A stretch of 54,256 nucleotides of DNA from NCBI GenBank assembly GCA_021817785.1, contig JAKAFY010000009.1, forward strand, positions 1-54,256, in the 5' to 3' direction. Made by a program: the position numbers and the translations under genes. The stretch comes from a bacterium. Lineage in GTDB: Bacteria; Patescibacteriota; Microgenomatia; UBA10105; UBA927. Positions 1 to 54,256 of this stretch are shown here, piece after piece (positions within the stretch are counted from its first letter, which is position 1; the number at the start of each line of letters is the position of its first letter). The notes beneath the pieces are model-generated. The model was not told the origin of the DNA and ran no database searches. It saw only the letters and a program-made list of their open reading frames with translations.

Positions 1-199
1 AGAAATGTTTCTCATTTTCACCCTCGGCCGTGAAGATGTGTTCTCATATGGCGATTTAGGGCTCCGGCAGGGTATTCAAAAGCTCTATGGGTTGCGAAAA
101 GAGCCCACGATACGGCAAATGGACAAACTGACAAAAGCCTGGAGCCCATACCGTTCATATGCTGCACGTTTGCTGTGGCGATATAAAGACGGAGAGTAA
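1..199 (+). CDS. DNA-3-methyladenine glycosylase II (AlkA-like), C-terminal fragment cut by the window edge
   Basis: This is the C-terminal end of a helix-hairpin-helix GPD-superfamily DNA glycosylase, which removes alkylated bases in base-excision repair. The visible part reads in frame from base 2 through ATG at 5, so that ATG is internal and the start lies outside the window. The segment FTLGREDVF-YGDLGLR followed by WSPYRSYAARLLWRY matches the C-terminal part of the AlkA family. The Asp of GDLGLR is, from family knowledge, the catalytic Asp that activates the glycosidic bond. The HhH motif itself would lie upstream and is not visible. The exact substrate range is inferred. Confidence 0.8.
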   Translation, partial: EMFLIFTLGREDVFSYGDLGLRQGIQKLYGLRKEPTIRQMDKLTKAWSPYRSYAARLLWRYKDGE

Positions 200-248
200 C
201 TGTCTGGACATTTCATCGTGTATCATAAATACTAACGGGAGGAGAGCT

Positions 249-641
249 ATGAAACTTGTTCTCGCCTTGATTACCGCATCATTGTTAGGAACACTTCTTT
301 GGTGGAGTATCGCCATGGGGTCCGCCGCTCATTCCTGCGGCGTATCGTATCAAGCACAGCTCACAGAAAGTCGTATCAAGTCGGAGGCGTATGGGGGAGA
401 TCATCACCAATTTTGCAGCACGACGTATGACGCACTGTCTTCCTGGGAAGATTGTATCAATGCTATCCATACGAAAGTGCCGGTACAGGCAGTTGCGGCA
501 AGGCTCCAGCCATTTGTGCTCAATGTTCTCGGTATGGCGGGTGATCAAAGTTATAGTATCCACTCATTGAAATTGGAGCATGACGATCAGTGTAAAGATG
601 AGATCAACACCATGTTTTATCCGCCTGTGCCGGAGAAATAG
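249..641 (+). CDS. small exported or membrane-anchored cysteine-containing protein, function unknown
   Basis: The product is 130 aa with an N-terminal hydrophobic segment (about residues 3-24) that could be a signal peptide or anchor. Four cysteines follow (30, 56, 69 and 115), consistent with two disulfides in an exported domain. ATG at 249 is chosen because a strong Shine-Dalgarno (GGGAGGAGAG) lies just upstream; an in-frame extension back to 159 overlaps the upstream gene and lacks such a site. I do not recognise the family. It converges on the DipZ-like gene with one base between the stops. That thiol-disulfide protein could act on such cysteines, but this link is only inference from position and cysteine content. 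Confidence 0.6.
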   Translation: MKLVLALITASLLGTLLWWSIAMGSAAHSCGVSYQAQLTESRIKSEAYGGDHHQFCSTTYDALSSWEDCINAIHTKVPVQAVAARLQPFVLNVLGMAGDQSYSIHSLKLEHDDQCKDEINTMFYPPVPEK

Positions 642-642
642 A

Positions 643-2286
643 TTATCCGAATGTAAATGCGTATAGTTCTGTGTTGTCGTCCAAAAATTCTAATTTCACT
701 GTGTGGTCCCCGGGTTGTGTCAAATTCACTAGCGTATAGAGCCGGTCCGCAGATATAGTTACTACACCGTCTTGTACGTCGGTCCCCGCAAGCGTGCCGA
801 CCTCTTTTCCATCGAGGAATACTCTGATGTGTCCGCTTGTGGCTTCCATATGCGGTCGCATGACCAGATAGACATTCTTTGCGTTGAAATGGTACGTGAG
901 CGTGGCTCCTTTCTTTGGCATGGCAAATTCATCTGACTTCGTCCAGTTTCCCGTCGTAGTGATGCGTGAATAATCTCCCCGGGCATTCCCGAGGTATGTT
1001 TCCGGACTTTGTGCGTAGATTTGGTATTCCGGATTGGTAATTTTTGGCTGGTCCGTGACCCCGGTTTCTGCAAGCAGCGTCTGGATATGTCCTTCGGATT
1101 CATCGTAGTTACCCTCGCCGAAATGAGTGAATCGGATGTTGCCGTTTTTGTCGATGAAATATTCCGCCGGCCAATACTGGTTTGCAAAGGCATTCCAGGT
1201 GGCATAGTTGTTGTCCTGCATGACCGGATATTCGATTCCGAAATCTTTGAGCGCTTTCGCTACATTATCCGGATTTTTTTCAAATTCAAATTCAGGCGTA
1301 TGGACGCCGATGATGACTAACCCCTTATCTTTATACTTTTTCCACCAGGACGTAGTATACGGAAGCGTCCGGATGCAGTTGATGCAGGTGTAGGTCCAGA
1401 AGTCGACGAGCACGACTTTCCCGCGGAGCTCTTTCATGGTAAGGGGTGTCGTATTAAACCATTTGCCCCCCGCCACAAGTTCCGGCGCATTGCCATAATT
1501 CGCTTCTAATACATCGTGTACCATATCGCCTCCTTTAGAATTTTTAAATTGTTGTAATTGTTTTTGTACTGCCTGGTTATTTTCTATATTTGTTAGCCCT
1601 GTGCCGTAGTTTGGAAATGTATTGAGAATAAATGATTGAAATGCTCGATCCCACGAGAAGAAAATAGCAAGCGCTGTAAGGAGCATAAATACACCAAATA
1701 ATTTTTGGATAATAGCCGTATTTTGGGTAAGCCAAGGATGATTGGCCAGCAAACTCCGTCCGCCAAAGGTGATGGCAAGCAGCGGAAGTGACGTGCCGAA
1801 CGCATATACGAGCGTGAGTATCACCGCATGTAGCCCGACACTTTGGGTTGCCGCAAGGGCAATAATAGAAGCTAATATGGGACCCACACAGGGAGTCCAG
1901 ACGAGTCCGAGGCTCAATCCAACGATGATACCCGACAAAAATCCGTCTCCCGTATTGGTTTTCGGTCCGGTATTGGCTACGCGCGAAAACATGCGTTCAA
2001 GTACTGCCTGAAATGACGGGATAATCAATCCCAGTCCGAATGTCACGATGATGACGACTGCGATCATCCGTAATACATCAGGAGATACGCCAGCTGCTTT
2101 GACCAAAGTAGTAAGAAACAGGGTAAAAAACGTAAAACTCGCTATGAAGCCTACGACGACGCCTAACGGTCGCCGTTTCCCGCCGGTAATAGAGCCTGAC
2201 AGGACAATTGGCAGGATCGGGAGAATACACGGAGACAGGATGGTGACTATACCGCCGAGAAAAGAAAAGAGCAGCAATATCAGCAT
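643..2286 (-). CDS. dipZ: DipZ-like thiol-disulfide interchange protein (CcdA domain + thioredoxin domain + C-terminal beta domain)
   Basis: The 547-aa protein begins with a CcdA/DsbD-type multi-helix membrane domain (about 1-215) containing the paired cysteines of SPCILP (C20) and WTPCVGP (C133). These pass electrons across the membrane. A TlpA-like thioredoxin domain follows (about 275-420) with redox motif C301-I-N-C304 in the context WTYTCINCIRTLPY, typical of DipZ. The last ~125 residues look like a beta-rich carbohydrate-binding-type module, as in mycobacterial DipZ. It probably keeps extracytoplasmic thiols reduced or repairs disulfides. A TATAAT box lies only 8 nt before the ATG, so the transcript may be leaderless. 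Function is from domain order; partners are unknown. Confidence 0.9.
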   Translation of the reverse strand: MLILLLFSFLGGIVTILSPCILPILPIVLSGSITGGKRRPLGVVVGFIASFTFFTLFLTTLVKAAGVSPDVLRMIAVVIIVTFGLGLIIPSFQAVLERMFSRVANTGPKTNTGDGFLSGIIVGLSLGLVWTPCVGPILASIIALAATQSVGLHAVILTLVYAFGTSLPLLAITFGGRSLLANHPWLTQNTAIIQKLFGVFMLLTALAIFFSWDRAFQSFILNTFPNYGTGLTNIENNQAVQKQLQQFKNSKGGDMVHDVLEANYGNAPELVAGGKWFNTTPLTMKELRGKVVLVDFWTYTCINCIRTLPYTTSWWKKYKDKGLVIIGVHTPEFEFEKNPDNVAKALKDFGIEYPVMQDNNYATWNAFANQYWPAEYFIDKNGNIRFTHFGEGNYDESEGHIQTLLAETGVTDQPKITNPEYQIYAQSPETYLGNARGDYSRITTTGNWTKSDEFAMPKKGATLTYHFNAKNVYLVMRPHMEATSGHIRVFLDGKEVGTLAGTDVQDGVVTISADRLYTLVNLTQPGDHTVKLEFLDDNTELYAFTFG

Positions 2287-2294
2287 ACGTGTGT

Positions 2295-2300
2295 ATTATA
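2295..2300 (-). promoter_or_regulatory. -10 box of dipZ, probably leaderless start
   Basis: On the minus strand a perfect TATAAT ends 8 nt before the dipZ ATG at 2286. Initiation about 7 nt after the hexamer would fall at or one base before the start codon. No good -35 hexamer is seen at 16-18 nt. There is no Shine-Dalgarno sequence, which fits a leaderless mRNA. Confidence 0.5.
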
Positions 2301-2412
2301 TATCACAAATCAGAATGACGTATTGTATATGAAAACCCGGTACCTAAACAAAAATACTGTTCGATTATGCTGTACTATATTTCTATGTCACGTATATGAC
2401 TACGAAGCCCTT

Positions 2413-3978
2413 ATGATAATATTTTCATTTCATCGTTGGGTATGGATACGAAAAATAGCATTCACACTCATATGTTGTGTTGCCATATGCGTACTGGCAC
2501 GTTGGTGCGCAAATACGATACGGCAGAAAGCGCTGCAACGGATGTCATGCATACAATGTAACGTTGTTATACTGGATCTGGACATATTACGATCAGATGC
2601 CCTGCGTTGCGATGAAAAAAATATCCGCGTTATCCCCAATCTTTGTATGCTTATTCGGCGCGGTACAAACTTTTCTCACGCATTCAGTCAGACGTCATGG
2701 TCGTTGCCGAGTGAATTATCTATGGTTACTGGCCTATATCCGAATGTCCATCATGTATGGAATGTGCAACGGGGTTCGCTTCCTCCTTCGTCTGGTACCC
2801 TGGCAGAATTTTTGAAAGGTAAAGGGTATCAGACATATTTCTTAGGAATCGATAGTGACGCAATCATGACTGAACGTAATGGTGGTTTGCGTGGATATAT
2901 GCATACCAATTTACATGCTCCGGGACCTCCGGAGTGGCTGGATGCATACAGGTCCGCCATATCCGCATCGTCTCACCCTATCTTATTCCATGCATATTCT
3001 GAATGGCTACATATACCATATCTTTTGCATCCGGGAGACACACCAATATCAAATATGCCGAAACCGAAGGGGTTTCCCGTATATCAGGAACAATTTGATC
3101 CATTGTGGTATGCGTATTTGGTCGCGCACGCAAAAGACATATTCACGCCCAAGACCATAGCGGACCACCCGGAAATATTTCAGGCGGATCCCGCCCTGCG
3201 TGGTCGATTGATGGGGGATTTTTTTAAAAAATTAGACCGTGAACATGATTATACGCAGCGATTCCATGCATGGGATACCTACTATGAAACGTATATGCAG
3301 TTTATCAATCCAAATCAGCCGAGTGATGTATCATATCTTCGTATGATGTATAAATCCAGATTACACACTCTCGATGAGAGCCTCTCCGATTTTATTCACT
3401 ACCTCAATGCCCCGGACGTTGCATCGCATACGATTGTCGTCATTACGTCTTCTCACGGCGAAGCATTCGGTGAACACGGGACATTTTCCCATAATGACAT
3501 TCCGTACAATGAACTTTATCATGTCCCTCTGATTATCATTTATCCATCCGGCGCGGGTCAGACGGTTGATTCGGTGGCGGAGAATATAGATATATATCCT
3601 ACCGTTGCAGAACTTGTTACAGGATTCTCTCCCAAAAACATTCAGGGTGTATCACTTGCGCCGGTTATGTCGGGGATATCTGTGAAGGTGAAACCCTACG
3701 CATTCTCTATGAATTATGAAGATGTCTTTGTCGTCCAGACAAGAACATATGCATTAATAGTATATAACAATTCGCAGCACCCCCCGGAATTATATGATGT
3801 GTTTCAGGATCCCGGGGAGACGCATAATATTGTTCATGCATATCCGGCTATATATTCACAATTCCAGCATGTACTTTCCCATACGCTGGCACCGGAACTG
3901 TATATGCATATGGCATTACCCGCTCCTATACCACAAGAAATCCGCACACAGAAGGTGATAAAGAACGGATATTTTTAG
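2413..3978 (+). CDS. membrane-anchored sulfatase/alkaline-phosphatase-superfamily protein, tandem paralogue 1
   Basis: A 521-aa protein with one N-terminal membrane helix (about 13-30), then C46-x2-C49 right before the first core strand VVILDLD. D57 and D62 of the LDxLRxD motif are at the usual N-terminal metal positions. The nucleophile position in WSLPSE is Ser97, where the other paralogues have Thr. The later metal motif reads TSSHGE (345-350) where the family has TSDHG, so a metal-ligand Asp is replaced by Ser. The C-terminus ends in NGYF. ATG 2413 is chosen by alignment with the paralogues; in-frame starts at 2323 (TTG) and 2329 (ATG) would add 28-30 residues. Likely a surface enzyme acting on sulfate, phosphate or phosphoglycerol esters; the substrate is unknown. 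Confidence 0.8.
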   Translation: MIIFSFHRWVWIRKIAFTLICCVAICVLARWCANTIRQKALQRMSCIQCNVVILDLDILRSDALRCDEKNIRVIPNLCMLIRRGTNFSHAFSQTSWSLPSELSMVTGLYPNVHHVWNVQRGSLPPSSGTLAEFLKGKGYQTYFLGIDSDAIMTERNGGLRGYMHTNLHAPGPPEWLDAYRSAISASSHPILFHAYSEWLHIPYLLHPGDTPISNMPKPKGFPVYQEQFDPLWYAYLVAHAKDIFTPKTIADHPEIFQADPALRGRLMGDFFKKLDREHDYTQRFHAWDTYYETYMQFINPNQPSDVSYLRMMYKSRLHTLDESLSDFIHYLNAPDVASHTIVVITSSHGEAFGEHGTFSHNDIPYNELYHVPLIIIYPSGAGQTVDSVAENIDIYPTVAELVTGFSPKNIQGVSLAPVMSGISVKVKPYAFSMNYEDVFVVQTRTYALIVYNNSQHPPELYDVFQDPGETHNIVHAYPAIYSQFQHVLSHTLAPELYMHMALPAPIPQEIRTQKVIKNGYF

Positions 3979-4060
3979 CATTGTTAGAATATGTGTGGGG
4001 AGGCAGGACGACGCATATCCGGCAGAAAATGCGTGTATTAATACGCGACATAAAACATGT

Positions 4061-4069
4061 TGGTATGAT
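4061..4069 (+). promoter_or_regulatory. possible extended -10 promoter for sulfatase paralogue 2
   Basis: TG-G-TATGAT forms an extended -10 element in the 139-bp gap between paralogues 1 and 2, about 49 bp before the chosen ATG at 4118. No convincing -35 is seen. Just upstream is a small near-palindrome around TATTAATA (4036-4045). The site suggests that paralogue 2 may be expressed separately, but support is limited to the motif. Confidence 0.35.
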
Positions 4070-4117
4070 GTAGCAACACAACCTGTCCTTTGCGCGTATC
4101 CTCTACAGGATATTTAT

Positions 4118-5704
4118 ATGAACGAACGACATATACCATTCGGCATGAATCGAATACATCACGGTCAACCGTGGATACGCAAAATTGTATTCGTTATCAT
4201 AATATGCACAGGTCTGTGTGTTGCAGCATTATTGTTCCGAACCGCGGTCTCTCAAATCGCCCGTCGCACCGTATCATGTCCAGACTGTAATGTTGTCATA
4301 CTAGATATAGATACGCTGCGGGAAGATGCGTTGCATTGTTTTGATACCAACGCGGTTGTTGCGCCAAATTTATGCAAACTTATTCGTCAAAGCGCGTATT
4401 TTCCATATGACTTTAGCCAATCAAATTGGACACTTCCGAGTTCGCTGTCAACGTACACATCACAATATCCGAACATACACGGGGTATGGAAAGAGCGTGG
4501 TGAGGTGTTATCTTCCACAACGCAAACACTCGCATCATTTTTTCAGCATCATGGATACCAAACGTATTATTCCGGTCAAAATAACGACAGCGTATTGACA
4601 CAATATAATGGCGGATTGCGCGGATATATGCATCTCAATTTGGATCCGGAAAGTGACCGGGACTGGCTGTCTTCGTTTCAATCTGCATTATTTAATGGAC
4701 AGCCTGTATTATTTCACGCCTATACGTCATGGCTGCACATGCCCTATGTGTTAAATCCTGGTGAATTGCCAGTTGAACATTTGGTGCGACCCAAAGGATT
4801 TCCGGTCTCCCAATCTGAATTCGAACAAGTCTTCGGAACGTATCTTACGTTACACATGAACGAGGTGTTCACACGGGACACGATAAAGGAAAACCCGGAT
4901 ATTTTTATGGCTCCAGAGTCCGTTCGCGCAGAGCGAATGGTTGATTATTTTTTCGCATTAGGTAATGAAAATGACATCGTGAAGCGAAAAAAAGCATGGC
5001 CGGCTATATATAGCGCATATATGCAATATATTGATGTCAAAAATCCTCACGATATTGCATTTTTACATATGATGTATGAATCCAAGGTTCGTGCGCTGGA
5101 TACGCATCTAGCGGGATTTATTAATTTTTTATTGCAGCCGGAAATTAGCGCGCACACGATTGTAATTCTTACCTCCTCTCATGGTGAAGCGTTTGGAGAA
5201 CATGGAACATTTACACATGATAGTGTTCCGTATAACGAGCTGTATCGTGTTCCGTTAGCAATAAAATATCCGCATAGCACCGGAACAACAATACACTCAG
5301 TAGTGGAAAATATAGACTTATTTCCTACGATTGCGGAACTGGTGACAGGCGAGATGATAAAAAACGTGCAGGGCGTGTCGTTGCTCCCACGCATCATCGG
5401 CCTGTCTGCGACGGTCAAACCGTATGTTATTTCCATAAACGATAACGATGAATTTGTCATCCAAAATAACCGGTATGCTGCAGTGTTTTACAGAAATCCG
5501 CGTTTGAATCCGGAGCTTTATGATGTACGTACAGACCCAACAGAACAACATGATATCGTCGCATTATATCCGCACATCATGCAGCAATTCTATTGGCAGT
5601 TGAAAAAAAATTCGATATCGGAGCCTTTAATTCCGCCAATACACGATACGCAAATTCCTTCCGGCGTCAATAAGCAGGATCTTATACGGAGTGGATATTT
5701 TTGA
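4118..5704 (+). CDS. membrane-anchored sulfatase/alkaline-phosphatase-superfamily protein, tandem paralogue 2
   Basis: A 528-aa paralogue with a membrane helix at about 21-40 and C54-x2-C57 before the core strand. D65 and D70 are the N-terminal metal ligands, and Thr105 in NWTLPSS is at the nucleophile position. Thr cannot be converted to formylglycine, so a phosphohydrolase or phosphotransferase role is more likely than a classical sulfatase. The DHG-type motif again reads SSHGEAFGEHG, lacking the Asp. The end LIRSGYF is identical in paralogue 3. ATG 4118 has AGGA 7-11 nt upstream; an alternative is ATG 4145. An upstream in-frame extension to 3995 lacks similarity to the other copies. It probably arose by tandem duplication. 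Confidence 0.8.
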   Translation: MNERHIPFGMNRIHHGQPWIRKIVFVIIICTGLCVAALLFRTAVSQIARRTVSCPDCNVVILDIDTLREDALHCFDTNAVVAPNLCKLIRQSAYFPYDFSQSNWTLPSSLSTYTSQYPNIHGVWKERGEVLSSTTQTLASFFQHHGYQTYYSGQNNDSVLTQYNGGLRGYMHLNLDPESDRDWLSSFQSALFNGQPVLFHAYTSWLHMPYVLNPGELPVEHLVRPKGFPVSQSEFEQVFGTYLTLHMNEVFTRDTIKENPDIFMAPESVRAERMVDYFFALGNENDIVKRKKAWPAIYSAYMQYIDVKNPHDIAFLHMMYESKVRALDTHLAGFINFLLQPEISAHTIVILTSSHGEAFGEHGTFTHDSVPYNELYRVPLAIKYPHSTGTTIHSVVENIDLFPTIAELVTGEMIKNVQGVSLLPRIIGLSATVKPYVISINDNDEFVIQNNRYAAVFYRNPRLNPELYDVRTDPTEQHDIVALYPHIMQQFYWQLKKNSISEPLIPPIHDTQIPSGVNKQDLIRSGYF

Positions 5705-5755
5705 TCCGAATGCATATCATAGATACGCAGTAGGCCGGCATATCGGCGTGTCATT

Positions 5756-7315
5756 ATGTCATTATCTCCGGGGCGGCTGTGGGTGCCAAAAATTTTGTTC
5801 GCAATAGTACTCTCGATTGCCATACTATCTCTTGTTCGATTTGGCCATACGGCAATAACCCGTTATCTTTCCCAAAAGATATTGTGTCTCCGCTGTACCG
5901 TCGTTATTTTGGATTTGGACACGTTGCGCGCGGATGAGATAGATTGTTTTGGCATAGGCGCCACAGTTACTCCCAATTTGTGCCGGCTCATCCGTCAAAG
6001 CACGGTTTTTTCGCAGGCATATAGCCAATCGTATTGGACGCTGCCAAGTTCGCTATCGACATATTCATCGCTGTACCCCAATGTGAACCAAGTGTGGCGT
6101 ATGGGACAGGGGTCGCTTGCCCCGTCCACCGTTACCCTGGCCGCCTATGTACAATCCGCCGGATATAAAACGACATATGCAGGTCAAGATGCTGATAATT
6201 TGCTGACTCAGCGTAATGGCGGACTTCGTGGATATGGACACATAGACAATGTTGATATATTTTGGGGACAGTTACTTTCCAAATTTACGTCAACCATATC
6301 CGCGCCTCCGCCGGTATTGTTCCACGTCTATACAGGATGGCTGCATATGCCGTATCTTTTGGATTCGGATCAGTCGCCGATCGAAAATTTACCGAAACCA
6401 AAAGGATTCCCTTTGTTTTTTACAGAATTTGATGCGATACAGGAAAATTACTTAGCCGCACATGCCACAGACGTTTTTACGCCAGAGACTATCGCGCAAA
6501 ATCCTGACGTTTTCCGAGTGGGCCCAGCCGATCGGGGAAAACGCATATTAGCCTATTTTCGGATGCTTGATGCAATGAACGATTATACAAAACGGAAAAA
6601 TGCCTGGTTATCCACGTACATTCCGTATATGCAGTTTATCGATCTGCACAATCCGCAGGACGTGGCATATCTTCACATGATGTACAAATCGACAATACAC
6701 ACACTGGATAGCAGGCTAGCTCCGTACATCAATTACCTGTTACAGCCGGATATTTCCCGGCATACGATCGTGGTCATTACATCCGCCCATGGGGAGGCAT
6801 TTGAAGAACATGGGACACTCGAACATGATGCTATCCCGTATAACGAGTTATATCACGTTCCGCTTATTATAAAATACCCCCACGGATCGGGGAGACACAT
6901 TGATGCAGTCGTTGAAAATATCGATATCTACCCAACGATCGTCGAGATGGTGACCGGAAAAGTGCCCGACAATGTACAGGGGGTTTCATTGGTTCCTCTC
7001 TTGTCAGGATCATCGATACGGGCGAAATCCTATGCGATATCCATAAATGAAAATAATGTCTTCGTTCTTCAAAATAGGCGGTACGCGCTTATCGTATACA
7101 AAGACCGCGCGGTAAAGCCGGAGCTTTACGATCTGATCCGGGATCCCGGCGAACAGCATGATATAGCTTCCAAGCATCCCGATATCGTCAACCAATATAT
7201 GCGATTTTTTGTACAAACACATGTCGTACCAGAACTTTCCATTCCTACTCCTGACGTTCTGCCGATTCCCGCGGATATATATAAAAAGGATCTTATACGG
7301 AGCGGATATTTTTAA
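5756..7315 (+). CDS. membrane-anchored sulfatase/alkaline-phosphatase-superfamily protein, tandem paralogue 3
   Basis: A 519-aa protein with a membrane helix at about 11-28, C44-x2-C47, D55 and D60 in LDTLRAD, and Thr95 in YWTLPSS at the nucleophile position. The metal motif reads TSAHGEAFEEHG: the family Asp is Ala here, Ser in paralogues 1 and 2. Shared blocks include GGLRGY, LFHxYxxWLHxPY, YNELYHVPL, the ENIDIYPT motif and the C-terminal LIRSGYF. The ATG at 5756 aligns with the other paralogues, and the gap after paralogue 2 is 51 bp, suggesting co-transcription. The catalytic domain faces outside the cell by topology. Substrate is not deducible. Confidence 0.8.
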   Translation: MSLSPGRLWVPKILFAIVLSIAILSLVRFGHTAITRYLSQKILCLRCTVVILDLDTLRADEIDCFGIGATVTPNLCRLIRQSTVFSQAYSQSYWTLPSSLSTYSSLYPNVNQVWRMGQGSLAPSTVTLAAYVQSAGYKTTYAGQDADNLLTQRNGGLRGYGHIDNVDIFWGQLLSKFTSTISAPPPVLFHVYTGWLHMPYLLDSDQSPIENLPKPKGFPLFFTEFDAIQENYLAAHATDVFTPETIAQNPDVFRVGPADRGKRILAYFRMLDAMNDYTKRKNAWLSTYIPYMQFIDLHNPQDVAYLHMMYKSTIHTLDSRLAPYINYLLQPDISRHTIVVITSAHGEAFEEHGTLEHDAIPYNELYHVPLIIKYPHGSGRHIDAVVENIDIYPTIVEMVTGKVPDNVQGVSLVPLLSGSSIRAKSYAISINENNVFVLQNRRYALIVYKDRAVKPELYDLIRDPGEQHDIASKHPDIVNQYMRFFVQTHVVPELSIPTPDVLPIPADIYKKDLIRSGYF

Positions 7316-7344
7316 TGTTGTGGTAAACGTGAACGAGGGTATAT

Positions 7345-7623
7345 ATGATTTCACAAGAGGATTTAGAAAAGCGTATTGTAACCATAGAGCTACGGAATAA
7401 ACGGGTGGAGATGGATAAATCATGGGAAGTAAGTTGGGTGAGGCGCGGACTCCTTATACTCTTTACCTATCTTTCCGTAGGACTGTATCTTAACGTGATC
7501 GCAGTTCCGAATCCGTGGTTAAACGCCATCGTGCCATCGCTGGGATTTTTGCTGTCGACATTAACGCCTCCGTTTTTTAAACGACTATGGATCGATTCCC
7601 ACAAATCTCTAGACAGGAGTTAG
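7345..7623 (+). CDS. small two-helix membrane protein, uncharacterised
   Basis: A 92-aa protein with a charged N-terminal helix (about 1-30, many E, K and R) followed by two hydrophobic segments (about 34-50 and 57-75) and a basic tail. The motif NPWLNAIVPSLGFLLSTLTPPFF is hydrophobic with a conserved look, and I believe similar short proteins occur in other CPR genomes, but no function is known. It starts 29 nt after sulfatase paralogue 3 and could be its operon partner. The 3' end contains the -35 box of the next promoter. It ends in TAG at 7621. Confidence 0.6.
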   Translation: MISQEDLEKRIVTIELRNKRVEMDKSWEVSWVRRGLLILFTYLSVGLYLNVIAVPNPWLNAIVPSLGFLLSTLTPPFFKRLWIDSHKSLDRS

Positions 7624-7638
7624 AATTTCCCGTATAAT
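7610..7638 (+). promoter_or_regulatory. strong sigma70-like promoter ahead of the fusA leader
   Basis: TAGACA at 7610-7615 and TATAAT at 7633-7638 are separated by exactly 17 bp, giving 11 of 12 consensus positions. The predicted start is near 7645. The -35 lies inside the end of the upstream membrane-protein gene. About 25 nt after the predicted start the RNA enters a terminator-like hairpin, so this promoter may make a short RNA or feed an attenuator. Confidence 0.75.
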
Positions 7639-7655
7639 CAGGAAGTTGAATTGTT

Positions 7656-7693
7656 GAAGCAGTATTGCTTCCCAAGTCGGGGAGTCTTTTTTT
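7656..7693 (+). terminator. attenuator-like terminator with competing hairpin upstream of fusA
   Basis: A hairpin with arms CTTCCC (7668-7673) and GGGGAG (7679-7684) is followed by TC and seven T (7685-7693), the form of an intrinsic terminator. A second hairpin, GAAGC (7656-7660) with GCTTC (7667-7671), uses part of the same left arm, so the two cannot form together. This is the usual geometry of a transcription attenuator. It could also simply end the upstream sulfatase operon. Confidence 0.6.
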
Positions 7694-7721
7694 ATCGTTT
7701 TTCGCTGATCCTGCCGGAGTT

Positions 7722-7730
7722 TGATATAAT
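7722..7730 (+). promoter_or_regulatory. extended -10 promoter for fusA
   Basis: TG-A-TATAAT forms a perfect extended -10 element after the attenuator-like terminator. No good -35 is visible, as is common for extended -10 promoters. It would start RNA near 7737, giving fusA its own supply even when the upstream transcript terminates. Confidence 0.6.
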
Positions 7731-7775
7731 CTCCAAAGAGATTGATCACGTAGGGAATACAAAGTAGAGGAAGGT

Positions 7776-7805
7776 ACCCCTCCGAAGCTTCAGCGAAGGA
7801 GGGTA
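7776..7805 (+). repeat. palindromic intergenic repeat (CCCTCCGAAG...GCGAAGGAGGG type)
   Basis: The arms CCCTCC (7778-7783) and GGAGGG (7798-7803) enclose a GAAGCTTCAGCGAA core. A closely similar unit occurs at 45685-45711 in the leader of the DUF5679 gene. This looks like a dispersed palindromic repeat. Its right arm carries the only Shine-Dalgarno-like sequence before fusA, although 14 nt from the ATG. Confidence 0.7.
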
Positions 7806-7817
7806 TTTCATTTATAT

Positions 7818-9926
7818 ATGGCCAATCCGCAGACAACACTCACAGAAAACCGCGATGTACCGCTCGATAAAGTGCGAAACATCGGCATCATCGCGCACAT
7901 CGATGCCGGAAAAACCACAACCACGGAACGGATTCTTTACTATACCGGCCGAAGCTACAAAATCGGAGATATCGATGAAGGCACGACCCAGATGGACTGG
8001 ATGGAGCAAGAAAGGGAACGCGGTATTACGATCGTATCCGCCGCTACCACCACATTTTGGAAAACGTACCGCTTCAATATTATTGATACCCCGGGACATG
8101 TGGACTTTACCGCAGAGGTCGAACGATCCCTGCGGGTTTTGGATGGGGGTATTACCGTCCTTGACGCGGAAGAAGGCGTGCAGTCCCAATCCGAGACCGT
8201 ATGGCACCAGGCAGACAAATATAAAGTGCCGCGTATCTGTTTTATCAACAAAATGGACAAAATCGGTGCGGATTTCCGGCATACCATCGGGCAAATTGAA
8301 GAACGGTTGGGAGCCAGAACCGCCGTCATGGTCGTCCCGATCGGACGTGAGCAGACATACAAAGGTATTGTCGATCTGCTGACGCTTAAAGCATACGTGT
8401 GGAACACCGACGATTTGGGTGCTCATCCCGAAGAGCTTCCTGAAATCCCGGCAGATCTCAAGGACGAGGTAGAAAAATCCCGTCACGAACTTATCGAACG
8501 TATTTCCGAAACAGACGACGTGTTGATCGAAAAATATTTAGCAGGCGAAGAGCCAAACGTTGAAGAACTCAAAGCCGCACTTCGCCGGGCGGTTATTGCC
8601 TACAAATTGGTGCCGATTTACTGCGGTACCAGTTTGAGAAACAAAGGCGTGCAGCCGCTTTTGGATGCGGTAGTAGATTATTTGCCGTCTCCGTTAGATT
8701 TGCCTCCTGTTGACGGTATTGAGCCCCAGACCGGGGAGAAAATTACCCGTAAACGCGAACAAAGCGATCCGTTTTCCGGACTCGCATTCAAAATTCAGAT
8801 AGATCCGCATGTCGGAAAGCTTACCTACGTCCGCATTTATTCCGGCAAACTCGAATCCGGCTCCTACACCTGGAATTCCAGCAAAGGCACCCAGGAACGC
8901 GTCGGTCGGCTGCTTCTCATGCACGCCAACCAGCGCGAGGAAATCAAAGAGGCATACGCGGGAGAAATCGTTGCCGTGGTAGGACTTAAAGATACGATCA
9001 CCGGAGACACACTCTGTGACGGAGATCATCCGATTGTTTTGGAAAAGATTACCTTCCCGGAGCCGGTTATTTCGCTGGCTATCGAACCCAAGACCAAAAA
9101 TGACCAGGAAAAGATGGGATATGCCCTGCAGCGTTTGGCCGAAGAAGACCCGACGTTTAAAATAAAATCCAATCCGGAAACCAATCAAACCATCATTTGG
9201 GGGATGGGAGAGCTTCATTTGGAAATTTTGGTAGACCGCATGAAACGCGAGTTTAAAGTAGAAGCCAATGTCGGAGCGCCGCAGGTGGCGTATAAAGAAA
9301 CGATCCGGAAAGCCGCCGAAGGCGAAGGAAAGTATATCCGCCAGACCGGAGGCCGTGGGCAATATGGACACGCCATGATCAAAATCGAGCCGAAAGGCCG
9401 GGGGGAAGGATTTGAGTTTATTGACGCGATTAAAGGCGGAGCGGTGCCAAACGAATTTATTCCGCCGATTGAAAAAGGTATCAAGGAAGCTATGGAAAAT
9501 GGCGTGTTGGCAGGGTATCAACTGGTCGATATGTCCGCAACCCTCTACGACGGAAGCTATCATGATGTCGACTCTTCAGAAATCGCGTTTAAGATCGCTG
9601 GCTCCATGGCGCTTCAGGATGCCGTAAAGCACGCGGATCCCACGCTTTTGGAACCGATCATGAAGGTGGAAGTCACCACCCCGGACGAATACATGGGAGA
9701 CGCAATCGGAGATTTGTCGGCAAGGCGCGCTGAAATTCAGGGTACGGAAAAACGGGGGACCGTCACGATTATTCTGGCTATGGTGCCGTTGGCAGAATTG
9801 TCCGGATATGCCACGGTGTTGCGCAGTCTGTCCAAAGGACGCGCAACTTATTACATGGAGCCGAGTCACTATCAGGAGGTCCCGAAAAACATCCAGGAAA
9901 AGATCATTGCAAAAACGACTGTCTGA
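7818..9926 (+). CDS. fusA: elongation factor G
   Basis: EF-G (702 aa) is the GTPase that drives translocation and, with RRF, ribosome recycling. The G domain shows G1 AHIDAGKTT (about 25-33), the switch region RGITI, G3 DTPGHVDF and G4 NKMDK, followed by domains II to V with the conserved RGQYGH stretch of domain IV and the usual C-terminus. Length and order are normal. It heads the str-type group fusA-tuf-rpsJ without rpsL or rpsG nearby. The ATG at 7818 gives the expected N-terminus before [20 protein letters not shown]. Regulation may involve the attenuator and the extended -10 promoter upstream. Confidence 0.98.
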
Positions 9927-9935
9927 TGTTAAAAT
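9907..9935 (+). promoter_or_regulatory. promoter for tuf overlapping the end of fusA
   Basis: TTGCAA (9907-9912), a 17-bp spacer and TAAAAT (9930-9935) with an extended TG (9927-9928) form a good sigma70-like promoter. It overlaps the 3' end of fusA, with the start expected near 9942. The tuf leader then contains a hairpin with arms GAACC and GGTTC and a T-rich stretch before a strong AAAGGAGGAG ribosome binding site, so tuf can be expressed at a higher level than fusA. Confidence 0.65.
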
Positions 9936-9996
9936 GAACCTCGCGATCGAATTGTCGTCGGGTTCGCATTTATTGTTTTTATAAAGGAGGAGTCTT

Positions 9997-11184
9997 ATGG
10001 CAGATGCAGCAAAATATGTTCGAAACAAGCCCCATTTGAATATCGGGACCATCGGTCACGTTGATCATGGAAAAACCACTCTTACGTCTGCTATTACGCA
10101 TGTGCTCGCCAAATCAGGTATGGCGAAAGCATTGAAATACGAAGAAATCGACAACGCACCGGAAGAAAAGGCCCGTGGCGTTACCATAAACATTCACCAC
10201 TCAGAATACGAAACCGCCAAACGGCACTATGCACACATAGACGCACCGGGACATGCTGACTATGTCAAAAACATGATCACCGGAGCCGCCCAAATGGACG
10301 GAGCTATTCTCGTCGTGTCCGCGCCGGACGGTCCTATGCCGCAGACCCGCGAACACATCTTACTGGCTAAACAAGTAAACGTTCCTGCCATCGTCGTGTT
10401 TATGAACAAATGCGATATGGTACAGGATAAAGAACTTCTGGATCTTGTGGAGATGGAAGTCCGTGAATTGCTTACCAAATACGGGTATCCCGGAGATAAA
10501 ATTCCGGTTATCCGCGGAAGCGCCTTGAAAGCACTTCAGGGGGATGCAGATGCGGAAAACTCGATTCTCGAGCTTATGAAGACGGTAGACGAATACGTGC
10601 CGGAACCGGTACGGGAACTCGATAAACCGTTCCTCATGCCGATCGAGGACGTCTTTTCCATCAAAGGCCGCGGGACGGTGGTTACCGGCCGTGTGCAGCG
10701 AGGAAAAGTGAAAGTCGGAGAAACGGTCGAAATCGTCGGTATCAAACCGACACAGACGACGGTCGTTACCGGCGTCGAAATGTTCCGGAAATCTCTGGAT
10801 GAAGGACTTGCCGGCGACAACGTCGGTATTCTTCTCCGCGGAGTGGAAAAAGAACAGGTGGAGCGCGGACAAGTGCTGGCAGCTCCCGGTTCCGTCAAGC
10901 CACACACAGAATTTGAATCTGAAGTGTATGTGCTGACGAAAGAAGAAGGCGGACGTCATACGCCATTCTTTACCGGATACCGACCGCAGTTCTATATCCA
11001 GACGACGGACGTCACCGGAGCAGTAACGTTGCCACAGGGAGTGGAAATGGTTATGCCTGGAGATAGTACGAAAATGGTGGTCAAACTTATTGTACCGGTA
11101 GCGCTCGAAGAAGGATTGCGGTTTGCTATCCGTGAGGGTGGACACACCGTAGCCAGTGGAGTTGTTACAAAAATTGTTGCTTAA
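9997..11184 (+). CDS. tuf: elongation factor Tu
   Basis: EF-Tu (395 aa) delivers aminoacyl-tRNA to the ribosome as a GTP complex. Visible motifs are [11 protein letters not shown] (about 20-30), RGVTINIHH in switch I, DAPGHADY in G3 (Ala replaces the common Cys), NKCDM in G4, and domains 2 and 3 with the RGTVVTGRV and GYRPQFY regions. Length is normal. The ATG has a strong AAAGGAGGAG site 6-15 nt upstream, unlike most ribosomal genes here, which start within a few bases of the preceding stop and have no clear site. A dedicated promoter precedes it. Confidence 0.98.
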
Positions 11185-11210
11185 AAGACAAATAAGCACC
11201 TTAAAACACT

Positions 11211-11519
11211 ATGCCGAAAGGTCGCATACGAGTCAGGCTCAAAGCCTATGACAGCAGGATCATTGATGATTGCTGTCAGAAAATATTAGATACCGCGGTG
11301 AGAACCGGCGCACGGGTCGTGGGACCTGTGCCGCTGCCTACCGATAAACAGCATTTCAATGTAGCCCGGGCTACGTTTATCGATAGAAACAGCCGTGAAG
11401 ATTTTCAGATTCGCGTGCACAAACGACTGATCGACATTGTGGAACCGACAGACAAAACTATAGATCAGCTCATGCACCTCGACCTGCCGGCCGGAGTGGA
11501 TATAGAGCTTAAGATGTAA
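11211..11519 (+). CDS. rpsJ: 30S ribosomal protein S10 (uS10)
   Basis: S10 (102 aa) sits in the 30S head and, in other bacteria, binds NusB in antitermination. The sequence has the expected RIRLKAYDSRIID-type start, the VGPVPLPTDKQHF segment and the RVHKRLIDI block. It begins 26 nt after tuf. Unusually, a promoter and attenuator-like leader lie after it, between rpsJ and rplC, so S10 is grouped transcriptionally with tuf rather than with the rest of the S10 operon. Confidence 0.97.
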   Translation: MPKGRIRVRLKAYDSRIIDDCCQKILDTAVRTGARVVGPVPLPTDKQHFNVARATFIDRNSREDFQIRVHKRLIDIVEPTDKTIDQLMHLDLPAGVDIELKM

Positions 11520-11521
11520 AT

Positions 11522-11684
11522 TTGAGTTATCGGGGATACTTTGGTATACTCAGTACAGATTGATATGACGCGAAAAGCGACGTATCGGAACGATTGGTAC
11601 GCCAAAAGTCTCGGATGAGCGTTTTTCCGGTTTACCGGAGATGAAACGACCTCAGCCGGGGTCGTTTTTTGTTGGGAAACCTAT
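11522..11684 (+). promoter_or_regulatory. promoter and structured leader before rplC
   Basis: TTGAGT (11522-11527), 17 bp, TATACT (11545-11550) is a clear promoter, with the start near 11557. The roughly 128-nt leader contains several small hairpins (CGCGAAAAGCG near 11570 and CCGGTTTACCGG near 11630), then the terminator hairpin annotated separately, and then the rplC start. The arrangement resembles autoregulatory leaders of ribosomal operons, but the position after rpsJ is unusual. Any effector, for example L4 or L3, is inference. Confidence 0.65.
11645..11670 (+). terminator. attenuator terminator in the rplC leader
   Basis: AACGACC (11645-11651) pairs with GGTCGTT (11660-11666), and four more T follow. 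The stem of about 7 bp plus a T-run is a standard intrinsic terminator. It stands only 15 nt before the rplC ATG and would block the whole downstream ribosomal operon unless read through. Confidence 0.7.
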
Positions 11685-12326
11685 ATGATTACTGCATTGC
11701 TCGCAACGAAACAGGCACAAACTCAGGCGTTCACCCCGGAGGGGAAACGCATTCCCGTCACGGTCGTTTTGGCCGGACCGAATTGGGTGACGGAAATGAG
11801 CGATGCGAAGAACGCCAAACACGTACAGCTTGGATTCGGTAGCATTAAAAATCTCAGCAAACCGGAAATCGGACATATAAAAAAAGCGGGGCTCGACAAA
11901 AAGCTCCGTTTTTTGCGCAGTTTCACGGTTTCCGATGTTGCTGATCTCACATTAGGCGGCGAAGTAAAGGTAGAGCAGGTATTCCAAGCCGGTGACCGTA
12001 TTCGCGTACAGGGAACGAGTAAAGGAAAAGGGTTTGCAAGCGCTATTAAACGGCATCACTTTAAAGGCGGGCCACGAAGTCATGGTCAGTCAGACCGTGA
12101 ACGCGCACCGGGTTCTATCGGTCAGACGACCACTCCGGGCCGCGTCTACAAAGGCAAGCGTATGGCGGGACGCATGGGAAATGATACCGTCACCGTCAGA
12201 AATCTTACCGTCTTTGCAGTCGATCCCACTACGCAAACATTGATGATAAAAGGTGTCGTACCAGGAGCCAAAAACGGGCTCCTTGTCGTTTCGAAAGAAC
12301 CGGCGCATCCGGTGAAAAAAGGATAA
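11685..12326 (+). CDS. rplC: 50S ribosomal protein L3 (uL3)
   Basis: L3 (213 aa) is an early-assembly protein that reaches the peptidyl transferase centre. The conserved core reads GKGFASAIKRH (about residues 111-121), then GGPRSHGQSDRERAPGSIG and the loop TPGRVYKGKRMAGRMGND. It is the first gene after the attenuator leader and starts a run of closely packed genes through rplO. The gap to rplD is 2 nt. Confidence 0.97.
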   Translation: MITALLATKQAQTQAFTPEGKRIPVTVVLAGPNWVTEMSDAKNAKHVQLGFGSIKNLSKPEIGHIKKAGLDKKLRFLRSFTVSDVADLTLGGEVKVEQVFQAGDRIRVQGTSKGKGFASAIKRHHFKGGPRSHGQSDRERAPGSIGQTTTPGRVYKGKRMAGRMGNDTVTVRNLTVFAVDPTTQTLMIKGVVPGAKNGLLVVSKEPAHPVKKG

Positions 12327-12328
12327 CT

Positions 12329-13078
12329 ATGGCACATACAGCAAAAAAACCAAATGCAGTCAAAAAACCAGTGAAAACTGCCGGCAAACCGCAGGTATCA
12401 AAACGTCCGGCAAAAGCTGCGGAACCCAAAAAAGTCGCAGCGGAAAAACCCACGGGTTTGGTCGCTTCCGTATTGGGGGTGGATGGCAAAGTCACAGGGA
12501 AAGTGACGTTGCCCGCGGAGCTATTCGCCGTCAAAGTAAACAAAGCGTTATTGGCTCAGGCGGTCCGCGTATATCTGGCGAATCAGCGTGAAGGCGGGGC
12601 CAAGACAAAAACCCGCGGTGAAGTCGAAGGGTCTACCAGGAAAATATACAAACAAAAAGGAACCGGACGGGCGCGGCACGGTGGTATACGGGCGCCTATC
12701 TTTGTCGGTGGCGGCCGGGCATTCGGTCCGAGAATCCATAGTTTTGCTCTGAACATGAACAAAGGTATGAAACGCGCATCACTTTCAAGTGCATTGACTC
12801 AGAAATATAACGACGGCGAACTTATCGTCATGGACGGTTTGGAAACACTTGGGGCAAAAACGAAGCCGGTTGCAAGAGCGCTTTCTACCGTTCGGAGTGT
12901 CGGAACATTATTACTGGTTGTTCCGCATGTTGCCCCGGAACTCGGGAAAGCGGCACGGAATATAGAAAAAGTAACGATCCTTCCGGCCATTGATTTGCAC
13001 CCGTATGCCGTGCTTACTCATTCGAAAATATTGATAACCAAAAACGCGTTAGAAGAAGCAAAAAAGCATTTTATATAA
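12329..13078 (+). CDS. rplD: 50S ribosomal protein L4 (uL4) with basic N-terminal extension
   Basis: L4 lines the peptide exit tunnel and in some bacteria autoregulates the S10 operon. The first ~45 residues are a Lys/Ala/Pro-rich extension not usual for L4; the core starts near GLVASVLGVDG. The conserved tunnel loop is clear (TKTRGEVEGSTRK, KGTGRARHG, GGRAFGPR). The total of 249 aa is longer than the ~200-210 aa common in bacteria. Given the attenuator leader upstream, L4 is the best candidate regulator by analogy, but this is not shown. Confidence 0.95.
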   Translation: MAHTAKKPNAVKKPVKTAGKPQVSKRPAKAAEPKKVAAEKPTGLVASVLGVDGKVTGKVTLPAELFAVKVNKALLAQAVRVYLANQREGGAKTKTRGEVEGSTRKIYKQKGTGRARHGGIRAPIFVGGGRAFGPRIHSFALNMNKGMKRASLSSALTQKYNDGELIVMDGLETLGAKTKPVARALSTVRSVGTLLLVVPHVAPELGKAARNIEKVTILPAIDLHPYAVLTHSKILITKNALEEAKKHFI

Positions 13079-13082
13079 TCGT

Positions 13083-13379
13083 ATGAACTCAGTCCGTCCC
13101 ATGATCACCGAAAAATCTATGACACTCGCCCAAAAAGGGTGGTATACATTTGCGGTGACCAAATTTGCACGTAAAGAAATGATTGCGAAAGAAATCAGCC
13201 GCCTGTATGCGGTCCAGGTCCGTCAAATCCGGACGATAAAAAAGGTCGGAAAAGTGCATCGGGTGGGAAAGAAAAATGCATTAGTGCAGAAAACCGACTG
13301 GAAAAAAGCAATAGTAAAACTTGCCAAAGGACAGCGTATCTCCGTGTTTGAAGTCACCGGAGAAGAAACGAAAGCGTAA
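13083..13379 (+). CDS. rplW: 50S ribosomal protein L23 (uL23)
   Basis: L23 (98 aa) sits at the tunnel exit and is a docking site for trigger factor and SRP. It has the expected PMITEKSMTLAQKGWYTFAV start, the EISRLYAVQVRQIRTIKKVGK core and a C-terminal strand. It starts 4 nt after rplD without a Shine-Dalgarno, as usual in this operon. The C-terminus EVTGEETKA is short and acidic. Nothing unusual otherwise. Confidence 0.95.
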   Translation: MNSVRPMITEKSMTLAQKGWYTFAVTKFARKEMIAKEISRLYAVQVRQIRTIKKVGKVHRVGKKNALVQKTDWKKAIVKLAKGQRISVFEVTGEETKA

Positions 13380-13383
13380 CTCT

Positions 13384-14139
13384 ATGCAAAAAACAGCGAT
13401 TCGATCATTGATGACGATTTTGCCGAAAAAATCCGGTCGGGATATGTTTGGTCATATCTCGATGCATCACCAGGGCGGCAGACAGAAGCGTTTTTTCCGC
13501 ACGATGGACTGGAAGCGGGACAAAGACGGGGTTTCTGCTACCGTGACGAGTATCGAATACGACCCGAACCGTTCGGCGGATATCGCACTTTTGGTCTACA
13601 AAGATGGAGACAAACGGTATATACTAGCACCTCTGGGTTTGAAAGTCGGTATGACGGTGCGTTCGGGAGCGGGCATAGATGCCAATGTAGGAAACGCACT
13701 GAATCTCAAAGATATGCCGGTAGGCACGCTGGTCCATTGCCTGGAAATTAAACCGGGCAGAGGAGCACAGATGGTCCGGTCCGCAGGAAACGTCGCGGTG
13801 GTCCTTGCCAAAGACGGTAATGCCGTACAGGTGAAGTTGCCCTCCGGAGAAGTCCGGGTATTTGACGGCAATGTCAGGGCAACCGTCGGACAAGTCGGAA
13901 AAGAAGAATGGAAAAATCGGGTTATAGGAAAAGCAGGTAGCAGCCGACACAGGGGGATCCGACCCACCGTGCGGGGTGTGGCCCAAAATCCGCGGAGTCA
14001 TCCGCATGGAGGAGGAGAAGGGCGAAGTGGCATCGGCATGAAATCTCCGAAGAGTCCATGGGGCAAACGGACACTCGGGAAACGAACGCGGACATTGCGG
14101 AAATACAGTAACCGGTCTATTTTACAGCGGAGGAAATAA
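13384..14139 (+). CDS. rplB: 50S ribosomal protein L2 (uL2), short N-terminus
   Basis: L2 (251 aa) is needed for subunit joining and peptidyl transferase centre structure. The conserved C-terminal block HPHGGGEGR is present, including the His that family work links to the catalytic centre. The protein starts MQKTAIRSLM and reaches HHQGGRQKRFFR early, so roughly 25 residues of the usual N-terminus (the KYKPTTPGRR region) are missing or diverged. ATG 13384 directly follows the rplW stop. An in-frame extension to 13321 would overlap rplW and shows no similarity, so it is not used. Confidence 0.95.
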   Translation: MQKTAIRSLMTILPKKSGRDMFGHISMHHQGGRQKRFFRTMDWKRDKDGVSATVTSIEYDPNRSADIALLVYKDGDKRYILAPLGLKVGMTVRSGAGIDANVGNALNLKDMPVGTLVHCLEIKPGRGAQMVRSAGNVAVVLAKDGNAVQVKLPSGEVRVFDGNVRATVGQVGKEEWKNRVIGKAGSSRHRGIRPTVRGVAQNPRSHPHGGGEGRSGIGMKSPKSPWGKRTLGKRTRTLRKYSNRSILQRRK

Positions 14140-14142
14140 CTT

Positions 14143-14427
14143 ATGGCACGAAGTACAAAAAAAGGTCCATATATCGACAAACGGCTCATCGCAAAAATAA
14201 ACAAACAAAAGGCGGGAGGGACACGGGGTGCGATCAAAACATGGTCGAGAAGTAGTCAGATATCACCGGAATTTGTGGGAAGCACCTTTGGCGTACATAA
14301 CGGCAGGGTATTCACCGAAGTATTCGTGACCGAAGCCATGGTGGGACACCGATTGGGAGAGTTTTCTCCGACACGGACCTTCCGGGGTCATGGTCAGGTG
14401 ACCAAGCGCGTATTAGACAAAACATAA
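14143..14427 (+). CDS. rpsS: 30S ribosomal protein S19 (uS19)
   Basis: S19 (94 aa) lies in the 30S head and contacts the A-site finger and tRNA. It shows the family start [12 protein letters not shown], the segment [14 protein letters not shown], where the latter replaces the common IxPxxVGxT form, and the end [12 protein letters not shown]. It is 3 nt after rplB and 4 nt before rplV. Confidence 0.96.
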
Positions 14428-14431
14428 ATAT

Positions 14432-14782
14432 ATGCAATACCAGGCAATAGCAAAATATGTTCGTATGGGGCCGCGCAAAGTGCGGTTGGTTGCAGACAGC
14501 GTTCGTGGTAAAAAAGCCGCTGATGCCGTGGCCTTGCTTGCCGCGACGCCGCAGCACGCAGCCAAACCGATGATTGCGGCGATTCTGTCGGCAGTGTCTA
14601 ATGCGAAACAAAAGCAGGCGGTCGTTGAAGATTTGCGTATAGCGTCAATCGATGTCATGGGCGGGCCGGTTTTGAAGCGCTGGCACGCGGCCAGTAAAGG
14701 AATGGCACATCCGTACAAAAAACGCATGAGTCATCTGAAAGTCGTCGTATCGGACGGCGTGGAATCTAAGGGGGGGAAATAA
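14432..14782 (+). CDS. rplV: 50S ribosomal protein L22 (uL22)
   Basis: L22 (116 aa) lines the exit tunnel with an extended beta hairpin. The start KYVRMGPRKVRLVADSVRGKKA is typical, and the tunnel hairpin is at about residues 78-100 (VMGGPVLKRWHAASKGMAHPYKKR). It lies in the tight operon 4 nt after rpsS and 3 nt before rpsC. No anomalies were seen. Confidence 0.96.
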   Translation: MQYQAIAKYVRMGPRKVRLVADSVRGKKAADAVALLAATPQHAAKPMIAAILSAVSNAKQKQAVVEDLRIASIDVMGGPVLKRWHAASKGMAHPYKKRMSHLKVVVSDGVESKGGK

Positions 14783-14785
14783 TCT

Positions 14786-15463
14786 ATGGGACAAAAAATT
14801 CATCCATATGGATTTCGGCTTGGGCCATTGTATACCTGGGTTTCCCGGTGGTTTGCAGATGACGCACACTATGGGGACCTGGTGGTCCAGGACGTGCTTC
14901 TTCGAGAAGAACTGATGAAGCGCTTAAAGACTGCAGGCATCGCGCAGGCGGAAATCGAACGGTCGATAAATAAAATTCGTGTCATCTTACACGTCTCCCG
15001 GCCGGGTATGGTGATTGGCCGGGGCGGGACGGGCCTGGAAGATATCAAAAAATTCGTCGAAAAAACGCTTTTTTCCATTATCAAAGATAAGCACGTGGGC
15101 AACATAGCATTTGATCCGACCAAAACAAAAGTAGACGTCGTCGTGGAGCCGGTAAAAGAGCCGAATCTGAATCCGCAGATTGTCGCAAGCAATATCGCCG
15201 ATCAGCTGATCAAGCGCATGCCGCATAAACGCGTGTGCGTACAGACACTGGATCGGGTGATGACTGCAGGAGCATCCGGCGTCAAGATCAAACTTGCCGG
15301 ACGTATCGCAGGTGCGGAAATTTCGCGGCGGGAGACGTACAAAACCGGAAGCATTCCGCTTTCGACGATTCGGGAACCGGTTGAATATGCGGAAGTACCG
15401 GCATTGACGAAATCAGGATATGTAGGCGTGAAAGTATGGATTTATAAAAAGAAAAGCGAGTAA
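14786..15463 (+). CDS. rpsC: 30S ribosomal protein S3 (uS3)
   Basis: S3 (225 aa) forms part of the mRNA entry tunnel and its helicase. It begins MGQKIHPYGFRLG as the family does. The KH domain carries MVIGRGGTGLEDIKK (about residues 73-87). The C-terminal domain has GVKIKLAGRIAGAEISRRE. Length is normal and gene order is the standard rplV-rpsC-rplP. Confidence 0.97.
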   Translation: MGQKIHPYGFRLGPLYTWVSRWFADDAHYGDLVVQDVLLREELMKRLKTAGIAQAEIERSINKIRVILHVSRPGMVIGRGGTGLEDIKKFVEKTLFSIIKDKHVGNIAFDPTKTKVDVVVEPVKEPNLNPQIVASNIADQLIKRMPHKRVCVQTLDRVMTAGASGVKIKLAGRIAGAEISRRETYKTGSIPLSTIREPVEYAEVPALTKSGYVGVKVWIYKKKSE

Positions 15464-15466
15464 AGT

Positions 15467-15883
15467 ATGTTAGCACCAAAACGGGCAAAACATCGGAAAC
15501 AGTTTCGGGGAAAGATGCGGGGGAAATCCATCCGCGGCTCCGTATTGTCATTCGGTGAATTCGGACTGAAAGCGATGGAAGCCGGTTGGGTAAGCAGTCG
15601 TCAGATTGAGGCAGCCCGACGCGCGCTGACGCACAGTATCCGCAGAGGAGGACGCGTATGGATCCGGATATTTCCGGATAAACCGATTACGAAGAAACCT
15701 CCCGAAACCCGTATGGGAAGCGGAAAAGGGGATGTCGCCGAATACGTGTGTGTCGTGCGTCCCGGACGGATGTTGTTCGAAATGTCAGGGGTCTCACGGG
15801 ATGCAGCGCATGAAGCAATGCGCCTTGCAGGAGTGAAACTTCCGGTTCAGGCCAAATTCGTAGCCAGGAGTGAAGCAGTATGA
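15467..15883 (+). CDS. rplP: 50S ribosomal protein L16 (uL16)
   Basis: L16 (138 aa) organises the A-site tRNA elbow and is a late-assembly protein. The start [19 protein letters not shown] and the block [25 protein letters not shown] are diagnostic. The last codon overlaps rpmC by ATGA (15880-15883), suggesting translational coupling. Confidence 0.97.
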
Positions 15884-16089
15884 AAAAAACAGATAAAGAT
15901 CAGCTGAAAAGCGCGTCGCCAAAGGAATTGGCCAAAAAGATGTCTGAACTCAAAAAACAGATATCCGATGAGCTTTTGAAGCGTCAGAGTACGAATGTCA
16001 AAAACGTGCATGTCGTGAAAAATTTACGTCATACGCTGGCGGTTGTGCAGTCTATCAGGCACGCAAAAGCATTAGCTGAAGAAAGGTAA
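15880..16089 (+). CDS. rpmC: 50S ribosomal protein L29 (uL29)
   Basis: L29 (69 aa) is a two-helix protein near the tunnel exit. It contains [25 protein letters not shown] and [16 protein letters not shown], the standard coiled pair. The start overlaps the rplP stop in ATGA, so translation is likely coupled. Confidence 0.93.
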
Positions 16090-16097
16090 AGGTATCT

Positions 16098-16385
16098 ATG
16101 GCAACAAAAACTACAGTCACACAGGATAAAAAAAATACGAAGAGTCCGCAGGAACGGGCGCTCGTAGGTACCGTCATCTCGTTGGCGAGTGCACAGACGG
16201 TGATCGTTGAAGTCGTACGGTCATCCCGGCACCCGTTATATCAAAAAATGGTCAAACGCACGAAAAACTTTGCTGTACATTCGGACATAGAAGGCATCAT
16301 GGTCGGGGATAATGTGAAAATCGTCGAGACCAGGCCGATGAGCAAAACCAAACATTTTCGTATGGTAGGAAAGGTCGCTAAATAA
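16098..16385 (+). CDS. rpsQ: 30S ribosomal protein S17 (uS17)
   Basis: S17 (95 aa) is an early-binding 30S protein with an OB fold. After a ~18-residue basic N-terminal extension, the core ALVGTVISLASAQTVIVEV, HPLYQKMVKRTKNF and VGDNVKIVETRPMSKTKHFR is typical. It is slightly longer than the ~85-aa norm because of the N-terminal tail. The spacer after rpmC is 8 nt with a weak AAAGG element. Confidence 0.95.
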   Translation: MATKTTVTQDKKNTKSPQERALVGTVISLASAQTVIVEVVRSSRHPLYQKMVKRTKNFAVHSDIEGIMVGDNVKIVETRPMSKTKHFRMVGKVAK

Positions 16386-16389
16386 TCCT

Positions 16390-16764
16390 ATGATTCAACG
16401 GAGAACCAATTTAACAGTGGCAGACAACTCAGGCGCGCTTGAGATGGTGGTTATCCATATCTATGGAGCCTCCAAAAAAATGAAGGCAACGCTTGGGGAT
16501 ATCGTGCAGTGTGTCGTCAAACGGGCAGATCCGTTGGGGATCGTCAAAGACGACGAGCTGGTAACGGTTGCAATCGTCCGTATCAGGAAAGAATATCACC
16601 GTGCAGACGGCTCGTATATCCGGTTTGATGAAAACGCCGGGGTGGTAATCGACAATGCGACAGACAAAAATCCTCGTGGCACCCGGGTGTTCGGTCCGAT
16701 TGCTCGCGAGCTAAAAGAAAAAGGATTTGATAAAATAGCAAGTCTTGCGGAGGAAGTGTATTAA
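16390..16764 (+). CDS. rplN: 50S ribosomal protein L14 (uL14)
   Basis: L14 (124 aa) forms an intersubunit bridge and binds the silencing factor RsfS in other bacteria. It starts MIQRRTNLTVADNSGAL and contains VKRADP and the conserved RGTRVFGPIARELKEKGFDKIASLA end. Length and order (rpsQ-rplN-rplX) are standard. Confidence 0.97.
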   Translation: MIQRRTNLTVADNSGALEMVVIHIYGASKKMKATLGDIVQCVVKRADPLGIVKDDELVTVAIVRIRKEYHRADGSYIRFDENAGVVIDNATDKNPRGTRVFGPIARELKEKGFDKIASLAEEVY

Positions 16765-16776
16765 ACGCTTACGCAT

Positions 16777-17082
16777 ATGAAACTAAAAAAAGGTGACACG
16801 ATTATCGTAACAGTCGGAAAAGACAAAGGGAAAAAAGGTAAAGTCGAACGGGTTGTCCCTTCGGACCATACGGTCGTGGTCGCCGGTATCAATGTCTTTA
16901 AACGGCATATGAAACGGAAAGACGACAAAAATCCTGGTGGGATTATCGATCTGGTGAAGCCGATCGGATTCGGAAAAATCGCATTAGTATGTCCGTCGTG
17001 CGGCAAGCCGACACGGGTAGGATATGTGGTTGCCAAAAACGAGAAAGTACGTGTATGCCGCAAATGCGGAAAGAAACTATAA
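16777..17082 (+). CDS. rplX: 50S ribosomal protein L24 (uL24), zinc-ribbon type
   Basis: L24 (101 aa) starts 50S assembly. The KOW motif KKGDTIIVTVGKDKGKKGKV opens the protein. The C-terminal part has four cysteines in two CxxC pairs (CPSCGKPTRVGY... and CRKCGKKL), which form the zinc-ribbon tail seen in many bacterial L24 proteins. It ends two bases before the rplE start. Confidence 0.96.
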   Translation: MKLKKGDTIIVTVGKDKGKKGKVERVVPSDHTVVVAGINVFKRHMKRKDDKNPGGIIDLVKPIGFGKIALVCPSCGKPTRVGYVVAKNEKVRVCRKCGKKL

Positions 17083-17084
17083 CT

Positions 17085-17633
17085 ATGAAATCAATGCATG
17101 ACACCTATAAGACGGAATTATTACCCAAACTCATGACGGAATTGGGGATCAAAAACCGTATGGCAGCGCCGAAACTCACCAAAATTGTGATAAACTGCAG
17201 TATTGGTGCGGAAGCGCAAAAAGATAAAAAAATTATCGACAAAGTGCGCGAACAGCTGGGAGTCATTACGGGACAGCGACCTCAGGTCACCCGCGCCAAG
17301 CAGGCCATCTCAACGTTTAAATTGCGCGAGGGGGATCCGGTCGGTGTCCGGGTGACGCTTCGGGGGACCCGTATGTACGACTTTTTGACCCGATTGGTGT
17401 CCATAGCATTGCCCCGCGTGCGTGATTTCCGGGGTATCCCGCGCAAAGGATTCGACGGCAAAGGGAACTATACATTGGGGATCGTCGAGCAAACGATATT
17501 TGCCGAAGTGGAATACGGCATGGTAGACCGCATACGCGGGTTTGAAGTAACGTTGGTTACGACTGCGACGGATGACCGGCAGGGATTGGCGTTGCTTACT
17601 GCACTGGGTCTGCCGTTTGAGAAGGAGAAATAA
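17085..17633 (+). CDS. rplE: 50S ribosomal protein L5 (uL5)
   Basis: L5 (182 aa) binds 5S rRNA and contacts the P-site tRNA. ATG 17085 gives the usual start MHDTYKTELLPKLMTELGIKN; an in-frame upstream start at 16989 overlaps rplX and is rejected. The blocks TGQRPQVTRAKQAISTFKLREG and PRVRDFRGIPRKGFDGKGNYTLG are diagnostic. Normal length. Confidence 0.97.
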   Translation: MKSMHDTYKTELLPKLMTELGIKNRMAAPKLTKIVINCSIGAEAQKDKKIIDKVREQLGVITGQRPQVTRAKQAISTFKLREGDPVGVRVTLRGTRMYDFLTRLVSIALPRVRDFRGIPRKGFDGKGNYTLGIVEQTIFAEVEYGMVDRIRGFEVTLVTTATDDRQGLALLTALGLPFEKEK

Positions 17634-17636
17634 CAT

Positions 17637-17822
17637 ATGGCCAAAACATCAGATGTCGTAAAATTTTTACATAAACAGAAATATGCCGTGCGGCACAGGA
17701 ACCGTTGTACCTTGTGCGGGCGGAGCCGCGCGTATATGAGAAAATTTAAGTTGTGCCGCATCTGTTTCCGGAAGCTTGCTCACAAAGGGGAGTTGCCGGG
17801 AGTAGTGAAGGCATCTTGGTAA
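17637..17822 (+). CDS. rpsZ: 30S ribosomal protein S14 type Z (uS14, zinc-binding)
   Basis: This short S14 (61 aa) carries two CxxC pairs: [14 protein letters not shown] and [13 protein letters not shown]. They bind one zinc. The zinc form is found in many bacteria and is typical in CPR. The expected C-terminal KASW ends the protein. It lies between rplE and rpsH as in the classical spc operon. Confidence 0.97.
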
Positions 17823-17834
17823 AGGAGTGTATTT

Positions 17835-18230
17835 ATGGTTATAAACGATCCTATCGGAGACATGTTGACACGAATTCGGAATGCCGCTATGGCACACAAA
17901 AAAACCGTGGAATTGCCCGGAAGCAGTGTGAAGCACGCGGTAGCGCTTCTTCTTTCTAAGGAGGGGTATCTCACCCGTGTGGAACAGGTGAAAACAGAGC
18001 ATGGCACCATGCTTCAGCTTGAACTCGCATATGAAGGAAAAGAACCGATCCTGACCGGAGTCAAACGCATAAGCAAACCGGGTCTCCGGTGGTATGTTGG
18101 AAAAAAGAAAATCCCCATGGTTATGGGGGGAACGGGAGTTTCCATTGTGAGTACTCCTCAGGGCGTTATGAGTGGGAAAGATGCACGGACAAAAGGAATT
18201 GGCGGAGAATTATTGTGTGAGGTTTGGTAA
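17835..18230 (+). CDS. rpsH: 30S ribosomal protein S8 (uS8)
   Basis: S8 (131 aa) binds the central 16S domain and in E. coli represses the spc operon. It begins with INDPIGDMLTRIRNAAMAHKKTVELPGS, and the C-terminal half holds SIVSTPQGVMSGKDARTKGIGGELLCEVW, the conserved RNA-binding end. A good AAAGGAG site precedes the ATG by about 8 nt. No obvious spc-type mRNA target was identified. Confidence 0.97.
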   Translation: MVINDPIGDMLTRIRNAAMAHKKTVELPGSSVKHAVALLLSKEGYLTRVEQVKTEHGTMLQLELAYEGKEPILTGVKRISKPGLRWYVGKKKIPMVMGGTGVSIVSTPQGVMSGKDARTKGIGGELLCEVW

Positions 18231-18237
18231 AACATAT

Positions 18238-18798
18238 ATGTCACGAATAGGCAATACACCAGTTGAAATACCGAAAGACGTCTCAGTCGTCGTGTCTTCC
18301 GCAAACGTTATGGTAAAAGGCCCGAAGGGGGAGCTGACGGTTGTTATTCCCGCAGGGATTACCGTAAGCCAGGAAGGATCTGCACTTGTTGCAGCGCGAA
18401 AGCGCAACGATACGCGTGTCAAAGCACTGCACGGCACGATAGTAGCACTGCTTACGAATGCGGTAAACGGCGTGACCAAAGGATGGACAAAACAATTGGA
18501 ATTACAGGGAGTGGGATACCGCGCGACGTTAAATGGCACCGATATCGTATTAAACGTGGGATTTTCCCATGCCGTGACGGTCAAGCCGCCGGCAGGAGTG
18601 ACGTTCGTCGTTACCGAAGGAAAAATCACGATTTCAGGTATCGATAAGCATCTTGTGGGACAGGTAGCCGCGTCCATGCGGGCGATAAAGCCGCCGGAGC
18701 CCTACAAAGGAAAAGGGATACGCTATGTCGGTGAGCACGTAAGGAAGAAAGCGGGTAAATCCGCCAAGGCAGTCGGCGGAGCGCCGGGAGCGAAATAA
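18238..18798 (+). CDS. rplF: 50S ribosomal protein L6 (uL6)
   Basis: L6 (186 aa) has two repeated domains near the sarcin-ricin loop. The start MSRIGNTPVEIPKDVSV fixes ATG 18238; an in-frame upstream start at 18172 lies inside rpsH and is rejected. The C-terminal motif KPPEPYKGKGIRYVGEHVRKKAGK is diagnostic. A short Ala/Gly-rich tail follows. Confidence 0.97.
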   Translation: MSRIGNTPVEIPKDVSVVVSSANVMVKGPKGELTVVIPAGITVSQEGSALVAARKRNDTRVKALHGTIVALLTNAVNGVTKGWTKQLELQGVGYRATLNGTDIVLNVGFSHAVTVKPPAGVTFVVTEGKITISGIDKHLVGQVAASMRAIKPPEPYKGKGIRYVGEHVRKKAGKSAKAVGGAPGAK

Positions 18799-18815
18799 CA
18801 TTTATATTTATACGT

Positions 18816-19145
18816 ATGAAAACACGAAAAGAAATGCGGGCCAAACGTAAATTAGCAAGCCGGATCATTGTCCGCGGGAGTGCCGCGCGGCCGAGACTTG
18901 CTGTCTACCGCTCGAACACCAGGCTATCCGCGCAGCTTATCGATGACGATACACAAGTAACCGTTCTTTTTGCGTCGGTGTCCGGGAAAAATACGGCAGC
19001 GGCAAAAGCACTTGGTGCCGATATTGCCACAAAAGCAAAAGCCGCACATATTACGACGGTCGTATTCGACCGCGGCGGATTCCGATATCACGGAGTAGTC
19101 AAAGTACTGGCAGACAGCGCACGGGAAAACGGGTTAGTGTTTTAA
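18816..19145 (+). CDS. rplR: 50S ribosomal protein L18 (uL18)
   Basis: L18 (109 aa) binds 5S rRNA with L5. The N-terminus is basic (KTRKEMRAKRKLASRI), then RPRLAVYRSNTRLSAQLIDDD, and the end TVVFDRGGFRYHGVVKVLADSARENGLVF is conserved. It sits 17 nt after rplF and before rpsE. Length is slightly short but in the family range. Confidence 0.96.
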   Translation: MKTRKEMRAKRKLASRIIVRGSAARPRLAVYRSNTRLSAQLIDDDTQVTVLFASVSGKNTAAAKALGADIATKAKAAHITTVVFDRGGFRYHGVVKVLADSARENGLVF

Positions 19146-19163
19146 AGGAAAAAGGAGATCATT

Positions 19164-19646
19164 ATGGATAATCGCAGAAATCGTTCGTATACACCGGTAG
19201 TATCAGAATTTGAAGAAAAAGTCGTACAAGTCAACCGTGTTTCCAAAAAGACGAAAGGCGGCAATAAAATCGGGTTTTCCGTGTTGGTCGTCGTCGGGGA
19301 TAAAAAAGGCCGTGTTGGGGTCGGTTTGGGCGGCGCGCCGGATGTTTCATCCGCGGTAAAAAAAGCCGTACTGTATGCACGCAAACATCTGTTTACGGTG
19401 CCGATGAAAAAAACGACTATTCCGCACGTTGTCTTTGTCAAACTCGGTGCTGCGAAAATCATGCTAAAACCTGCTCCTCCGGGAGCTGGAGTCATCGCAG
19501 GCGGTCCGGTCCGGTCCGTCGTCGAAGCGGCCGGCATTCGGGATATCGTGTCAAAAATCTTGGGAACCAAAAATAAAGCGTCCAATGTCTATGCGACCAT
19601 GGAAGCGTTAAAAAAATTAAAGCCGGCCCGCGTCGCGAAGGCCTAA
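19164..19646 (+). CDS. rpsE: 30S ribosomal protein S5 (uS5)
   Basis: S5 (160 aa) contributes to decoding accuracy and the mRNA entry helicase. Conserved blocks are VVQVNRVSKKTKGG, VVVGDKKGRVGVGLG and PAPPGAGVIAGGPVRSVVEAAGI. A ribosome binding site AAAGGAGA precedes the ATG. The next gene, rplO, begins 4 nt later, so rpmD (uL30), which normally lies between them, is absent. Confidence 0.97.
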   Translation: MDNRRNRSYTPVVSEFEEKVVQVNRVSKKTKGGNKIGFSVLVVVGDKKGRVGVGLGGAPDVSSAVKKAVLYARKHLFTVPMKKTTIPHVVFVKLGAAKIMLKPAPPGAGVIAGGPVRSVVEAAGIRDIVSKILGTKNKASNVYATMEALKKLKPARVAKA

Positions 19647-19650
19647 TCAT

Positions 19651-20079
19651 ATGAGAACATCACACTTGCCATCCATTGTTGCCAAAACACATAAGCGTCT
19701 CGGGCGCGGACACGGCTCAGGCCGCGGGAAAACATCCGGTCGCGGTACCAAAGGTCAGAAAGCACGCGGGACGATTCCGCCGCATTTTGAAGGCGGCCAG
19801 CTTTCCGTACTGGAACGCATGCCGTATCTTCGGGGCAAGATGCGCAACAAATCCCGCTCTGTCAAACCGTCTATTCTGACCGTGGGGTCGCTGGCTACAT
19901 TTCCCGCTCACGCCACCGTGACGGTAGATGCACTGAAAAAAGCGCAATTGGTCAAAGACACGGTTACCGACGTAAAAATTCTTTCGGGAGGCACGCTTTC
20001 CGTAGCACTTACCGTATCCGTGCCGTGTTCAAAAGGCGCGAAAAAGCTCATAGAAAAAGCCGGCGGGACTGTTTCCTGA
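19651..20079 (+). CDS. rplO: 50S ribosomal protein L15 (uL15)
   Basis: L15 (142 aa) is an intermediate 50S assembly protein. The N-terminal glycine-rich stretch KRLGRGHGSGRGKTSGRGTKGQKARG and the FEGGQ motif are diagnostic. It follows rpsE directly without rpmD, a known feature of CPR bacteria. It ends in TGA at 20077-20079. Confidence 0.97.
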   Translation: MRTSHLPSIVAKTHKRLGRGHGSGRGKTSGRGTKGQKARGTIPPHFEGGQLSVLERMPYLRGKMRNKSRSVKPSILTVGSLATFPAHATVTVDALKKAQLVKDTVTDVKILSGGTLSVALTVSVPCSKGAKKLIEKAGGTVS

Positions 20080-20097
20080 TGATGTTTGGTAGTAGAA

Positions 20098-20103
20098 TAT
20101 AAT
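20098..20103 (+). promoter_or_regulatory. possible -10 box before secY
   Basis: A perfect TATAAT stands in the 52-bp rplO-secY gap, and a strong AGGAGGGG site follows before the secY ATG. No convincing -35 hexamer is seen at 16-18 bp, so the promoter is weakly supported. Confidence 0.35.
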
Positions 20104-20131
20104 CCCGGTTTCAGGAGGGGATCACGATACC

Positions 20132-21421
20132 ATGAATTCATTCATCACTGCCCTCGTAAACAGCTGGAAAACGCCCGAACTTCGGCGGAAGATTATCCTT
20201 ACCTTAAGTCTGTTTGTCATATTCCGTGTTTTTGCCCACGTTCCTATTCCCGGTGTAGATCGGGCGAAGCTCGCACTGCTGTTTTCCCAGAATCAGTTCT
20301 TGGGACTTCTGGATATATTCTCCGGAGGCACGCTCGTCAATTTTTCGGTTCTTGCCTTAGGGCTGAACCCGTATATCAACGCATCCATTATCCTGCAGCT
20401 CCTGACGATCGTGTTTCCCAAGCTTGAAGAATTGCAAAAAGAAGGGGATTACGGCCAGGAGAAAATCAATCAATATATCCGGTTTCTTACCATTCCTTTG
20501 GCGGTGGTGCAATCCATCGGCATGTATATGCTGCTCCGAAATCAGGGGATCGTGGGGGCATTAAACCCTGTTACGTTATTGTCTATCGTCCTCACGATGA
20601 CCGCAGGCACGATGTTTGTCGTGTGGCTCGGAGAACTCATCACCGACTACGGAGTGGGTAACGGGATATCACTGCTTATTTTCGCCGGTATCGTCGGTCG
20701 TATGCCCGTGGCACTCTTTCAGACGGCGAGCGTATTCCGTCCGGAAGCTATTACCAATACCATTATTTTTGCCGTCATGTCTTTGATCGTCATCGCCGGC
20801 ACGGTGTTTATGAACGAAGCGGTGCGGCGTATTCCGGTGCACTACGCCCGTCGCATACGGGGTAACAAAATTTACGGAGGGAACACCTCATACTTGCCGC
20901 TTCGGGTAAATCAGGCCGGAGTGATTCCGATTATCTTTGCGGTCTCTCTGGTATTGTTGCCGTCGTTGTTGGGCGGATTTTTACAGCAGCTGCATAATCC
21001 GGCCATGGCAGGGGTCGGCAGGTTCTTTACGACGGTCTTTGACCCCAACAGCGTTTCCTATAACGTGATTTATTTCCTGTTGGTTATAGGATTTACCTAT
21101 TTTTATACGGCTATTACCTTTAACCCGACCAAAATCGCCGGAGAGATCCAAAAATACGGAGGATTTATACCCGGGATCCGTCCGGGAACTCCGACGGCCA
21201 ATTATTTGAATTATATTCTGACGCGGATTACCCTTGCCGGCGCATTGTTTTTGGGCATACTCGCTATATTTCCGGCTATCGCGCGCGGCATATCGGGACT
21301 GACGACATTGCTGGTCGGAGGCACCGGTGTCTTGATCGTCGTATCGGTGGTTCTGGAAACGGTGCAGGCGTTAGAAGCACAACTCGTCATGCGTAATTAC
21401 GAAGGATTCCTAAAAGAATAA
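20132..21421 (+). CDS. secY: protein translocase subunit SecY
   Basis: SecY (429 aa) is the channel of the Sec translocon for export and membrane insertion. About ten hydrophobic helices are visible. Conserved segments include the N-terminal [29 protein letters not shown], the plug and [27 protein letters not shown] region, and the cytoplasmic loop with [11 protein letters not shown]. The gene follows rplO as in most bacteria. SecD and SecF are also in this window (48624-50869). Confidence 0.98.
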
Positions 21422-21499
21422 AAAAACGGAGAACGTAAAACACAGAGTGCGTCGTAGTCATATACCCCGCACTATGTATTCTTTACTGTTTAACTGCGT

Positions 21500-22087
21500 A
21501 TGCATATTGTTTTTTTCGGGCCGGAGGGATCAGGAAAAGGGACACAAGCCAAATTATTAAGTGAAGCACTACATTTAAACATCCTCACGTCCGGCGATCT
21601 CGTCCGTGACGCGGCAACCCACGATCAGGGGATCATCGGCGAAGTATGCCGCCAGGCACTATCCGAAGGCAAATACGTCGCAGACAGCGAAATGTTCGTG
21701 TTGTGGAAGCATCGCTTAAAGCAGGACGACGCGATGAACGGATGGATCATGGATGGCTTCCCGAGAAATGTGGAACAGGCCAAATTTTTGGATGACAAAA
21801 TTGATAAATACGGGTACAAAGTAGAAAAGGTTATTTACCTCGAGCTTTCGGAAGAAGAATCCATGAAACGCCTTATTAAGCGCGCGAGGCCGCTCCATGA
21901 AGGAAGTTCCGAACTTCACGATTCACCGGAACGCATCAAACAACGTCTGGCGATTTACAAAGAGGGCGAGAAAGACGTGTTGGATTATTATCGCCAAAAA
22001 GGATTACTGGTTGAAGTAAACGCGGACAAATCCATAGAGGAAGTGCATCAGGATATCATGCAAGCCATTCAAAATACGACAACGTAA
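21500..22087 (+). CDS. adk: adenylate kinase, short form
   Basis: Adenylate kinase (195 aa) converts ATP and AMP to two ADP. The P-loop is GPEGSGKGTQ (residues 7-16). The AMP-binding TSGDLVR, the DGFPRN motif and the later lid arginines are visible. The LID is short, lacking the zinc-binding cysteines of long forms. It lies after secY as in many bacteria, with a 78-bp gap. It forms a nucleotide-kinase pair with cmk. Confidence 0.95.
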   Translation: MHIVFFGPEGSGKGTQAKLLSEALHLNILTSGDLVRDAATHDQGIIGEVCRQALSEGKYVADSEMFVLWKHRLKQDDAMNGWIMDGFPRNVEQAKFLDDKIDKYGYKVEKVIYLELSEEESMKRLIKRARPLHEGSSELHDSPERIKQRLAIYKEGEKDVLDYYRQKGLLVEVNADKSIEEVHQDIMQAIQNTTT

Positions 22088-22097
22088 GGGTTGATAT

Positions 22098-22787
22098 ATG
22101 CAGAAGTGCGTACAGATTGCCATAGACGGTCCGGTCGGATCTGGAAAGAGTGATATTTCGGCACGTTTGGCTCATAGACTTGGTTTCGTTTTTCTTTATA
22201 CCGGGGCAATGTATCGTGCGCTTGCGTTGTTATGTATCCAACAGGGGGTGGATAGAAAAGATACACCCCGTGTGCTGTCTTTGTTATCGATTCATACCAT
22301 CGAATTAGTTCAAGCCGCCAGCGGAAGCAAGCGGCCATACCGCGTATTACTAGATGCTGTCGATGTTACAGAGAAATTATTTGTGCCAGACATAGATAAA
22401 GGTGCGTCCGATGTTGCAGTTTTGCCGGAAGTCAGGCAGTATATGGTGAAACGGCAACAAGAATTAGCGGTTGGAAAGAACGTAGTTATGGAAGGCAGAG
22501 ATATAGGGCTACGTGTACTCCCGAATGCTGATATAAAAATTTATTTGACGGCGAAACCTGAAGAACGGGCAAAACGAAGACTGCTACAATATCAGCGTCA
22601 GGGAAAAATAATTTCATTGGATGAAATGATTGCTGATACGAAAGCTCGAGACAAACAGGATTCCACACGCGTTACTGATCCGCTTCAAAAGCTCCCCGAT
22701 GCATGGGAGCTTGATACTACTGGTTTGACACAGGAAGGTGTAGTGGAAGTCATTATTGATGAATTAAAGAAAAGGATGTTACTATGA
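22098..22787 (+). CDS. cmk: cytidylate kinase
   Basis: (d)CMP kinase (229 aa) phosphorylates CMP and dCMP with ATP. The P-loop is IDGPVGSGKS (residues 9-18). The motif LYTGAMYRALAL, the acceptor segment VMEGRDIGLRVLPNADIKIYLTA and the lid region RAKRRLLQYQ match the family. A cmk gene between adk and map is not the usual spc-operon order. It overlaps map by ATGA (22784-22787), so the genes are probably translationally coupled. Confidence 0.95.
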   Translation: MQKCVQIAIDGPVGSGKSDISARLAHRLGFVFLYTGAMYRALALLCIQQGVDRKDTPRVLSLLSIHTIELVQAASGSKRPYRVLLDAVDVTEKLFVPDIDKGASDVAVLPEVRQYMVKRQQELAVGKNVVMEGRDIGLRVLPNADIKIYLTAKPEERAKRRLLQYQRQGKIISLDEMIADTKARDKQDSTRVTDPLQKLPDAWELDTTGLTQEGVVEVIIDELKKRMLL

Positions 22788-23566
22788 ACAAACCAAACGA
22801 GCGGAAAATCGCCGCAATGACCGAAGGAGGAGCCAAAATGGGAGTCATCCTACAGGAACTCCTTGCGTTTTCCCAGCCCGGGGTTACTCTGCAGCAGGTC
22901 GAAGACCTTGCGATGAAGCGAATCCTGGAGGCAGGGGGAAAAGCGTCATTTACGACCGTAGAGGATTATAAATGGGCAACGTGTTTGTGCGTGAACGACG
23001 TAATCGTACACGGCATTCCGAATTCCCGGGTCCTTACAGAAGGGGACGTTTTTACGATTGATGTCGGTATGATCTATAAAGGGTTCCATACAGACACCGC
23101 ATGGTCAAAAATAATATGCAAAAAGGGATTTGTTGCAGATCCTAAAACAGAGCGATTCTTGGCAGTGGGGAAAGAAGCATTGCGCGACGCGATTGCGCAG
23201 GCACGTGTAGGAAATCGCATCGGCCATATTTCCCAGACGATCCAGCGCATCGTCGAAGGCGCCGGATACGGCATCGTCAAATCGCTCGTGGGACACGGTG
23301 TCGGCGAAGAACTTCATATGCCGCCGCAAATTCCGGGATATCTGAAGGGTAAAGTAACGTCCACATTACCGCTTGCCGCCGGCATGACGATTGCCATAGA
23401 GATTATCTATACGATGGGCAAACCAGCTGTCTATTATGCCAATGACGACGGATGGTCGATCGCGACCCGCGACCATTCCCTTTCTGCGGTATTCGAACAA
23501 ACTGTCCTGGTGACCGACGGGGACCCTGTTGCAATCACTCCGGCCCCGGAAAAATATTCCCCTTGA
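22784..23566 (+). CDS. map: methionine aminopeptidase, type I
   Basis: MetAP (260 aa) removes the initiator Met from nascent proteins. The pita-bread metal ligands appear in order: Asp in FTIDVGM, Asp in HTDTAWS, His in GHGVGEELHM, Glu in AIEIIY and Glu near AVFEQTVLV. The substrate-side His is in IVHGIPN. It has no N-terminal zinc finger. It overlaps cmk by four bases and ends the secY-adk-cmk-map group. Confidence 0.96.
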   Translation: MNKPNERKIAAMTEGGAKMGVILQELLAFSQPGVTLQQVEDLAMKRILEAGGKASFTTVEDYKWATCLCVNDVIVHGIPNSRVLTEGDVFTIDVGMIYKGFHTDTAWSKIICKKGFVADPKTERFLAVGKEALRDAIAQARVGNRIGHISQTIQRIVEGAGYGIVKSLVGHGVGEELHMPPQIPGYLKGKVTSTLPLAAGMTIAIEIIYTMGKPAVYYANDDGWSIATRDHSLSAVFEQTVLVTDGDPVAITPAPEKYSP

Positions 23567-23598
23567 CGCGATAATTATTCTCACCTATTCTTGAACAG

Positions 23599-25596
23599 AT
23601 GAAGAAATTTTTCCTCTTAGTGGGGATAGTGGTTGTATTAGGTGCCGCAGGAGTATATTACCAGCGCACACATCCTCCGAAACACCATATTAAGCTCTAT
23701 TGGTTTATCCCTGACGGCGTCAGGGCAGAGCCGTCTTTGTTTACCGTATTTGAATGGGCGAAAGAAGGAAAGCTCCCGAATATCAAAAAACTTATGGATA
23801 GGGGGACGTACGGATATTCCTACCCCAATTTTCCGAGTCACACTCCGACCAATTTTGCCGCGCTTCTGACCGGATCATACCCCGAAATAAACGGCGTTGA
23901 CGATGGTCCCATGCGGGAGGTAGGGAAGCCGTTAAATGCTGTGGCCGTGCCGGGATTCCGGTCGACCGCCAAAAAAGTTCCCCCGATTTGGAAAACGCTG
24001 GAAGAAGCAGGCATGAAAGTAGCTATTGTGTCCGTTCCCGGATCCACGCCTCCGGAAGTGCAAAAAGGAGTCGTCATCCGCGGCCGGTGGGGAGGATGGG
24101 GTGCGGATTTCAATGCGATCAATTTCGAAACCAAGGGAGATCTGACGCAACGTGTGAAACAAGGACGAGCCGTCAAGCTCTTTTATTTCGGCGCGACACT
24201 TTCCAATTACGTTGACGGGGTAGCGCCCACCGGATGGGAACACGCGCCGAAAAGCTATAGCCCGGCTATAGAAATTCCGCTGCTTGGGTGGGGGAAGACA
24301 ATCTATGCCTATATGTATGACTCCAAAGACGATAACCACGTGGCGTACGATCGGGTTGCGTTTTCGCTTGATAAAAAAACAATCATCGGAGATATAGGGA
24401 CCGGGGAATGGACGTCATGGAAGCCGATTACGCTGGTTTGGAAAACTGCCGATGCGTCCGTACAGGTGCCGTCGCATTTCCGGGCTACGGTCATAAAGCT
24501 CGGAGACAACGGATTTTTCCGCATTCGGATTCTTTACGACACGCTGAACCGTTACATTACCTTCCCGGAGTCTGCATCCGATATGCTGGAAGCATCGGTT
24601 GGTCCCATGGTGGATTTTGCGGATAATTTCCCGGCGCAACTCATCTATTATCCCGAAGACAAAAAAACCTTTATGGACGAATCTGACTTCTCGTTTGACT
24701 GGCATACGAGGGCGGTGCCCGCTATAGCAAAGGATTTTTCGCCGGACGTAGTCATTCAGGATATCTATACACCCAATCAAATGCTGACCAGTAAATGGTG
24801 GATGGGATACGTAGATCCTTCAGGCAGCGGATACAATACGATGCCGCCTGCGGAGCGTGAAAAATTGTGGCAGGAAGTGCAGGGGATGTATAAAAAGCTG
24901 GACAATATGATCGGGGAAATGCTGAAAGTGTCGGATTCACAGACCTATATCGTATTGAGTTCCGATCACGGCGCAATTCCTTTAAATCAAAGCGTAAACT
25001 TGAATAACCTATTCGCACAAAAAGGCTGGCTTAAATTTACCATAGACCCAAAGACCGGGGAACCGAATATCGATTGGGCACACTCCCAGGTCATCTATCT
25101 TAAGATGGCACACGTGTATATCAATCCGAACGGCCTCGCTGGTCCGTATATTCGCGGAACCGGGCCTGCATACGAAGCATTGCGCAATGACGTCATCCAG
25201 ACGCTCAAAGATCTCCGCGATGCCAATGGCAATGCTCCTGTGTCAGACATCGTCAAATGGGAGGATGCTAAATCATATATGCAGTTGGATCCGGACAGAA
25301 TCGGTGATCTGGTGATCGCAAATGCTCCGGGATTCGGTTGGAATGAGGAAATGACCAATGATCTTGCGGTGTTTTCTAAACCATTGGTTACCGGGTACAA
25401 ACAGGCAATTAAAGCGATCGATGTCCCGGGCATGTGGACGCCGTTTATCATCGCAGGCCCCGGAATCAAACAGAATAACTTTCTGGGAAATACGCCGTTT
25501 AGTCTGGTGGATCAGTATCCCACGATTATGAAGGCGTTGGGAGTGAAGTCACCGGGGTTTGTCCAGGGGAAAGCGCTTGATATTTTTACCAGGTAA
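23599..25596 (+). CDS. membrane-anchored type I phosphodiesterase/nucleotide pyrophosphatase family protein
   Basis: A 665-aa alkaline-phosphatase-superfamily protein with an N-terminal anchor (about 3-22). The first metal Asp is in FIPDGVRAE, the nucleophile Thr in FPSHTPTNFAALLTG, and the second metal site is LSSDHGAIPL, with Asp intact unlike in the tandem sulfatase-like group. The C-terminal part has FIIAGPGIKQN and DQYPTIMKALGV, typical of this family. The middle third (about 190-370) is an insertion without a recognised domain, perhaps for substrate binding. It probably hydrolyses phosphodiesters outside the cell; the substrate is unknown. It sits 32 nt after map. Confidence 0.85.
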   Translation: MKKFFLLVGIVVVLGAAGVYYQRTHPPKHHIKLYWFIPDGVRAEPSLFTVFEWAKEGKLPNIKKLMDRGTYGYSYPNFPSHTPTNFAALLTGSYPEINGVDDGPMREVGKPLNAVAVPGFRSTAKKVPPIWKTLEEAGMKVAIVSVPGSTPPEVQKGVVIRGRWGGWGADFNAINFETKGDLTQRVKQGRAVKLFYFGATLSNYVDGVAPTGWEHAPKSYSPAIEIPLLGWGKTIYAYMYDSKDDNHVAYDRVAFSLDKKTIIGDIGTGEWTSWKPITLVWKTADASVQVPSHFRATVIKLGDNGFFRIRILYDTLNRYITFPESASDMLEASVGPMVDFADNFPAQLIYYPEDKKTFMDESDFSFDWHTRAVPAIAKDFSPDVVIQDIYTPNQMLTSKWWMGYVDPSGSGYNTMPPAEREKLWQEVQGMYKKLDNMIGEMLKVSDSQTYIVLSSDHGAIPLNQSVNLNNLFAQKGWLKFTIDPKTGEPNIDWAHSQVIYLKMAHVYINPNGLAGPYIRGTGPAYEALRNDVIQTLKDLRDANGNAPVSDIVKWEDAKSYMQLDPDRIGDLVIANAPGFGWNEEMTNDLAVFSKPLVTGYKQAIKAIDVPGMWTPFIIAGPGIKQNNFLGNTPFSLVDQYPTIMKALGVKSPGFVQGKALDIFTR

Positions 25597-25646
25597 CCGT
25601 ATTCCAAAAAAATTACCCTCTTTGTCATTACATCGCTGGATACACC

Positions 25647-26264
25647 TTATCTTCCTTTTCCGCAGCGGGTAGCCAGAAATTGTTGTGTTAACGCGGTTTC
25701 ATGATCCTCAAAATCTTTCGTCGGTGCGATGAATTCCAGACGCAGAGTCATCGATGAGGCAGGGCAATAAAAGAATGCCATGATTCCTTTGTATACTGCC
25801 TGGTTTTGCGAACATGATCCGAATGTCATGCGATTATTGAGGTAGCCGATAAAATACCGGACCGTTGTGCCGTCTGCGAGTTCGGCGGTCTTATACGAGG
25901 GCACGAATGCAGCATCGCATACAATTGCATCAGAAATATCCCCGGGGTACGGAGCAGGCGCTTTTTCAAAGAGTGCTTTCATACGAAGAACGGACGCGTC
26001 AAGATTATCAGTCGCGGTAGCTTTGTCCACCCGTTGGGCCTCTATGCGTATATATCGATTGGTAAACGTATACAGGGCCCGATAGACAGCTGCGGTATCC
26101 GAATAGTTTTCTTTAAGCCGGTATGAAGAACTTCCCGGGATAGATACGCACGACAACCGATTGCAGAGCGAATGCGGTGCCAACGAGTTCCATGAAAAAA
26201 ATCCGATGCCGATGATGCAAATTACACACAGGATTCCTATGATGATATGGTTGGCTTTCAGCAT
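25647..26264 (-). CDS. exported cysteine-rich protein with N-terminal membrane helix, unknown function
   Basis: A 205-aa protein whose first ~25 residues form a membrane helix containing two Cys. The ectodomain has six further cysteines (34, 39 and four later, in IVCDAA, GSCSQ, FYCPA and TRCGK), suggesting three disulfides. ATG 26264 is chosen because the longer in-frame start at 26294 runs into the divergent promoter region. No family was recognised. It is divergent from a sulfatase-like gene and convergent with the phosphodiesterase gene. Confidence 0.6.
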   Translation of the reverse strand: MLKANHIIIGILCVICIIGIGFFSWNSLAPHSLCNRLSCVSIPGSSSYRLKENYSDTAAVYRALYTFTNRYIRIEAQRVDKATATDNLDASVLRMKALFEKAPAPYPGDISDAIVCDAAFVPSYKTAELADGTTVRYFIGYLNNRMTFGSCSQNQAVYKGIMAFFYCPASSMTLRLEFIAPTKDFEDHETALTQQFLATRCGKGR

Positions 26265-26297
26265 GTGTATACGGTAGTATAGAATACTATACACGAT
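26265..26297. promoter_or_regulatory. 33-bp divergent promoter with inverted repeat
   Basis: The gap between two divergent genes holds GTATAG-AATA-CTATAC, a perfect inverted repeat. Its arms contain -10-like hexamers on each strand (TACTAT on plus at 26285-26290). With initiation 7-8 nt after the plus-strand box, the sulfatase mRNA would be leaderless. No -35 is clear. The repeat could also be an operator for a shared regulator. Confidence 0.45.
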
Positions 26298-27695
26298 ATG
26301 ATTCCGCGGTCTGTCACAAAATATGGCGCTATCCTTATAGCGTCCCTCTGTCTTGGATATATATTATACCTCGCAGCGGCGTATATTGTGCCGTTGAGAA
26401 AGCATGTAGCGGCCAAGGTGCCCATATGTAAAGGCTGCAATGTTCTTCTTATTGCGATAGATCCGCTACGGGTCGATGCGCTGCATGTTCTTGGTAATCC
26501 GAGATCGATTACTCCGACACTGGATAGTTTGTCCAAACAAGGCTTTTTGTTTACTAACGCTGTTGCTGCTTCCTCGTGGACGCTTCCGTCAGCGATGAGT
26601 CTTATGACCGGGACCTATCCGTCCGTTCATAAAATCACGAATAAAGAGCTGATAAGTCATGGTCCAAAGGTTCCACTTATTCCGGCTAATTTATATACGG
26701 AGAATCCGCAGATGATGACATTGGCGAGCGTTTTGCGGCAGAGAGGATACGTCACCGCAGGGTTTGGGGGTGGAGCAGCACTGGATCCGTCATACGGATT
26801 CGGTGAAGGATTCGATACCTACAGCAGCCCCGGGGAATTTGAAGGGGTCTCCCAGGGATTTCCCAAAGCGTTGGAATTTGCCAAAAAACATGTCAAAGAT
26901 CAGATGTTTATATTTCTGCATGGGTTTGATGTACACGGACAATATATGCCTCCAACCGGCCTGACCAAAAAATTTGTAGATCCCTCGTATCACGGGACGT
27001 TGACCGGATCGAAAGAAGAGCAAAAAGCATTGCGCGAACAGGGTGTCATGCAGCAGGAAGTCTATCTTACTCCGGAGGATACGGCGTTTCTTCGGGCAAT
27101 ATATGATGAAAAAATCGAACGTCTGGACCAGCAAATAGCCGTATTTCTCGCGGCATACCGCTCACTGCACGTTGCCCAAAACACTATTATTATATTTACA
27201 TCGGACCACGGTGATGAATTTTATGAACACGGGAGAATCGATCATGGCATGACGCTCTATGACGAAGTCATACATGTTCCGCTCGTGATCGTTTTACCGG
27301 GTTCGTCGGGCGGCATTCGTATTACAGACCAGGTACGGAATATCGATATTATGCCGACGATTCTATCCCTGGTCGGCGTGGCGCCGCCTCCCGGCGTGGC
27401 GGAACAAATGGAAGGCGCAAGTCTGATACCGACGATGAAAGGACTCAATCAGCATCTGGACGCATATGCGGAAACAGCTTACCGGTACGCCACCTTCAAA
27501 AGCGCGATACGTACCTGGGACGGGTGGAAGCTCATATACGATCAGGATTCATTTGTGTATCATGTGTTCCACGTGCGCACGGATCCGAAAGAACTGACTG
27601 ATTATGCCCGGCAGGGCAACCCGATGGAACGGCAGCTGATCGATAAACTGACAGCCATTGTCGGTGACTTAAAAAGGCGTGGAGCCGCGTATTGA
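26298..27695 (+). CDS. membrane-anchored sulfatase/alkaline-phosphatase-superfamily protein with intact DHG motif
   Basis: A 465-aa relative of the three tandem sulfatase-like proteins. It has a membrane helix (about 10-30), C44-x2-C47, D55 and D60 in AIDPLRVD, Thr95 in SWTLPSA as nucleophile, and TSDHGDEFYEHG with the Asp present. The metal site is therefore complete and the protein is likely active. Thr rather than Cys or Ser argues for phosphate or phosphoglycerol chemistry rather than a formylglycine sulfatase. It lacks the SGYF end. Its stop codon overlaps the -35 of the infA promoter. Confidence 0.85.
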   Translation: MIPRSVTKYGAILIASLCLGYILYLAAAYIVPLRKHVAAKVPICKGCNVLLIAIDPLRVDALHVLGNPRSITPTLDSLSKQGFLFTNAVAASSWTLPSAMSLMTGTYPSVHKITNKELISHGPKVPLIPANLYTENPQMMTLASVLRQRGYVTAGFGGGAALDPSYGFGEGFDTYSSPGEFEGVSQGFPKALEFAKKHVKDQMFIFLHGFDVHGQYMPPTGLTKKFVDPSYHGTLTGSKEEQKALREQGVMQQEVYLTPEDTAFLRAIYDEKIERLDQQIAVFLAAYRSLHVAQNTIIIFTSDHGDEFYEHGRIDHGMTLYDEVIHVPLVIVLPGSSGGIRITDQVRNIDIMPTILSLVGVAPPPGVAEQMEGASLIPTMKGLNQHLDAYAETAYRYATFKSAIRTWDGWKLIYDQDSFVYHVFHVRTDPKELTDYARQGNPMERQLIDKLTAIVGDLKRRGAAY

Positions 27696-27720
27696 CCAAT
27701 TCATCGGTTTCAAGTATAAT
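27692..27720 (+). promoter_or_regulatory. strong promoter for the infA-rpmJ-alpha operon
   Basis: TTGACC (27692-27697), 17 bp and TATAAT (27715-27720) match 11 of 12 consensus positions. The -35 overlaps the TGA stop of the sulfatase-like gene. The start is expected near 27727. The leader then forms a hairpin CCCTC (27737-27741) with GAGGG (27751-27755), whose right arm is the likely ribosome binding site. Confidence 0.8.
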
Positions 27721-27779
27721 AACCCCTGTATAGATTCCCTCTCTAACTAAGAGGGATATCTTGTTTGTCCGTTTATTTT

Positions 27780-27998
27780 ATGACACATCAGGGAAATATT
27801 GAAATAGATGGGGAAGTGGTTGAGTGTCTGCCAAATACGTTGTTTCGGGTGAAGTTAGCAAATGGTCATATCGTCTTGTGTCACCTGTCAGGCAAGATGA
27901 GGCTGCATTTCATCCGTATTATGCCCGGAGACCGGGTGAAGTTAGAGATGACGCCGTATGATCCGACAAAAGGGCGAATAACATACAGAACGAAATAA
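27780..27998 (+). CDS. infA: translation initiation factor IF-1
   Basis: IF-1 (72 aa from ATG 27780) blocks the A site during initiation. The OB-fold sequence [34 protein letters not shown] with the end [23 protein letters not shown] is diagnostic. ATG 27780 gives the usual length. An in-frame TTG at 27765 stands 9 nt after a GAGGG sequence and could be the true start, adding five residues. The GAGGG is in a leader hairpin, so translation may respond to its folding. Confidence 0.93.
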
Positions 27999-28000
27999 AT

Positions 28001-28114
28001 ATGAAAGTCCGAGCAAGCGTCAAACCAATGTGCCGAAAATGCAAAGTTGTCCGCCGGCGTGGCCGGGTATACATCATTTGCGACACACCCAAGCATAAAC
28101 AGCGACAGGGTTAA
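28001..28114 (+). CDS. rpmJ: 50S ribosomal protein L36 (bL36)
   Basis: The 37-aa product [19 protein letters not shown] continues to a [11 protein letters not shown] end. It has the three Cys and one His of the zinc-binding L36 type. It begins two bases after the infA stop and is followed by a repeat-containing gap and rpsM, the standard infA-rpmJ-rpsM order. Confidence 0.97.
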
Positions 28115-28126
28115 CACGAGTATACA

Positions 28127-28198
28127 TAGTATAAAGTTCGTAAAGTTTTAAAGTTCATAACGTACTTTAAGCTTTATAAACTTTTGACTTGATAAACG
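28127..28198 (+). repeat. AT-rich hairpin repeat, copy A (before rpsM)
   Basis: The unit starts AGTATAAAGTTCGTAAAGTT, shared with the unit before rpsD, and contains AAAGTTCATAA paired with TTATAAACTTT (one mismatch). It is much richer in A and T than the flanking genes and has no T-run, so it does not look like a terminator. It lies directly upstream of the rpsM start. See the copies at 28991 and 48556. Confidence 0.75.
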
Positions 28199-28201
28199 AG
28201 T

Positions 28202-28612
28202 ATGGTACGTATTTCTGGAGTCGATTTACCAAACGAAAAGCGGCTGGATATCGCCCTTACCTATCTGTACGGTATCGGACGGACAAACGTTGTCCGCGTG
28301 TTGCAGATTGCGGGGCTCGATTCGAGCCGCAGGCTGAAGACATTAACGGATGACGAAGTAAGCAAGCTTTCCAAGATTATCGAAAAAGAGTTTATGGTCG
28401 AGGGAGACTTGCGCAGAAATGTCGGTGAAAATGTAAAACGGCTTATTGAAATCAAATCCTACCGCGGCATGCGGCATGCGCGGCGATTGCCCGGGCGCGG
28501 ACAGCGCACGAGGACCAACGCCCGTACGAAACGAGGCAAACGGATGACCGTCGGCGCTTTGAAGAAAGAAGATCGTGCAAAACAGGATGCACCGGCATCT
28601 GATACCAAATAA
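28202..28612 (+). CDS. rpsM: 30S ribosomal protein S13 (uS13)
   Basis: S13 (136 aa) forms bridges to the 50S and contacts the P-site tRNA. The start [26 protein letters not shown] and the end [26 protein letters not shown] are diagnostic. A C-terminal tail of ~20 charged residues extends beyond the usual end. It starts without a clear ribosome binding site, 3 nt after the AT-rich repeat. Confidence 0.97.
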
Positions 28613-28617
28613 TACCT

Positions 28618-28989
28618 ATGGCAACAAAAACAGCTTCACCAGTAACGGCAAAAGGACGCGTATATATTACTGCGACGTTTAATAACACCTTAGTCACTAT
28701 CACAGATGAACACGGAAACGCATTCTATTGGGGTTCTTCAGGGTTGGTGGGGTTTAAGGGTGCCCGTCGGGCTACTCCATATGCCGCAACTACCGCTGTG
28801 GAAGCAGTTGCCCGCAAAGCACAGGATGCAGGCATGCGGGAAGTGGAAGTCTACATCAAAGGACCGGGCGCCGGCCGTGATGCAGCACTTCGGGCGCTTA
28901 AGGCGGTCGGACTTACTATTTCGTTAATTGCTGATGTCACGCCGATTCCGCATAACGGAGTACGGCCCAAAAAGAAACGTAGAGTATAA
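28618..28989 (+). CDS. rpsK: 30S ribosomal protein S11 (uS11)
   Basis: S11 (123 aa) lies on the 30S platform near the E site and the mRNA exit. It shows [52 protein letters not shown] and the C-terminal [15 protein letters not shown]. It is 5 nt after rpsM in the standard alpha-operon order. Confidence 0.97.
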
Positions 28990-28990
28990 A

Positions 28991-29065
28991 TAGTATAAAG
29001 TTCGTAAAGTTGTAAAGTTCATAAAGTACGTTATGAACTTGAAAAACTTTTCACTTTATAAACGT
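28991..29065 (+). repeat. AT-rich hairpin repeat, copy B (before rpsD)
   Basis: This copy is nearly identical to copy A over its first ~37 nt. It holds a perfect 10-bp inverted repeat AAGTTCATAA...TTATGAACTT around the loop AGTACG. It fills the 81-bp gap between rpsK and rpsD. No T-run follows the stem, so termination is unlikely; an RNA-stability, protein-binding or selfish-repeat role is possible. Confidence 0.8.
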
Positions 29066-29070
29066 AATAT

Positions 29071-29694
29071 ATGGCACGATATACAGGACCAAAAAATAGA
29101 CTGTCACGTAAAGAAGGCATTGACCTCGGATTTAAAACCGTGGGAAGCCATGCGCATGCGTCGCTGCTCCGCAGGCTCAAGGTCCCGCCCGGTCAGCACG
29201 GCCCGAAAGGAACACGGCGAAAAGTATCAGCCTACGGAACCCAGCTTCGGGAGAAGCAAAAAGTCAAACGGATGTATGGATTGCTCGAACGGCAATTCCG
29301 CCGCTACTACACCATGGCCCGGAAATGGCGCGGGAATACCGGAGACATGTTGGTACAGTTTTTGGAGCGCCGGCTGGATAACACGATGTACCGATTGGGA
29401 CTTGCTCCGACGCGCACATCAGCACGTCAGTTTGTGTCTCACGGTCATGTATTAGTCAACGGGGAACGGGTGAATATCCCGTCCTATCTTGTGGCGGTTG
29501 ACCAGGTTATCACCCTAAAGCCAAAAGGTGCCAACATTCCGGCAGTCAAAAAATTATTGGATGAGAAGTCATTTACGCCTCCCGAATGGTTGGAGCGAAA
29601 AGGACCGGCAGGGAAAGTCGTGCGGTTGCCGGAGCGCGACGATGTGAAAGAAGATATCAATACACAGTATATTGTGGAATATTATTCTCGTTAA
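29071..29694 (+). CDS. rpsD: 30S ribosomal protein S4 (uS4), zinc-free
   Basis: S4 (207 aa) nucleates 30S assembly and in E. coli represses the alpha operon. It begins MARYTGPKNRLSRKEG and has the S4 RNA-binding domain RRLDNTMYRLGLAPTRTSARQFVSHGHVLVNG. No N-terminal cysteine cluster is present, so it is the zinc-free form. The strong AAAGGAGG after its stop is not followed by a usable gene (see the rpoA leader). Confidence 0.97.
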   Translation: MARYTGPKNRLSRKEGIDLGFKTVGSHAHASLLRRLKVPPGQHGPKGTRRKVSAYGTQLREKQKVKRMYGLLERQFRRYYTMARKWRGNTGDMLVQFLERRLDNTMYRLGLAPTRTSARQFVSHGHVLVNGERVNIPSYLVAVDQVITLKPKGANIPAVKKLLDEKSFTPPEWLERKGPAGKVVRLPERDDVKEDINTQYIVEYYSR

Positions 29695-29783
29695 AGGAGG
29701 ACGTTTCGGAGTGTAGACGTTTAGCAGTCTGGTTATGTTCGACTAAACTACTAAATGACTAAATCCCTAAACTTCTAAAAAGT
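29695..29783 (+). promoter_or_regulatory. rpoA leader with direct CTAAA repeats and a start-stop element
   Basis: AAAGGAGG overlapping the end of rpsD is followed 10 nt later by GTG-TAG, a start codon directly followed by a stop. The second half has repeated CTAAA units (ACTAAACTACTAAATGACTAA) and a hairpin pairing GTTTAG with CTAAAC. No -10 or -35 pair is clear and the rpoA ATG lacks a close ribosome binding site. The role is unknown. Confidence 0.4.
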
Positions 29784-30704
29784 ATGATGGAGCCAAATTT
29801 TGTGATTAAAACCGAAGTAGAAAAACCGAATTACGGAATGTTTGTCATCGAGCCGTTAGAACAGGGCTACGGACACACCCTGGGCAATAGTTTGCGCCGG
29901 GTCTTGATTTCTTCTTTGTCAGGAGCGGCACTTACGTCGGTAAAAATTGCCGGCGTCAGTCACCAGTTTTCCGCACTCGAAGGACTCAAAGAGGACGTCG
30001 TAGAACTTATTCTGAATTTGAAAAAAGTCCGCCTTGCTATGGCAAGTGGGGAAAATACGGTTATCAAATTGTCCAAAAAAGGTCCGGGTACGGTCACTGC
30101 GGGGGATTTTGAAGTTCCGGCCGGGGTGGAAATCGTCAACCCCGATCTCGTGATCGCGTCACTCGCGGACAAAAAAGCATCGCTGGAAATTGAAGCGACA
30201 GTCGCAAAAGGATACGGGTATGTACAGGCCGACGAACAAAAAGTCGATGAAGTCGGACGGATTTCGATAGACTCATTGTTCAGTCCGGTCGTCCGGGTAA
30301 ACTACCGGGTGGATGCTACCCGCGTCGGGCGCATGACCAATTTGGATAAACTGGTTATGGAAATCTGGACAGACGAAACAGTCAGTCCGCTGGCAGCGTT
30401 AAAGCAGGCTGCGAAGATATTGGTGTCCTATTTTGTGCAGGTATACGAACCGAAAGCAAAAGTGATGGAAGAAAACGTCGCGGTTACCCCGGCGGTTTCG
30501 GACGAAGTGTTAAAGATGCGCATAGAAGAGCTGGACATTCCGACACGGATTGTAAACGCATTGGCCAGAGGCAGCATCGAAACGATCGGCCAGCTATTGG
30601 CAGCGCCGAGAGCAGAACTCATGAAGATCAAAAATCTGGGTGCCAAATCCCTTTCGATCGTAGAGGAAAAACTTCATGAAAAGGGAGTCGTATTGACAGT
30701 ATAA
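29784..30704 (+). CDS. rpoA: DNA-directed RNA polymerase subunit alpha
   Basis: RpoA (306 aa) dimerises to start RNA polymerase assembly. The N-terminal domain has FVIEPLEQGYGHTLGNSLRRVLISSLSGAA. The region RISIDSLFSPVVRVNYRVDATRVGRMTNLDKLVMEIWTDETVSPLAAL is typical. After a linker, the C-terminal domain (about 240-306) ends with the helix-hairpin-helix segment IKNLGAKSLSIVEEKL, which binds UP elements and activators. Two ATGs occur in tandem at the start; the first is used. Confidence 0.98.
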   Translation: MMEPNFVIKTEVEKPNYGMFVIEPLEQGYGHTLGNSLRRVLISSLSGAALTSVKIAGVSHQFSALEGLKEDVVELILNLKKVRLAMASGENTVIKLSKKGPGTVTAGDFEVPAGVEIVNPDLVIASLADKKASLEIEATVAKGYGYVQADEQKVDEVGRISIDSLFSPVVRVNYRVDATRVGRMTNLDKLVMEIWTDETVSPLAALKQAAKILVSYFVQVYEPKAKVMEENVAVTPAVSDEVLKMRIEELDIPTRIVNALARGSIETIGQLLAAPRAELMKIKNLGAKSLSIVEEKLHEKGVVLTV

Positions 30705-30713
30705 ATACCGCCT

Positions 30714-31202
30714 ATGAAGCATGGATATTACGGTAGAAAATTGGGGAGAAATGTCGGGGAGCGGCGTCTTCTGTTTATGGCGCTGGTTCGCGCGCTGATC
30801 ACACACGGGCGTCTCAAAACGACACTCGCGAAAGCGAAAGCTATCCAGCCGACGGTAGACAAGCTTATCACAAAGGCAAAAAACGGTTCAAACGCGTCGG
30901 TTACGGAGCTTCGGAAAACATTAGCTCTGGAAACGGCGGTAGCCGAGCTTCGCGAAATGGCCAAAACGCGGTTTGCAGCACGAACCAGCGGCTATACCCG
31001 TATTCTTAAACTTGGGAAGCGGTATGGAGATGCCGCGGAGATGGTTATCATGGAATTTGTCGACCCGGCGGTTGCGAAAGCGGAAGTGGTCAAAAAAGTT
31101 CATACAAAAGAAACGCCGAGCGTACAGGAAGCGGAACTCGTCAAAGAACACAAACCCGTCAAACCAGCAAAAAAATCTGCTGCAAAGACGGCAAAAAAAT
31201 AA
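30714..31202 (+). CDS. rplQ: 50S ribosomal protein L17 (bL17) with basic C-terminal tail
   Basis: L17 starts MKHGYYGRKLGRNVGERRLLFMALVRALITHGRLKTTLAKAKAIQPTVDKLIT, typical of the family, and ends its core with TRILKLGKRYGDAAEMVIMEFVD near residue 115. About 45 Lys/Ala/Val/Pro-rich residues follow, so 162 aa is longer than usual. The next gene begins 3 nt later. Confidence 0.96.
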   Translation: MKHGYYGRKLGRNVGERRLLFMALVRALITHGRLKTTLAKAKAIQPTVDKLITKAKNGSNASVTELRKTLALETAVAELREMAKTRFAARTSGYTRILKLGKRYGDAAEMVIMEFVDPAVAKAEVVKKVHTKETPSVQEAELVKEHKPVKPAKKSAAKTAKK

Positions 31203-31205
31203 CCT

Positions 31206-31625
31206 ATGCAAGCGCAAACAAAATCTATAAAAGTCACGGATATCAAACGCAGTTGGCATCTGGTCGATGCGAAAGATAAAATACTGGGCAGAGTGGCTGT
31301 CGAAATTGCCGCGAAACTTATCGGCAAAGCCAAACCGTATTTTGTCCGGAATCAGGACTGCGGTGATTACGTGGTAGTCATCAATGCAAAATACGTAAAA
31401 GTCACCGGTCACAAGGAGAAAGAAAAGGTGTATACTCGGTACTCTGGATATCCCGGCGGACTGCACAAGAAAATGTTATGGGAATTACGCGCGGACAAAC
31501 CGGATGAAATTATCCGAAGAGCGGTCATGGGGATGTTACCCAAAAACAGATTGCGTGCGAGTATGATTACAAGACTCCATGTGCGGCCGGAATCCGTACA
31601 TGAATTTGCAGATAAATTTATTTAA
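31206..31625 (+). CDS. rplM: 50S ribosomal protein L13 (uL13)
   Basis: L13 (139 aa) is an early 50S assembly protein. Typical features are WHLVDAKDKILGRVAVEIAAKLIGKAKPYF, DCGDYVVVINAKYVKVTGHK and the block RYSGYPGGLHKKMLWELRADKPDEIIRRAVMGMLPKNRL. It pairs with rpsI, 5 nt downstream, as in most bacteria. Confidence 0.97.
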   Translation: MQAQTKSIKVTDIKRSWHLVDAKDKILGRVAVEIAAKLIGKAKPYFVRNQDCGDYVVVINAKYVKVTGHKEKEKVYTRYSGYPGGLHKKMLWELRADKPDEIIRRAVMGMLPKNRLRASMITRLHVRPESVHEFADKFI

Positions 31626-31630
31626 CGCCT

Positions 31631-32128
31631 ATGGCAGATGACACCAAAGCACAGGTAGAAAAAATAGAAAAATCGGAAAAAACGACTGTAGAAACCGTGC
31701 CCTACTATGAAGCAACCGGGCGACGGAAAAATGCAACGGCCCGCGCACGTTTGCATGTCGTAAAAGAGGAACCCATCACGATTAGCGGCACCAGTATCGC
31801 AAAGGGAGTGATCGTGGTAAACGGCCGCTTGATAGAACAGTATTTCCCGGGAGAAGTCGCCAAAAAAATGTATCTGGAACCCTTTCGCACGACCAATACC
31901 ATCGGCAGGTTTGCCGTCAGTATCACCGTAGTCGGCGGGGGACCAGCCGGCCAGTTAGGTGCTGCCATTCACAGTCTGGCGCGGGCATTGGAAAAAGTAG
32001 ATAAGGAAAAATTCCGGCCAATTCTGAAGAAACGCGGACTCATGACACGTGACCCCCGAAAGAAGCAGCGCATCAAAGCAGGATTTGCCCACAAATCGCG
32101 CGCACGGAAGCAAAGTCCGAAACGATAA
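31631..32128 (+). CDS. rpsI: 30S ribosomal protein S9 (uS9)
   Basis: S9 (165 aa) reaches the P-site tRNA with its C-terminal tail, which ends in KR as expected (RKQSPKR). An N-terminal extension of ~25 charged residues precedes the core YYEATGRRKNATARARL. The conserved GGGPAGQLGAAIHSLARAL and RGLMTRDPRKKQR follow. It ends the operon and converges on the trmH-like gene with 4 nt between stops. Confidence 0.97.
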   Translation: MADDTKAQVEKIEKSEKTTVETVPYYEATGRRKNATARARLHVVKEEPITISGTSIAKGVIVVNGRLIEQYFPGEVAKKMYLEPFRTTNTIGRFAVSITVVGGGPAGQLGAAIHSLARALEKVDKEKFRPILKKRGLMTRDPRKKQRIKAGFAHKSRARKQSPKR

Positions 32129-32132
32129 CGGT

Positions 32133-32717
32133 TTATTTCCCCGATCGTATTATAAATGTCTCAAGAAGCTCCTGTCGTTCTTTTTGGGGTAGATGAAATG
32201 CGTCTCCACGTTGTCTTGTTATTTCCCATAAAATTATCGCCGTTGCGACGGAAACGTTAAAGCTTTGCACAAAGCCTGCCATCGGAATGCTAATTATTCG
32301 GTCAGCGCGTATCAGCGACAGTTTGGATAATCCCGTTTTTTCGTTTCCGACAAGAAGTGCAATTTTCTCTTCAGGAAATTGTGCTGTGCGTAATGATTCC
32401 GCTTTGTCACTAAGTGCCGTCGCTACTGTCGTATACCCCTTTTGTTTCAATGTTTCGAAACATGATAACGAAGAATCGAATATTTCAAAATCCAGCCATT
32501 TGTTTGCTGAGGAGCTGGATGCCTTGCCGATGCGGCGCGGGTTATAGGGCGTTTCTTTTTCAAAAACAAAATACACCGTTTGGATACCTAATCCGTCGCA
32601 GGTGCGTAGTATCGCCGCGGCATTATGGGGATCGTGAATATCTTCCAGGACGACGATAATGCCGGACTGACGGTTATGTGCCACTGACACAATTTTTTGT
32701 CTCCGTGCTTCGTTCAT
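32133..32717 (-). CDS. trmH: SpoU/TrmH-family RNA 2'-O-methyltransferase
   Basis: A 194-aa SPOUT methyltransferase. The knot motifs are NAAAILRTCDGLGIQ, LLVGNEKTGLS and SIPMAGFVQSFNVSVATAIIL. The overall form fits TrmH, which makes Gm18 in tRNA, although TrmL- or RlmB-like specificity cannot be excluded. ATG 32717 is used; a longer in-frame reading to 32786 would run through the tRNA gene. The tRNA-Pro lies 11 nt upstream on the same strand, so tRNA and modification enzyme are probably in one transcript. Confidence 0.88.
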   Translation of the reverse strand: MNEARRQKIVSVAHNRQSGIIVVLEDIHDPHNAAAILRTCDGLGIQTVYFVFEKETPYNPRRIGKASSSSANKWLDFEIFDSSLSCFETLKQKGYTTVATALSDKAESLRTAQFPEEKIALLVGNEKTGLSKLSLIRADRIISIPMAGFVQSFNVSVATAIILWEITRQRGDAFHLPQKERQELLETFIIRSGK

Positions 32718-32728
32718 GAATATGTTAG

Positions 32729-32801
32729 TCGGGGTGTCCGGACTTGAACCGGAGACATCACGCACCCCATGCGTGCATTCTACCAACTGAATTACACCCC
32801 G
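32729..32801 (-). tRNA. tRNA-Pro(GGG)
   Basis: A 73-nt cloverleaf. The acceptor CGGGGTG pairs with CACCCCG, the D arm is ATTC...GAAT, the anticodon stem CACGC pairs with GCGTG around loop ATGGGGT with anticodon GGG, and the T arm is TCCGG-TTCAAGT-CCGGA. C1-G72 and A73 fit bacterial proline tRNA identity. CCA is not encoded, consistent with the cca gene at 50888-52267. It is read toward the trmH-like gene. Confidence 0.95.
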
Positions 32802-32827
32802 AAATATGTATGTACTATGTTAAACCT

Positions 32828-32890
32828 GCGTGCATTCCCGCCTCGTCGGCGGGTCGCCGGTGAGGCGACTACCAATTGAATTACACCCCG
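32828..32890 (-). pseudogene. broken partial duplicate of the tRNA-Pro 5' half with a double-hairpin insertion
   Basis: On the minus strand, CGGGGTGTAATTCAATTGG repeats the tRNA-Pro 5' end with one change (T for C, opposite the intact gene). The flanking sequence is also copied (CGAAATATGTATG on the plus strand of both). After TTGGTAG comes a ~32-nt insertion, then AATGCACGCA resembling the anticodon stem, and the 3' half is absent. The insertion has two hairpins: CCCGCC/GGCGGG (32837-32853) and GTCGCC/GGCGAC (32853-32869). It cannot form a tRNA. Confidence 0.8.
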
Positions 32891-33016
32891 AAATATGTAT
32901 GCCGCTCTGTTAATGTTGCGACATGAACCCAAAACCCATCAATCTCGGGTTGGGCTTCATACCCCGAGTCCTTGTATTCTATCATTTTTTGTGTAAGAAT
33001 GGGTCACGAAGCACGT
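32891..33016. other. gap between tRNA remnant and SPFH gene
   Basis: About 126 bp without a gene. It contains a hairpin CTCGGG/CCCGAG near 32944-32967. On the minus strand TG-A-TAGAAT (32976-32984) could be an extended -10 element reading toward the tRNA. No strong promoter for the SPFH gene was recognised. Confidence 0.35.
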
Positions 33017-33790
33017 ATGGCTACAGAATTACTTCTCACTGTTATCGGTATTCCTGTTTTTATCTTTCTTGTGTTTTCTCTCCGTATACTGCAGGAATAC
33101 GAACGCGGGGTCATATTTTTCCTGGGACGGCTTACCGGTGTGCGGGGCCCCGGCATGATTTTATTATTCCCGTTTTTGGAAACGATGACGAAAGTCTCGT
33201 TCCGCACAATCACCATGGATATCCCGTCACAAAAAATTATTACCAAAGACAATGTCTCTATCGATATCGCAGCAGTTGCATATTATCACGTCGTTGATCC
33301 CTCCAAATCCGTAGTTGCGGTCGAAAATGTAGAGTATGCGGTAAACCAAATCAGTCAAACGACGGTGAGAAACGTCGTCGGCCAGTTTTTACTCGATCAG
33401 ATATTATCAAAAACAAAAGATATCAATGCACAAATCGGGACGATTATCGATCAGCACACCGAACCGTGGGGCGTGCAGGTGACCGCCGTAGAGATCAAAG
33501 ACATCACCCTCCCGGACAATATGCAGCGGGCGATGGCCAAAGAAGCGGAAGCCGAACGGGAACGGCGGGCCAAAATCGTGGCGGCAGAAGGAGAGTTTCA
33601 GGCGGCGCAAAAATTAGGTGAGGCTGCCGATCTTATCTCCCGGCACCCGGTCGCATTGCAGCTTCGCACCCTGCAGACGATGGCGGAGATCAGTACGGAA
33701 AAAAATTCGACGATTATTTTCCCGGCGCAGTTTATGACGACGGTGAACGAAGCGATACAGGCGATAAAAAGCGACTCGGTAAATAAATAA
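33017..33790 (+). CDS. SPFH/band 7 (stomatin-slipin-like) membrane protein
   Basis: A 257-aa slipin-type protein. The N-terminal membrane segment (about 2-25) is followed by [22 protein letters not shown], the usual start of the SPFH domain. The segment [29 protein letters not shown] and the coiled [22 protein letters not shown] (about 170-195) are typical. Such proteins scaffold membrane domains and work with NfeD proteases; no nfeD gene is visible here. ATG 33017 is chosen over an in-frame 32972 start because it begins the membrane helix. It precedes recA by 34 nt. Confidence 0.9.
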
Positions 33791-33824
33791 ACACAACCAC
33801 CTGCCCAAACGAAAGGAGTTCCCT

Positions 33825-34862
33825 ATGCCAGTAGATGCAAAACTTCAAGCCATACGGCTCGCCATGGATACGATCGAGAAACAATACGGCAAAGGATCCA
33901 TCATGAAACTCGGAGAAAAAGCAAATATTCATGATGCCGTTGACGTCATTTCCACCGGCATTCTTCCGTTGGATATGGCGCTCGGGGTCGGAGGAATTCC
34001 CAGGGGCAGGATTATAGAAATATATGGCCCGGAGGCTTCCGGCAAAACGACGGTGTGTCTGTCTATCATCGCGGAAGCGCAAAAAAACAATGGGGTAGCA
34101 GCATTCATTGACGCCGAGCATGCACTGGATCCGCAATGGGCGGAAATATTAGGAGTAAAACTCGATGACCTTCTTATTTCCCAGCCGGACACCGGAGAAC
34201 AGGCACTGGAAATTGCAGAGACGCTTATTCGGAGCGGAGGCATCGACGTCATCGTCATCGATTCCGTGGCGGCGCTCGTTCCCAGGGCGGAAATAGAAGG
34301 GGAGATGGGCGACAGTATGATGGGCGTACACGCCCGGCTTATGTCCCAGGCGCTGCGGAAGCTGACTGCCGTCATATCCAAATCCAAGACAATCGTGATC
34401 TTTACCAACCAACTCCGACAAAAAATCGGCGTCATGTTCGGAAATCCCGAAACAACGACGGGAGGCATGGCACTCAAATTTTATGCGAGTATCCGCATGG
34501 ATTCCCGGAAAATCGAAACGCTGAAAGATGGGGATAAGGTCATTGGCAGCAGACACAGGGTGCGCATCGTCAAAAACAAAGTGTCGCCGCCGTTCCGGCT
34601 TGCGGAATTCGACGTCATGCATGACGGGGTGTCCAAAGAAGGGGCATTGCTGGATGTCGGGGTCGAACTGAGTGTTATTTCCAAGTCCGGAGCGTTTCTG
34701 AAATACGGGACACAAATGCTGGGACAGGGAAAGGAGGCAGCCAAGATGTATTTGAAGGAAAATACAAAAGTGACGCGGGAAATTTCCGATGCGATCTGGA
34801 AAATCGTGAAATCCGGTCATGCACAGCCTAAAGTAGCTCCTGCCGAACCATCGAAGGAGTAA
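33825..34862 (+). CDS. recA: recombinase RecA
   Basis: RecA (345 aa) forms the filament for strand exchange and SOS signalling. Walker A is GPEASGKTT (about 68-76), Walker B-region [22 protein letters not shown], loop L2 with [22 protein letters not shown], and the MDSRKIE block are clear. A strong GAAAGGAG site precedes the ATG. It is followed by its regulator recX. No LexA-like box was identified upstream. Confidence 0.98.
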
Positions 34863-34883
34863 TGGCACACATGGGAATCCATC

Positions 34884-35372
34884 ATGGACGAAACGGAATA
34901 TGAACGGTTGTTAGGGGCAGCGATTCGGTTCGTCTCCTTTCGCCCGAGAAGCGAGAAAGAACTTCGGGATTTTTGTGCAAAAACGCTGAAACGTCATCAT
35001 ACGACCGCTCCCCTCGTTATTGATCAGGTTATGTCCCGGCTCACGGAGCTGGAATACGTCAACGACCGTACGTTTGTCGAGTGGTGGGTCGGGCAGCGCA
35101 CCGCATTTCGGCCCAAAGGGAAGCGGATCATCATGTCAGAACTGGGAGCGAAGGGTGTCGCCAAACCGGTGGTCGATGAATACTTTGCTGCGATGGGAGA
35201 TAACCGCGATGAAAAAGCGCTTGCGCAACAAGCCGCGGAGAAAAAACTTGCCCTCTGGCATGCACTTCCGCCCCTTACCCGGAAGCAAAAACTCTATGAT
35301 TTTCTGTCCCGGAGGGGGTTTGACAGCGATACGGTTGGCAGCGTCGTTGACGATGTTATGGGAAAAGAGTAA
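34884..35372 (+). CDS. recX: regulatory protein RecX
   Basis: RecX (162 aa) binds RecA filaments and limits their activity. The protein has three-helix repeats with family signatures: RFVSFRPRSEKELRDFCAK, MSRLTELEYVNDRTFVEWWVG and FRPKGKRIIMSELGAKGV, then a C-terminal YDFLSRRGFDSDTVGSVV. Length and position after recA are typical. Confidence 0.93.
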   Translation: MDETEYERLLGAAIRFVSFRPRSEKELRDFCAKTLKRHHTTAPLVIDQVMSRLTELEYVNDRTFVEWWVGQRTAFRPKGKRIIMSELGAKGVAKPVVDEYFAAMGDNRDEKALAQQAAEKKLALWHALPPLTRKQKLYDFLSRRGFDSDTVGSVVDDVMGKE

Positions 35373-35559
35373 AATAGTCTCTGTAGTCAGAATAGTATTG
35401 ATCTGACACAGGCGAAGTATCAAAAGCATAGCAAAAAGTATCTGTAGGATTATGACCATTCATTCTCATCCTGTATCTCCTACATATTCGGCCGTTTAAT
35501 CACACGGTCTCTTTTTGCCGTCTTATTTGCATCTCGCCTCTTAAGAAAGGATTTAATCT

Positions 35560-37116
35560 ATGTTAGATGTACTAAAAACGTTATCAGGTTTAGTGAAGCC
35601 GCGGCATCAGTCACCTGTTTCTTCGCGTCCGGCTGCCCCGGTAGAGGTTGTAGCCCCCAAAACGGAAACGAAGCCGGCCAAAAAAGGGAAAAAACAAGCA
35701 GCCCCCGTGGTGGTTCAGCCTACCGTGGACTTTGAAGCCCAGCGAAAACTCGCCGAAGCGCAGGCACGGGAAATCATACTTGAGGCCAAAGATGAAGCAC
35801 TGCGCATCCGCCGTGAGGCCGAATTGGAAACGCGCAGATTGGAGGAAGACGTCCGGGGCAGGGAAATCGCTGCAGACCGGAAAGATGCCGCGCTCATCGA
35901 CCGGGAGAAGCGCCTGCTGGAAACAGAAGCATCCCATCTCAAGAAACGGGAAGAAATCGATGCACTCCGGAAAGAAACATTAGTAAAGCTCGAAAAAGTT
36001 GCGCATTTAACCCGCGATGAAGCCAAGAGCCTTATCCTTTCCGAACTGCGCAATGAACTTGCGGAAGATGTCGCCAAAGAAATCAAAGAAGCAGAGGAAA
36101 AAGCCAAAGAAGAAGCGGAACTCAAATCCCGCGAGATATTGGTCGATGCGATGCGTCACGGAGCGACGGACTATGTCTCCGAATACACCGTATCCGTGAT
36201 CAAAGTGACGGATGAAGAAGTCAAAGGCCGCATTATCGGGAAAGAAGGCCGGAATATCCGTGCATTCGAGACGGCTACCGGCGTAGACGTAGATCTGGAC
36301 GAAGAAGGGGTTATCCGCCTTTCCAGTTTTGATCCGGTGCGCCGCGAAGTGGCACGGGTCACGCTAGAGCGCTTACTCCGGGACGGCAGGGTACAGCCCG
36401 GCCGCATTGAGGAGCTTATCGAACAGGTGAAAAAAGAACTTGACCGCATCATGTTCGAAGAGGGGCAAAAGTTATGCCACGCGGTCGGCGTGTATAATCT
36501 GCCGCCTCCTTTGGTCGCTATGCTCGGGCGGTTTAAATACCGGTATTCATACGGGCAAAATATGATCGCGCACACGATGGAAGAAACCAAAATCGGTATT
36601 GCGATAGCCCAGGAAATCGGCGCCGACGTCAATGTCGTGCGGTTGGGGTGTCTTCTTCACGATATAGGAAAGATCGTGACCGAAAAGGAAGGGAACCATA
36701 TACAGCTCGGTATTGAACTGTGTAAAAAATACGGGTTACCGTCAAACGTAACCGATTGTGTCGCTCAGCACCATGAGGACACGCCGTTTACGAGTTCGGA
36801 GTCCATGATCGTCTATATTGCCGATGCGATTTCAGGAAGCCGTCCCGGTGCCCGGTACGAAAACTATGATGAGTATGTCAAACGTCTGAAGGATCTGGAA
36901 GATATTGCCAAATCCAAAAAAGGCGTGACGGAAAGCTTCGCATTCCAGGCGGGCCGCGAAATCCGCGTACTCGTGGATCCCGGACAAGTGGATGATGCCA
37001 CGGCAGTCATCATGGCCAAAGAAATCCGTGATGAGATTGCCAAAAAGGTCATCGTCCCGGGTTCCGTCAAAGTGACGGTTATTCGCGAGCTTAGAGCAAC
37101 GGAAATAGTGAAATAA
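35560..37116 (+). CDS. rny: ribonuclease Y without an N-terminal membrane helix
   Basis: RNase Y (518 aa) is the endonuclease that starts mRNA decay in many bacteria. After a low-complexity start (1-55, rich in Pro, Lys and Ala) comes a long coiled coil (about 56-200). The KH domain has GRIIGKEGRNIRAFETATGVD, and the HD domain LLHDIGKIVTEKEGNH and AQHHEDTPFTSSES. The usual N-terminal transmembrane anchor is missing: MLDVLKTLSGLVK is at most amphipathic. AAGAAAGGA gives a ribosome binding site 6-14 nt before the ATG. It follows recX after 187 bp, which contain a weak CCGT/ACGG hairpin with a T-run. Confidence 0.93.
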   Translation: MLDVLKTLSGLVKPRHQSPVSSRPAAPVEVVAPKTETKPAKKGKKQAAPVVVQPTVDFEAQRKLAEAQAREIILEAKDEALRIRREAELETRRLEEDVRGREIAADRKDAALIDREKRLLETEASHLKKREEIDALRKETLVKLEKVAHLTRDEAKSLILSELRNELAEDVAKEIKEAEEKAKEEAELKSREILVDAMRHGATDYVSEYTVSVIKVTDEEVKGRIIGKEGRNIRAFETATGVDVDLDEEGVIRLSSFDPVRREVARVTLERLLRDGRVQPGRIEELIEQVKKELDRIMFEEGQKLCHAVGVYNLPPPLVAMLGRFKYRYSYGQNMIAHTMEETKIGIAIAQEIGADVNVVRLGCLLHDIGKIVTEKEGNHIQLGIELCKKYGLPSNVTDCVAQHHEDTPFTSSESMIVYIADAISGSRPGARYENYDEYVKRLKDLEDIAKSKKGVTESFAFQAGREIRVLVDPGQVDDATAVIMAKEIRDEIAKKVIVPGSVKVTVIRELRATEIVK

Positions 37117-37267
37117 TACGCGTGTGTTGTGTCGCCGTTTTTCCGTACCTTACGGATGTATCGGTACCGGTCATGCACATTAGGCGCACAAATTTTTATA
37201 TAAGGTCGCCGATACCGTCTAAATGTTCTATCCATATAGATTTAGATTGTTATAGTGCGATGTATAA
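37117..37267. other. gap between rny and HU promoter
   Basis: No gene is seen. CCGTA-CCT-TACGG (near 37145) forms a small hairpin without a T-run. ATATAGATTT (37234-37243) is the left arm of an inverted repeat whose right arm overlaps the HU promoter. The remaining sequence is AT-rich and unassigned. Confidence 0.4.
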
Positions 37268-37305
37268 AAATCTATATTGACACGACGCGCTATATCTTCT
37301 ACAGT
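37268..37305 (+). promoter_or_regulatory. HU gene promoter with an overlapping operator-like inverted-repeat arm
   Basis: A perfect TTGACA (37277-37282), a 17-bp spacer and TACAGT (37300-37305) form a promoter, with the start near 37312. AAATCTATAT (37268-37277) ends on the first T of the -35 and is an exact inverted copy of ATATAGATTT at 37234-37243. The pair, 24 bp apart, could be a regulator site or DNA-looping site. Confidence 0.7.
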
Positions 37306-37312
37306 GCCTCAT

Positions 37313-37340
37313 AGAGATCGTTGCAACAATCTCTAAAAAT
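37313..37340 (+). other. palindrome at the start of the HU leader
   Basis: AGAGAT-C-GTTGCAAC-A-ATCTCT (37313-37334) is a 22-nt palindrome with one mismatched pair at the very 5' end of the predicted RNA. AAAAATATTTTT follows it. It may protect the RNA 5' end, act as an early attenuator, or bind a protein as DNA. Confidence 0.5.
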
Positions 37341-37362
37341 ATTTTTCTCGTTCTAACCTTCT

Positions 37363-37482
37363 GCCCAACGTTGGAGGCTTGCCTCCCGAAGTCCATCCTC
37401 AGAAGGCTTCGCAAAATTTTTTCCTGAGGTGCGGATTCCCTTTCGCATGACACAAGGGACGGATAGGAGGTGAAATACACAC
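37363..37482 (+). promoter_or_regulatory. structured leader of the HU gene, shared with the DUF5679 gene
   Basis: In order, the element has GGAGGC/GCCTCC (37373-37386), CGAAG, CTCAG (37398-37402) pairing with CTGAGG (37424-37429), and GCTTCG inside. TGCG (37430-37433) can pair with CGCA (37444-37447), and CCC (37438-37440) with GGG (37456-37458); these two pairings cross. AGGAGGTGAA follows before the ATG. The minus-strand leader at 45664-45778 has the same blocks in the same order and spacing. It is either a cis-regulatory RNA or a compound dispersed repeat. Confidence 0.6.
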
Positions 37483-37755
37483 ATGACAAAAGCAGATCTT
37501 GTTGAAGTCGTCGCAAAGAAAGCCAACTTAACCGCAAAAGCCGCGCGTGAAGCGGTGGCTGCAGTTTTTGGCGCCGTCACTGACGCTTTGAAAAAAGGCG
37601 ATAAAGTGGTGGTAACCGGATTTGGTACCTTTATGGTACGAAGCCGGAAAGCACGCACCGGGCGAAATCCCCAGACGGGGACCGCGATCAATATCCCGGC
37701 GCGCAAGACTCCTGGCTTCACCGCTGGGAAAGCACTCAAAAAAGTTGTCCGGTAA
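37483..37755 (+). CDS. hup: HU-family DNA-binding protein
   Basis: A 90-aa histone-like protein that bends DNA and compacts the nucleoid. The start MTKADLVEVVAKKANLTAKAAREAV and the arm GTFMVRSRKARTGRNPQTGTAINIPARKTPGF with the intercalating Pro region are diagnostic. A strong AGGAGGTGAA site and a long structured leader precede it. Its stop codon lies in the loop of a small CCGG/CCGG hairpin with a T-run. Confidence 0.97.
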   Translation: MTKADLVEVVAKKANLTAKAAREAVAAVFGAVTDALKKGDKVVVTGFGTFMVRSRKARTGRNPQTGTAINIPARKTPGFTAGKALKKVVR

Positions 37756-37778
37756 ACCGGTCTCTTTTTCCAATGAGG

Positions 37779-37810
37779 GGCTCACTTTTTTCTGAAGTGA
37801 GTCTCTTTTG
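37779..37810 (+). terminator. terminator after the HU gene
   Basis: GGCTCACTT (37779-37787) pairs with AAGTGAGTC (37795-37803, one G-T pair), followed by TCTTTT. A weaker CCGG/CCGG hairpin with TCTCTTTTT at 37749-37769 precedes it. Together they should end the HU transcript. Confidence 0.8.
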
Positions 37811-37883
37811 GTATCTATCACTTCCGTTGCTGCGAGGACAGACTTGCACTGGAAACACGGAGTGCATATACTTATATGTACCT

Positions 37884-38723
37884 ATGCCACCCAAAGGAAA
37901 AAAGAAACGCGCATCTCTCAAATTAGATGTTTCATCCGGTCAGATTACCGAAGGAACAGACGTTCAAGCAGCGGATAAAGCACCGCAGGAGCCACCGGTA
38001 CGGCAGGTCGTGGAGGTAGTAGATGATGCACAGGTTCCGGAAGCCATAGAAACGATAAAAAAAGATGCGGCGGAGATAGAAGACGTCGTAGAAACCATCG
38101 AAGAAAAAATAGAAGAAGATAAAACACCGGAAACAGTCAGTCAGGCTTCAGACGAAACACATCCGCCGGTACACGAAGAAGTTACGGAAGATGCCAAAGG
38201 CAGTGTGGAATCATTATTTACCCGCGCAACATCTCCGGTAACTCCGGAAATTACGGTAGTCAGCAAACGTGATAAATCTCTGGGCGTTTGGGTCGGTGCC
38301 ATGCTGGGGATTGTTCTGGCTGTCGGAGTGTCCCTTATTTTCTTTGTTCGCGGTTCTTCCCATCTGTCACTTTTTGCCCCTAAACCCACGCCGACGCCGA
38401 CGGCCATGCCCACGCCGACGCCAGCGCCGGTGAGCGCCGTCAACCGAAAAGATGTCAAGGTTTCCGTCTTAAACGGCGGGGGAGTTGCGGGAGCCGGAAG
38501 CAAGATGAAGGCATTTTTGGAGAGCAAAGGATATACGGTGACAAATGTCGGCAACGCAGACGCCTACACGTACGACCAGACGGAAGTGCACGTAAAAAGC
38601 GGTGATGACGCCATCGCCGCATTACTGAAAGACGATCTGAAATCGGATTATACTGTCGCCTCGGCAACCGGCACGGTAGACAGCGCCGCAGACTTCGACG
38701 CCCAAGTCATCGTCGGGAAATAA
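37884..38723 (+). CDS. LytR C-terminal-domain protein, single-pass membrane protein
   Basis: A 279-aa protein. It starts MPPKGKKKRA, then an acidic, probably disordered cytoplasmic region (15-130), one membrane helix (about 134-156), a PTPTPTAMPTPTPAP linker (168-182) and a LytR_C domain (about 189-279; VKVSVLNGGGVAGAGSKMKAFLESKGYTV). The domain occurs on cell-wall-associated LytR-CpsA-Psr proteins and alone; the enzymatic LCP domain is absent. ATG 37884 is chosen; an upstream in-frame start at 37773 overlaps the terminator. The role is probably at the cell envelope but unproven. Confidence 0.8.
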   Translation: MPPKGKKKRASLKLDVSSGQITEGTDVQAADKAPQEPPVRQVVEVVDDAQVPEAIETIKKDAAEIEDVVETIEEKIEEDKTPETVSQASDETHPPVHEEVTEDAKGSVESLFTRATSPVTPEITVVSKRDKSLGVWVGAMLGIVLAVGVSLIFFVRGSSHLSLFAPKPTPTPTAMPTPTPAPVSAVNRKDVKVSVLNGGGVAGAGSKMKAFLESKGYTVTNVGNADAYTYDQTEVHVKSGDDAIAALLKDDLKSDYTVASATGTVDSAADFDAQVIVGK

Positions 38724-38726
38724 GCA

Positions 38727-39479
38727 ATGAAGTACAAAGCGCTATTTCTTGACGTGGACGGAACTCTCGTCCTTCACGGGATAGACAGTATTCCAAGTTC
38801 CCGAGTCACCCAAGCGATTGCGGCATGTGAACATGCGGGTATTTCTGTCTGCCTGGCCACCTCACGTCCTCCGGATTCCGTACAGAAAATTATCGCGCAC
38901 CTTTCGCTTACCGGTCTTTGCGTGTTGTCCAGCGGTTCACAGATTTACGATCCGAAAACAAAGAAGATCATTTTAGAAAAAGTATGTCCGAAATCGGCAA
39001 TCGATCCGATTTTACGTGTAGCAAGGGCACACAATGTCACCGTACTCATATACGACGGCGAGAAAGAATTTGCATATGACGAATCCTCACCGCCCCGGAA
39101 AATTATCAGTGTCTATTTTCCGGAGCTCCTGCCGGAGATGCTCCAGAAAATTATGAAAGAACTACGCGGCGTTTCCGGGATTTCACTGCACCGTATGGAG
39201 GCATGGAACCCGGAATTTGAAGTCCTGGATATTGTAAACGAGGAAGCATCCAAGCTTCATGGTATTGCCGAAGTTGTGAAACGCATGGGGATAGCCCCCC
39301 ATGAAATTATCGGCGTCGGAGACGGGTATAATGATTTTCCGCTTCTTATGGCGTGCGGGCTAAAAATTGCGATGGGCAACGCGGTCCCGGAGCTCAAAGC
39401 CATAGCCGATTTTGTAGTGCCGTCCGTAGAAGAGGACGGGGTCGCTGTCGTTATAGAAAAGTTTATACTCGGGACATAA
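38727..39479 (+). CDS. HAD-superfamily (Cof-like) phosphatase, tandem copy 1
   Basis: A 250-aa HAD hydrolase. The nucleophile motif is LDVDGTLV (D9 and D11), motif II is CLATSRP, and motif IV is GVGDGYNDFPLL. The cap domain lies between them, as in the IIB (Cof) subfamily. These enzymes dephosphorylate sugar phosphates, FMN or other metabolites; the substrate cannot be read from the sequence. It starts 3 nt after the LytR_C gene and is followed by a paralogue 5 nt downstream. Confidence 0.88.
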   Translation: MKYKALFLDVDGTLVLHGIDSIPSSRVTQAIAACEHAGISVCLATSRPPDSVQKIIAHLSLTGLCVLSSGSQIYDPKTKKIILEKVCPKSAIDPILRVARAHNVTVLIYDGEKEFAYDESSPPRKIISVYFPELLPEMLQKIMKELRGVSGISLHRMEAWNPEFEVLDIVNEEASKLHGIAEVVKRMGIAPHEIIGVGDGYNDFPLLMACGLKIAMGNAVPELKAIADFVVPSVEEDGVAVVIEKFILGT

Positions 39480-39484
39480 TACGT

Positions 39485-40231
39485 ATGAAATACAAAGCGC
39501 TTATCTTGGACGTTGACGGGACGCTCGTTCTCAACAGTCCCGAAGCGGTTCCTTCTGCCGGCGTCATCGCGGCGATTCGGCAGGCGGCATCGGTATTGCC
39601 GGTCTGTCTGGCAACCGGACGCGGGCTCCATGAAGTAGCTCCCGTGCTGTCTGTTCTCGATATCAACGGACCGTGTATCCTGGATCACGGGGCACAGGTG
39701 TATGATGCAAAAACGAATCGGATACTCAGGGAAGTCACGCTCTCAAAAGAACAGGTGGCTCTGGCATATGCTGTATTTCATGATGCAGGCCTGCCGGTAT
39801 ATCTGTTCGATGATCCGTCGCATACGGAATATGTTGGTGCGGACTCGCCGAATCCGATATTGGGGTTGTGGTCGCGGGGTGCGAACGCCGAAGAGTCCGC
39901 GCAGCTCGAGAAGGGATTTGCGAGTATCGATGGCATTACGGTCAATAAAACGAAATCCTGGGACGGAATCGGCTTGAGTTTTGAGATCACACACGCGGAT
40001 GCCACCAAACAGCACGGCGTATTAGAAGTTGCGAAATTATTATCTATTGAGCCATCGGAAATTATCGGCGTCGGAGACGGGTATAACGACTATCCTCTTC
40101 TTATGGCGTGCGGGTTAAAAATTGCGATGGGCAACGCGATCCCCGAACTCAAAGCTATTGCGGATTTTGTCGCCCCGCCGGTCGAAGAAGACGGCGTAGT
40201 CACGATTATTGAGAAATTTGTTCTTTCATAG
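39485..40231 (+). CDS. HAD-superfamily (Cof-like) phosphatase, tandem copy 2
   Basis: A 248-aa paralogue of the preceding gene, with LDVDGTLV, CLATGRG and GVGDGYNDYPLL. The first ~180 residues differ widely from copy 1, but the last ~60 are nearly the same (EIIGVGDGYND, PLLMACGLKIAMGNA, PELKAIADFV), also at DNA level. ATG 39485 mirrors the MKYKAL start of copy 1; the longer in-frame start at 39353 overlaps copy 1 and is rejected. Function as for copy 1. Confidence 0.88.
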   Translation: MKYKALILDVDGTLVLNSPEAVPSAGVIAAIRQAASVLPVCLATGRGLHEVAPVLSVLDINGPCILDHGAQVYDAKTNRILREVTLSKEQVALAYAVFHDAGLPVYLFDDPSHTEYVGADSPNPILGLWSRGANAEESAQLEKGFASIDGITVNKTKSWDGIGLSFEITHADATKQHGVLEVAKLLSIEPSEIIGVGDGYNDYPLLMACGLKIAMGNAIPELKAIADFVAPPVEEDGVVTIIEKFVLS

Positions 40232-40263
40232 TTCCCTTACTTCCCTTATCCCCCCTATTTCCC

Positions 40264-40269
40264 TATAAT
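40264..40269 (+). promoter_or_regulatory. possible miaB promoter after a pyrimidine tract
   Basis: TATAAT lies 8 nt before the miaB ATG, downstream of a nearly pure C/T tract (40232-40263). No good -35 is visible. Initiation 7 nt after the box would make an almost leaderless miaB mRNA. Confidence 0.4.
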
Positions 40270-40277
40270 CGCCTCAC

Positions 40278-41519
40278 ATGAAATACTTTATAAAAACCTT
40301 CGGCTGCGCCGCCAATGAGGCCGACAGTGAACGCATTGCAGCCCTCTACGAGTCCCGCGGGTATACACGCGCCCGCATGATGGGTCAGGCAGATGATGTG
40401 GTCATAAATACCTGTATGATCCGCGCATCGGCAGAACACCGCGTCTATGGCATTGTCCATAACCTGACGGAAGAAAAAAAGAAAGGCCGGAAGGTAAAAA
40501 TTGTTGTGACCGGCTGTATGGTGGGGATGGCAGCCAGGGAACGCACCGGAAAAATGTTAGCGCTTCTTGCCAAAAAAATGCCCGGTGTTGATGAATTTTT
40601 GCCTATAGAGGAAGTTGGATTCGATTTTGCCGCTATCCGTACCGATCCGCACCATGCATGGGTACCTATTTCAAACGGCTGCAATAATTTCTGTACGTTT
40701 TGCGTCGTGCCTTTTACCCGGGGGAGGGAAATCAGCCGTCCGTTTGATGATATTCTGGCAGAATGCAAAGAGTTGGCGGCCAAAGGGATTGCGCACATCA
40801 CGCTGGTCGGACAGAACGTCAATTCCTACGGGGCGGATTTGTTGGTCGGCGAAAAAAATATCCAGGTAATGCGCGATCTTCCTGATGCGACCTATTTCCG
40901 GGTGGAGCATGCGGAAAAAAAGGAGAAACGGGAATTTGTGCTCAACGGGAAAAAAATGAAACCAACCTATGTCAAACATCTCGGCAGACTGCGGATTCCC
41001 ACCGTGTTTCCGCAGCTACTTTCCGATATCTGTGCCATAGACGGCGTGCATGTAGTCGATTTTATTTCCAGTAACCCCTGGGATTTTTCAGATGAACTCA
41101 TTGCGGTCATGGCAAAAAATAACAAGATATCGCACGACATCCACCTTGCCCTGCAATCCGGCAGTAACGATGTGCTGAAACGGATGAACCGGTGGTACAC
41201 GCGGGAAGAATTTCTGGTTCTTGCGCAAAAAATCAAAAAAGCCATGCCCGATGCCCGGATTTCTACGGATATCATAGTCGGCTTTTGCGGGGAGACCGAC
41301 GAACAGTTTGAACAGACCGTGGATTTGGCGAGAAAGGTCGGATTTTCCAAAGCGTACGTTGCCATGTATTCCGACCGGCCGATGACGGCGGCTCACAAAT
41401 CGTATCACGACGATGTGCCGTATGCCGAAAAGAAACGCCGCTGGCGGGTACTTGAAGAACTGATCAATAAAACGAATCTGCGAAACGGCACGTATGCCAA
41501 AAGTATCCGGTATGCATAA
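40278..41519 (+). CDS. miaB: MiaB-type tRNA methylthiotransferase lacking a TRAM domain
   Basis: A 413-aa radical-SAM methylthiotransferase, likely adding the 2-methylthio group to i6A37 of tRNA. The N-terminal domain has cysteines C10, C46 and C80 for the auxiliary iron-sulfur cluster; the radical-SAM motif is C135-NNF-C139-TF-C142. An extra ~50 residues (about 190-242, highly charged) split the core. The protein ends near RNGTYAKSIRYA, where the C-terminal TRAM RNA-binding domain would normally start. It overlaps miaA by 8 nt, which supports MiaB over RimO. Confidence 0.88.
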   Translation: MKYFIKTFGCAANEADSERIAALYESRGYTRARMMGQADDVVINTCMIRASAEHRVYGIVHNLTEEKKKGRKVKIVVTGCMVGMAARERTGKMLALLAKKMPGVDEFLPIEEVGFDFAAIRTDPHHAWVPISNGCNNFCTFCVVPFTRGREISRPFDDILAECKELAAKGIAHITLVGQNVNSYGADLLVGEKNIQVMRDLPDATYFRVEHAEKKEKREFVLNGKKMKPTYVKHLGRLRIPTVFPQLLSDICAIDGVHVVDFISSNPWDFSDELIAVMAKNNKISHDIHLALQSGSNDVLKRMNRWYTREEFLVLAQKIKKAMPDARISTDIIVGFCGETDEQFEQTVDLARKVGFSKAYVAMYSDRPMTAAHKSYHDDVPYAEKKRRWRVLEELINKTNLRNGTYAKSIRYA

Positions 41520-42390
41520 GCTTCTTATTATTTCCGGTCCGACCGCCACCGGAAAAACAAAACTCGCGGTGGCGTTGGCCAAAACATATCACGGCGAACT
41601 GATAAGCGCTGATTCCCGTCAGGTGTACCGCGGAATAGACGTTATTTCAGGCAAAGACAAAAACGAACTCGAAGGAATTCCTCTTTGGTTGACCGACGTT
41701 GCATCCGTCCATGAACAATTCAGTGTATCGCTATTTCATAAATTAGCGATGCCTGTCATTGATGCTATCTATGCCCGGGGGAAACTGCCCATTATCGTCG
41801 GCGGTACCGGACTATATATTCAGTCCATCATTGCTCCTCCGGAAACGATTGATATTCCGCCGGATAGCATTGCCAGGGAACGGTGGGACGCCCTGCCGGT
41901 CCCGGATTTACAGAGAGAATTGCGGCAAAAAGACGCGGAACGGTTCGCACGCATGAACATATCGGATCGAAATAATGCCCGACGTCTCATCCGGGCGCTG
42001 GAAGTTGCCAAGTGGCAGGAGGCGCATCCTGCCACCGTTGCGCCGATGCGCGCTTTTGACGTGTACTGGATAGGTTTGCAGCGGGATATGTCTGTGCTTT
42101 GTGATCTGATTGCCAAACGCGTTGATCTCCGGTGGGACACCGGAGCACTGGATGAGCAGAAGAAATTGCCGCCAACGTTTACTGCAACCGGTGTAACTCC
42201 CATCCGCGCGTATTTACAGGGGGAGCGTTCTGAAACAGAGGCAAAAGCAGCGTGGGTGCGAGAAGAGGTTTCCTATGCCAAACGGCAGATGACCTGGTTT
42301 CGGAAGCAGCCGGATATCCACTGGTTCGATGCGGGAGCCCCGGACGTGGTGCGCAGTATAGAGCGGAACGTCGGGTCGTGGTATACTTAA
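41512..42390 (+). CDS. miaA: tRNA dimethylallyltransferase MiaA
   Basis: MiaA (292 aa) transfers a dimethylallyl group to A37 of tRNAs reading UNN codons, the step before MiaB. The P-loop is SGPTATGKT (8-16), then SADSRQVYRG, GGTGLYIQS and near the end SYAKRQMTWFRKQP. ATG 41512 lies inside the end of miaB (overlap 8 nt), giving the usual start; an upstream in-frame ATG at 41494 is less likely. The pair supplies ms2i6A. Confidence 0.95.
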   Translation: MHKLLIISGPTATGKTKLAVALAKTYHGELISADSRQVYRGIDVISGKDKNELEGIPLWLTDVASVHEQFSVSLFHKLAMPVIDAIYARGKLPIIVGGTGLYIQSIIAPPETIDIPPDSIARERWDALPVPDLQRELRQKDAERFARMNISDRNNARRLIRALEVAKWQEAHPATVAPMRAFDVYWIGLQRDMSVLCDLIAKRVDLRWDTGALDEQKKLPPTFTATGVTPIRAYLQGERSETEAKAAWVREEVSYAKRQMTWFRKQPDIHWFDAGAPDVVRSIERNVGSWYT

Positions 42391-42395
42391 ACGGT

Positions 42396-43370
42396 ATGCC
42401 GACCAAAGTCGAGATTTCCCACAAGACGATTATTTTTACCCTCGTGTTGCTTGCGGGACTCTGGCTGCTATTGCAGATCCGCGATATTCTGTTTCTTCTT
42501 TTTATCTCGTTTATCCTCATGTCGGCGCTGCGTCCCATTATTGAGTGGTTGGAAGACCGGAAGATTCCCAGGCTTGTTGCTATATTTTTTATCTACGCCA
42601 TTGTATTCGGCGTGTTCGGAGTTATGATTGCCGGCATGATTCCGACGCTTATCGCACAGTCGGGGAAACTGTTTACGGAAATCCCGAACTTTTTAAGCCG
42701 GATGTTCCCGTATGTGTCGCTTGACGTGCAGTCCTTATATCAGCAAATCGCTCCGGTCGGGGCGAATATCGTAAACGTCACGGTCGGCGTATTTTCGAAT
42801 TTCATCATGATGCTTACGGTTCTCACCTTTACATTTTATTTTTTGCTGGAGCGGGGAAATCTCAAGGCCATCCTTTCCGGATTACTGGGAGACGGGGTCG
42901 GCAACCGCGTATTTACGATCCTGCTCCGCGTGGAGAAACGGTTGGGTGCATGGGTGTTGGGAGAGCTTGTGCTCATGGGATTTATCGGGACGTTGGTGTA
43001 TATCGGATTGTTTTTTCTCCGGGTGGATTTTGCATTACCGCTTGCCATTATAGCCGGCATGCTGGAGATTGTTCCGACGATCGGGCCCATTCTTTCGGCC
43101 GTCCCTGCCATACTGGTCGCATTTTCGCATTCGCCGATACTCGCGCTAACGGTGATTGCCCTCTACGTCATAGTGCAGCAGATAGAAAACAATATCGTCG
43201 TTCCGTTTGTCATGAAAAAAAGCGTGGGTTTGCCGCCGATACTTACTATCCTGGCATTGTTGATCGGGGGAAGATTTGCCGGGGTGACGGGTGCAATTCT
43301 GGCAGTGCCCGTATTATTAACGATCCAGGAACTTATCGCATCCCTGGGAAATACGTCTTCCAAGCGGTAA
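42396..43370 (+). CDS. AI-2E-family (PerM/YdiK-like) permease
   Basis: A 324-aa polytopic protein of the AI-2E transporter family. Hydrophobic helices occur near 11-50, 60-85, 145-170 and several from 200 to the end. The C-terminal region has the family pattern around IPTIGPILSAVPAILVAF, here EIVPTIGPILSAVPA. Members export or move small molecules or ions; the substrate is not predictable and the quorum-signal name should not be taken literally. ATG 42396 is 6 nt after miaA; an upstream in-frame start at 42252 overlaps miaA and is rejected. Confidence 0.88.
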   Translation: MPTKVEISHKTIIFTLVLLAGLWLLLQIRDILFLLFISFILMSALRPIIEWLEDRKIPRLVAIFFIYAIVFGVFGVMIAGMIPTLIAQSGKLFTEIPNFLSRMFPYVSLDVQSLYQQIAPVGANIVNVTVGVFSNFIMMLTVLTFTFYFLLERGNLKAILSGLLGDGVGNRVFTILLRVEKRLGAWVLGELVLMGFIGTLVYIGLFFLRVDFALPLAIIAGMLEIVPTIGPILSAVPAILVAFSHSPILALTVIALYVIVQQIENNIVVPFVMKKSVGLPPILTILALLIGGRFAGVTGAILAVPVLLTIQELIASLGNTSSKR

Positions 43371-43400
43371 TATGTAGATTGAATCTATCCAAATGCACAT

Positions 43401-43862
43401 TTGGGAACCTCGTAAGCCAGATTCTGTTTCACCATGCCGGCGCTTTTGCGCAGGCGGGTTCTGATTCTCATTTCTCTGATGCCCGTAAACTTCGGTCCTT
43501 CCGAATGCGTGGTTTACCCGAACAAAGTTCTTGCGAAATTTGCGCGGGTTAATAACGGACCATTCGCCGGTTGCAGCAGGTGGGATTGCCTTTTACCCGC
43601 CGTAGCTTTACGCGTAGGCGGGAACGTTTCACACTCTTTACATGCCGTCATAAACATTCTCACGTGGGGAATATTTATTCCGGTTTAGTAAAGAGATCGT
43701 CTCTGTGGCTCTCTCGTCCTGTCAATTCAGGATTCGTTTCCTTTGGCTTTCGCCTCAGGACCACCCGACTTTTCAGCGGGGAGCTTGCGCTCCCTCCCTT
43801 GCATTCTGCTGTCTGGACTTTCCTCCCGCCTCAAACGGCGGGTGAGAATCCGGGTTCCCAAA
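43401..43862 (-). ncRNA. rnpB: RNase P RNA
   Basis: The catalytic RNA of RNase P, which matures tRNA 5' ends. On the minus strand the P1 helix is made by TTTGGGAACCC at the 5' end and GAGGTTCCCAA at the 3' end. The conserved GGAGGAAAGTCCAGACAGC (P4 side and J3/4) is near the 5' end, and the late ACAGAATCTGGCTTAC block near the 3' end. ACAGAGA-type and GAAACGT-like conserved parts lie between. At ~462 nt it is longer than most bacterial forms, so one or more peripheral stems are enlarged. Ends are set by P1 and are approximate. Confidence 0.93.
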
Positions 43863-43873
43863 GTGCAGCTTAT

Positions 43874-43902
43874 AGTATATCGTCTTTTTGTGAGATAGTC
43901 CA
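43874..43902 (-). promoter_or_regulatory. promoter of rnpB
   Basis: On the minus strand TGGACT (43897-43902), a 17-bp spacer and TATACT (43874-43879) are followed about 7-12 nt later by the predicted 5' end of the RNase P RNA. Four of six and five of six positions match consensus. It is divergent from comM. Confidence 0.75.
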
Positions 43903-43938
43903 CTGAGTTTTTCTGACATTTCCTGTATGGTAAGGGGT

Positions 43939-45465
43939 ATGCTTGCCCAAATACGCTCAGGTGCGGTCGTCGGTCTGGATGCAGTACCGGTGACGGTGGA
44001 AGTGGATATCGCATCGCAGGGATTGCCCTCGTTTACCATCGTCGGGTTACCGGATAAGGCGGTAGAGGAGAGCCGTGAGCGTGTGCGTGCCGCAATCAAA
44101 AACAGCGGTGCCGAATTTCCGGCCAAACGCATCACCGTCAATTTAGCCCCCGCGGATTTGCCGAAAGCAGGCCCTGCGTACGATTTACCGATCGCGATCG
44201 GTATATTGTCCGCTTCAGGCCAGCTCGGGACGATACCAAAAGAGTCGCTGTTTATCGGAGAATTATCCCTGGACGGAAGTCTCCGGCACACCAACGGCAT
44301 CCTGCCGCTTGCCATGATGCTGTCTGTATCTACCGGCAGTAAGGATATCTTCGTTCCGTTAGAAGACGCCAAAGAGGCAGCCATAATCCGTGCTGTTCGG
44401 GTATTCGGCGTGCCGTCGCTGCTGTCACTGTTTCATCACATATCCGGCTCCTCGCCCGTCACACCCGAGCCGTATATTCCGTTTCGCAGCCTTGCTGTGT
44501 CACAGGCATTTGAGTCCGACATGAAAGACATACAGGGGCAGGAGCAGGCCAAACGCGCGCTCGAAATCGCGGCGGCAGGCGCTCACAATATGTTTATGCA
44601 GGGGCCGCCGGGAGCCGGAAAAACCATGCTTGCACGTACGTTGCCCTCCATTCTGCCCGGGCTTACGGAAGAAGAAGCACTCGAAGTGACAAAAATTTAT
44701 TCCGTCACCGGAAACTTGCCGCCCGGGGAATCGGTGGTAAAATTCCGCCCGTTCCGCTCTCCGCATCATACGACGTCGCGCATAGGCCTGATAGGCGGAG
44801 GCACCCATCCCATGCCGGGAGAAATATCACTGGCACACCGGGGAGTATTATTTCTGGATGAATTCCCGGAATTTCCGCGGCACGTTCTTGAAGCACTCCG
44901 GCAGCCTATGGAAGATGGGATAGTAAGTATTTCCCGTGCCGTTGGGTCCGTACGGTATCCGGCGAAATTTATGTTGGTTGCCGCGGCCAACCCCTGTCCG
45001 TGCGGCAACAGCGGGTCGGAAACAAAACGCTGCAGCTGCCTGCCGGGCATGGTGACACGGTATCAAAAACGAGTGTCCGGACCGATCATCGACCGCATAG
45101 ATCTCCACGTCCACGTGCCGACCGTCGCCGTAGAAAAATTGGCGGATCAGCTGCATACCGGAGAATCGTCGCATCTCGTACAGGCACGGGTCCAAAAGGC
45201 CCGTGACGCGCAATCCAAACGGCTCAAACGGTATATGCTGCACGCAAACGCCGAAATGTCGTCGCGCATCGTGCGGGAATGCTGCCCGTTGTCGGTCGAG
45301 TGCGAACGATTTCTCCGTCAGGCGGTGGGCCGTTTCCGGCTTACGGCACGCGGATATTACCGGGTGATCAAGGTAGCGCGTACGATAGCGGATCTGGAAG
45401 CCGAAAAAGACATAGGCGTCACGCATATTGCTGAAGCACTCCAGTACCGTTCTTCTGATACATAA
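43939..45465 (+). CDS. comM: ComM-type Mg-chelatase-like AAA+ ATPase
   Basis: A 508-aa protein of the YifB/ComM family, a hexameric branch-migration helicase that promotes integration of DNA during natural transformation. The N-terminal ChlI-like domain has VGLPDKAVEESRERVRAAIKNSG; the AAA+ core has Walker A GPPGAGKT (about 221-228), Walker B LFLDEFPEF, and a Cys-rich CPCGNSGSETKRCSC. The C-terminal domain has the LTARGYYRVIKVARTIADLE block. ATG 43939 gives the family-like start MLAQIRSGAVVGL; ATG 43927 would add four residues. It points to a DNA-uptake ability, with comEC and pilus genes not in the window. Confidence 0.95.
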   Translation: MLAQIRSGAVVGLDAVPVTVEVDIASQGLPSFTIVGLPDKAVEESRERVRAAIKNSGAEFPAKRITVNLAPADLPKAGPAYDLPIAIGILSASGQLGTIPKESLFIGELSLDGSLRHTNGILPLAMMLSVSTGSKDIFVPLEDAKEAAIIRAVRVFGVPSLLSLFHHISGSSPVTPEPYIPFRSLAVSQAFESDMKDIQGQEQAKRALEIAAAGAHNMFMQGPPGAGKTMLARTLPSILPGLTEEEALEVTKIYSVTGNLPPGESVVKFRPFRSPHHTTSRIGLIGGGTHPMPGEISLAHRGVLFLDEFPEFPRHVLEALRQPMEDGIVSISRAVGSVRYPAKFMLVAAANPCPCGNSGSETKRCSCLPGMVTRYQKRVSGPIIDRIDLHVHVPTVAVEKLADQLHTGESSHLVQARVQKARDAQSKRLKRYMLHANAEMSSRIVRECCPLSVECERFLRQAVGRFRLTARGYYRVIKVARTIADLEAEKDIGVTHIAEALQYRSSDT

Positions 45466-45468
45466 AAA

Positions 45469-45490
45469 CCCCCCACCATATGGTGGGGGG
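45469..45490 (-). terminator. 22-bp perfect palindrome, terminator of the minus-strand DUF5679 operon
   Basis: CCCCCCACC-ATAT-GGTGGGGGG is a perfect hairpin. On the minus strand TTTTT follows directly, so it is a classical terminator for the DUF5679 transcript. On the plus strand the T-run is poor, but the stem may still help end comM. Confidence 0.9.
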
Positions 45491-45522
45491 TATGTTGATA
45501 AAACGTCTTACCAAAAAAAGGA

Positions 45523-45663
45523 TTAGCCACCGATCTTATACATACCGGTTCCGCAAACTGGGCATTTCCCTTTCATTGCCGGTTTGCCGTTTTTCATCGT
45601 CACTTTGACGGCTTTTGGATCGTCGCGCTTCGCGCGGCATTTTACACAATACATTTCTGCCAT
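45523..45663 (-). CDS. DUF5679-type small zinc-ribbon protein
   Basis: A 46-aa protein starting MAEMYCVKCRAKRDDP, with C6-x2-C9 and C34-x2-C37 (CPVCGTGMYKIGG end). The two CxxC pairs should bind one zinc. It matches the small DUF5679 family common in CPR and some other bacteria, whose function is unknown; it may bind nucleic acid or protein. A strong GGGAGGTGAA site precedes the ATG and the leader is structured. The upstream gene in the same direction is a small tail-anchored protein. Confidence 0.88.
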   Translation of the reverse strand: MAEMYCVKCRAKRDDPKAVKVTMKNGKPAMKGKCPVCGTGMYKIGG

Positions 45664-45778
45664 AGTGTCATTCACCTCCCTTCACCCTCCGAAGTTTTAT
45701 GCGAAGGAGGGTTTCGCACCTCAGTATGTATTGCTTCGAAGCGTTACTGAGAATCGGCTTCGGGAGGCACAGGCCTCA
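45664..45778 (-). promoter_or_regulatory. structured leader of the DUF5679 gene, shared with the HU gene
   Basis: Reading the minus strand: GAGGC/GCCTC, CCGAAG, CTCAG pairing with CTGAG, GCTTCG inside, TGCGAA pairing with TTCGCA, and CCCTCC pairing with GGAGGG, then GGGAGGTGAA and ATG. The last two pairings cross, and CCCTCC could also pair with the ribosome binding site. The element lies between the stop of the upstream gene (45791) and this start. It corresponds block by block to the HU leader at 37373-37482. Part of it (45685-45711) also resembles the palindrome before fusA. Confidence 0.6.
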
Positions 45779-45790
45779 AACATAAGTATG

Positions 45791-46072
45791 TTAATGCGGC
45801 AAATAATGAGAGAGCAGGAATTCACTGGCGATTATACAGACGGTTATGATCAGTGTTTTGGATAAATCCCGCTTTATAGCGCTGAATTCATTGACAGACG
45901 CAGTGACGGCACGTGATGGCATTGGTGCTTCATGGGCGGGAAGCGTCAGATGAAATGATTCGGTTGTAGCGGAAGCGGACGGTGATACGGACGAAGACGA
46001 TGGGACGACGGGAGCCAAACGCATCCTGTGCTGTTGGGCAAGCAGTTTTTCTTTTTTCGTTTTCTTTGGCAT
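45791..46072 (-). CDS. small tail-anchored membrane protein, uncharacterised
   Basis: A 93-aa protein with a basic start MPKKTKKEKLLAQQHRMRL, a Ser/Ala/Pro-rich middle (20-60) and a C-terminal hydrophobic helix (about 72-90, LIITVCIIASEFLLSHYL). It should be inserted by its tail with the basic part in the cytoplasm. ATG 46072 is chosen; in-frame upstream starts to 46144 cross the promoter and a palindromic repeat. It is the first gene of a two-gene unit with DUF5679. I recognise only a general CPR small-protein type. Confidence 0.65.
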   Translation of the reverse strand: MPKKTKKEKLLAQQHRMRLAPVVPSSSSVSPSASATTESFHLTLPAHEAPMPSRAVTASVNEFSAIKRDLSKTLIITVCIIASEFLLSHYLPH

Positions 46073-46084
46073 ACAAATTTGCCC

Positions 46085-46103
46085 TTGCCTGCAGGCAGGC
46101 AGG
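46085..46103. repeat. palindromic repeat TGCCTGCAGGCA with trailing GGCAGG
   Basis: A 12-bp perfect palindrome (46086-46097) extended by a further GGCAGG, in the leader of the small tail-anchored gene. Its composition is unlike the flanks, and it may be a dispersed repeat unit. Confidence 0.5.
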
Positions 46104-46114
46104 TCGTGCGCATG

Positions 46115-46144
46115 AGCGTAGCACAGGCGATTCAGCCTTGTCAA
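46115..46144 (-). promoter_or_regulatory. promoter of the tail-anchored protein/DUF5679 operon
   Basis: On the minus strand a perfect TTGACA (46139-46144) is followed after 18 bp by TACGCT (46115-46120), preceded by TG to give an extended -10. The start would be near 46108, leaving a leader of about 36 nt that includes the palindromic repeat. Confidence 0.65.
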
Positions 46145-46217
46145 CTTTTGTCAGCCTCGGATTACGATAGGTTGCCGCGTAAAAGTCTTATAGTATGTAT
46201 ATCTGCAGATCGCCGGA

Positions 46218-46247
46218 TTGACAAAGTGAAAAGCGGAATCGTACTAT
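46218..46247 (+). promoter_or_regulatory. promoter of the DUF4446-DUF3048 operon
   Basis: A perfect TTGACA (46218-46223), 18 bp and TACTAT (46242-46247) predict a start near 46254, only about 4 nt before the DUF4446 ATG. The mRNA would be effectively leaderless. It is divergent from the operon on the other strand. Confidence 0.65.
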
Positions 46248-46257
46248 GTGAATACGA

Positions 46258-46746
46258 ATGGTGTTCAATAGCACGGTCTTTATCATCGGAAGTATTGTGG
46301 TTATGGTGGTGTGGCTTTCTGTTTTGACCGTGCTGGTCATGAGAGCGATTTCTCATTATAATAGGTTAAGTACCGGGGTAACGAAAGCCGGATTATCCGA
46401 GGCGTTGGACACCATATTGCGGACGCTCCACATGGTACGTACCAAGTCGGACGCGACGGAACGGATGGCAAAAACGCTGGGTGCGGAAGCTAACCTTCAC
46501 ATTCAGCGCATAGGCATCGTCCGGTTTAATCCGTTCGCCGATACGGGAGGAGCGCAGAGTTTTGCGATAGCGCTTTTGAATAAACAAAACAGCGGTATCG
46601 TCATGACGTCTTTGTACGGCAGAAGCGGAAACCGATGGTATATCAAAGAGATAGTGGCCGCCAAGGGGAAAGACCTGGCGTTGTCCAAAGAAGAAGAAGG
46701 TGCGATAGCAAACGCAATGCGAATGGAGGGCACACATCATGAGTAA
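46258..46746 (+). CDS. DUF4446 family membrane protein
   Basis: A 162-aa protein with one N-terminal membrane helix (about 5-30), a helical linker and the family block HIQRIGIVRFNPFADTGGAQSFAIALLNKQNSGIVMTSLYGR. DUF4446 proteins are found in Gram-positive and CPR bacteria and have no established function; some lie near cell-wall or chromosome-partition genes. It overlaps the DUF3048 gene by 8 nt. A promoter lies directly upstream with almost no leader. Confidence 0.88.
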   Translation: MVFNSTVFIIGSIVVMVVWLSVLTVLVMRAISHYNRLSTGVTKAGLSEALDTILRTLHMVRTKSDATERMAKTLGAEANLHIQRIGIVRFNPFADTGGAQSFAIALLNKQNSGIVMTSLYGRSGNRWYIKEIVAAKGKDLALSKEEEGAIANAMRMEGTHHE

Positions 46747-47932
46747 ACAGCAATTTATTACGACATTGGTTATCGGATTGGCGCTCTACCTGGTTGCCAC
46801 AGGGCTTTCGTTTGCCGGATTTTCCATGCTTGCGAAATCAAAAACCTCTCCGGTTGCCGTGACAATGACGGGAAAAGGTGATCAGCAGCATTTTACGATA
46901 GACCCTTCTGTCCCGCGTACGGAACCATGTCCTCTGAACGGGAAGCTCTATACGACACAGGAAAAAGATCTTTGGGCAAAAAACAGGCCGCTCGCCGTTA
47001 TGATCGAAAACCATGTAGAGGCACGGCCGCAATCCGGATTATCGAGCGCCGATGTTGTGTATGAAGCAGTAGCAGAAGGGGGTATTACCCGGTTTATGGG
47101 CGTATTCTATTGCGGCATCGCGTTAAACCCTACCAATTTTGCACCGGTCCGGAGTTCCAGAGTCTATTTCCTTCCGTGGGTTATGGAATACGATGCGTTA
47201 TATAACCACGTTGGCGGGGCCGGATGTGATGAAACGGTCGATCCCCGTGCGCGGGCGCTTTGCGAAATTACCGACCTGGGGATAAAAAACATGGATGAGT
47301 TTAATCTCGGCATCAAAACGACCGATAAGAAATTCCCGCTCTGTTACCGGAACCCGGACCGCTTGGGACACGAAGTAGCGACCGAACACACGATGATCTG
47401 TAACAGCGCAGGAATCTATGACGAAGCGGCGCTTCGCGGCTGGACCAATGTAGACGCAAAAGGGGTTTCCTGGGATAAAAACTTCCAGCCGTGGAAATTT
47501 GCGGATGATGCCAAAGCGTCTGATCGCGGCACGGCCACATCCATCTCATTCGTCGCGTGGAAAGGGTATGACGCGGATTTCGGCGTACGGTGGGATTATG
47601 ACAAAGCGGCCAACGTCTATAAACGGTTTACCGGAGGAGTCGCCCATACGGATTTAGAGAACAAACAGCAACTGACGGCAAAAGACGTCGTCGTACTGTT
47701 TGCCAAGGAAACGGAAACCGGCGATATCCATGGACACCTTTTGTATAATAACGTAGGCTCAGGAACGGGAATCGTATTCCAAAACGGTACGGCAACCAAA
47801 GTCGTATGGCAGAAAGCGACGATAGGTGCCAGAACGAAATTCTATGACGCAGCCACGAATAAAGAAATCGTATTCACTCGTGGCCAAATATGGATCGAAA
47901 TGCTGCCTACCGGTACGCCTGTCACATATTAA
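46739..47932 (+). CDS. DUF3048 (YerB-like) exported protein
   Basis: A 397-aa protein with a signal anchor (about 7-30) and the DUF3048 N-terminal block NRPLAVMIENHVEARPQSGLSSADVVYEAVAEGGITRFMGVFYC, followed by PVRSSRVYFLPWVMEYDALYNHVGGAG. The C-terminal DUF3048 domain starts near 250. The family includes B. subtilis lipoprotein YerB, of unclear function at the envelope. No lipobox Cys is visible. Translation is probably coupled to DUF4446. Confidence 0.9.
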   Translation: MSKQQFITTLVIGLALYLVATGLSFAGFSMLAKSKTSPVAVTMTGKGDQQHFTIDPSVPRTEPCPLNGKLYTTQEKDLWAKNRPLAVMIENHVEARPQSGLSSADVVYEAVAEGGITRFMGVFYCGIALNPTNFAPVRSSRVYFLPWVMEYDALYNHVGGAGCDETVDPRARALCEITDLGIKNMDEFNLGIKTTDKKFPLCYRNPDRLGHEVATEHTMICNSAGIYDEAALRGWTNVDAKGVSWDKNFQPWKFADDAKASDRGTATSISFVAWKGYDADFGVRWDYDKAANVYKRFTGGVAHTDLENKQQLTAKDVVVLFAKETETGDIHGHLLYNNVGSGTGIVFQNGTATKVVWQKATIGARTKFYDAATNKEIVFTRGQIWIEMLPTGTPVTY

Positions 47933-47965
47933 TATGGCGCATCCTCTGCCCAAGAAGGGAGTGTT

Positions 47966-48547
47966 ATGCTTCTTGAAGAACTGATTATTTCGAGAGTCCG
48001 GGTAAAAATACTGACATTATTCCTGACCAATCCGTCGAATATCTATCACGTCCGGGATATCGTGCGGAAAGTGGGTGAAGAGATCAATGCCGTGCGCCGA
48101 GAGCTTTCTCATCTTGAGAAAGCGGGCATGCTGTCCAAAGAACAGCGGGCAAACCGTTTGTTTTACGCGTTCCGCAAAGAATATGCATTGTACTTTGAGC
48201 TCATGGAGCTTATTACCAAGACGACCGGTTTGGGATGGGATATCGTCAAAAACAAAACAAAGCTCGGCAAAATTAAATTTGCCATGATGTCAGGCAGATA
48301 TATGCGCGGACTGCCGCATCGGGACGGGAATGATGTGGATTTGCTGATCGTGGGATCCGTCGTATTGGCCGAACTCGGACAACTGGTAAAGAGCGAAGAG
48401 GTCAAACGGGAGCGCGAACTGAATTATACTGTGATGACGGAAGAAGAATTTACGTTCCGCAAAAGACGCCGTGATCCGTTTGTGCTGGATATCCTGCGCG
48501 GTTCCCGACTCATGCTGATCGGAGACGAAGAAGAACTTGTCAGTTAA
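47966..48547 (+). CDS. winged-helix protein fused to a nucleotidyltransferase-like domain
   Basis: A 193-aa protein. Residues 1-75 form a winged-helix domain (SRVRVKILTLFLTN, VRDIVRKVGEEINAVRRELSHLEKAGMLS) and residues ~100-190 a small nucleotidyltransferase-fold domain with RDGNDVDLLIVGS. In the active form of that fold a Gly-Ser and two or three Asp bind metal; here the GS pair is not clear, so it may be only ligand-binding. This fusion is frequent in CPR genomes. It may be a regulator of nearby genes, but targets are unknown. Confidence 0.75.
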   Translation: MLLEELIISRVRVKILTLFLTNPSNIYHVRDIVRKVGEEINAVRRELSHLEKAGMLSKEQRANRLFYAFRKEYALYFELMELITKTTGLGWDIVKNKTKLGKIKFAMMSGRYMRGLPHRDGNDVDLLIVGSVVLAELGQLVKSEEVKRERELNYTVMTEEEFTFRKRRRDPFVLDILRGSRLMLIGDEEELVS

Positions 48548-48555
48548 AGCTGACT

Positions 48556-48620
48556 CGTGATAAAGTACTTACGTTTATAAAGTACTTTAGAAACTTTATG
48601 AACGTTTTACTTTATTAACT
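48556..48620 (+). repeat. AT-rich hairpin repeat, copy C (before secD)
   Basis: GTTTATAAAGT (starting near 48574) pairs with ACTTTATGAAC (one mismatch) around a short loop, with flanking ATAAAGTACTT elements. The arm consensus is the same as in copies A and B (28127 and 28991). It fills the gap between the winged-helix gene and secD and ends 3 nt before the secD ATG. There is no T-run. Confidence 0.75.
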
Positions 48621-48623
48621 CAT

Positions 48624-49994
48624 ATGTTTCGTAATCCCCGCCGCGTATTTATCCTATTGTGGTTGCTGACAATGGTGCTCGTGTTCGTCGACTTACCGGA
48701 AAACTATCATCTGAAGTTTACGGTTTTCGGGAAAAAAGTTGATCGCATCATCAACCCTCCGTCTATCAACGTCAATCTTTTCGGGATGCAGATTCAAAAA
48801 TCATTTACGACATCGCTGGGGCTTGACCTTGCGGGAGGAAGTCACGTCGCGCTGGAAGCGGACATGACACATATCAAGCCAGCAGACCGCCTGTCTGCGC
48901 TTGAATCCGCCAAAGAAGTCATAGACCGCCGCGTCAATTTTTTCGGAGTGTCCGAGCCGGTGGTGCAGACAGCGGTGGATAATAATTCGTACCGCATTAT
49001 CGTGGAGCTTCCGGGCGTCAGTGATGTGGATCAGGCGATCGCGCTTATCGGGCAGACGGCATTATTGGATTTTCGGGAATTTCTCCCGACACCGCAGGCT
49101 ACCGCATCCGCCTACGTCATACCGACACTGGAAAATACCAAATCAGTGGGAATTACCGGAAAGGATTTGTCCCGCGCAACCATGGATTTCGGCCAACAGA
49201 CCGGGACTCCGGAAGTAGCTTTGGAATTTACCTCGGAAGGCGGCAAAAAATTCGGCGACGTTACCACCCGTTTAGTCGGCAAGCAGCTTGCGATATTTTT
49301 GGATAATATTCCGCTTACCGCGCCGGTCGTGCAGACCCCGATTACGGACGGGCGCGCCGTAGTCACCGGCAACTTTACCCGGGATTCCGCAAATGCGTTA
49401 GCACTACAGTTAAACGCCGGAGCGCTGCCGGTCCCCGTATCGGTTGTGGAGCAGCGGACGGTAGAAGCGACACTGGGAGCCGCATCGGTCGCCCAAAGCA
49501 TCCGGGCGGGAGCCGTAGGGCTTTCGTTGGTAGCACTGTTTATGGTACTGCAGTACGGAAGACTCGGGTTTATCGCGGATATGGCATTGCTTCTCTATGG
49601 TCTCTTGTCCTTTGGCGTCTTTCGTTTGTTGAGTATCACGCTTACGTTACCCGGTATCGCAGGATTTATTTTGTCTATCGGTATGGCAGTAGACAGTAAT
49701 ATTCTGATTTTTGAACGCTACAAAGAAGAACGGTGGAACGGAAAACCCTGGCATATCGCGATAGAGCAGGCGTTCGGAAAAGCGTGGGACAGTATCCGGG
49801 ACGCGAACATTACCACAATCATTACATCGCTTATCCTCTATAATCCGGGTAACTGGGCGTTGTTGCCATCGTCCGGGTTGGTGCGCGGATTTGCGGCGAC
49901 ACTGCTTATCGGCGTGGTGATGAGTTTATTTACCGGCATCGTTGCTACCCGCACGTTTATACGGGTGCTGTATAAGGAGAAAGAAACACTATGA
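48624..49994 (+). CDS. secD: protein translocase subunit SecD
   Basis: SecD (456 aa) works with SecF to pull proteins out of the SecY channel using the proton gradient. The first helix (about 8-25) is followed by FTTSLGLDLAGGSHVALEADM, the periplasmic P1 domain, and five C-terminal membrane helices of the RND-type fold containing GMAVDSNILIFERYKEE. It overlaps secF by ATGA (49991-49994). SecYEG partner secY is at 20132. Confidence 0.97.
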   Translation: MFRNPRRVFILLWLLTMVLVFVDLPENYHLKFTVFGKKVDRIINPPSINVNLFGMQIQKSFTTSLGLDLAGGSHVALEADMTHIKPADRLSALESAKEVIDRRVNFFGVSEPVVQTAVDNNSYRIIVELPGVSDVDQAIALIGQTALLDFREFLPTPQATASAYVIPTLENTKSVGITGKDLSRATMDFGQQTGTPEVALEFTSEGGKKFGDVTTRLVGKQLAIFLDNIPLTAPVVQTPITDGRAVVTGNFTRDSANALALQLNAGALPVPVSVVEQRTVEATLGAASVAQSIRAGAVGLSLVALFMVLQYGRLGFIADMALLLYGLLSFGVFRLLSITLTLPGIAGFILSIGMAVDSNILIFERYKEERWNGKPWHIAIEQAFGKAWDSIRDANITTIITSLILYNPGNWALLPSSGLVRGFAATLLIGVVMSLFTGIVATRTFIRVLYKEKETL

Positions 49995-50869
49995 TCCGAT
50001 TTAGCAAATATATATGGGTATACTTCCTGATTTCCGCACTGGTATTGGTGCCGGGCATATATTCACTGGTTCGATACGGCTTTAAGCCGTCCATCGACTT
50101 TTCCGGCGGGACGCTTGTGGAATTTACGACGAACAAAGATATCACGGTCGATGAAATGAACAAAGCCGCCAAAAATGCCCATGTAGACGTAGCCAGCCTA
50201 CAGAAAGCGGGAACAGAGCATTATCTCCTGCGCATGAAGCCGCAGTCTTCCGGGGTAATTTCCGGATTGATGACCGCCATAGAAGCGGCATCACAGTCCA
50301 AAATTACGATCCAGCGGAACGAAACCGTAGGCCCTATACTCGGAAAGGAATTATTGCAGAAGGCGACGTTTGCCGCTTTGTTTGCTATTTCCGCCATACT
50401 TCTGTACGTGGCATGGGCGTTCAAAAATATAAAATTCGGCATCGCCGCAGTTGTGGCACTGCTTCATGATCTGCTGGTAGTATTGGGGAGTTTCTCGCTG
50501 CTCGGTCATTTTATGGGAGTGGAAGTAGACACATTATTTGTCACGGCATTTCTCACGACCATGAGTTTTTCCGTGCACGATACGATTGTCGTATTCGACC
50601 GTATCCGTGAATACCTCAAGCGGGACCGGTCTCGCTCGTTTGAAGAACTTTGCGATATCGCACTTACCGAAACGATCAACCGGTCGATGACCAACTCGTT
50701 TACGATCATATTCATGTTGACTGCATTAGTCCTTATGGGAGGGGAGACGACGAAATGGTTTGTGGTAGCGCTTCTCATCGGTACCGTATCGGGAACCTAC
50801 TCATCCCCGTTTATCGCGACGCCGGTGCTGCTTTTGTGGGACAGATGGGAGAGAAGGCATAGAAAATAA
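49991..50869 (+). CDS. secF: protein translocase subunit SecF
   Basis: SecF (292 aa) has the signature SIDFSGGTLVEFTTN after the first helix, then a short periplasmic domain and five helices with SVHDTIVVFDRIREYLKRDRSRS and NRSMTNSFT. Size and order are normal. The start overlaps secD, so production is likely coupled one to one. It converges on the cca gene. Confidence 0.97.
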   Translation: MIRFSKYIWVYFLISALVLVPGIYSLVRYGFKPSIDFSGGTLVEFTTNKDITVDEMNKAAKNAHVDVASLQKAGTEHYLLRMKPQSSGVISGLMTAIEAASQSKITIQRNETVGPILGKELLQKATFAALFAISAILLYVAWAFKNIKFGIAAVVALLHDLLVVLGSFSLLGHFMGVEVDTLFVTAFLTTMSFSVHDTIVVFDRIREYLKRDRSRSFEELCDIALTETINRSMTNSFTIIFMLTALVLMGGETTKWFVVALLIGTVSGTYSSPFIATPVLLLWDRWERRHRK

Positions 50870-50887
50870 AAGACGTCGGCATCGTCG
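50870..50887 (-). terminator. weak terminator after cca, in the secF-cca gap
   Basis: On the minus strand GACG and CGTC around ATGCCGA are followed by TTTTATTTTC, which overlaps the end of secF. The stem is only about 4-5 bp, so efficiency is doubtful. It is placed between two converging genes. Confidence 0.35.
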
Positions 50888-52267
50888 TTACTTCGTTAGT
50901 TCGGATTTTAGTTCATTCATTTTCGAAAGAAGCGCCTCGCGTTCGTTGGGAAGTACTCCCTTTTCCACTTCGGCAAAAAGCGCATCCAGTACATTTCCTA
51001 TGATCGGGCCCGGTTTCACCTCGTAAAGTTTCATGACGTCATACCCGTTTACCTGGAGATCGGATACGGAAAATGGCTGGAGTTGTACTTCTTCCAGTCG
51101 CTTTTTATACAGCTCCAGTCGCCATGACGTTTCGGTGGCGCCTCCGCCCAACCGGTCTCCGATGCGAAGGGCCAGGATGTGTTCCAGATTTTCTTTGCCG
51201 ACACGCTTGATAAAGCGTCTGAGCGCCGCATCCGTTTGCCGTTCGTCGACGCTGAACTGGTGCCAGCGGACCAGGGTGGTAAGCAGGTCGAACTGTTTGT
51301 TGGAAAGCCGCAGACGTCGGGCCACATCACGCGCGATTTTGGTGCTTACCACCTCGTGGTTGTAAAACGTGATGACGCCGTCGGGAAGTACACGGTACGT
51401 TTTGGGCTTTCCGAGATCATGGATGAGCGTTGCCAGCCGCACGATAGGGTCGGAAGACGGGCAGTATTTCAGCGCCATGACCGAGTGGGTTCCCACGTCA
51501 TACATGTGGTGGCGTTTCGGGCTTTTTTGCGGAGTGGCAAACGCCACTTCCAGTTCCGGGAGGATATAGTGGAGGAGGTTCACGTTTTTCAGCACAAGCA
51601 CAGCGTCCGCCGCATGTTCGGATACTAATATCTTCAGAAATTCATCGCGTATCCGTTCGGCCGATATTTCCGTAAGGAGTGCCGCATTGTTTGCTATGGC
51701 CTGCGCGGTTTTTTCCTCGATGGTAAAGCCGAAACGGGCGGCAAACCGCACCGCACGCATCATACGGAGCGCGTCTTCCGCAAACCGTTCGTTTGCATCT
51801 CCGACGGTGCGGATGAGATTGGCTTTTAGGTCGTCCTGCCCGTGGTATGGGTCTACCAATGTTTTGCCGTCAAAGGCTATCGCATTTATGGTAAAGTCCC
51901 GCCGGGACAAATCTTCCAACAGCGTTTTACCCCACACGATTTTGTCCGGGTGCCGGTGATCTTTGTATCCTTCCTCGCTCCTGTACGTTGTTATTTCATA
52001 GATATCTTCTATTTCATCTTTCTGCAAACTGTCTGCGGTGAACTGTTTTCTGATTTTAATTCCCACGGTGCCGAACTGGTTGTCATAAAAGCTGTCGGGG
52101 AACAGTTCAAGAATTTTTTCCGGTACTGCGTTGCTCGTAAAATCCCACCCCTTGGTTTCTTTGCCCAGTAGCAAATCACGCACACTGCCTCCGACGGCAT
52201 AGGCTTCGAAACCCGCCTTTTTCAGGGTGTCTATTATGGTCTGTGCGGATTTGGGAAGGATAATCAT
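50888..52267 (-). CDS. cca: CCA tRNA nucleotidyltransferase with HD domain
   Basis: A 459-aa class II enzyme that adds or repairs the CCA end of tRNAs; the tRNA-Pro here does not encode CCA. The N-terminal head has AVGGSVRDLLLG and then G40-W-D42-FTSNA, where the family usually has D-x-D, so the first catalytic Asp is replaced by Gly. The RRDFTINAIAF and EDALRMMRAVRFAARFGF motifs follow. The middle has an HD domain (HDLGKPKTY, near 275). It may be limited to part of the reaction, but this is inference from one residue. Confidence 0.92.
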   Translation of the reverse strand: MIILPKSAQTIIDTLKKAGFEAYAVGGSVRDLLLGKETKGWDFTSNAVPEKILELFPDSFYDNQFGTVGIKIRKQFTADSLQKDEIEDIYEITTYRSEEGYKDHRHPDKIVWGKTLLEDLSRRDFTINAIAFDGKTLVDPYHGQDDLKANLIRTVGDANERFAEDALRMMRAVRFAARFGFTIEEKTAQAIANNAALLTEISAERIRDEFLKILVSEHAADAVLVLKNVNLLHYILPELEVAFATPQKSPKRHHMYDVGTHSVMALKYCPSSDPIVRLATLIHDLGKPKTYRVLPDGVITFYNHEVVSTKIARDVARRLRLSNKQFDLLTTLVRWHQFSVDERQTDAALRRFIKRVGKENLEHILALRIGDRLGGGATETSWRLELYKKRLEEVQLQPFSVSDLQVNGYDVMKLYEVKPGPIIGNVLDALFAEVEKGVLPNEREALLSKMNELKSELTK

Positions 52268-52285
52268 GCTGTTAGCTTTGATAGC

Positions 52286-52312
52286 CCGTCATTCCCGCGT
52301 AGGCGGGAATCC
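52286..52312. repeat. palindromic repeat ATTCCCGC-GTAG-GCGGGAAT
   Basis: An 8-bp perfect stem (52291-52298 with 52303-52310) in the cca leader. This sequence type is common as a dispersed intergenic repeat in CPR and other bacteria. The CCCGCC/GGCGGG hairpin in the tRNA-Pro remnant (32837-32853) and the 54189 element resemble it. Confidence 0.7.
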
Positions 52313-52323
52313 AGGTATTCTTG

Positions 52324-52333
52324 TGTTATTATA
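52324..52333. promoter_or_regulatory. overlapping divergent -10 boxes of recJ and cca
   Basis: On plus, TG-T-TATTAT (52324-52332) is an extended -10 with initiation expected at the recJ ATG (52340), so recJ may be leaderless. On minus, TATAAT occupies 52328-52333 and reads toward cca through the palindromic repeat. The two cannot be used at once. Confidence 0.55.
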
Positions 52334-52339
52334 CCTTCT

Positions 52340-54028
52340 ATGGGTAAGAAGTGGCAGATTGCAGGTAAAGTAACCAAGGATCCTTTAGATGAATTATTAC
52401 GCATCAGAGGCCTCGTCACGCCCAAAGATCGAGAGCTATTTTTGAATCCGCCGAATCCGGTTACGCTCTCTCCAAAAGATGTCGGCATTGATGGGGCGGA
52501 GTTGGGCCAAGTACTTAAACGGATCACAAAAGCGATTGAAAAAAAGGAATCCATAGTCGTTTACGCTGATTATGATGCGGACGGTATCACCGCAGGGGCA
52601 GTGATGTGGGAAACATTGTGGAAACTGGGTGCCCGGGTCATGCCGTATATTCCGCACAGGGCAGAGGAAGGCTACGGGTTGTCGGTAAAAGGCATCGATG
52701 CCGTGCGGGAGCAATATGACCCTACGCTCATTATCACCGTCGATCACGGGATCACAGCACATGAAAAAGTGGCATACGCCAAAACCCTCGGGATAGACGT
52801 TATCGTGACCGATCATCATGTCAAGCCGGATAAGGTACCTGATTGTTTACTCGTCCACACGACGCAGCTGGCAGGTAGCGGTGTATCATGGTTCGTCGCA
52901 AAGACGCTGCTGCTTTCAACCCCAGGGGTTGACGAGGCTGGCACGTCCAAGGCTACACTTTCTCACTCAGGCTCAACCCCTGGGGTTGAGGCTATGGATT
53001 TGTTGGCATTGGCGGCACTGGGGACGATTGCTGATCTCGTGCCGCTTACCGGTGCCAACCGTGCTATCGCTAAATACGGCATGGCGGCGATGAAAACAAC
53101 GCACAGAGTCGGGCTCAATGCGCTTATGGCGGACGCAGGGATCACGAAGGAGGGGATAGAAACGTATATGATTTCCCACATGCTGGCGCCCAGGCTTAAC
53201 GCCATGGGGAGGCTCGAGCATGCGCTCGATGCCCTACGCCTTTTGTGCACTACCGATGAAGCGAAAGCAAAAGTACTGGCGGAAAAGCTTGGGATGACCA
53301 ACAAAGAACGGCAGCAGCTTACGGAAGATACCGTCGTACACGCACACACCATACTCCCGGACACATCCAAAAAACTTATTTTTATCGCGCATGAAAGTTA
53401 TAACCAGGGCATCATTGGTTTAGTCGCAGGGAAGTTGGTGGAAGAGTACTACCGCCCGGCAATTGTGATTGCCAAAGGCGGGGAATTTTCGAAAGCGTCA
53501 GCCAGGTCGATAACCGGATTTAATATCATCGAAGCGATCCGCACGTGCACCGACTTATTGGTGGACGCGGGCGGGCATCCTATGGCTGCAGGATTTACCG
53601 TGGAGACAAAAAAAATCGAAAAGCTGAAAACGAAAATGGAAAAGCTGGCTGAAAAGGTACTACGCGATGAATTACTCATCCGTACGCTAAAGATAGATAT
53701 GGAAATTCCGGTGACGATGATCAAAGAGACGCTGTGGAAACAAATTCAGTCTATGGCGCCGTTTGGCATAGGTAACCCCGAGCCGGTGTTTGCTAGTAAA
53801 AACGTGAAGCTTACGGATACGCGCCTCATCGGGGCGACAAAGAAACATCTGAAGTTTAAAGTAAATACTCCCATAGGTCCTATTGATGCCATCGGCTTTA
53901 ATATGGCCGATATTCAGACCAAACTAAAGCCGGGAGAACCCGTAGATGTCGCGTATACGATCGATATGAATGAATGGAACGGAAGAAGAAACATACAGCT
54001 TAAAGTGAGAGATATTCTTGTCGGTTAG
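52340..54028 (+). CDS. recJ: single-stranded-DNA exonuclease RecJ
   Basis: RecJ (562 aa) degrades single-stranded DNA 5' to 3' in recombination and repair. The DHH-domain motifs are DYDADGIT, VDHGIT, TDHH, GSGVSW and ALAALGTIADLVPL. The DHHA1 part has RLNAMGRL, ESYNQGIIGLVAGKL and HPMAAGFTV. About 22-25 extra residues rich in Gly, Ser and Thr (TPGVDEAGT through GSTPGVEAM) sit just before the ALAALGTIAD motif and are encoded by palindromic DNA (52916-52990). The core motifs remain intact, so activity is likely kept. Confidence 0.95.
   Translation: MGKKWQIAGKVTKDPLDELLRIRGLVTPKDRELFLNPPNPVTLSPKDVGIDGAELGQVLKRITKAIEKKESIVVYADYDADGITAGAVMWETLWKLGARVMPYIPHRAEEGYGLSVKGIDAVREQYDPTLIITVDHGITAHEKVAYAKTLGIDVIVTDHHVKPDKVPDCLLVHTTQLAGSGVSWFVAKTLLLSTPGVDEAGTSKATLSHSGSTPGVEAMDLLALAALGTIADLVPLTGANRAIAKYGMAAMKTTHRVGLNALMADAGITKEGIETYMISHMLAPRLNAMGRLEHALDALRLLCTTDEAKAKVLAEKLGMTNKERQQLTEDTVVHAHTILPDTSKKLIFIAHESYNQGIIGLVAGKLVEEYYRPAIVIAKGGEFSKASARSITGFNIIEAIRTCTDLLVDAGGHPMAAGFTVETKKIEKLKTKMEKLAEKVLRDELLIRTLKIDMEIPVTMIKETLWKQIQSMAPFGIGNPEPVFASKNVKLTDTRLIGATKKHLKFKVNTPIGPIDAIGFNMADIQTKLKPGEPVDVAYTIDMNEWNGRRNIQLKVRDILVG
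52916..52990. repeat. two palindromic units inserted in frame in recJ
   Basis: TCAACCCC-A-GGGGTTGA (52916-52932) and CTCAACCCC-T-GGGGTTGAG (52972-52990) are perfect palindromes with the same arms, 39 bp apart. They encode STPGVDE and STPGVEA. The block extends a loop that is short in other RecJ proteins and keeps the reading frame. It looks like a repeat element carried within a gene. Confidence 0.8.
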
Positions 54029-54078
54029 TTCCCTTATTCCCCGAACTTCCATATCACCCAAAAAGTATTTCATAACAA

Positions 54079-54129
54079 ATAAACCCCGCGTTATCTGCAG
54101 CGCTATTGCCGCATAAACACGGGGTTTAT
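54079..54129 (+). terminator. long bidirectional terminator after recJ
   Basis: ATAAACCCCG (54079-54088) pairs with CGGGGTTTAT (54120-54129), and the inner part is also partly self-complementary (GTTATCTGC with GCATAAAC, imperfect). T- and A-rich flanks on both sides suit either direction. Confidence 0.75.
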
Positions 54130-54256
54130 GGTGTTTCATACATCATACGTTCCTCCCATCCACCAAATGCTCACGGGTGAACCGTGTCATTGCGATCCCG
54201 CGTAGCGGGAGAAGCAATCTGGTTCATCCGTAGGAAAAAGGTGGATAAAAGATAAA
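54130..54256. other. 3' end of the window: repeat and no recognised gene
   Basis: About 127 bp without a supported gene. A minus-strand GGGAGGA is followed by ATG and a 6-codon reading frame ending in the terminator, which is too short to support. ATTGC...TCCCGC-GTA-GCGGGA...GCAAT (54189-54218) is a nested palindrome of the dispersed-repeat kind. Confidence 0.5.
54189..54218. repeat. nested palindromic repeat near the window end
   Basis: Outer arms ATTGC (54189-54193) and GCAAT (54214-54218) enclose TCCCGC (54196-54201) and GCGGGA (54205-54210). This ATTGCGA...GCAATCT form is a familiar dispersed intergenic repeat in many bacterial genomes. Confidence 0.65.

Follow-up and report, generated by a model that had tools for sequence, protein, structure and literature searches.

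The two similar leaders that precede an HU gene and a DUF5679 gene in the window (the whole stretch of 54,256 nucleotides analysed here, from a genome of the class Microgenomatia, Patescibacteriota) are real and related, yet they are not ancestral leaders. Their best account, which we hold to be probable, is a site-specific, non-autonomous palindromic mini-element retained as a structured leader. This putative composite mobile element of ~95 bases would occur Microgenomatia-wide and insert beside purine-rich GGNGG sites, chiefly the extended Shine-Dalgarno sequence (SD) of small-protein genes and tRNA-Ser 3' ends. It would have two hairpins, P1 on the left and the REP-like P5 on the right. A CGAAG-like tag would follow each of them, and the segment joining the hairpins would fold with both into two tandem pseudoknots (P2 crossing P3, and P4 crossing P5). 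It would then become the 5' leader or an intercistronic RNA of the gene at which it landed and, as it ends just before the SD, the gene would keep its ribosome binding site.

The original prediction was that the HU leader (37373-37482, plus strand) and the DUF5679 leader (45664-45778, minus strand) share a series of motifs in the same order, and both leaders were found with these coordinates, motifs and order. By blastn they are 71% identical over 117 nt (E 6.5e-8) and are each other's sole long match within the window. Rfam covariance models, including a lax search of the leaders, gave no family at gathering score, and weak Rfam matches to a snoRNA and to MS2 were attributed to chance. The features are as follows (R2 is the SD-free covariance model described below).

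37373..37464, plus strand: putative inserted composite palindromic element before the HU gene (R2 match 37373-37459, E 5.9e-14; in sister species empty sites, with TCTGCCCRA followed directly by AGGAGGTGAA)
37465..37473, plus strand: extended SD of the HU gene, AGGAGGTGA, host sequence and apparent insertion target (one of only 2 GGAGGTGA in the window; kept in element-less relatives)
37483..37755, plus strand: HU gene, encoding an HU-family DNA-binding protein (PF00216, 1.4e-32)
45682..45777, minus strand: putative inserted composite palindromic element before the DUF5679 gene (R2 match 45685-45777, E 6.4e-19; empty sites in sister species)
45672..45681, minus strand: extended SD of the DUF5679 gene, AGGGAGGTGA, apparent insertion target
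45525..45663, minus strand: DUF5679 zinc-ribbon gene, 46 aa (PF18930, 5.1e-16)

The left edge of the HU element is uncertain and may reach a few bases further, to about 37369. This copy lies 3' of a conserved promoter-like TTGACA..TACAGT region, which the HU leaders of the family (window 37274-37368; loci L043-L066) have in common together with a GAGATTGTTGCAACAATC hairpin. They also share a CCYTCTGCCC motif, a possible pairing partner of the SD in leaders without the element; autoregulation is a possibility. The DUF5679 element starts ~13 nt past the stop codon (45791) of the upstream ORF and is thus intercistronic.

Insertion was indicated by a comparison of the sequence preceding every HU and every DUF5679 gene in 24 genomes of the family. 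The ~95-nt block appears as an exact insertion between conserved upstream sequence and the extended SD AGGAGGTGA that was already there; it is carried by HU in 3 species and by DUF5679 in 2, and nearly all other species have the empty site. In HU relatives, ..TCTGCCC(A/G)A is directly joined to AGGAGGTGAA, and the block sits exactly between these in genomes G000, G005 and G012, the last in a diverged form. For DUF5679 the block is found in G000 and G020, which belong to one genus whose remaining members have the plain site. The GGAGGTGAA common to both leaders is the genes' own SD and not part of the element, because it is present in relatives that have no leader. GGAGGTGA occurs twice in the 54-kb window (~1 expected by chance), exactly at HU and DUF5679, and both sites are occupied; the two genes carry the element because they own the window's only two such sites. 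The whole 1.28-Mb genome has 15 occurrences of GGAGGTGA-N(2-11)-ATG, several of them inside coding sequence. The element shows no evident target-site duplication and lacks a sharp left boundary, both points against the mobile-element account. Comparison of sequences shows the insertion, the empty sites, the association with the target and the covariation.

The G006 and G009 DUF5679 sites carry a different hairpin instead, of the CTAAGAAACACTAAAC..GTTTCTAA type. This second hairpin type, (C)TAAGAAACACTAA..GTGTTTCTAA, also immediately precedes extended SDs; the genes concerned are rplL, DUF5679 and a DUF4870-like gene (loci L337; L328 in G000; L009 and L015 at rplL; L029 and L035 at DUF5679 in G006 and G009). 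In G019 the DUF4870-like gene carries the right half of the first type.

The helices recognised in the two copies are the following.

37373..37386, plus strand: P1 hairpin of the HU copy, GGAGGC/GCCTCC (sequence; arm-target association)
37387..37411, plus strand: P2 of the HU copy, CGAAG (37387-37391) with CTTCG (37407-37411), crossing P3 (sequence; crossing pair drawn for this copy)
37397..37429, plus strand: P3 of the HU copy, CCTCAG (37397-37402) with CTGAGG (37424-37429) (permutation; two-sided changes at 4/6 pairs)
37430..37447, plus strand: P4 of the HU copy, TGCGGA (37430-37435) with TTCGCA (37442-37447), crossing P5 (permutation; alignment covariation)
37438..37458, plus strand: P5 of the HU copy, CCCT (37438-37441) with AGGG (37455-37458), corresponding to the REP-like hairpin of other copies (sequence; covariation)
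45764..45777, minus strand: P1 hairpin of the DUF5679 copy, GAGGC (45777-45773) with GCCTC (45768-45764) (sequence)
45737..45762, minus strand: P2 of the DUF5679 copy, CGAAGC (45762-45757) with GCTTCG (45742-45737), crossing P3 (sequence; pseudoknot score above 60/60 shuffles)
45720..45751, minus strand: P3 of the DUF5679 copy, CTCAG (45751-45747) with CTGAG (45724-45720) (permutation and covariation)
45700..45718, minus strand: P4 of the DUF5679 copy, TGCGAA (45718-45713) with TTCGCA (45705-45700), crossing P5 (permutation and covariation)
45685..45711, minus strand: P5, REP-like hairpin of the DUF5679 copy, CCCTCC (45711-45706) with GGAGGG (45690-45685) (dispersed palindrome in these genomes; covariation)

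The TGCG/CGCA and CCC/GGG pairings cross, as had been pointed out, and we found a further crossing pair absent from the original prediction, CGAAG/CTTCG (P2) with CTCAG/CTGAG (P3). Two tandem H-type pseudoknots are therefore possible. The structure of the element is well supported, with compensatory changes in P3, P4 and P5. For P3, the best helix between its two regions averages 5.73 versus 4.49 after permutation (0/1000; 22 copies). In a 12-sequence alignment, standard pairs fill 89% of the P3, P4 and P5 cells versus 78% when shuffled, with a covariation score of 0.332 versus 0.135 (0/500), and pairing falls to 41-50% when the partners are slid by 1-3 columns. P4 types include TGCGAA/TTCGCA, AGCGAA/TTCGCT, CGCGAA/TTCGCG and GCGAT/ATCGC. 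Over all SD-abutting copies, right halves alone included, the P4 permutation result is modest (16/2000), because many right-half-only copies have no P4; P4 belongs mainly to complete elements. P2 crosses P3 in the family copies and in several others, by a test less strict than that for P3-P5. The automated pseudoknot grammar had a register fault in P5 and was used only for single copies in which it worked. An alternative helix, CCGAAG/CTTCGG, present in some minimum-energy folds, was rejected, since visual inspection showed A-A or T-T mismatches in roughly half of the copies. The helices first proposed thus show compensatory changes across 12-22 copies, and the majority of copies precede SD and start codon in the sense direction, at a constant distance. 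Neither random placement nor a lack of compensatory changes, the two outcomes that would have counted against the original prediction, was observed.

The plain fold, a method unable to show pseudoknots, was computed for 7 copies; most of them have a paired SD (mean unpaired probability 0.00-0.42) that costs 2-10 kcal/mol to open. The pairing is due mainly to CCCTCCTTCGC, a possible partner of GCGAAGGGAGG. In the pseudoknotted state the same strand, CCCTCCTTCGC, would be held by P4 and P5. These folds suggest two RNA states, a tandem pseudoknot in which the SD would be free, and a second in which CCCTCCTTCGC (or GCCTCC of P1) would pair with tag and SD and cover the latter. The element RNA, retained as a leader, may thus gate the SD and so affect translation of the downstream gene. 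That the hairpins act simply as a transcription terminator or stabilise the mRNA, with no specific targeting, is highly improbable: they are stable, and intercistronic in one case and in the 5' UTR in the other, but no T-run follows them, and this reading leaves the position beside GGNGG and the tandem pseudoknots without explanation.

The distribution of the element was examined in 374 genomes of the class. The first covariance model (R1), which was built from three copies because two-sequence alignments by MAFFT were faulty in their 3' half, includes the SD; its matches, biased towards SD sites, were found in 62/374 genomes, upstream of HU, DUF5679, atpE, an RRM protein, an EF-Tu-domain-like protein, treble-clef zinc proteins and others. 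As an unbiased count was wanted, the second model (R2) was built from 12 copies trimmed before the SD. It gave 27 matches at E<1e-7, of which 19 adjoin an SD in sense orientation, 6 adjoin GGCGGAG and 2 neither. ARAGORN placed four of the six GGCGGAG copies at a tRNA-Ser 3' end, antisense and directly abutting (G123, G072, G328 and G147), and called no tRNA at the other two (G147:C1 and the second G123 copy). Two weaker R2 matches also lie at tRNA genes, tRNA-Ser in G262 and tRNA-Asp in G204, bringing the sites confirmed by this program to 6 (5 Ser, 1 Asp). An SD role fails to explain the tRNA-type sites, while a common target GGNGGNG can. Copy number is low, at one to a few per genome, which speaks against a mobile element.

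The original prediction had read one leader at two unrelated genes as a cis-regulatory RNA. Its structure and sense placement stood, and a true class of this kind, riboswitch-like or protein-binding, could control SD access at genes for small, probably abundant proteins; recombination or horizontal transfer would have distributed it, and the dispersed hairpin would be a lookalike. We regard this as possible, if doubtful. It agrees with the fixed position before the SD in the 19 copies, with the compensatory changes in P3-P5, with the anti-SD and SD-like segments and the mostly paired SD of the plain fold, and with the recurrence of the same gene families, HU in 5 species and DUF5679 in 4 (family comparison and R1 contexts). 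It is at odds with the close relatives lying antisense at tRNA-Ser and tRNA-Asp 3' ends, with no translation following, with the patchy presence inside one genus, the mixed functions of the downstream genes and the intercistronic DUF5679 copy. The nearest neighbours of copies also tend against it, being within-genome copies at unrelated genes. An inherited shared leader was not supported, given the empty sites, the antisense tRNA-Ser copies and this within-genome likeness.

The likeness is seen in two G147 copies at different sites, which are 95% identical, and in the G299 DUF5679 copy, whose nearest relative is the copy at another G299 gene (85%), followed by a G293 copy and not by the DUF5679 copy of G133, in the same family. 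As a counter-example, the DUF5679 copies of G000 and G020 match each other best (80%), which would be expected had a single insertion been inherited in the genus, but the G005 HU copy is equally near the G000 DUF5679 copy (80%). Pairing is intact in most copies, and the G000 and G020 copies, which occupy the same site, differ by a two-sided change in P3. Both points suggest selection after insertion, for which a simple relic would have no need. A regulatory role acquired after insertion is possible.

The left hairpin arm tends to match the adjoining target (GGAGG, GGGGG or GCGGA), as judged from the letters. SD copies have GGAGGC/GCCTCC or GGGGGC/GCCCCC as P1, tRNA-type copies GCGGAC/GTCCGC, and in the HU copy the 5' arm repeats the SD core and the 3' arm can pair with the SD. 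Among 20 SD copies, a GAGG P1 goes with a GAGG SD in 10/13 and a GGGG P1 with a GGGG SD in 7/7 (Fisher p 0.003, an optimistic value as related copies are not independent), and all tRNA-type copies have GCGGAC beside GGCGGAG. Such a match could mean that the arm guides target choice, as in IS608, that part of the target was copied, or that the RNA contains an anti-SD/anti-anti-SD pair.

The right hairpin has a wider distribution. In an unbiased scan of GTDB contigs its core turned up as a dispersed palindrome in Lentisphaerota, Verrucomicrobiota, Bacteroidota, Acidobacteriota and Patescibacteria; the feet resemble ACAAG, ACGAAG or ACAGG, and hardly any copy adjoins an SD. A DNA search with the DUF5679 leader retrieved mainly this REP-like hairpin. 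It could thus be imagined that ordinary dispersed palindromes piled up independently beside SDs, no whole unit having moved, and that the leaders resemble each other through common repeat parts. The widespread right hairpin, which also occurs alone before SDs, and the second hairpin type before the SDs of rplL and DUF4870 genes fit this, but we consider it quite unlikely: the full order P1-P2-P3-P4-P5 is kept in copies from many families, with pairs spanning both halves, whole copies at the two G147 sites are nearly the same, and no exact left module turned up separately from the right one. The exact left-module pattern was present in one genome and was not found as a free repeat; its occurrence in two viral contigs was attributed to chance, and the junction pattern was not found in viral contigs. 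The alternative given with the original prediction, a compound of dispersed palindromes beside a ribosome binding site, comes nearer to the origin of the element.

Several further hairpins were observed. Two further REP-like right hairpins lie in the window away from any SD (43590-43621 and 7776-7802, both minus strand), and another lies inside the isoleucyl-tRNA synthetase (ileS) coding sequence in two genera (L018 in G015, L020 in G005). One appears by eye to lie within a variable stem of an FMN-riboswitch-like leader (L011, G001:C1:41973-41999), and a second REP-like hairpin is nested in the P5 loop of one element (L124, G299:C17). At L358 (G187) and L360 (G306) the right part of the element, ahead of the SD, is lengthened by additional internal sequence; the latter variant precedes rplL (ribosomal protein L7/L12).

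For the mini-element, target choice and movement are inferred from comparison, and movement would occur as single-stranded DNA, aided in trans by a Y1-type transposase. Homologues of such transposases are present in 22/27 genomes of the order. Against this account, no autonomous copy and no transposase flanked by element hairpins was found; the 20 Y1 loci examined carry other palindromes. At L304 and L308, Y1 transposase-like genes have identical flanking palindromes with a third copy within the gene (CCTACGAGGA..TCCTCGTAGG; AGCTTCG..CGAAGCT). In a bolder version, which we find rather unlikely as a whole, the left hairpin arm (GGAGG/GGGGG for SDs, GCGGA for tRNAs) leads a mini mobile element to its target. 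A tandem-pseudoknot RNA switch would thereby be placed directly at the ribosome binding site, and transposition would bring the genes of minimal cells under translational control. Little is known about gene regulation in Patescibacteria. If the account holds, a bacterial mini-element would use ribosome binding sites and tRNA ends as safe harbours, and insertion could give rise to regulatory leaders in these bacteria. The link between hairpin arm and target makes a direct, testable prediction on guide-based target choice, and the two pseudoknots with compensatory changes offer a defined RNA for probing.

We found no literature on such elements in Patescibacteria, and four systems known elsewhere were compared. 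CGTC-tagged REP palindromes are short dispersed hairpins with an unpaired CGTC tag at one foot and no dedicated transposase known (PMC3733652). The right hairpin is likewise short, dispersed and tagged at its foot, but the tag on the other strand is TTCG/CGCC here, not strictly CGTC, and the element joins two unlike hairpins in the same orientation, at SDs and tRNA ends. Generic right hairpins of other genomes end in CGTC/TGTC-like tags on the other strand; the leader copies have CGCC/CACC after TT and a low copy number per genome. REP/BIME or REPIN sequences mobilised by RAYT (TnpA-REP) are non-autonomous, with a hairpin and a GTAG tetranucleotide foot (PMC3116915, PMC8266576). The element is also non-autonomous and Y1 transposases occur in most of these genomes, but it has a low copy number and no inverted REP pair, and the foot of both its hairpins is CGAAG (TTCG on the other strand), so that a RAYT-type GTAG is lacking; no RAYT gene flanked by element hairpins was found. 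IS200/IS605 elements such as IS608 have end hairpins in one orientation, choose their target by guide base pairing and make no target duplication (PMC5934647). The element resembles them in its hairpins, near both ends and in one orientation, in the lack of an evident target duplication, and perhaps in target choice, as the agreement in sequence between P1 arm and target would suggest; it differs in that no transposase gene (no ORF) lies within its ~95 nt and in the position of the putative guide. Finally, the TAACTGA repeats of Beggiatoaceae lie just upstream of the start codons of unrelated genes, with a suggested role in translation (PMC4679880). The element too sits just before start codons of unrelated genes, but those repeats are heptamer direct repeats without structure, whereas the element is a folded 95-nt unit abutting the SD.
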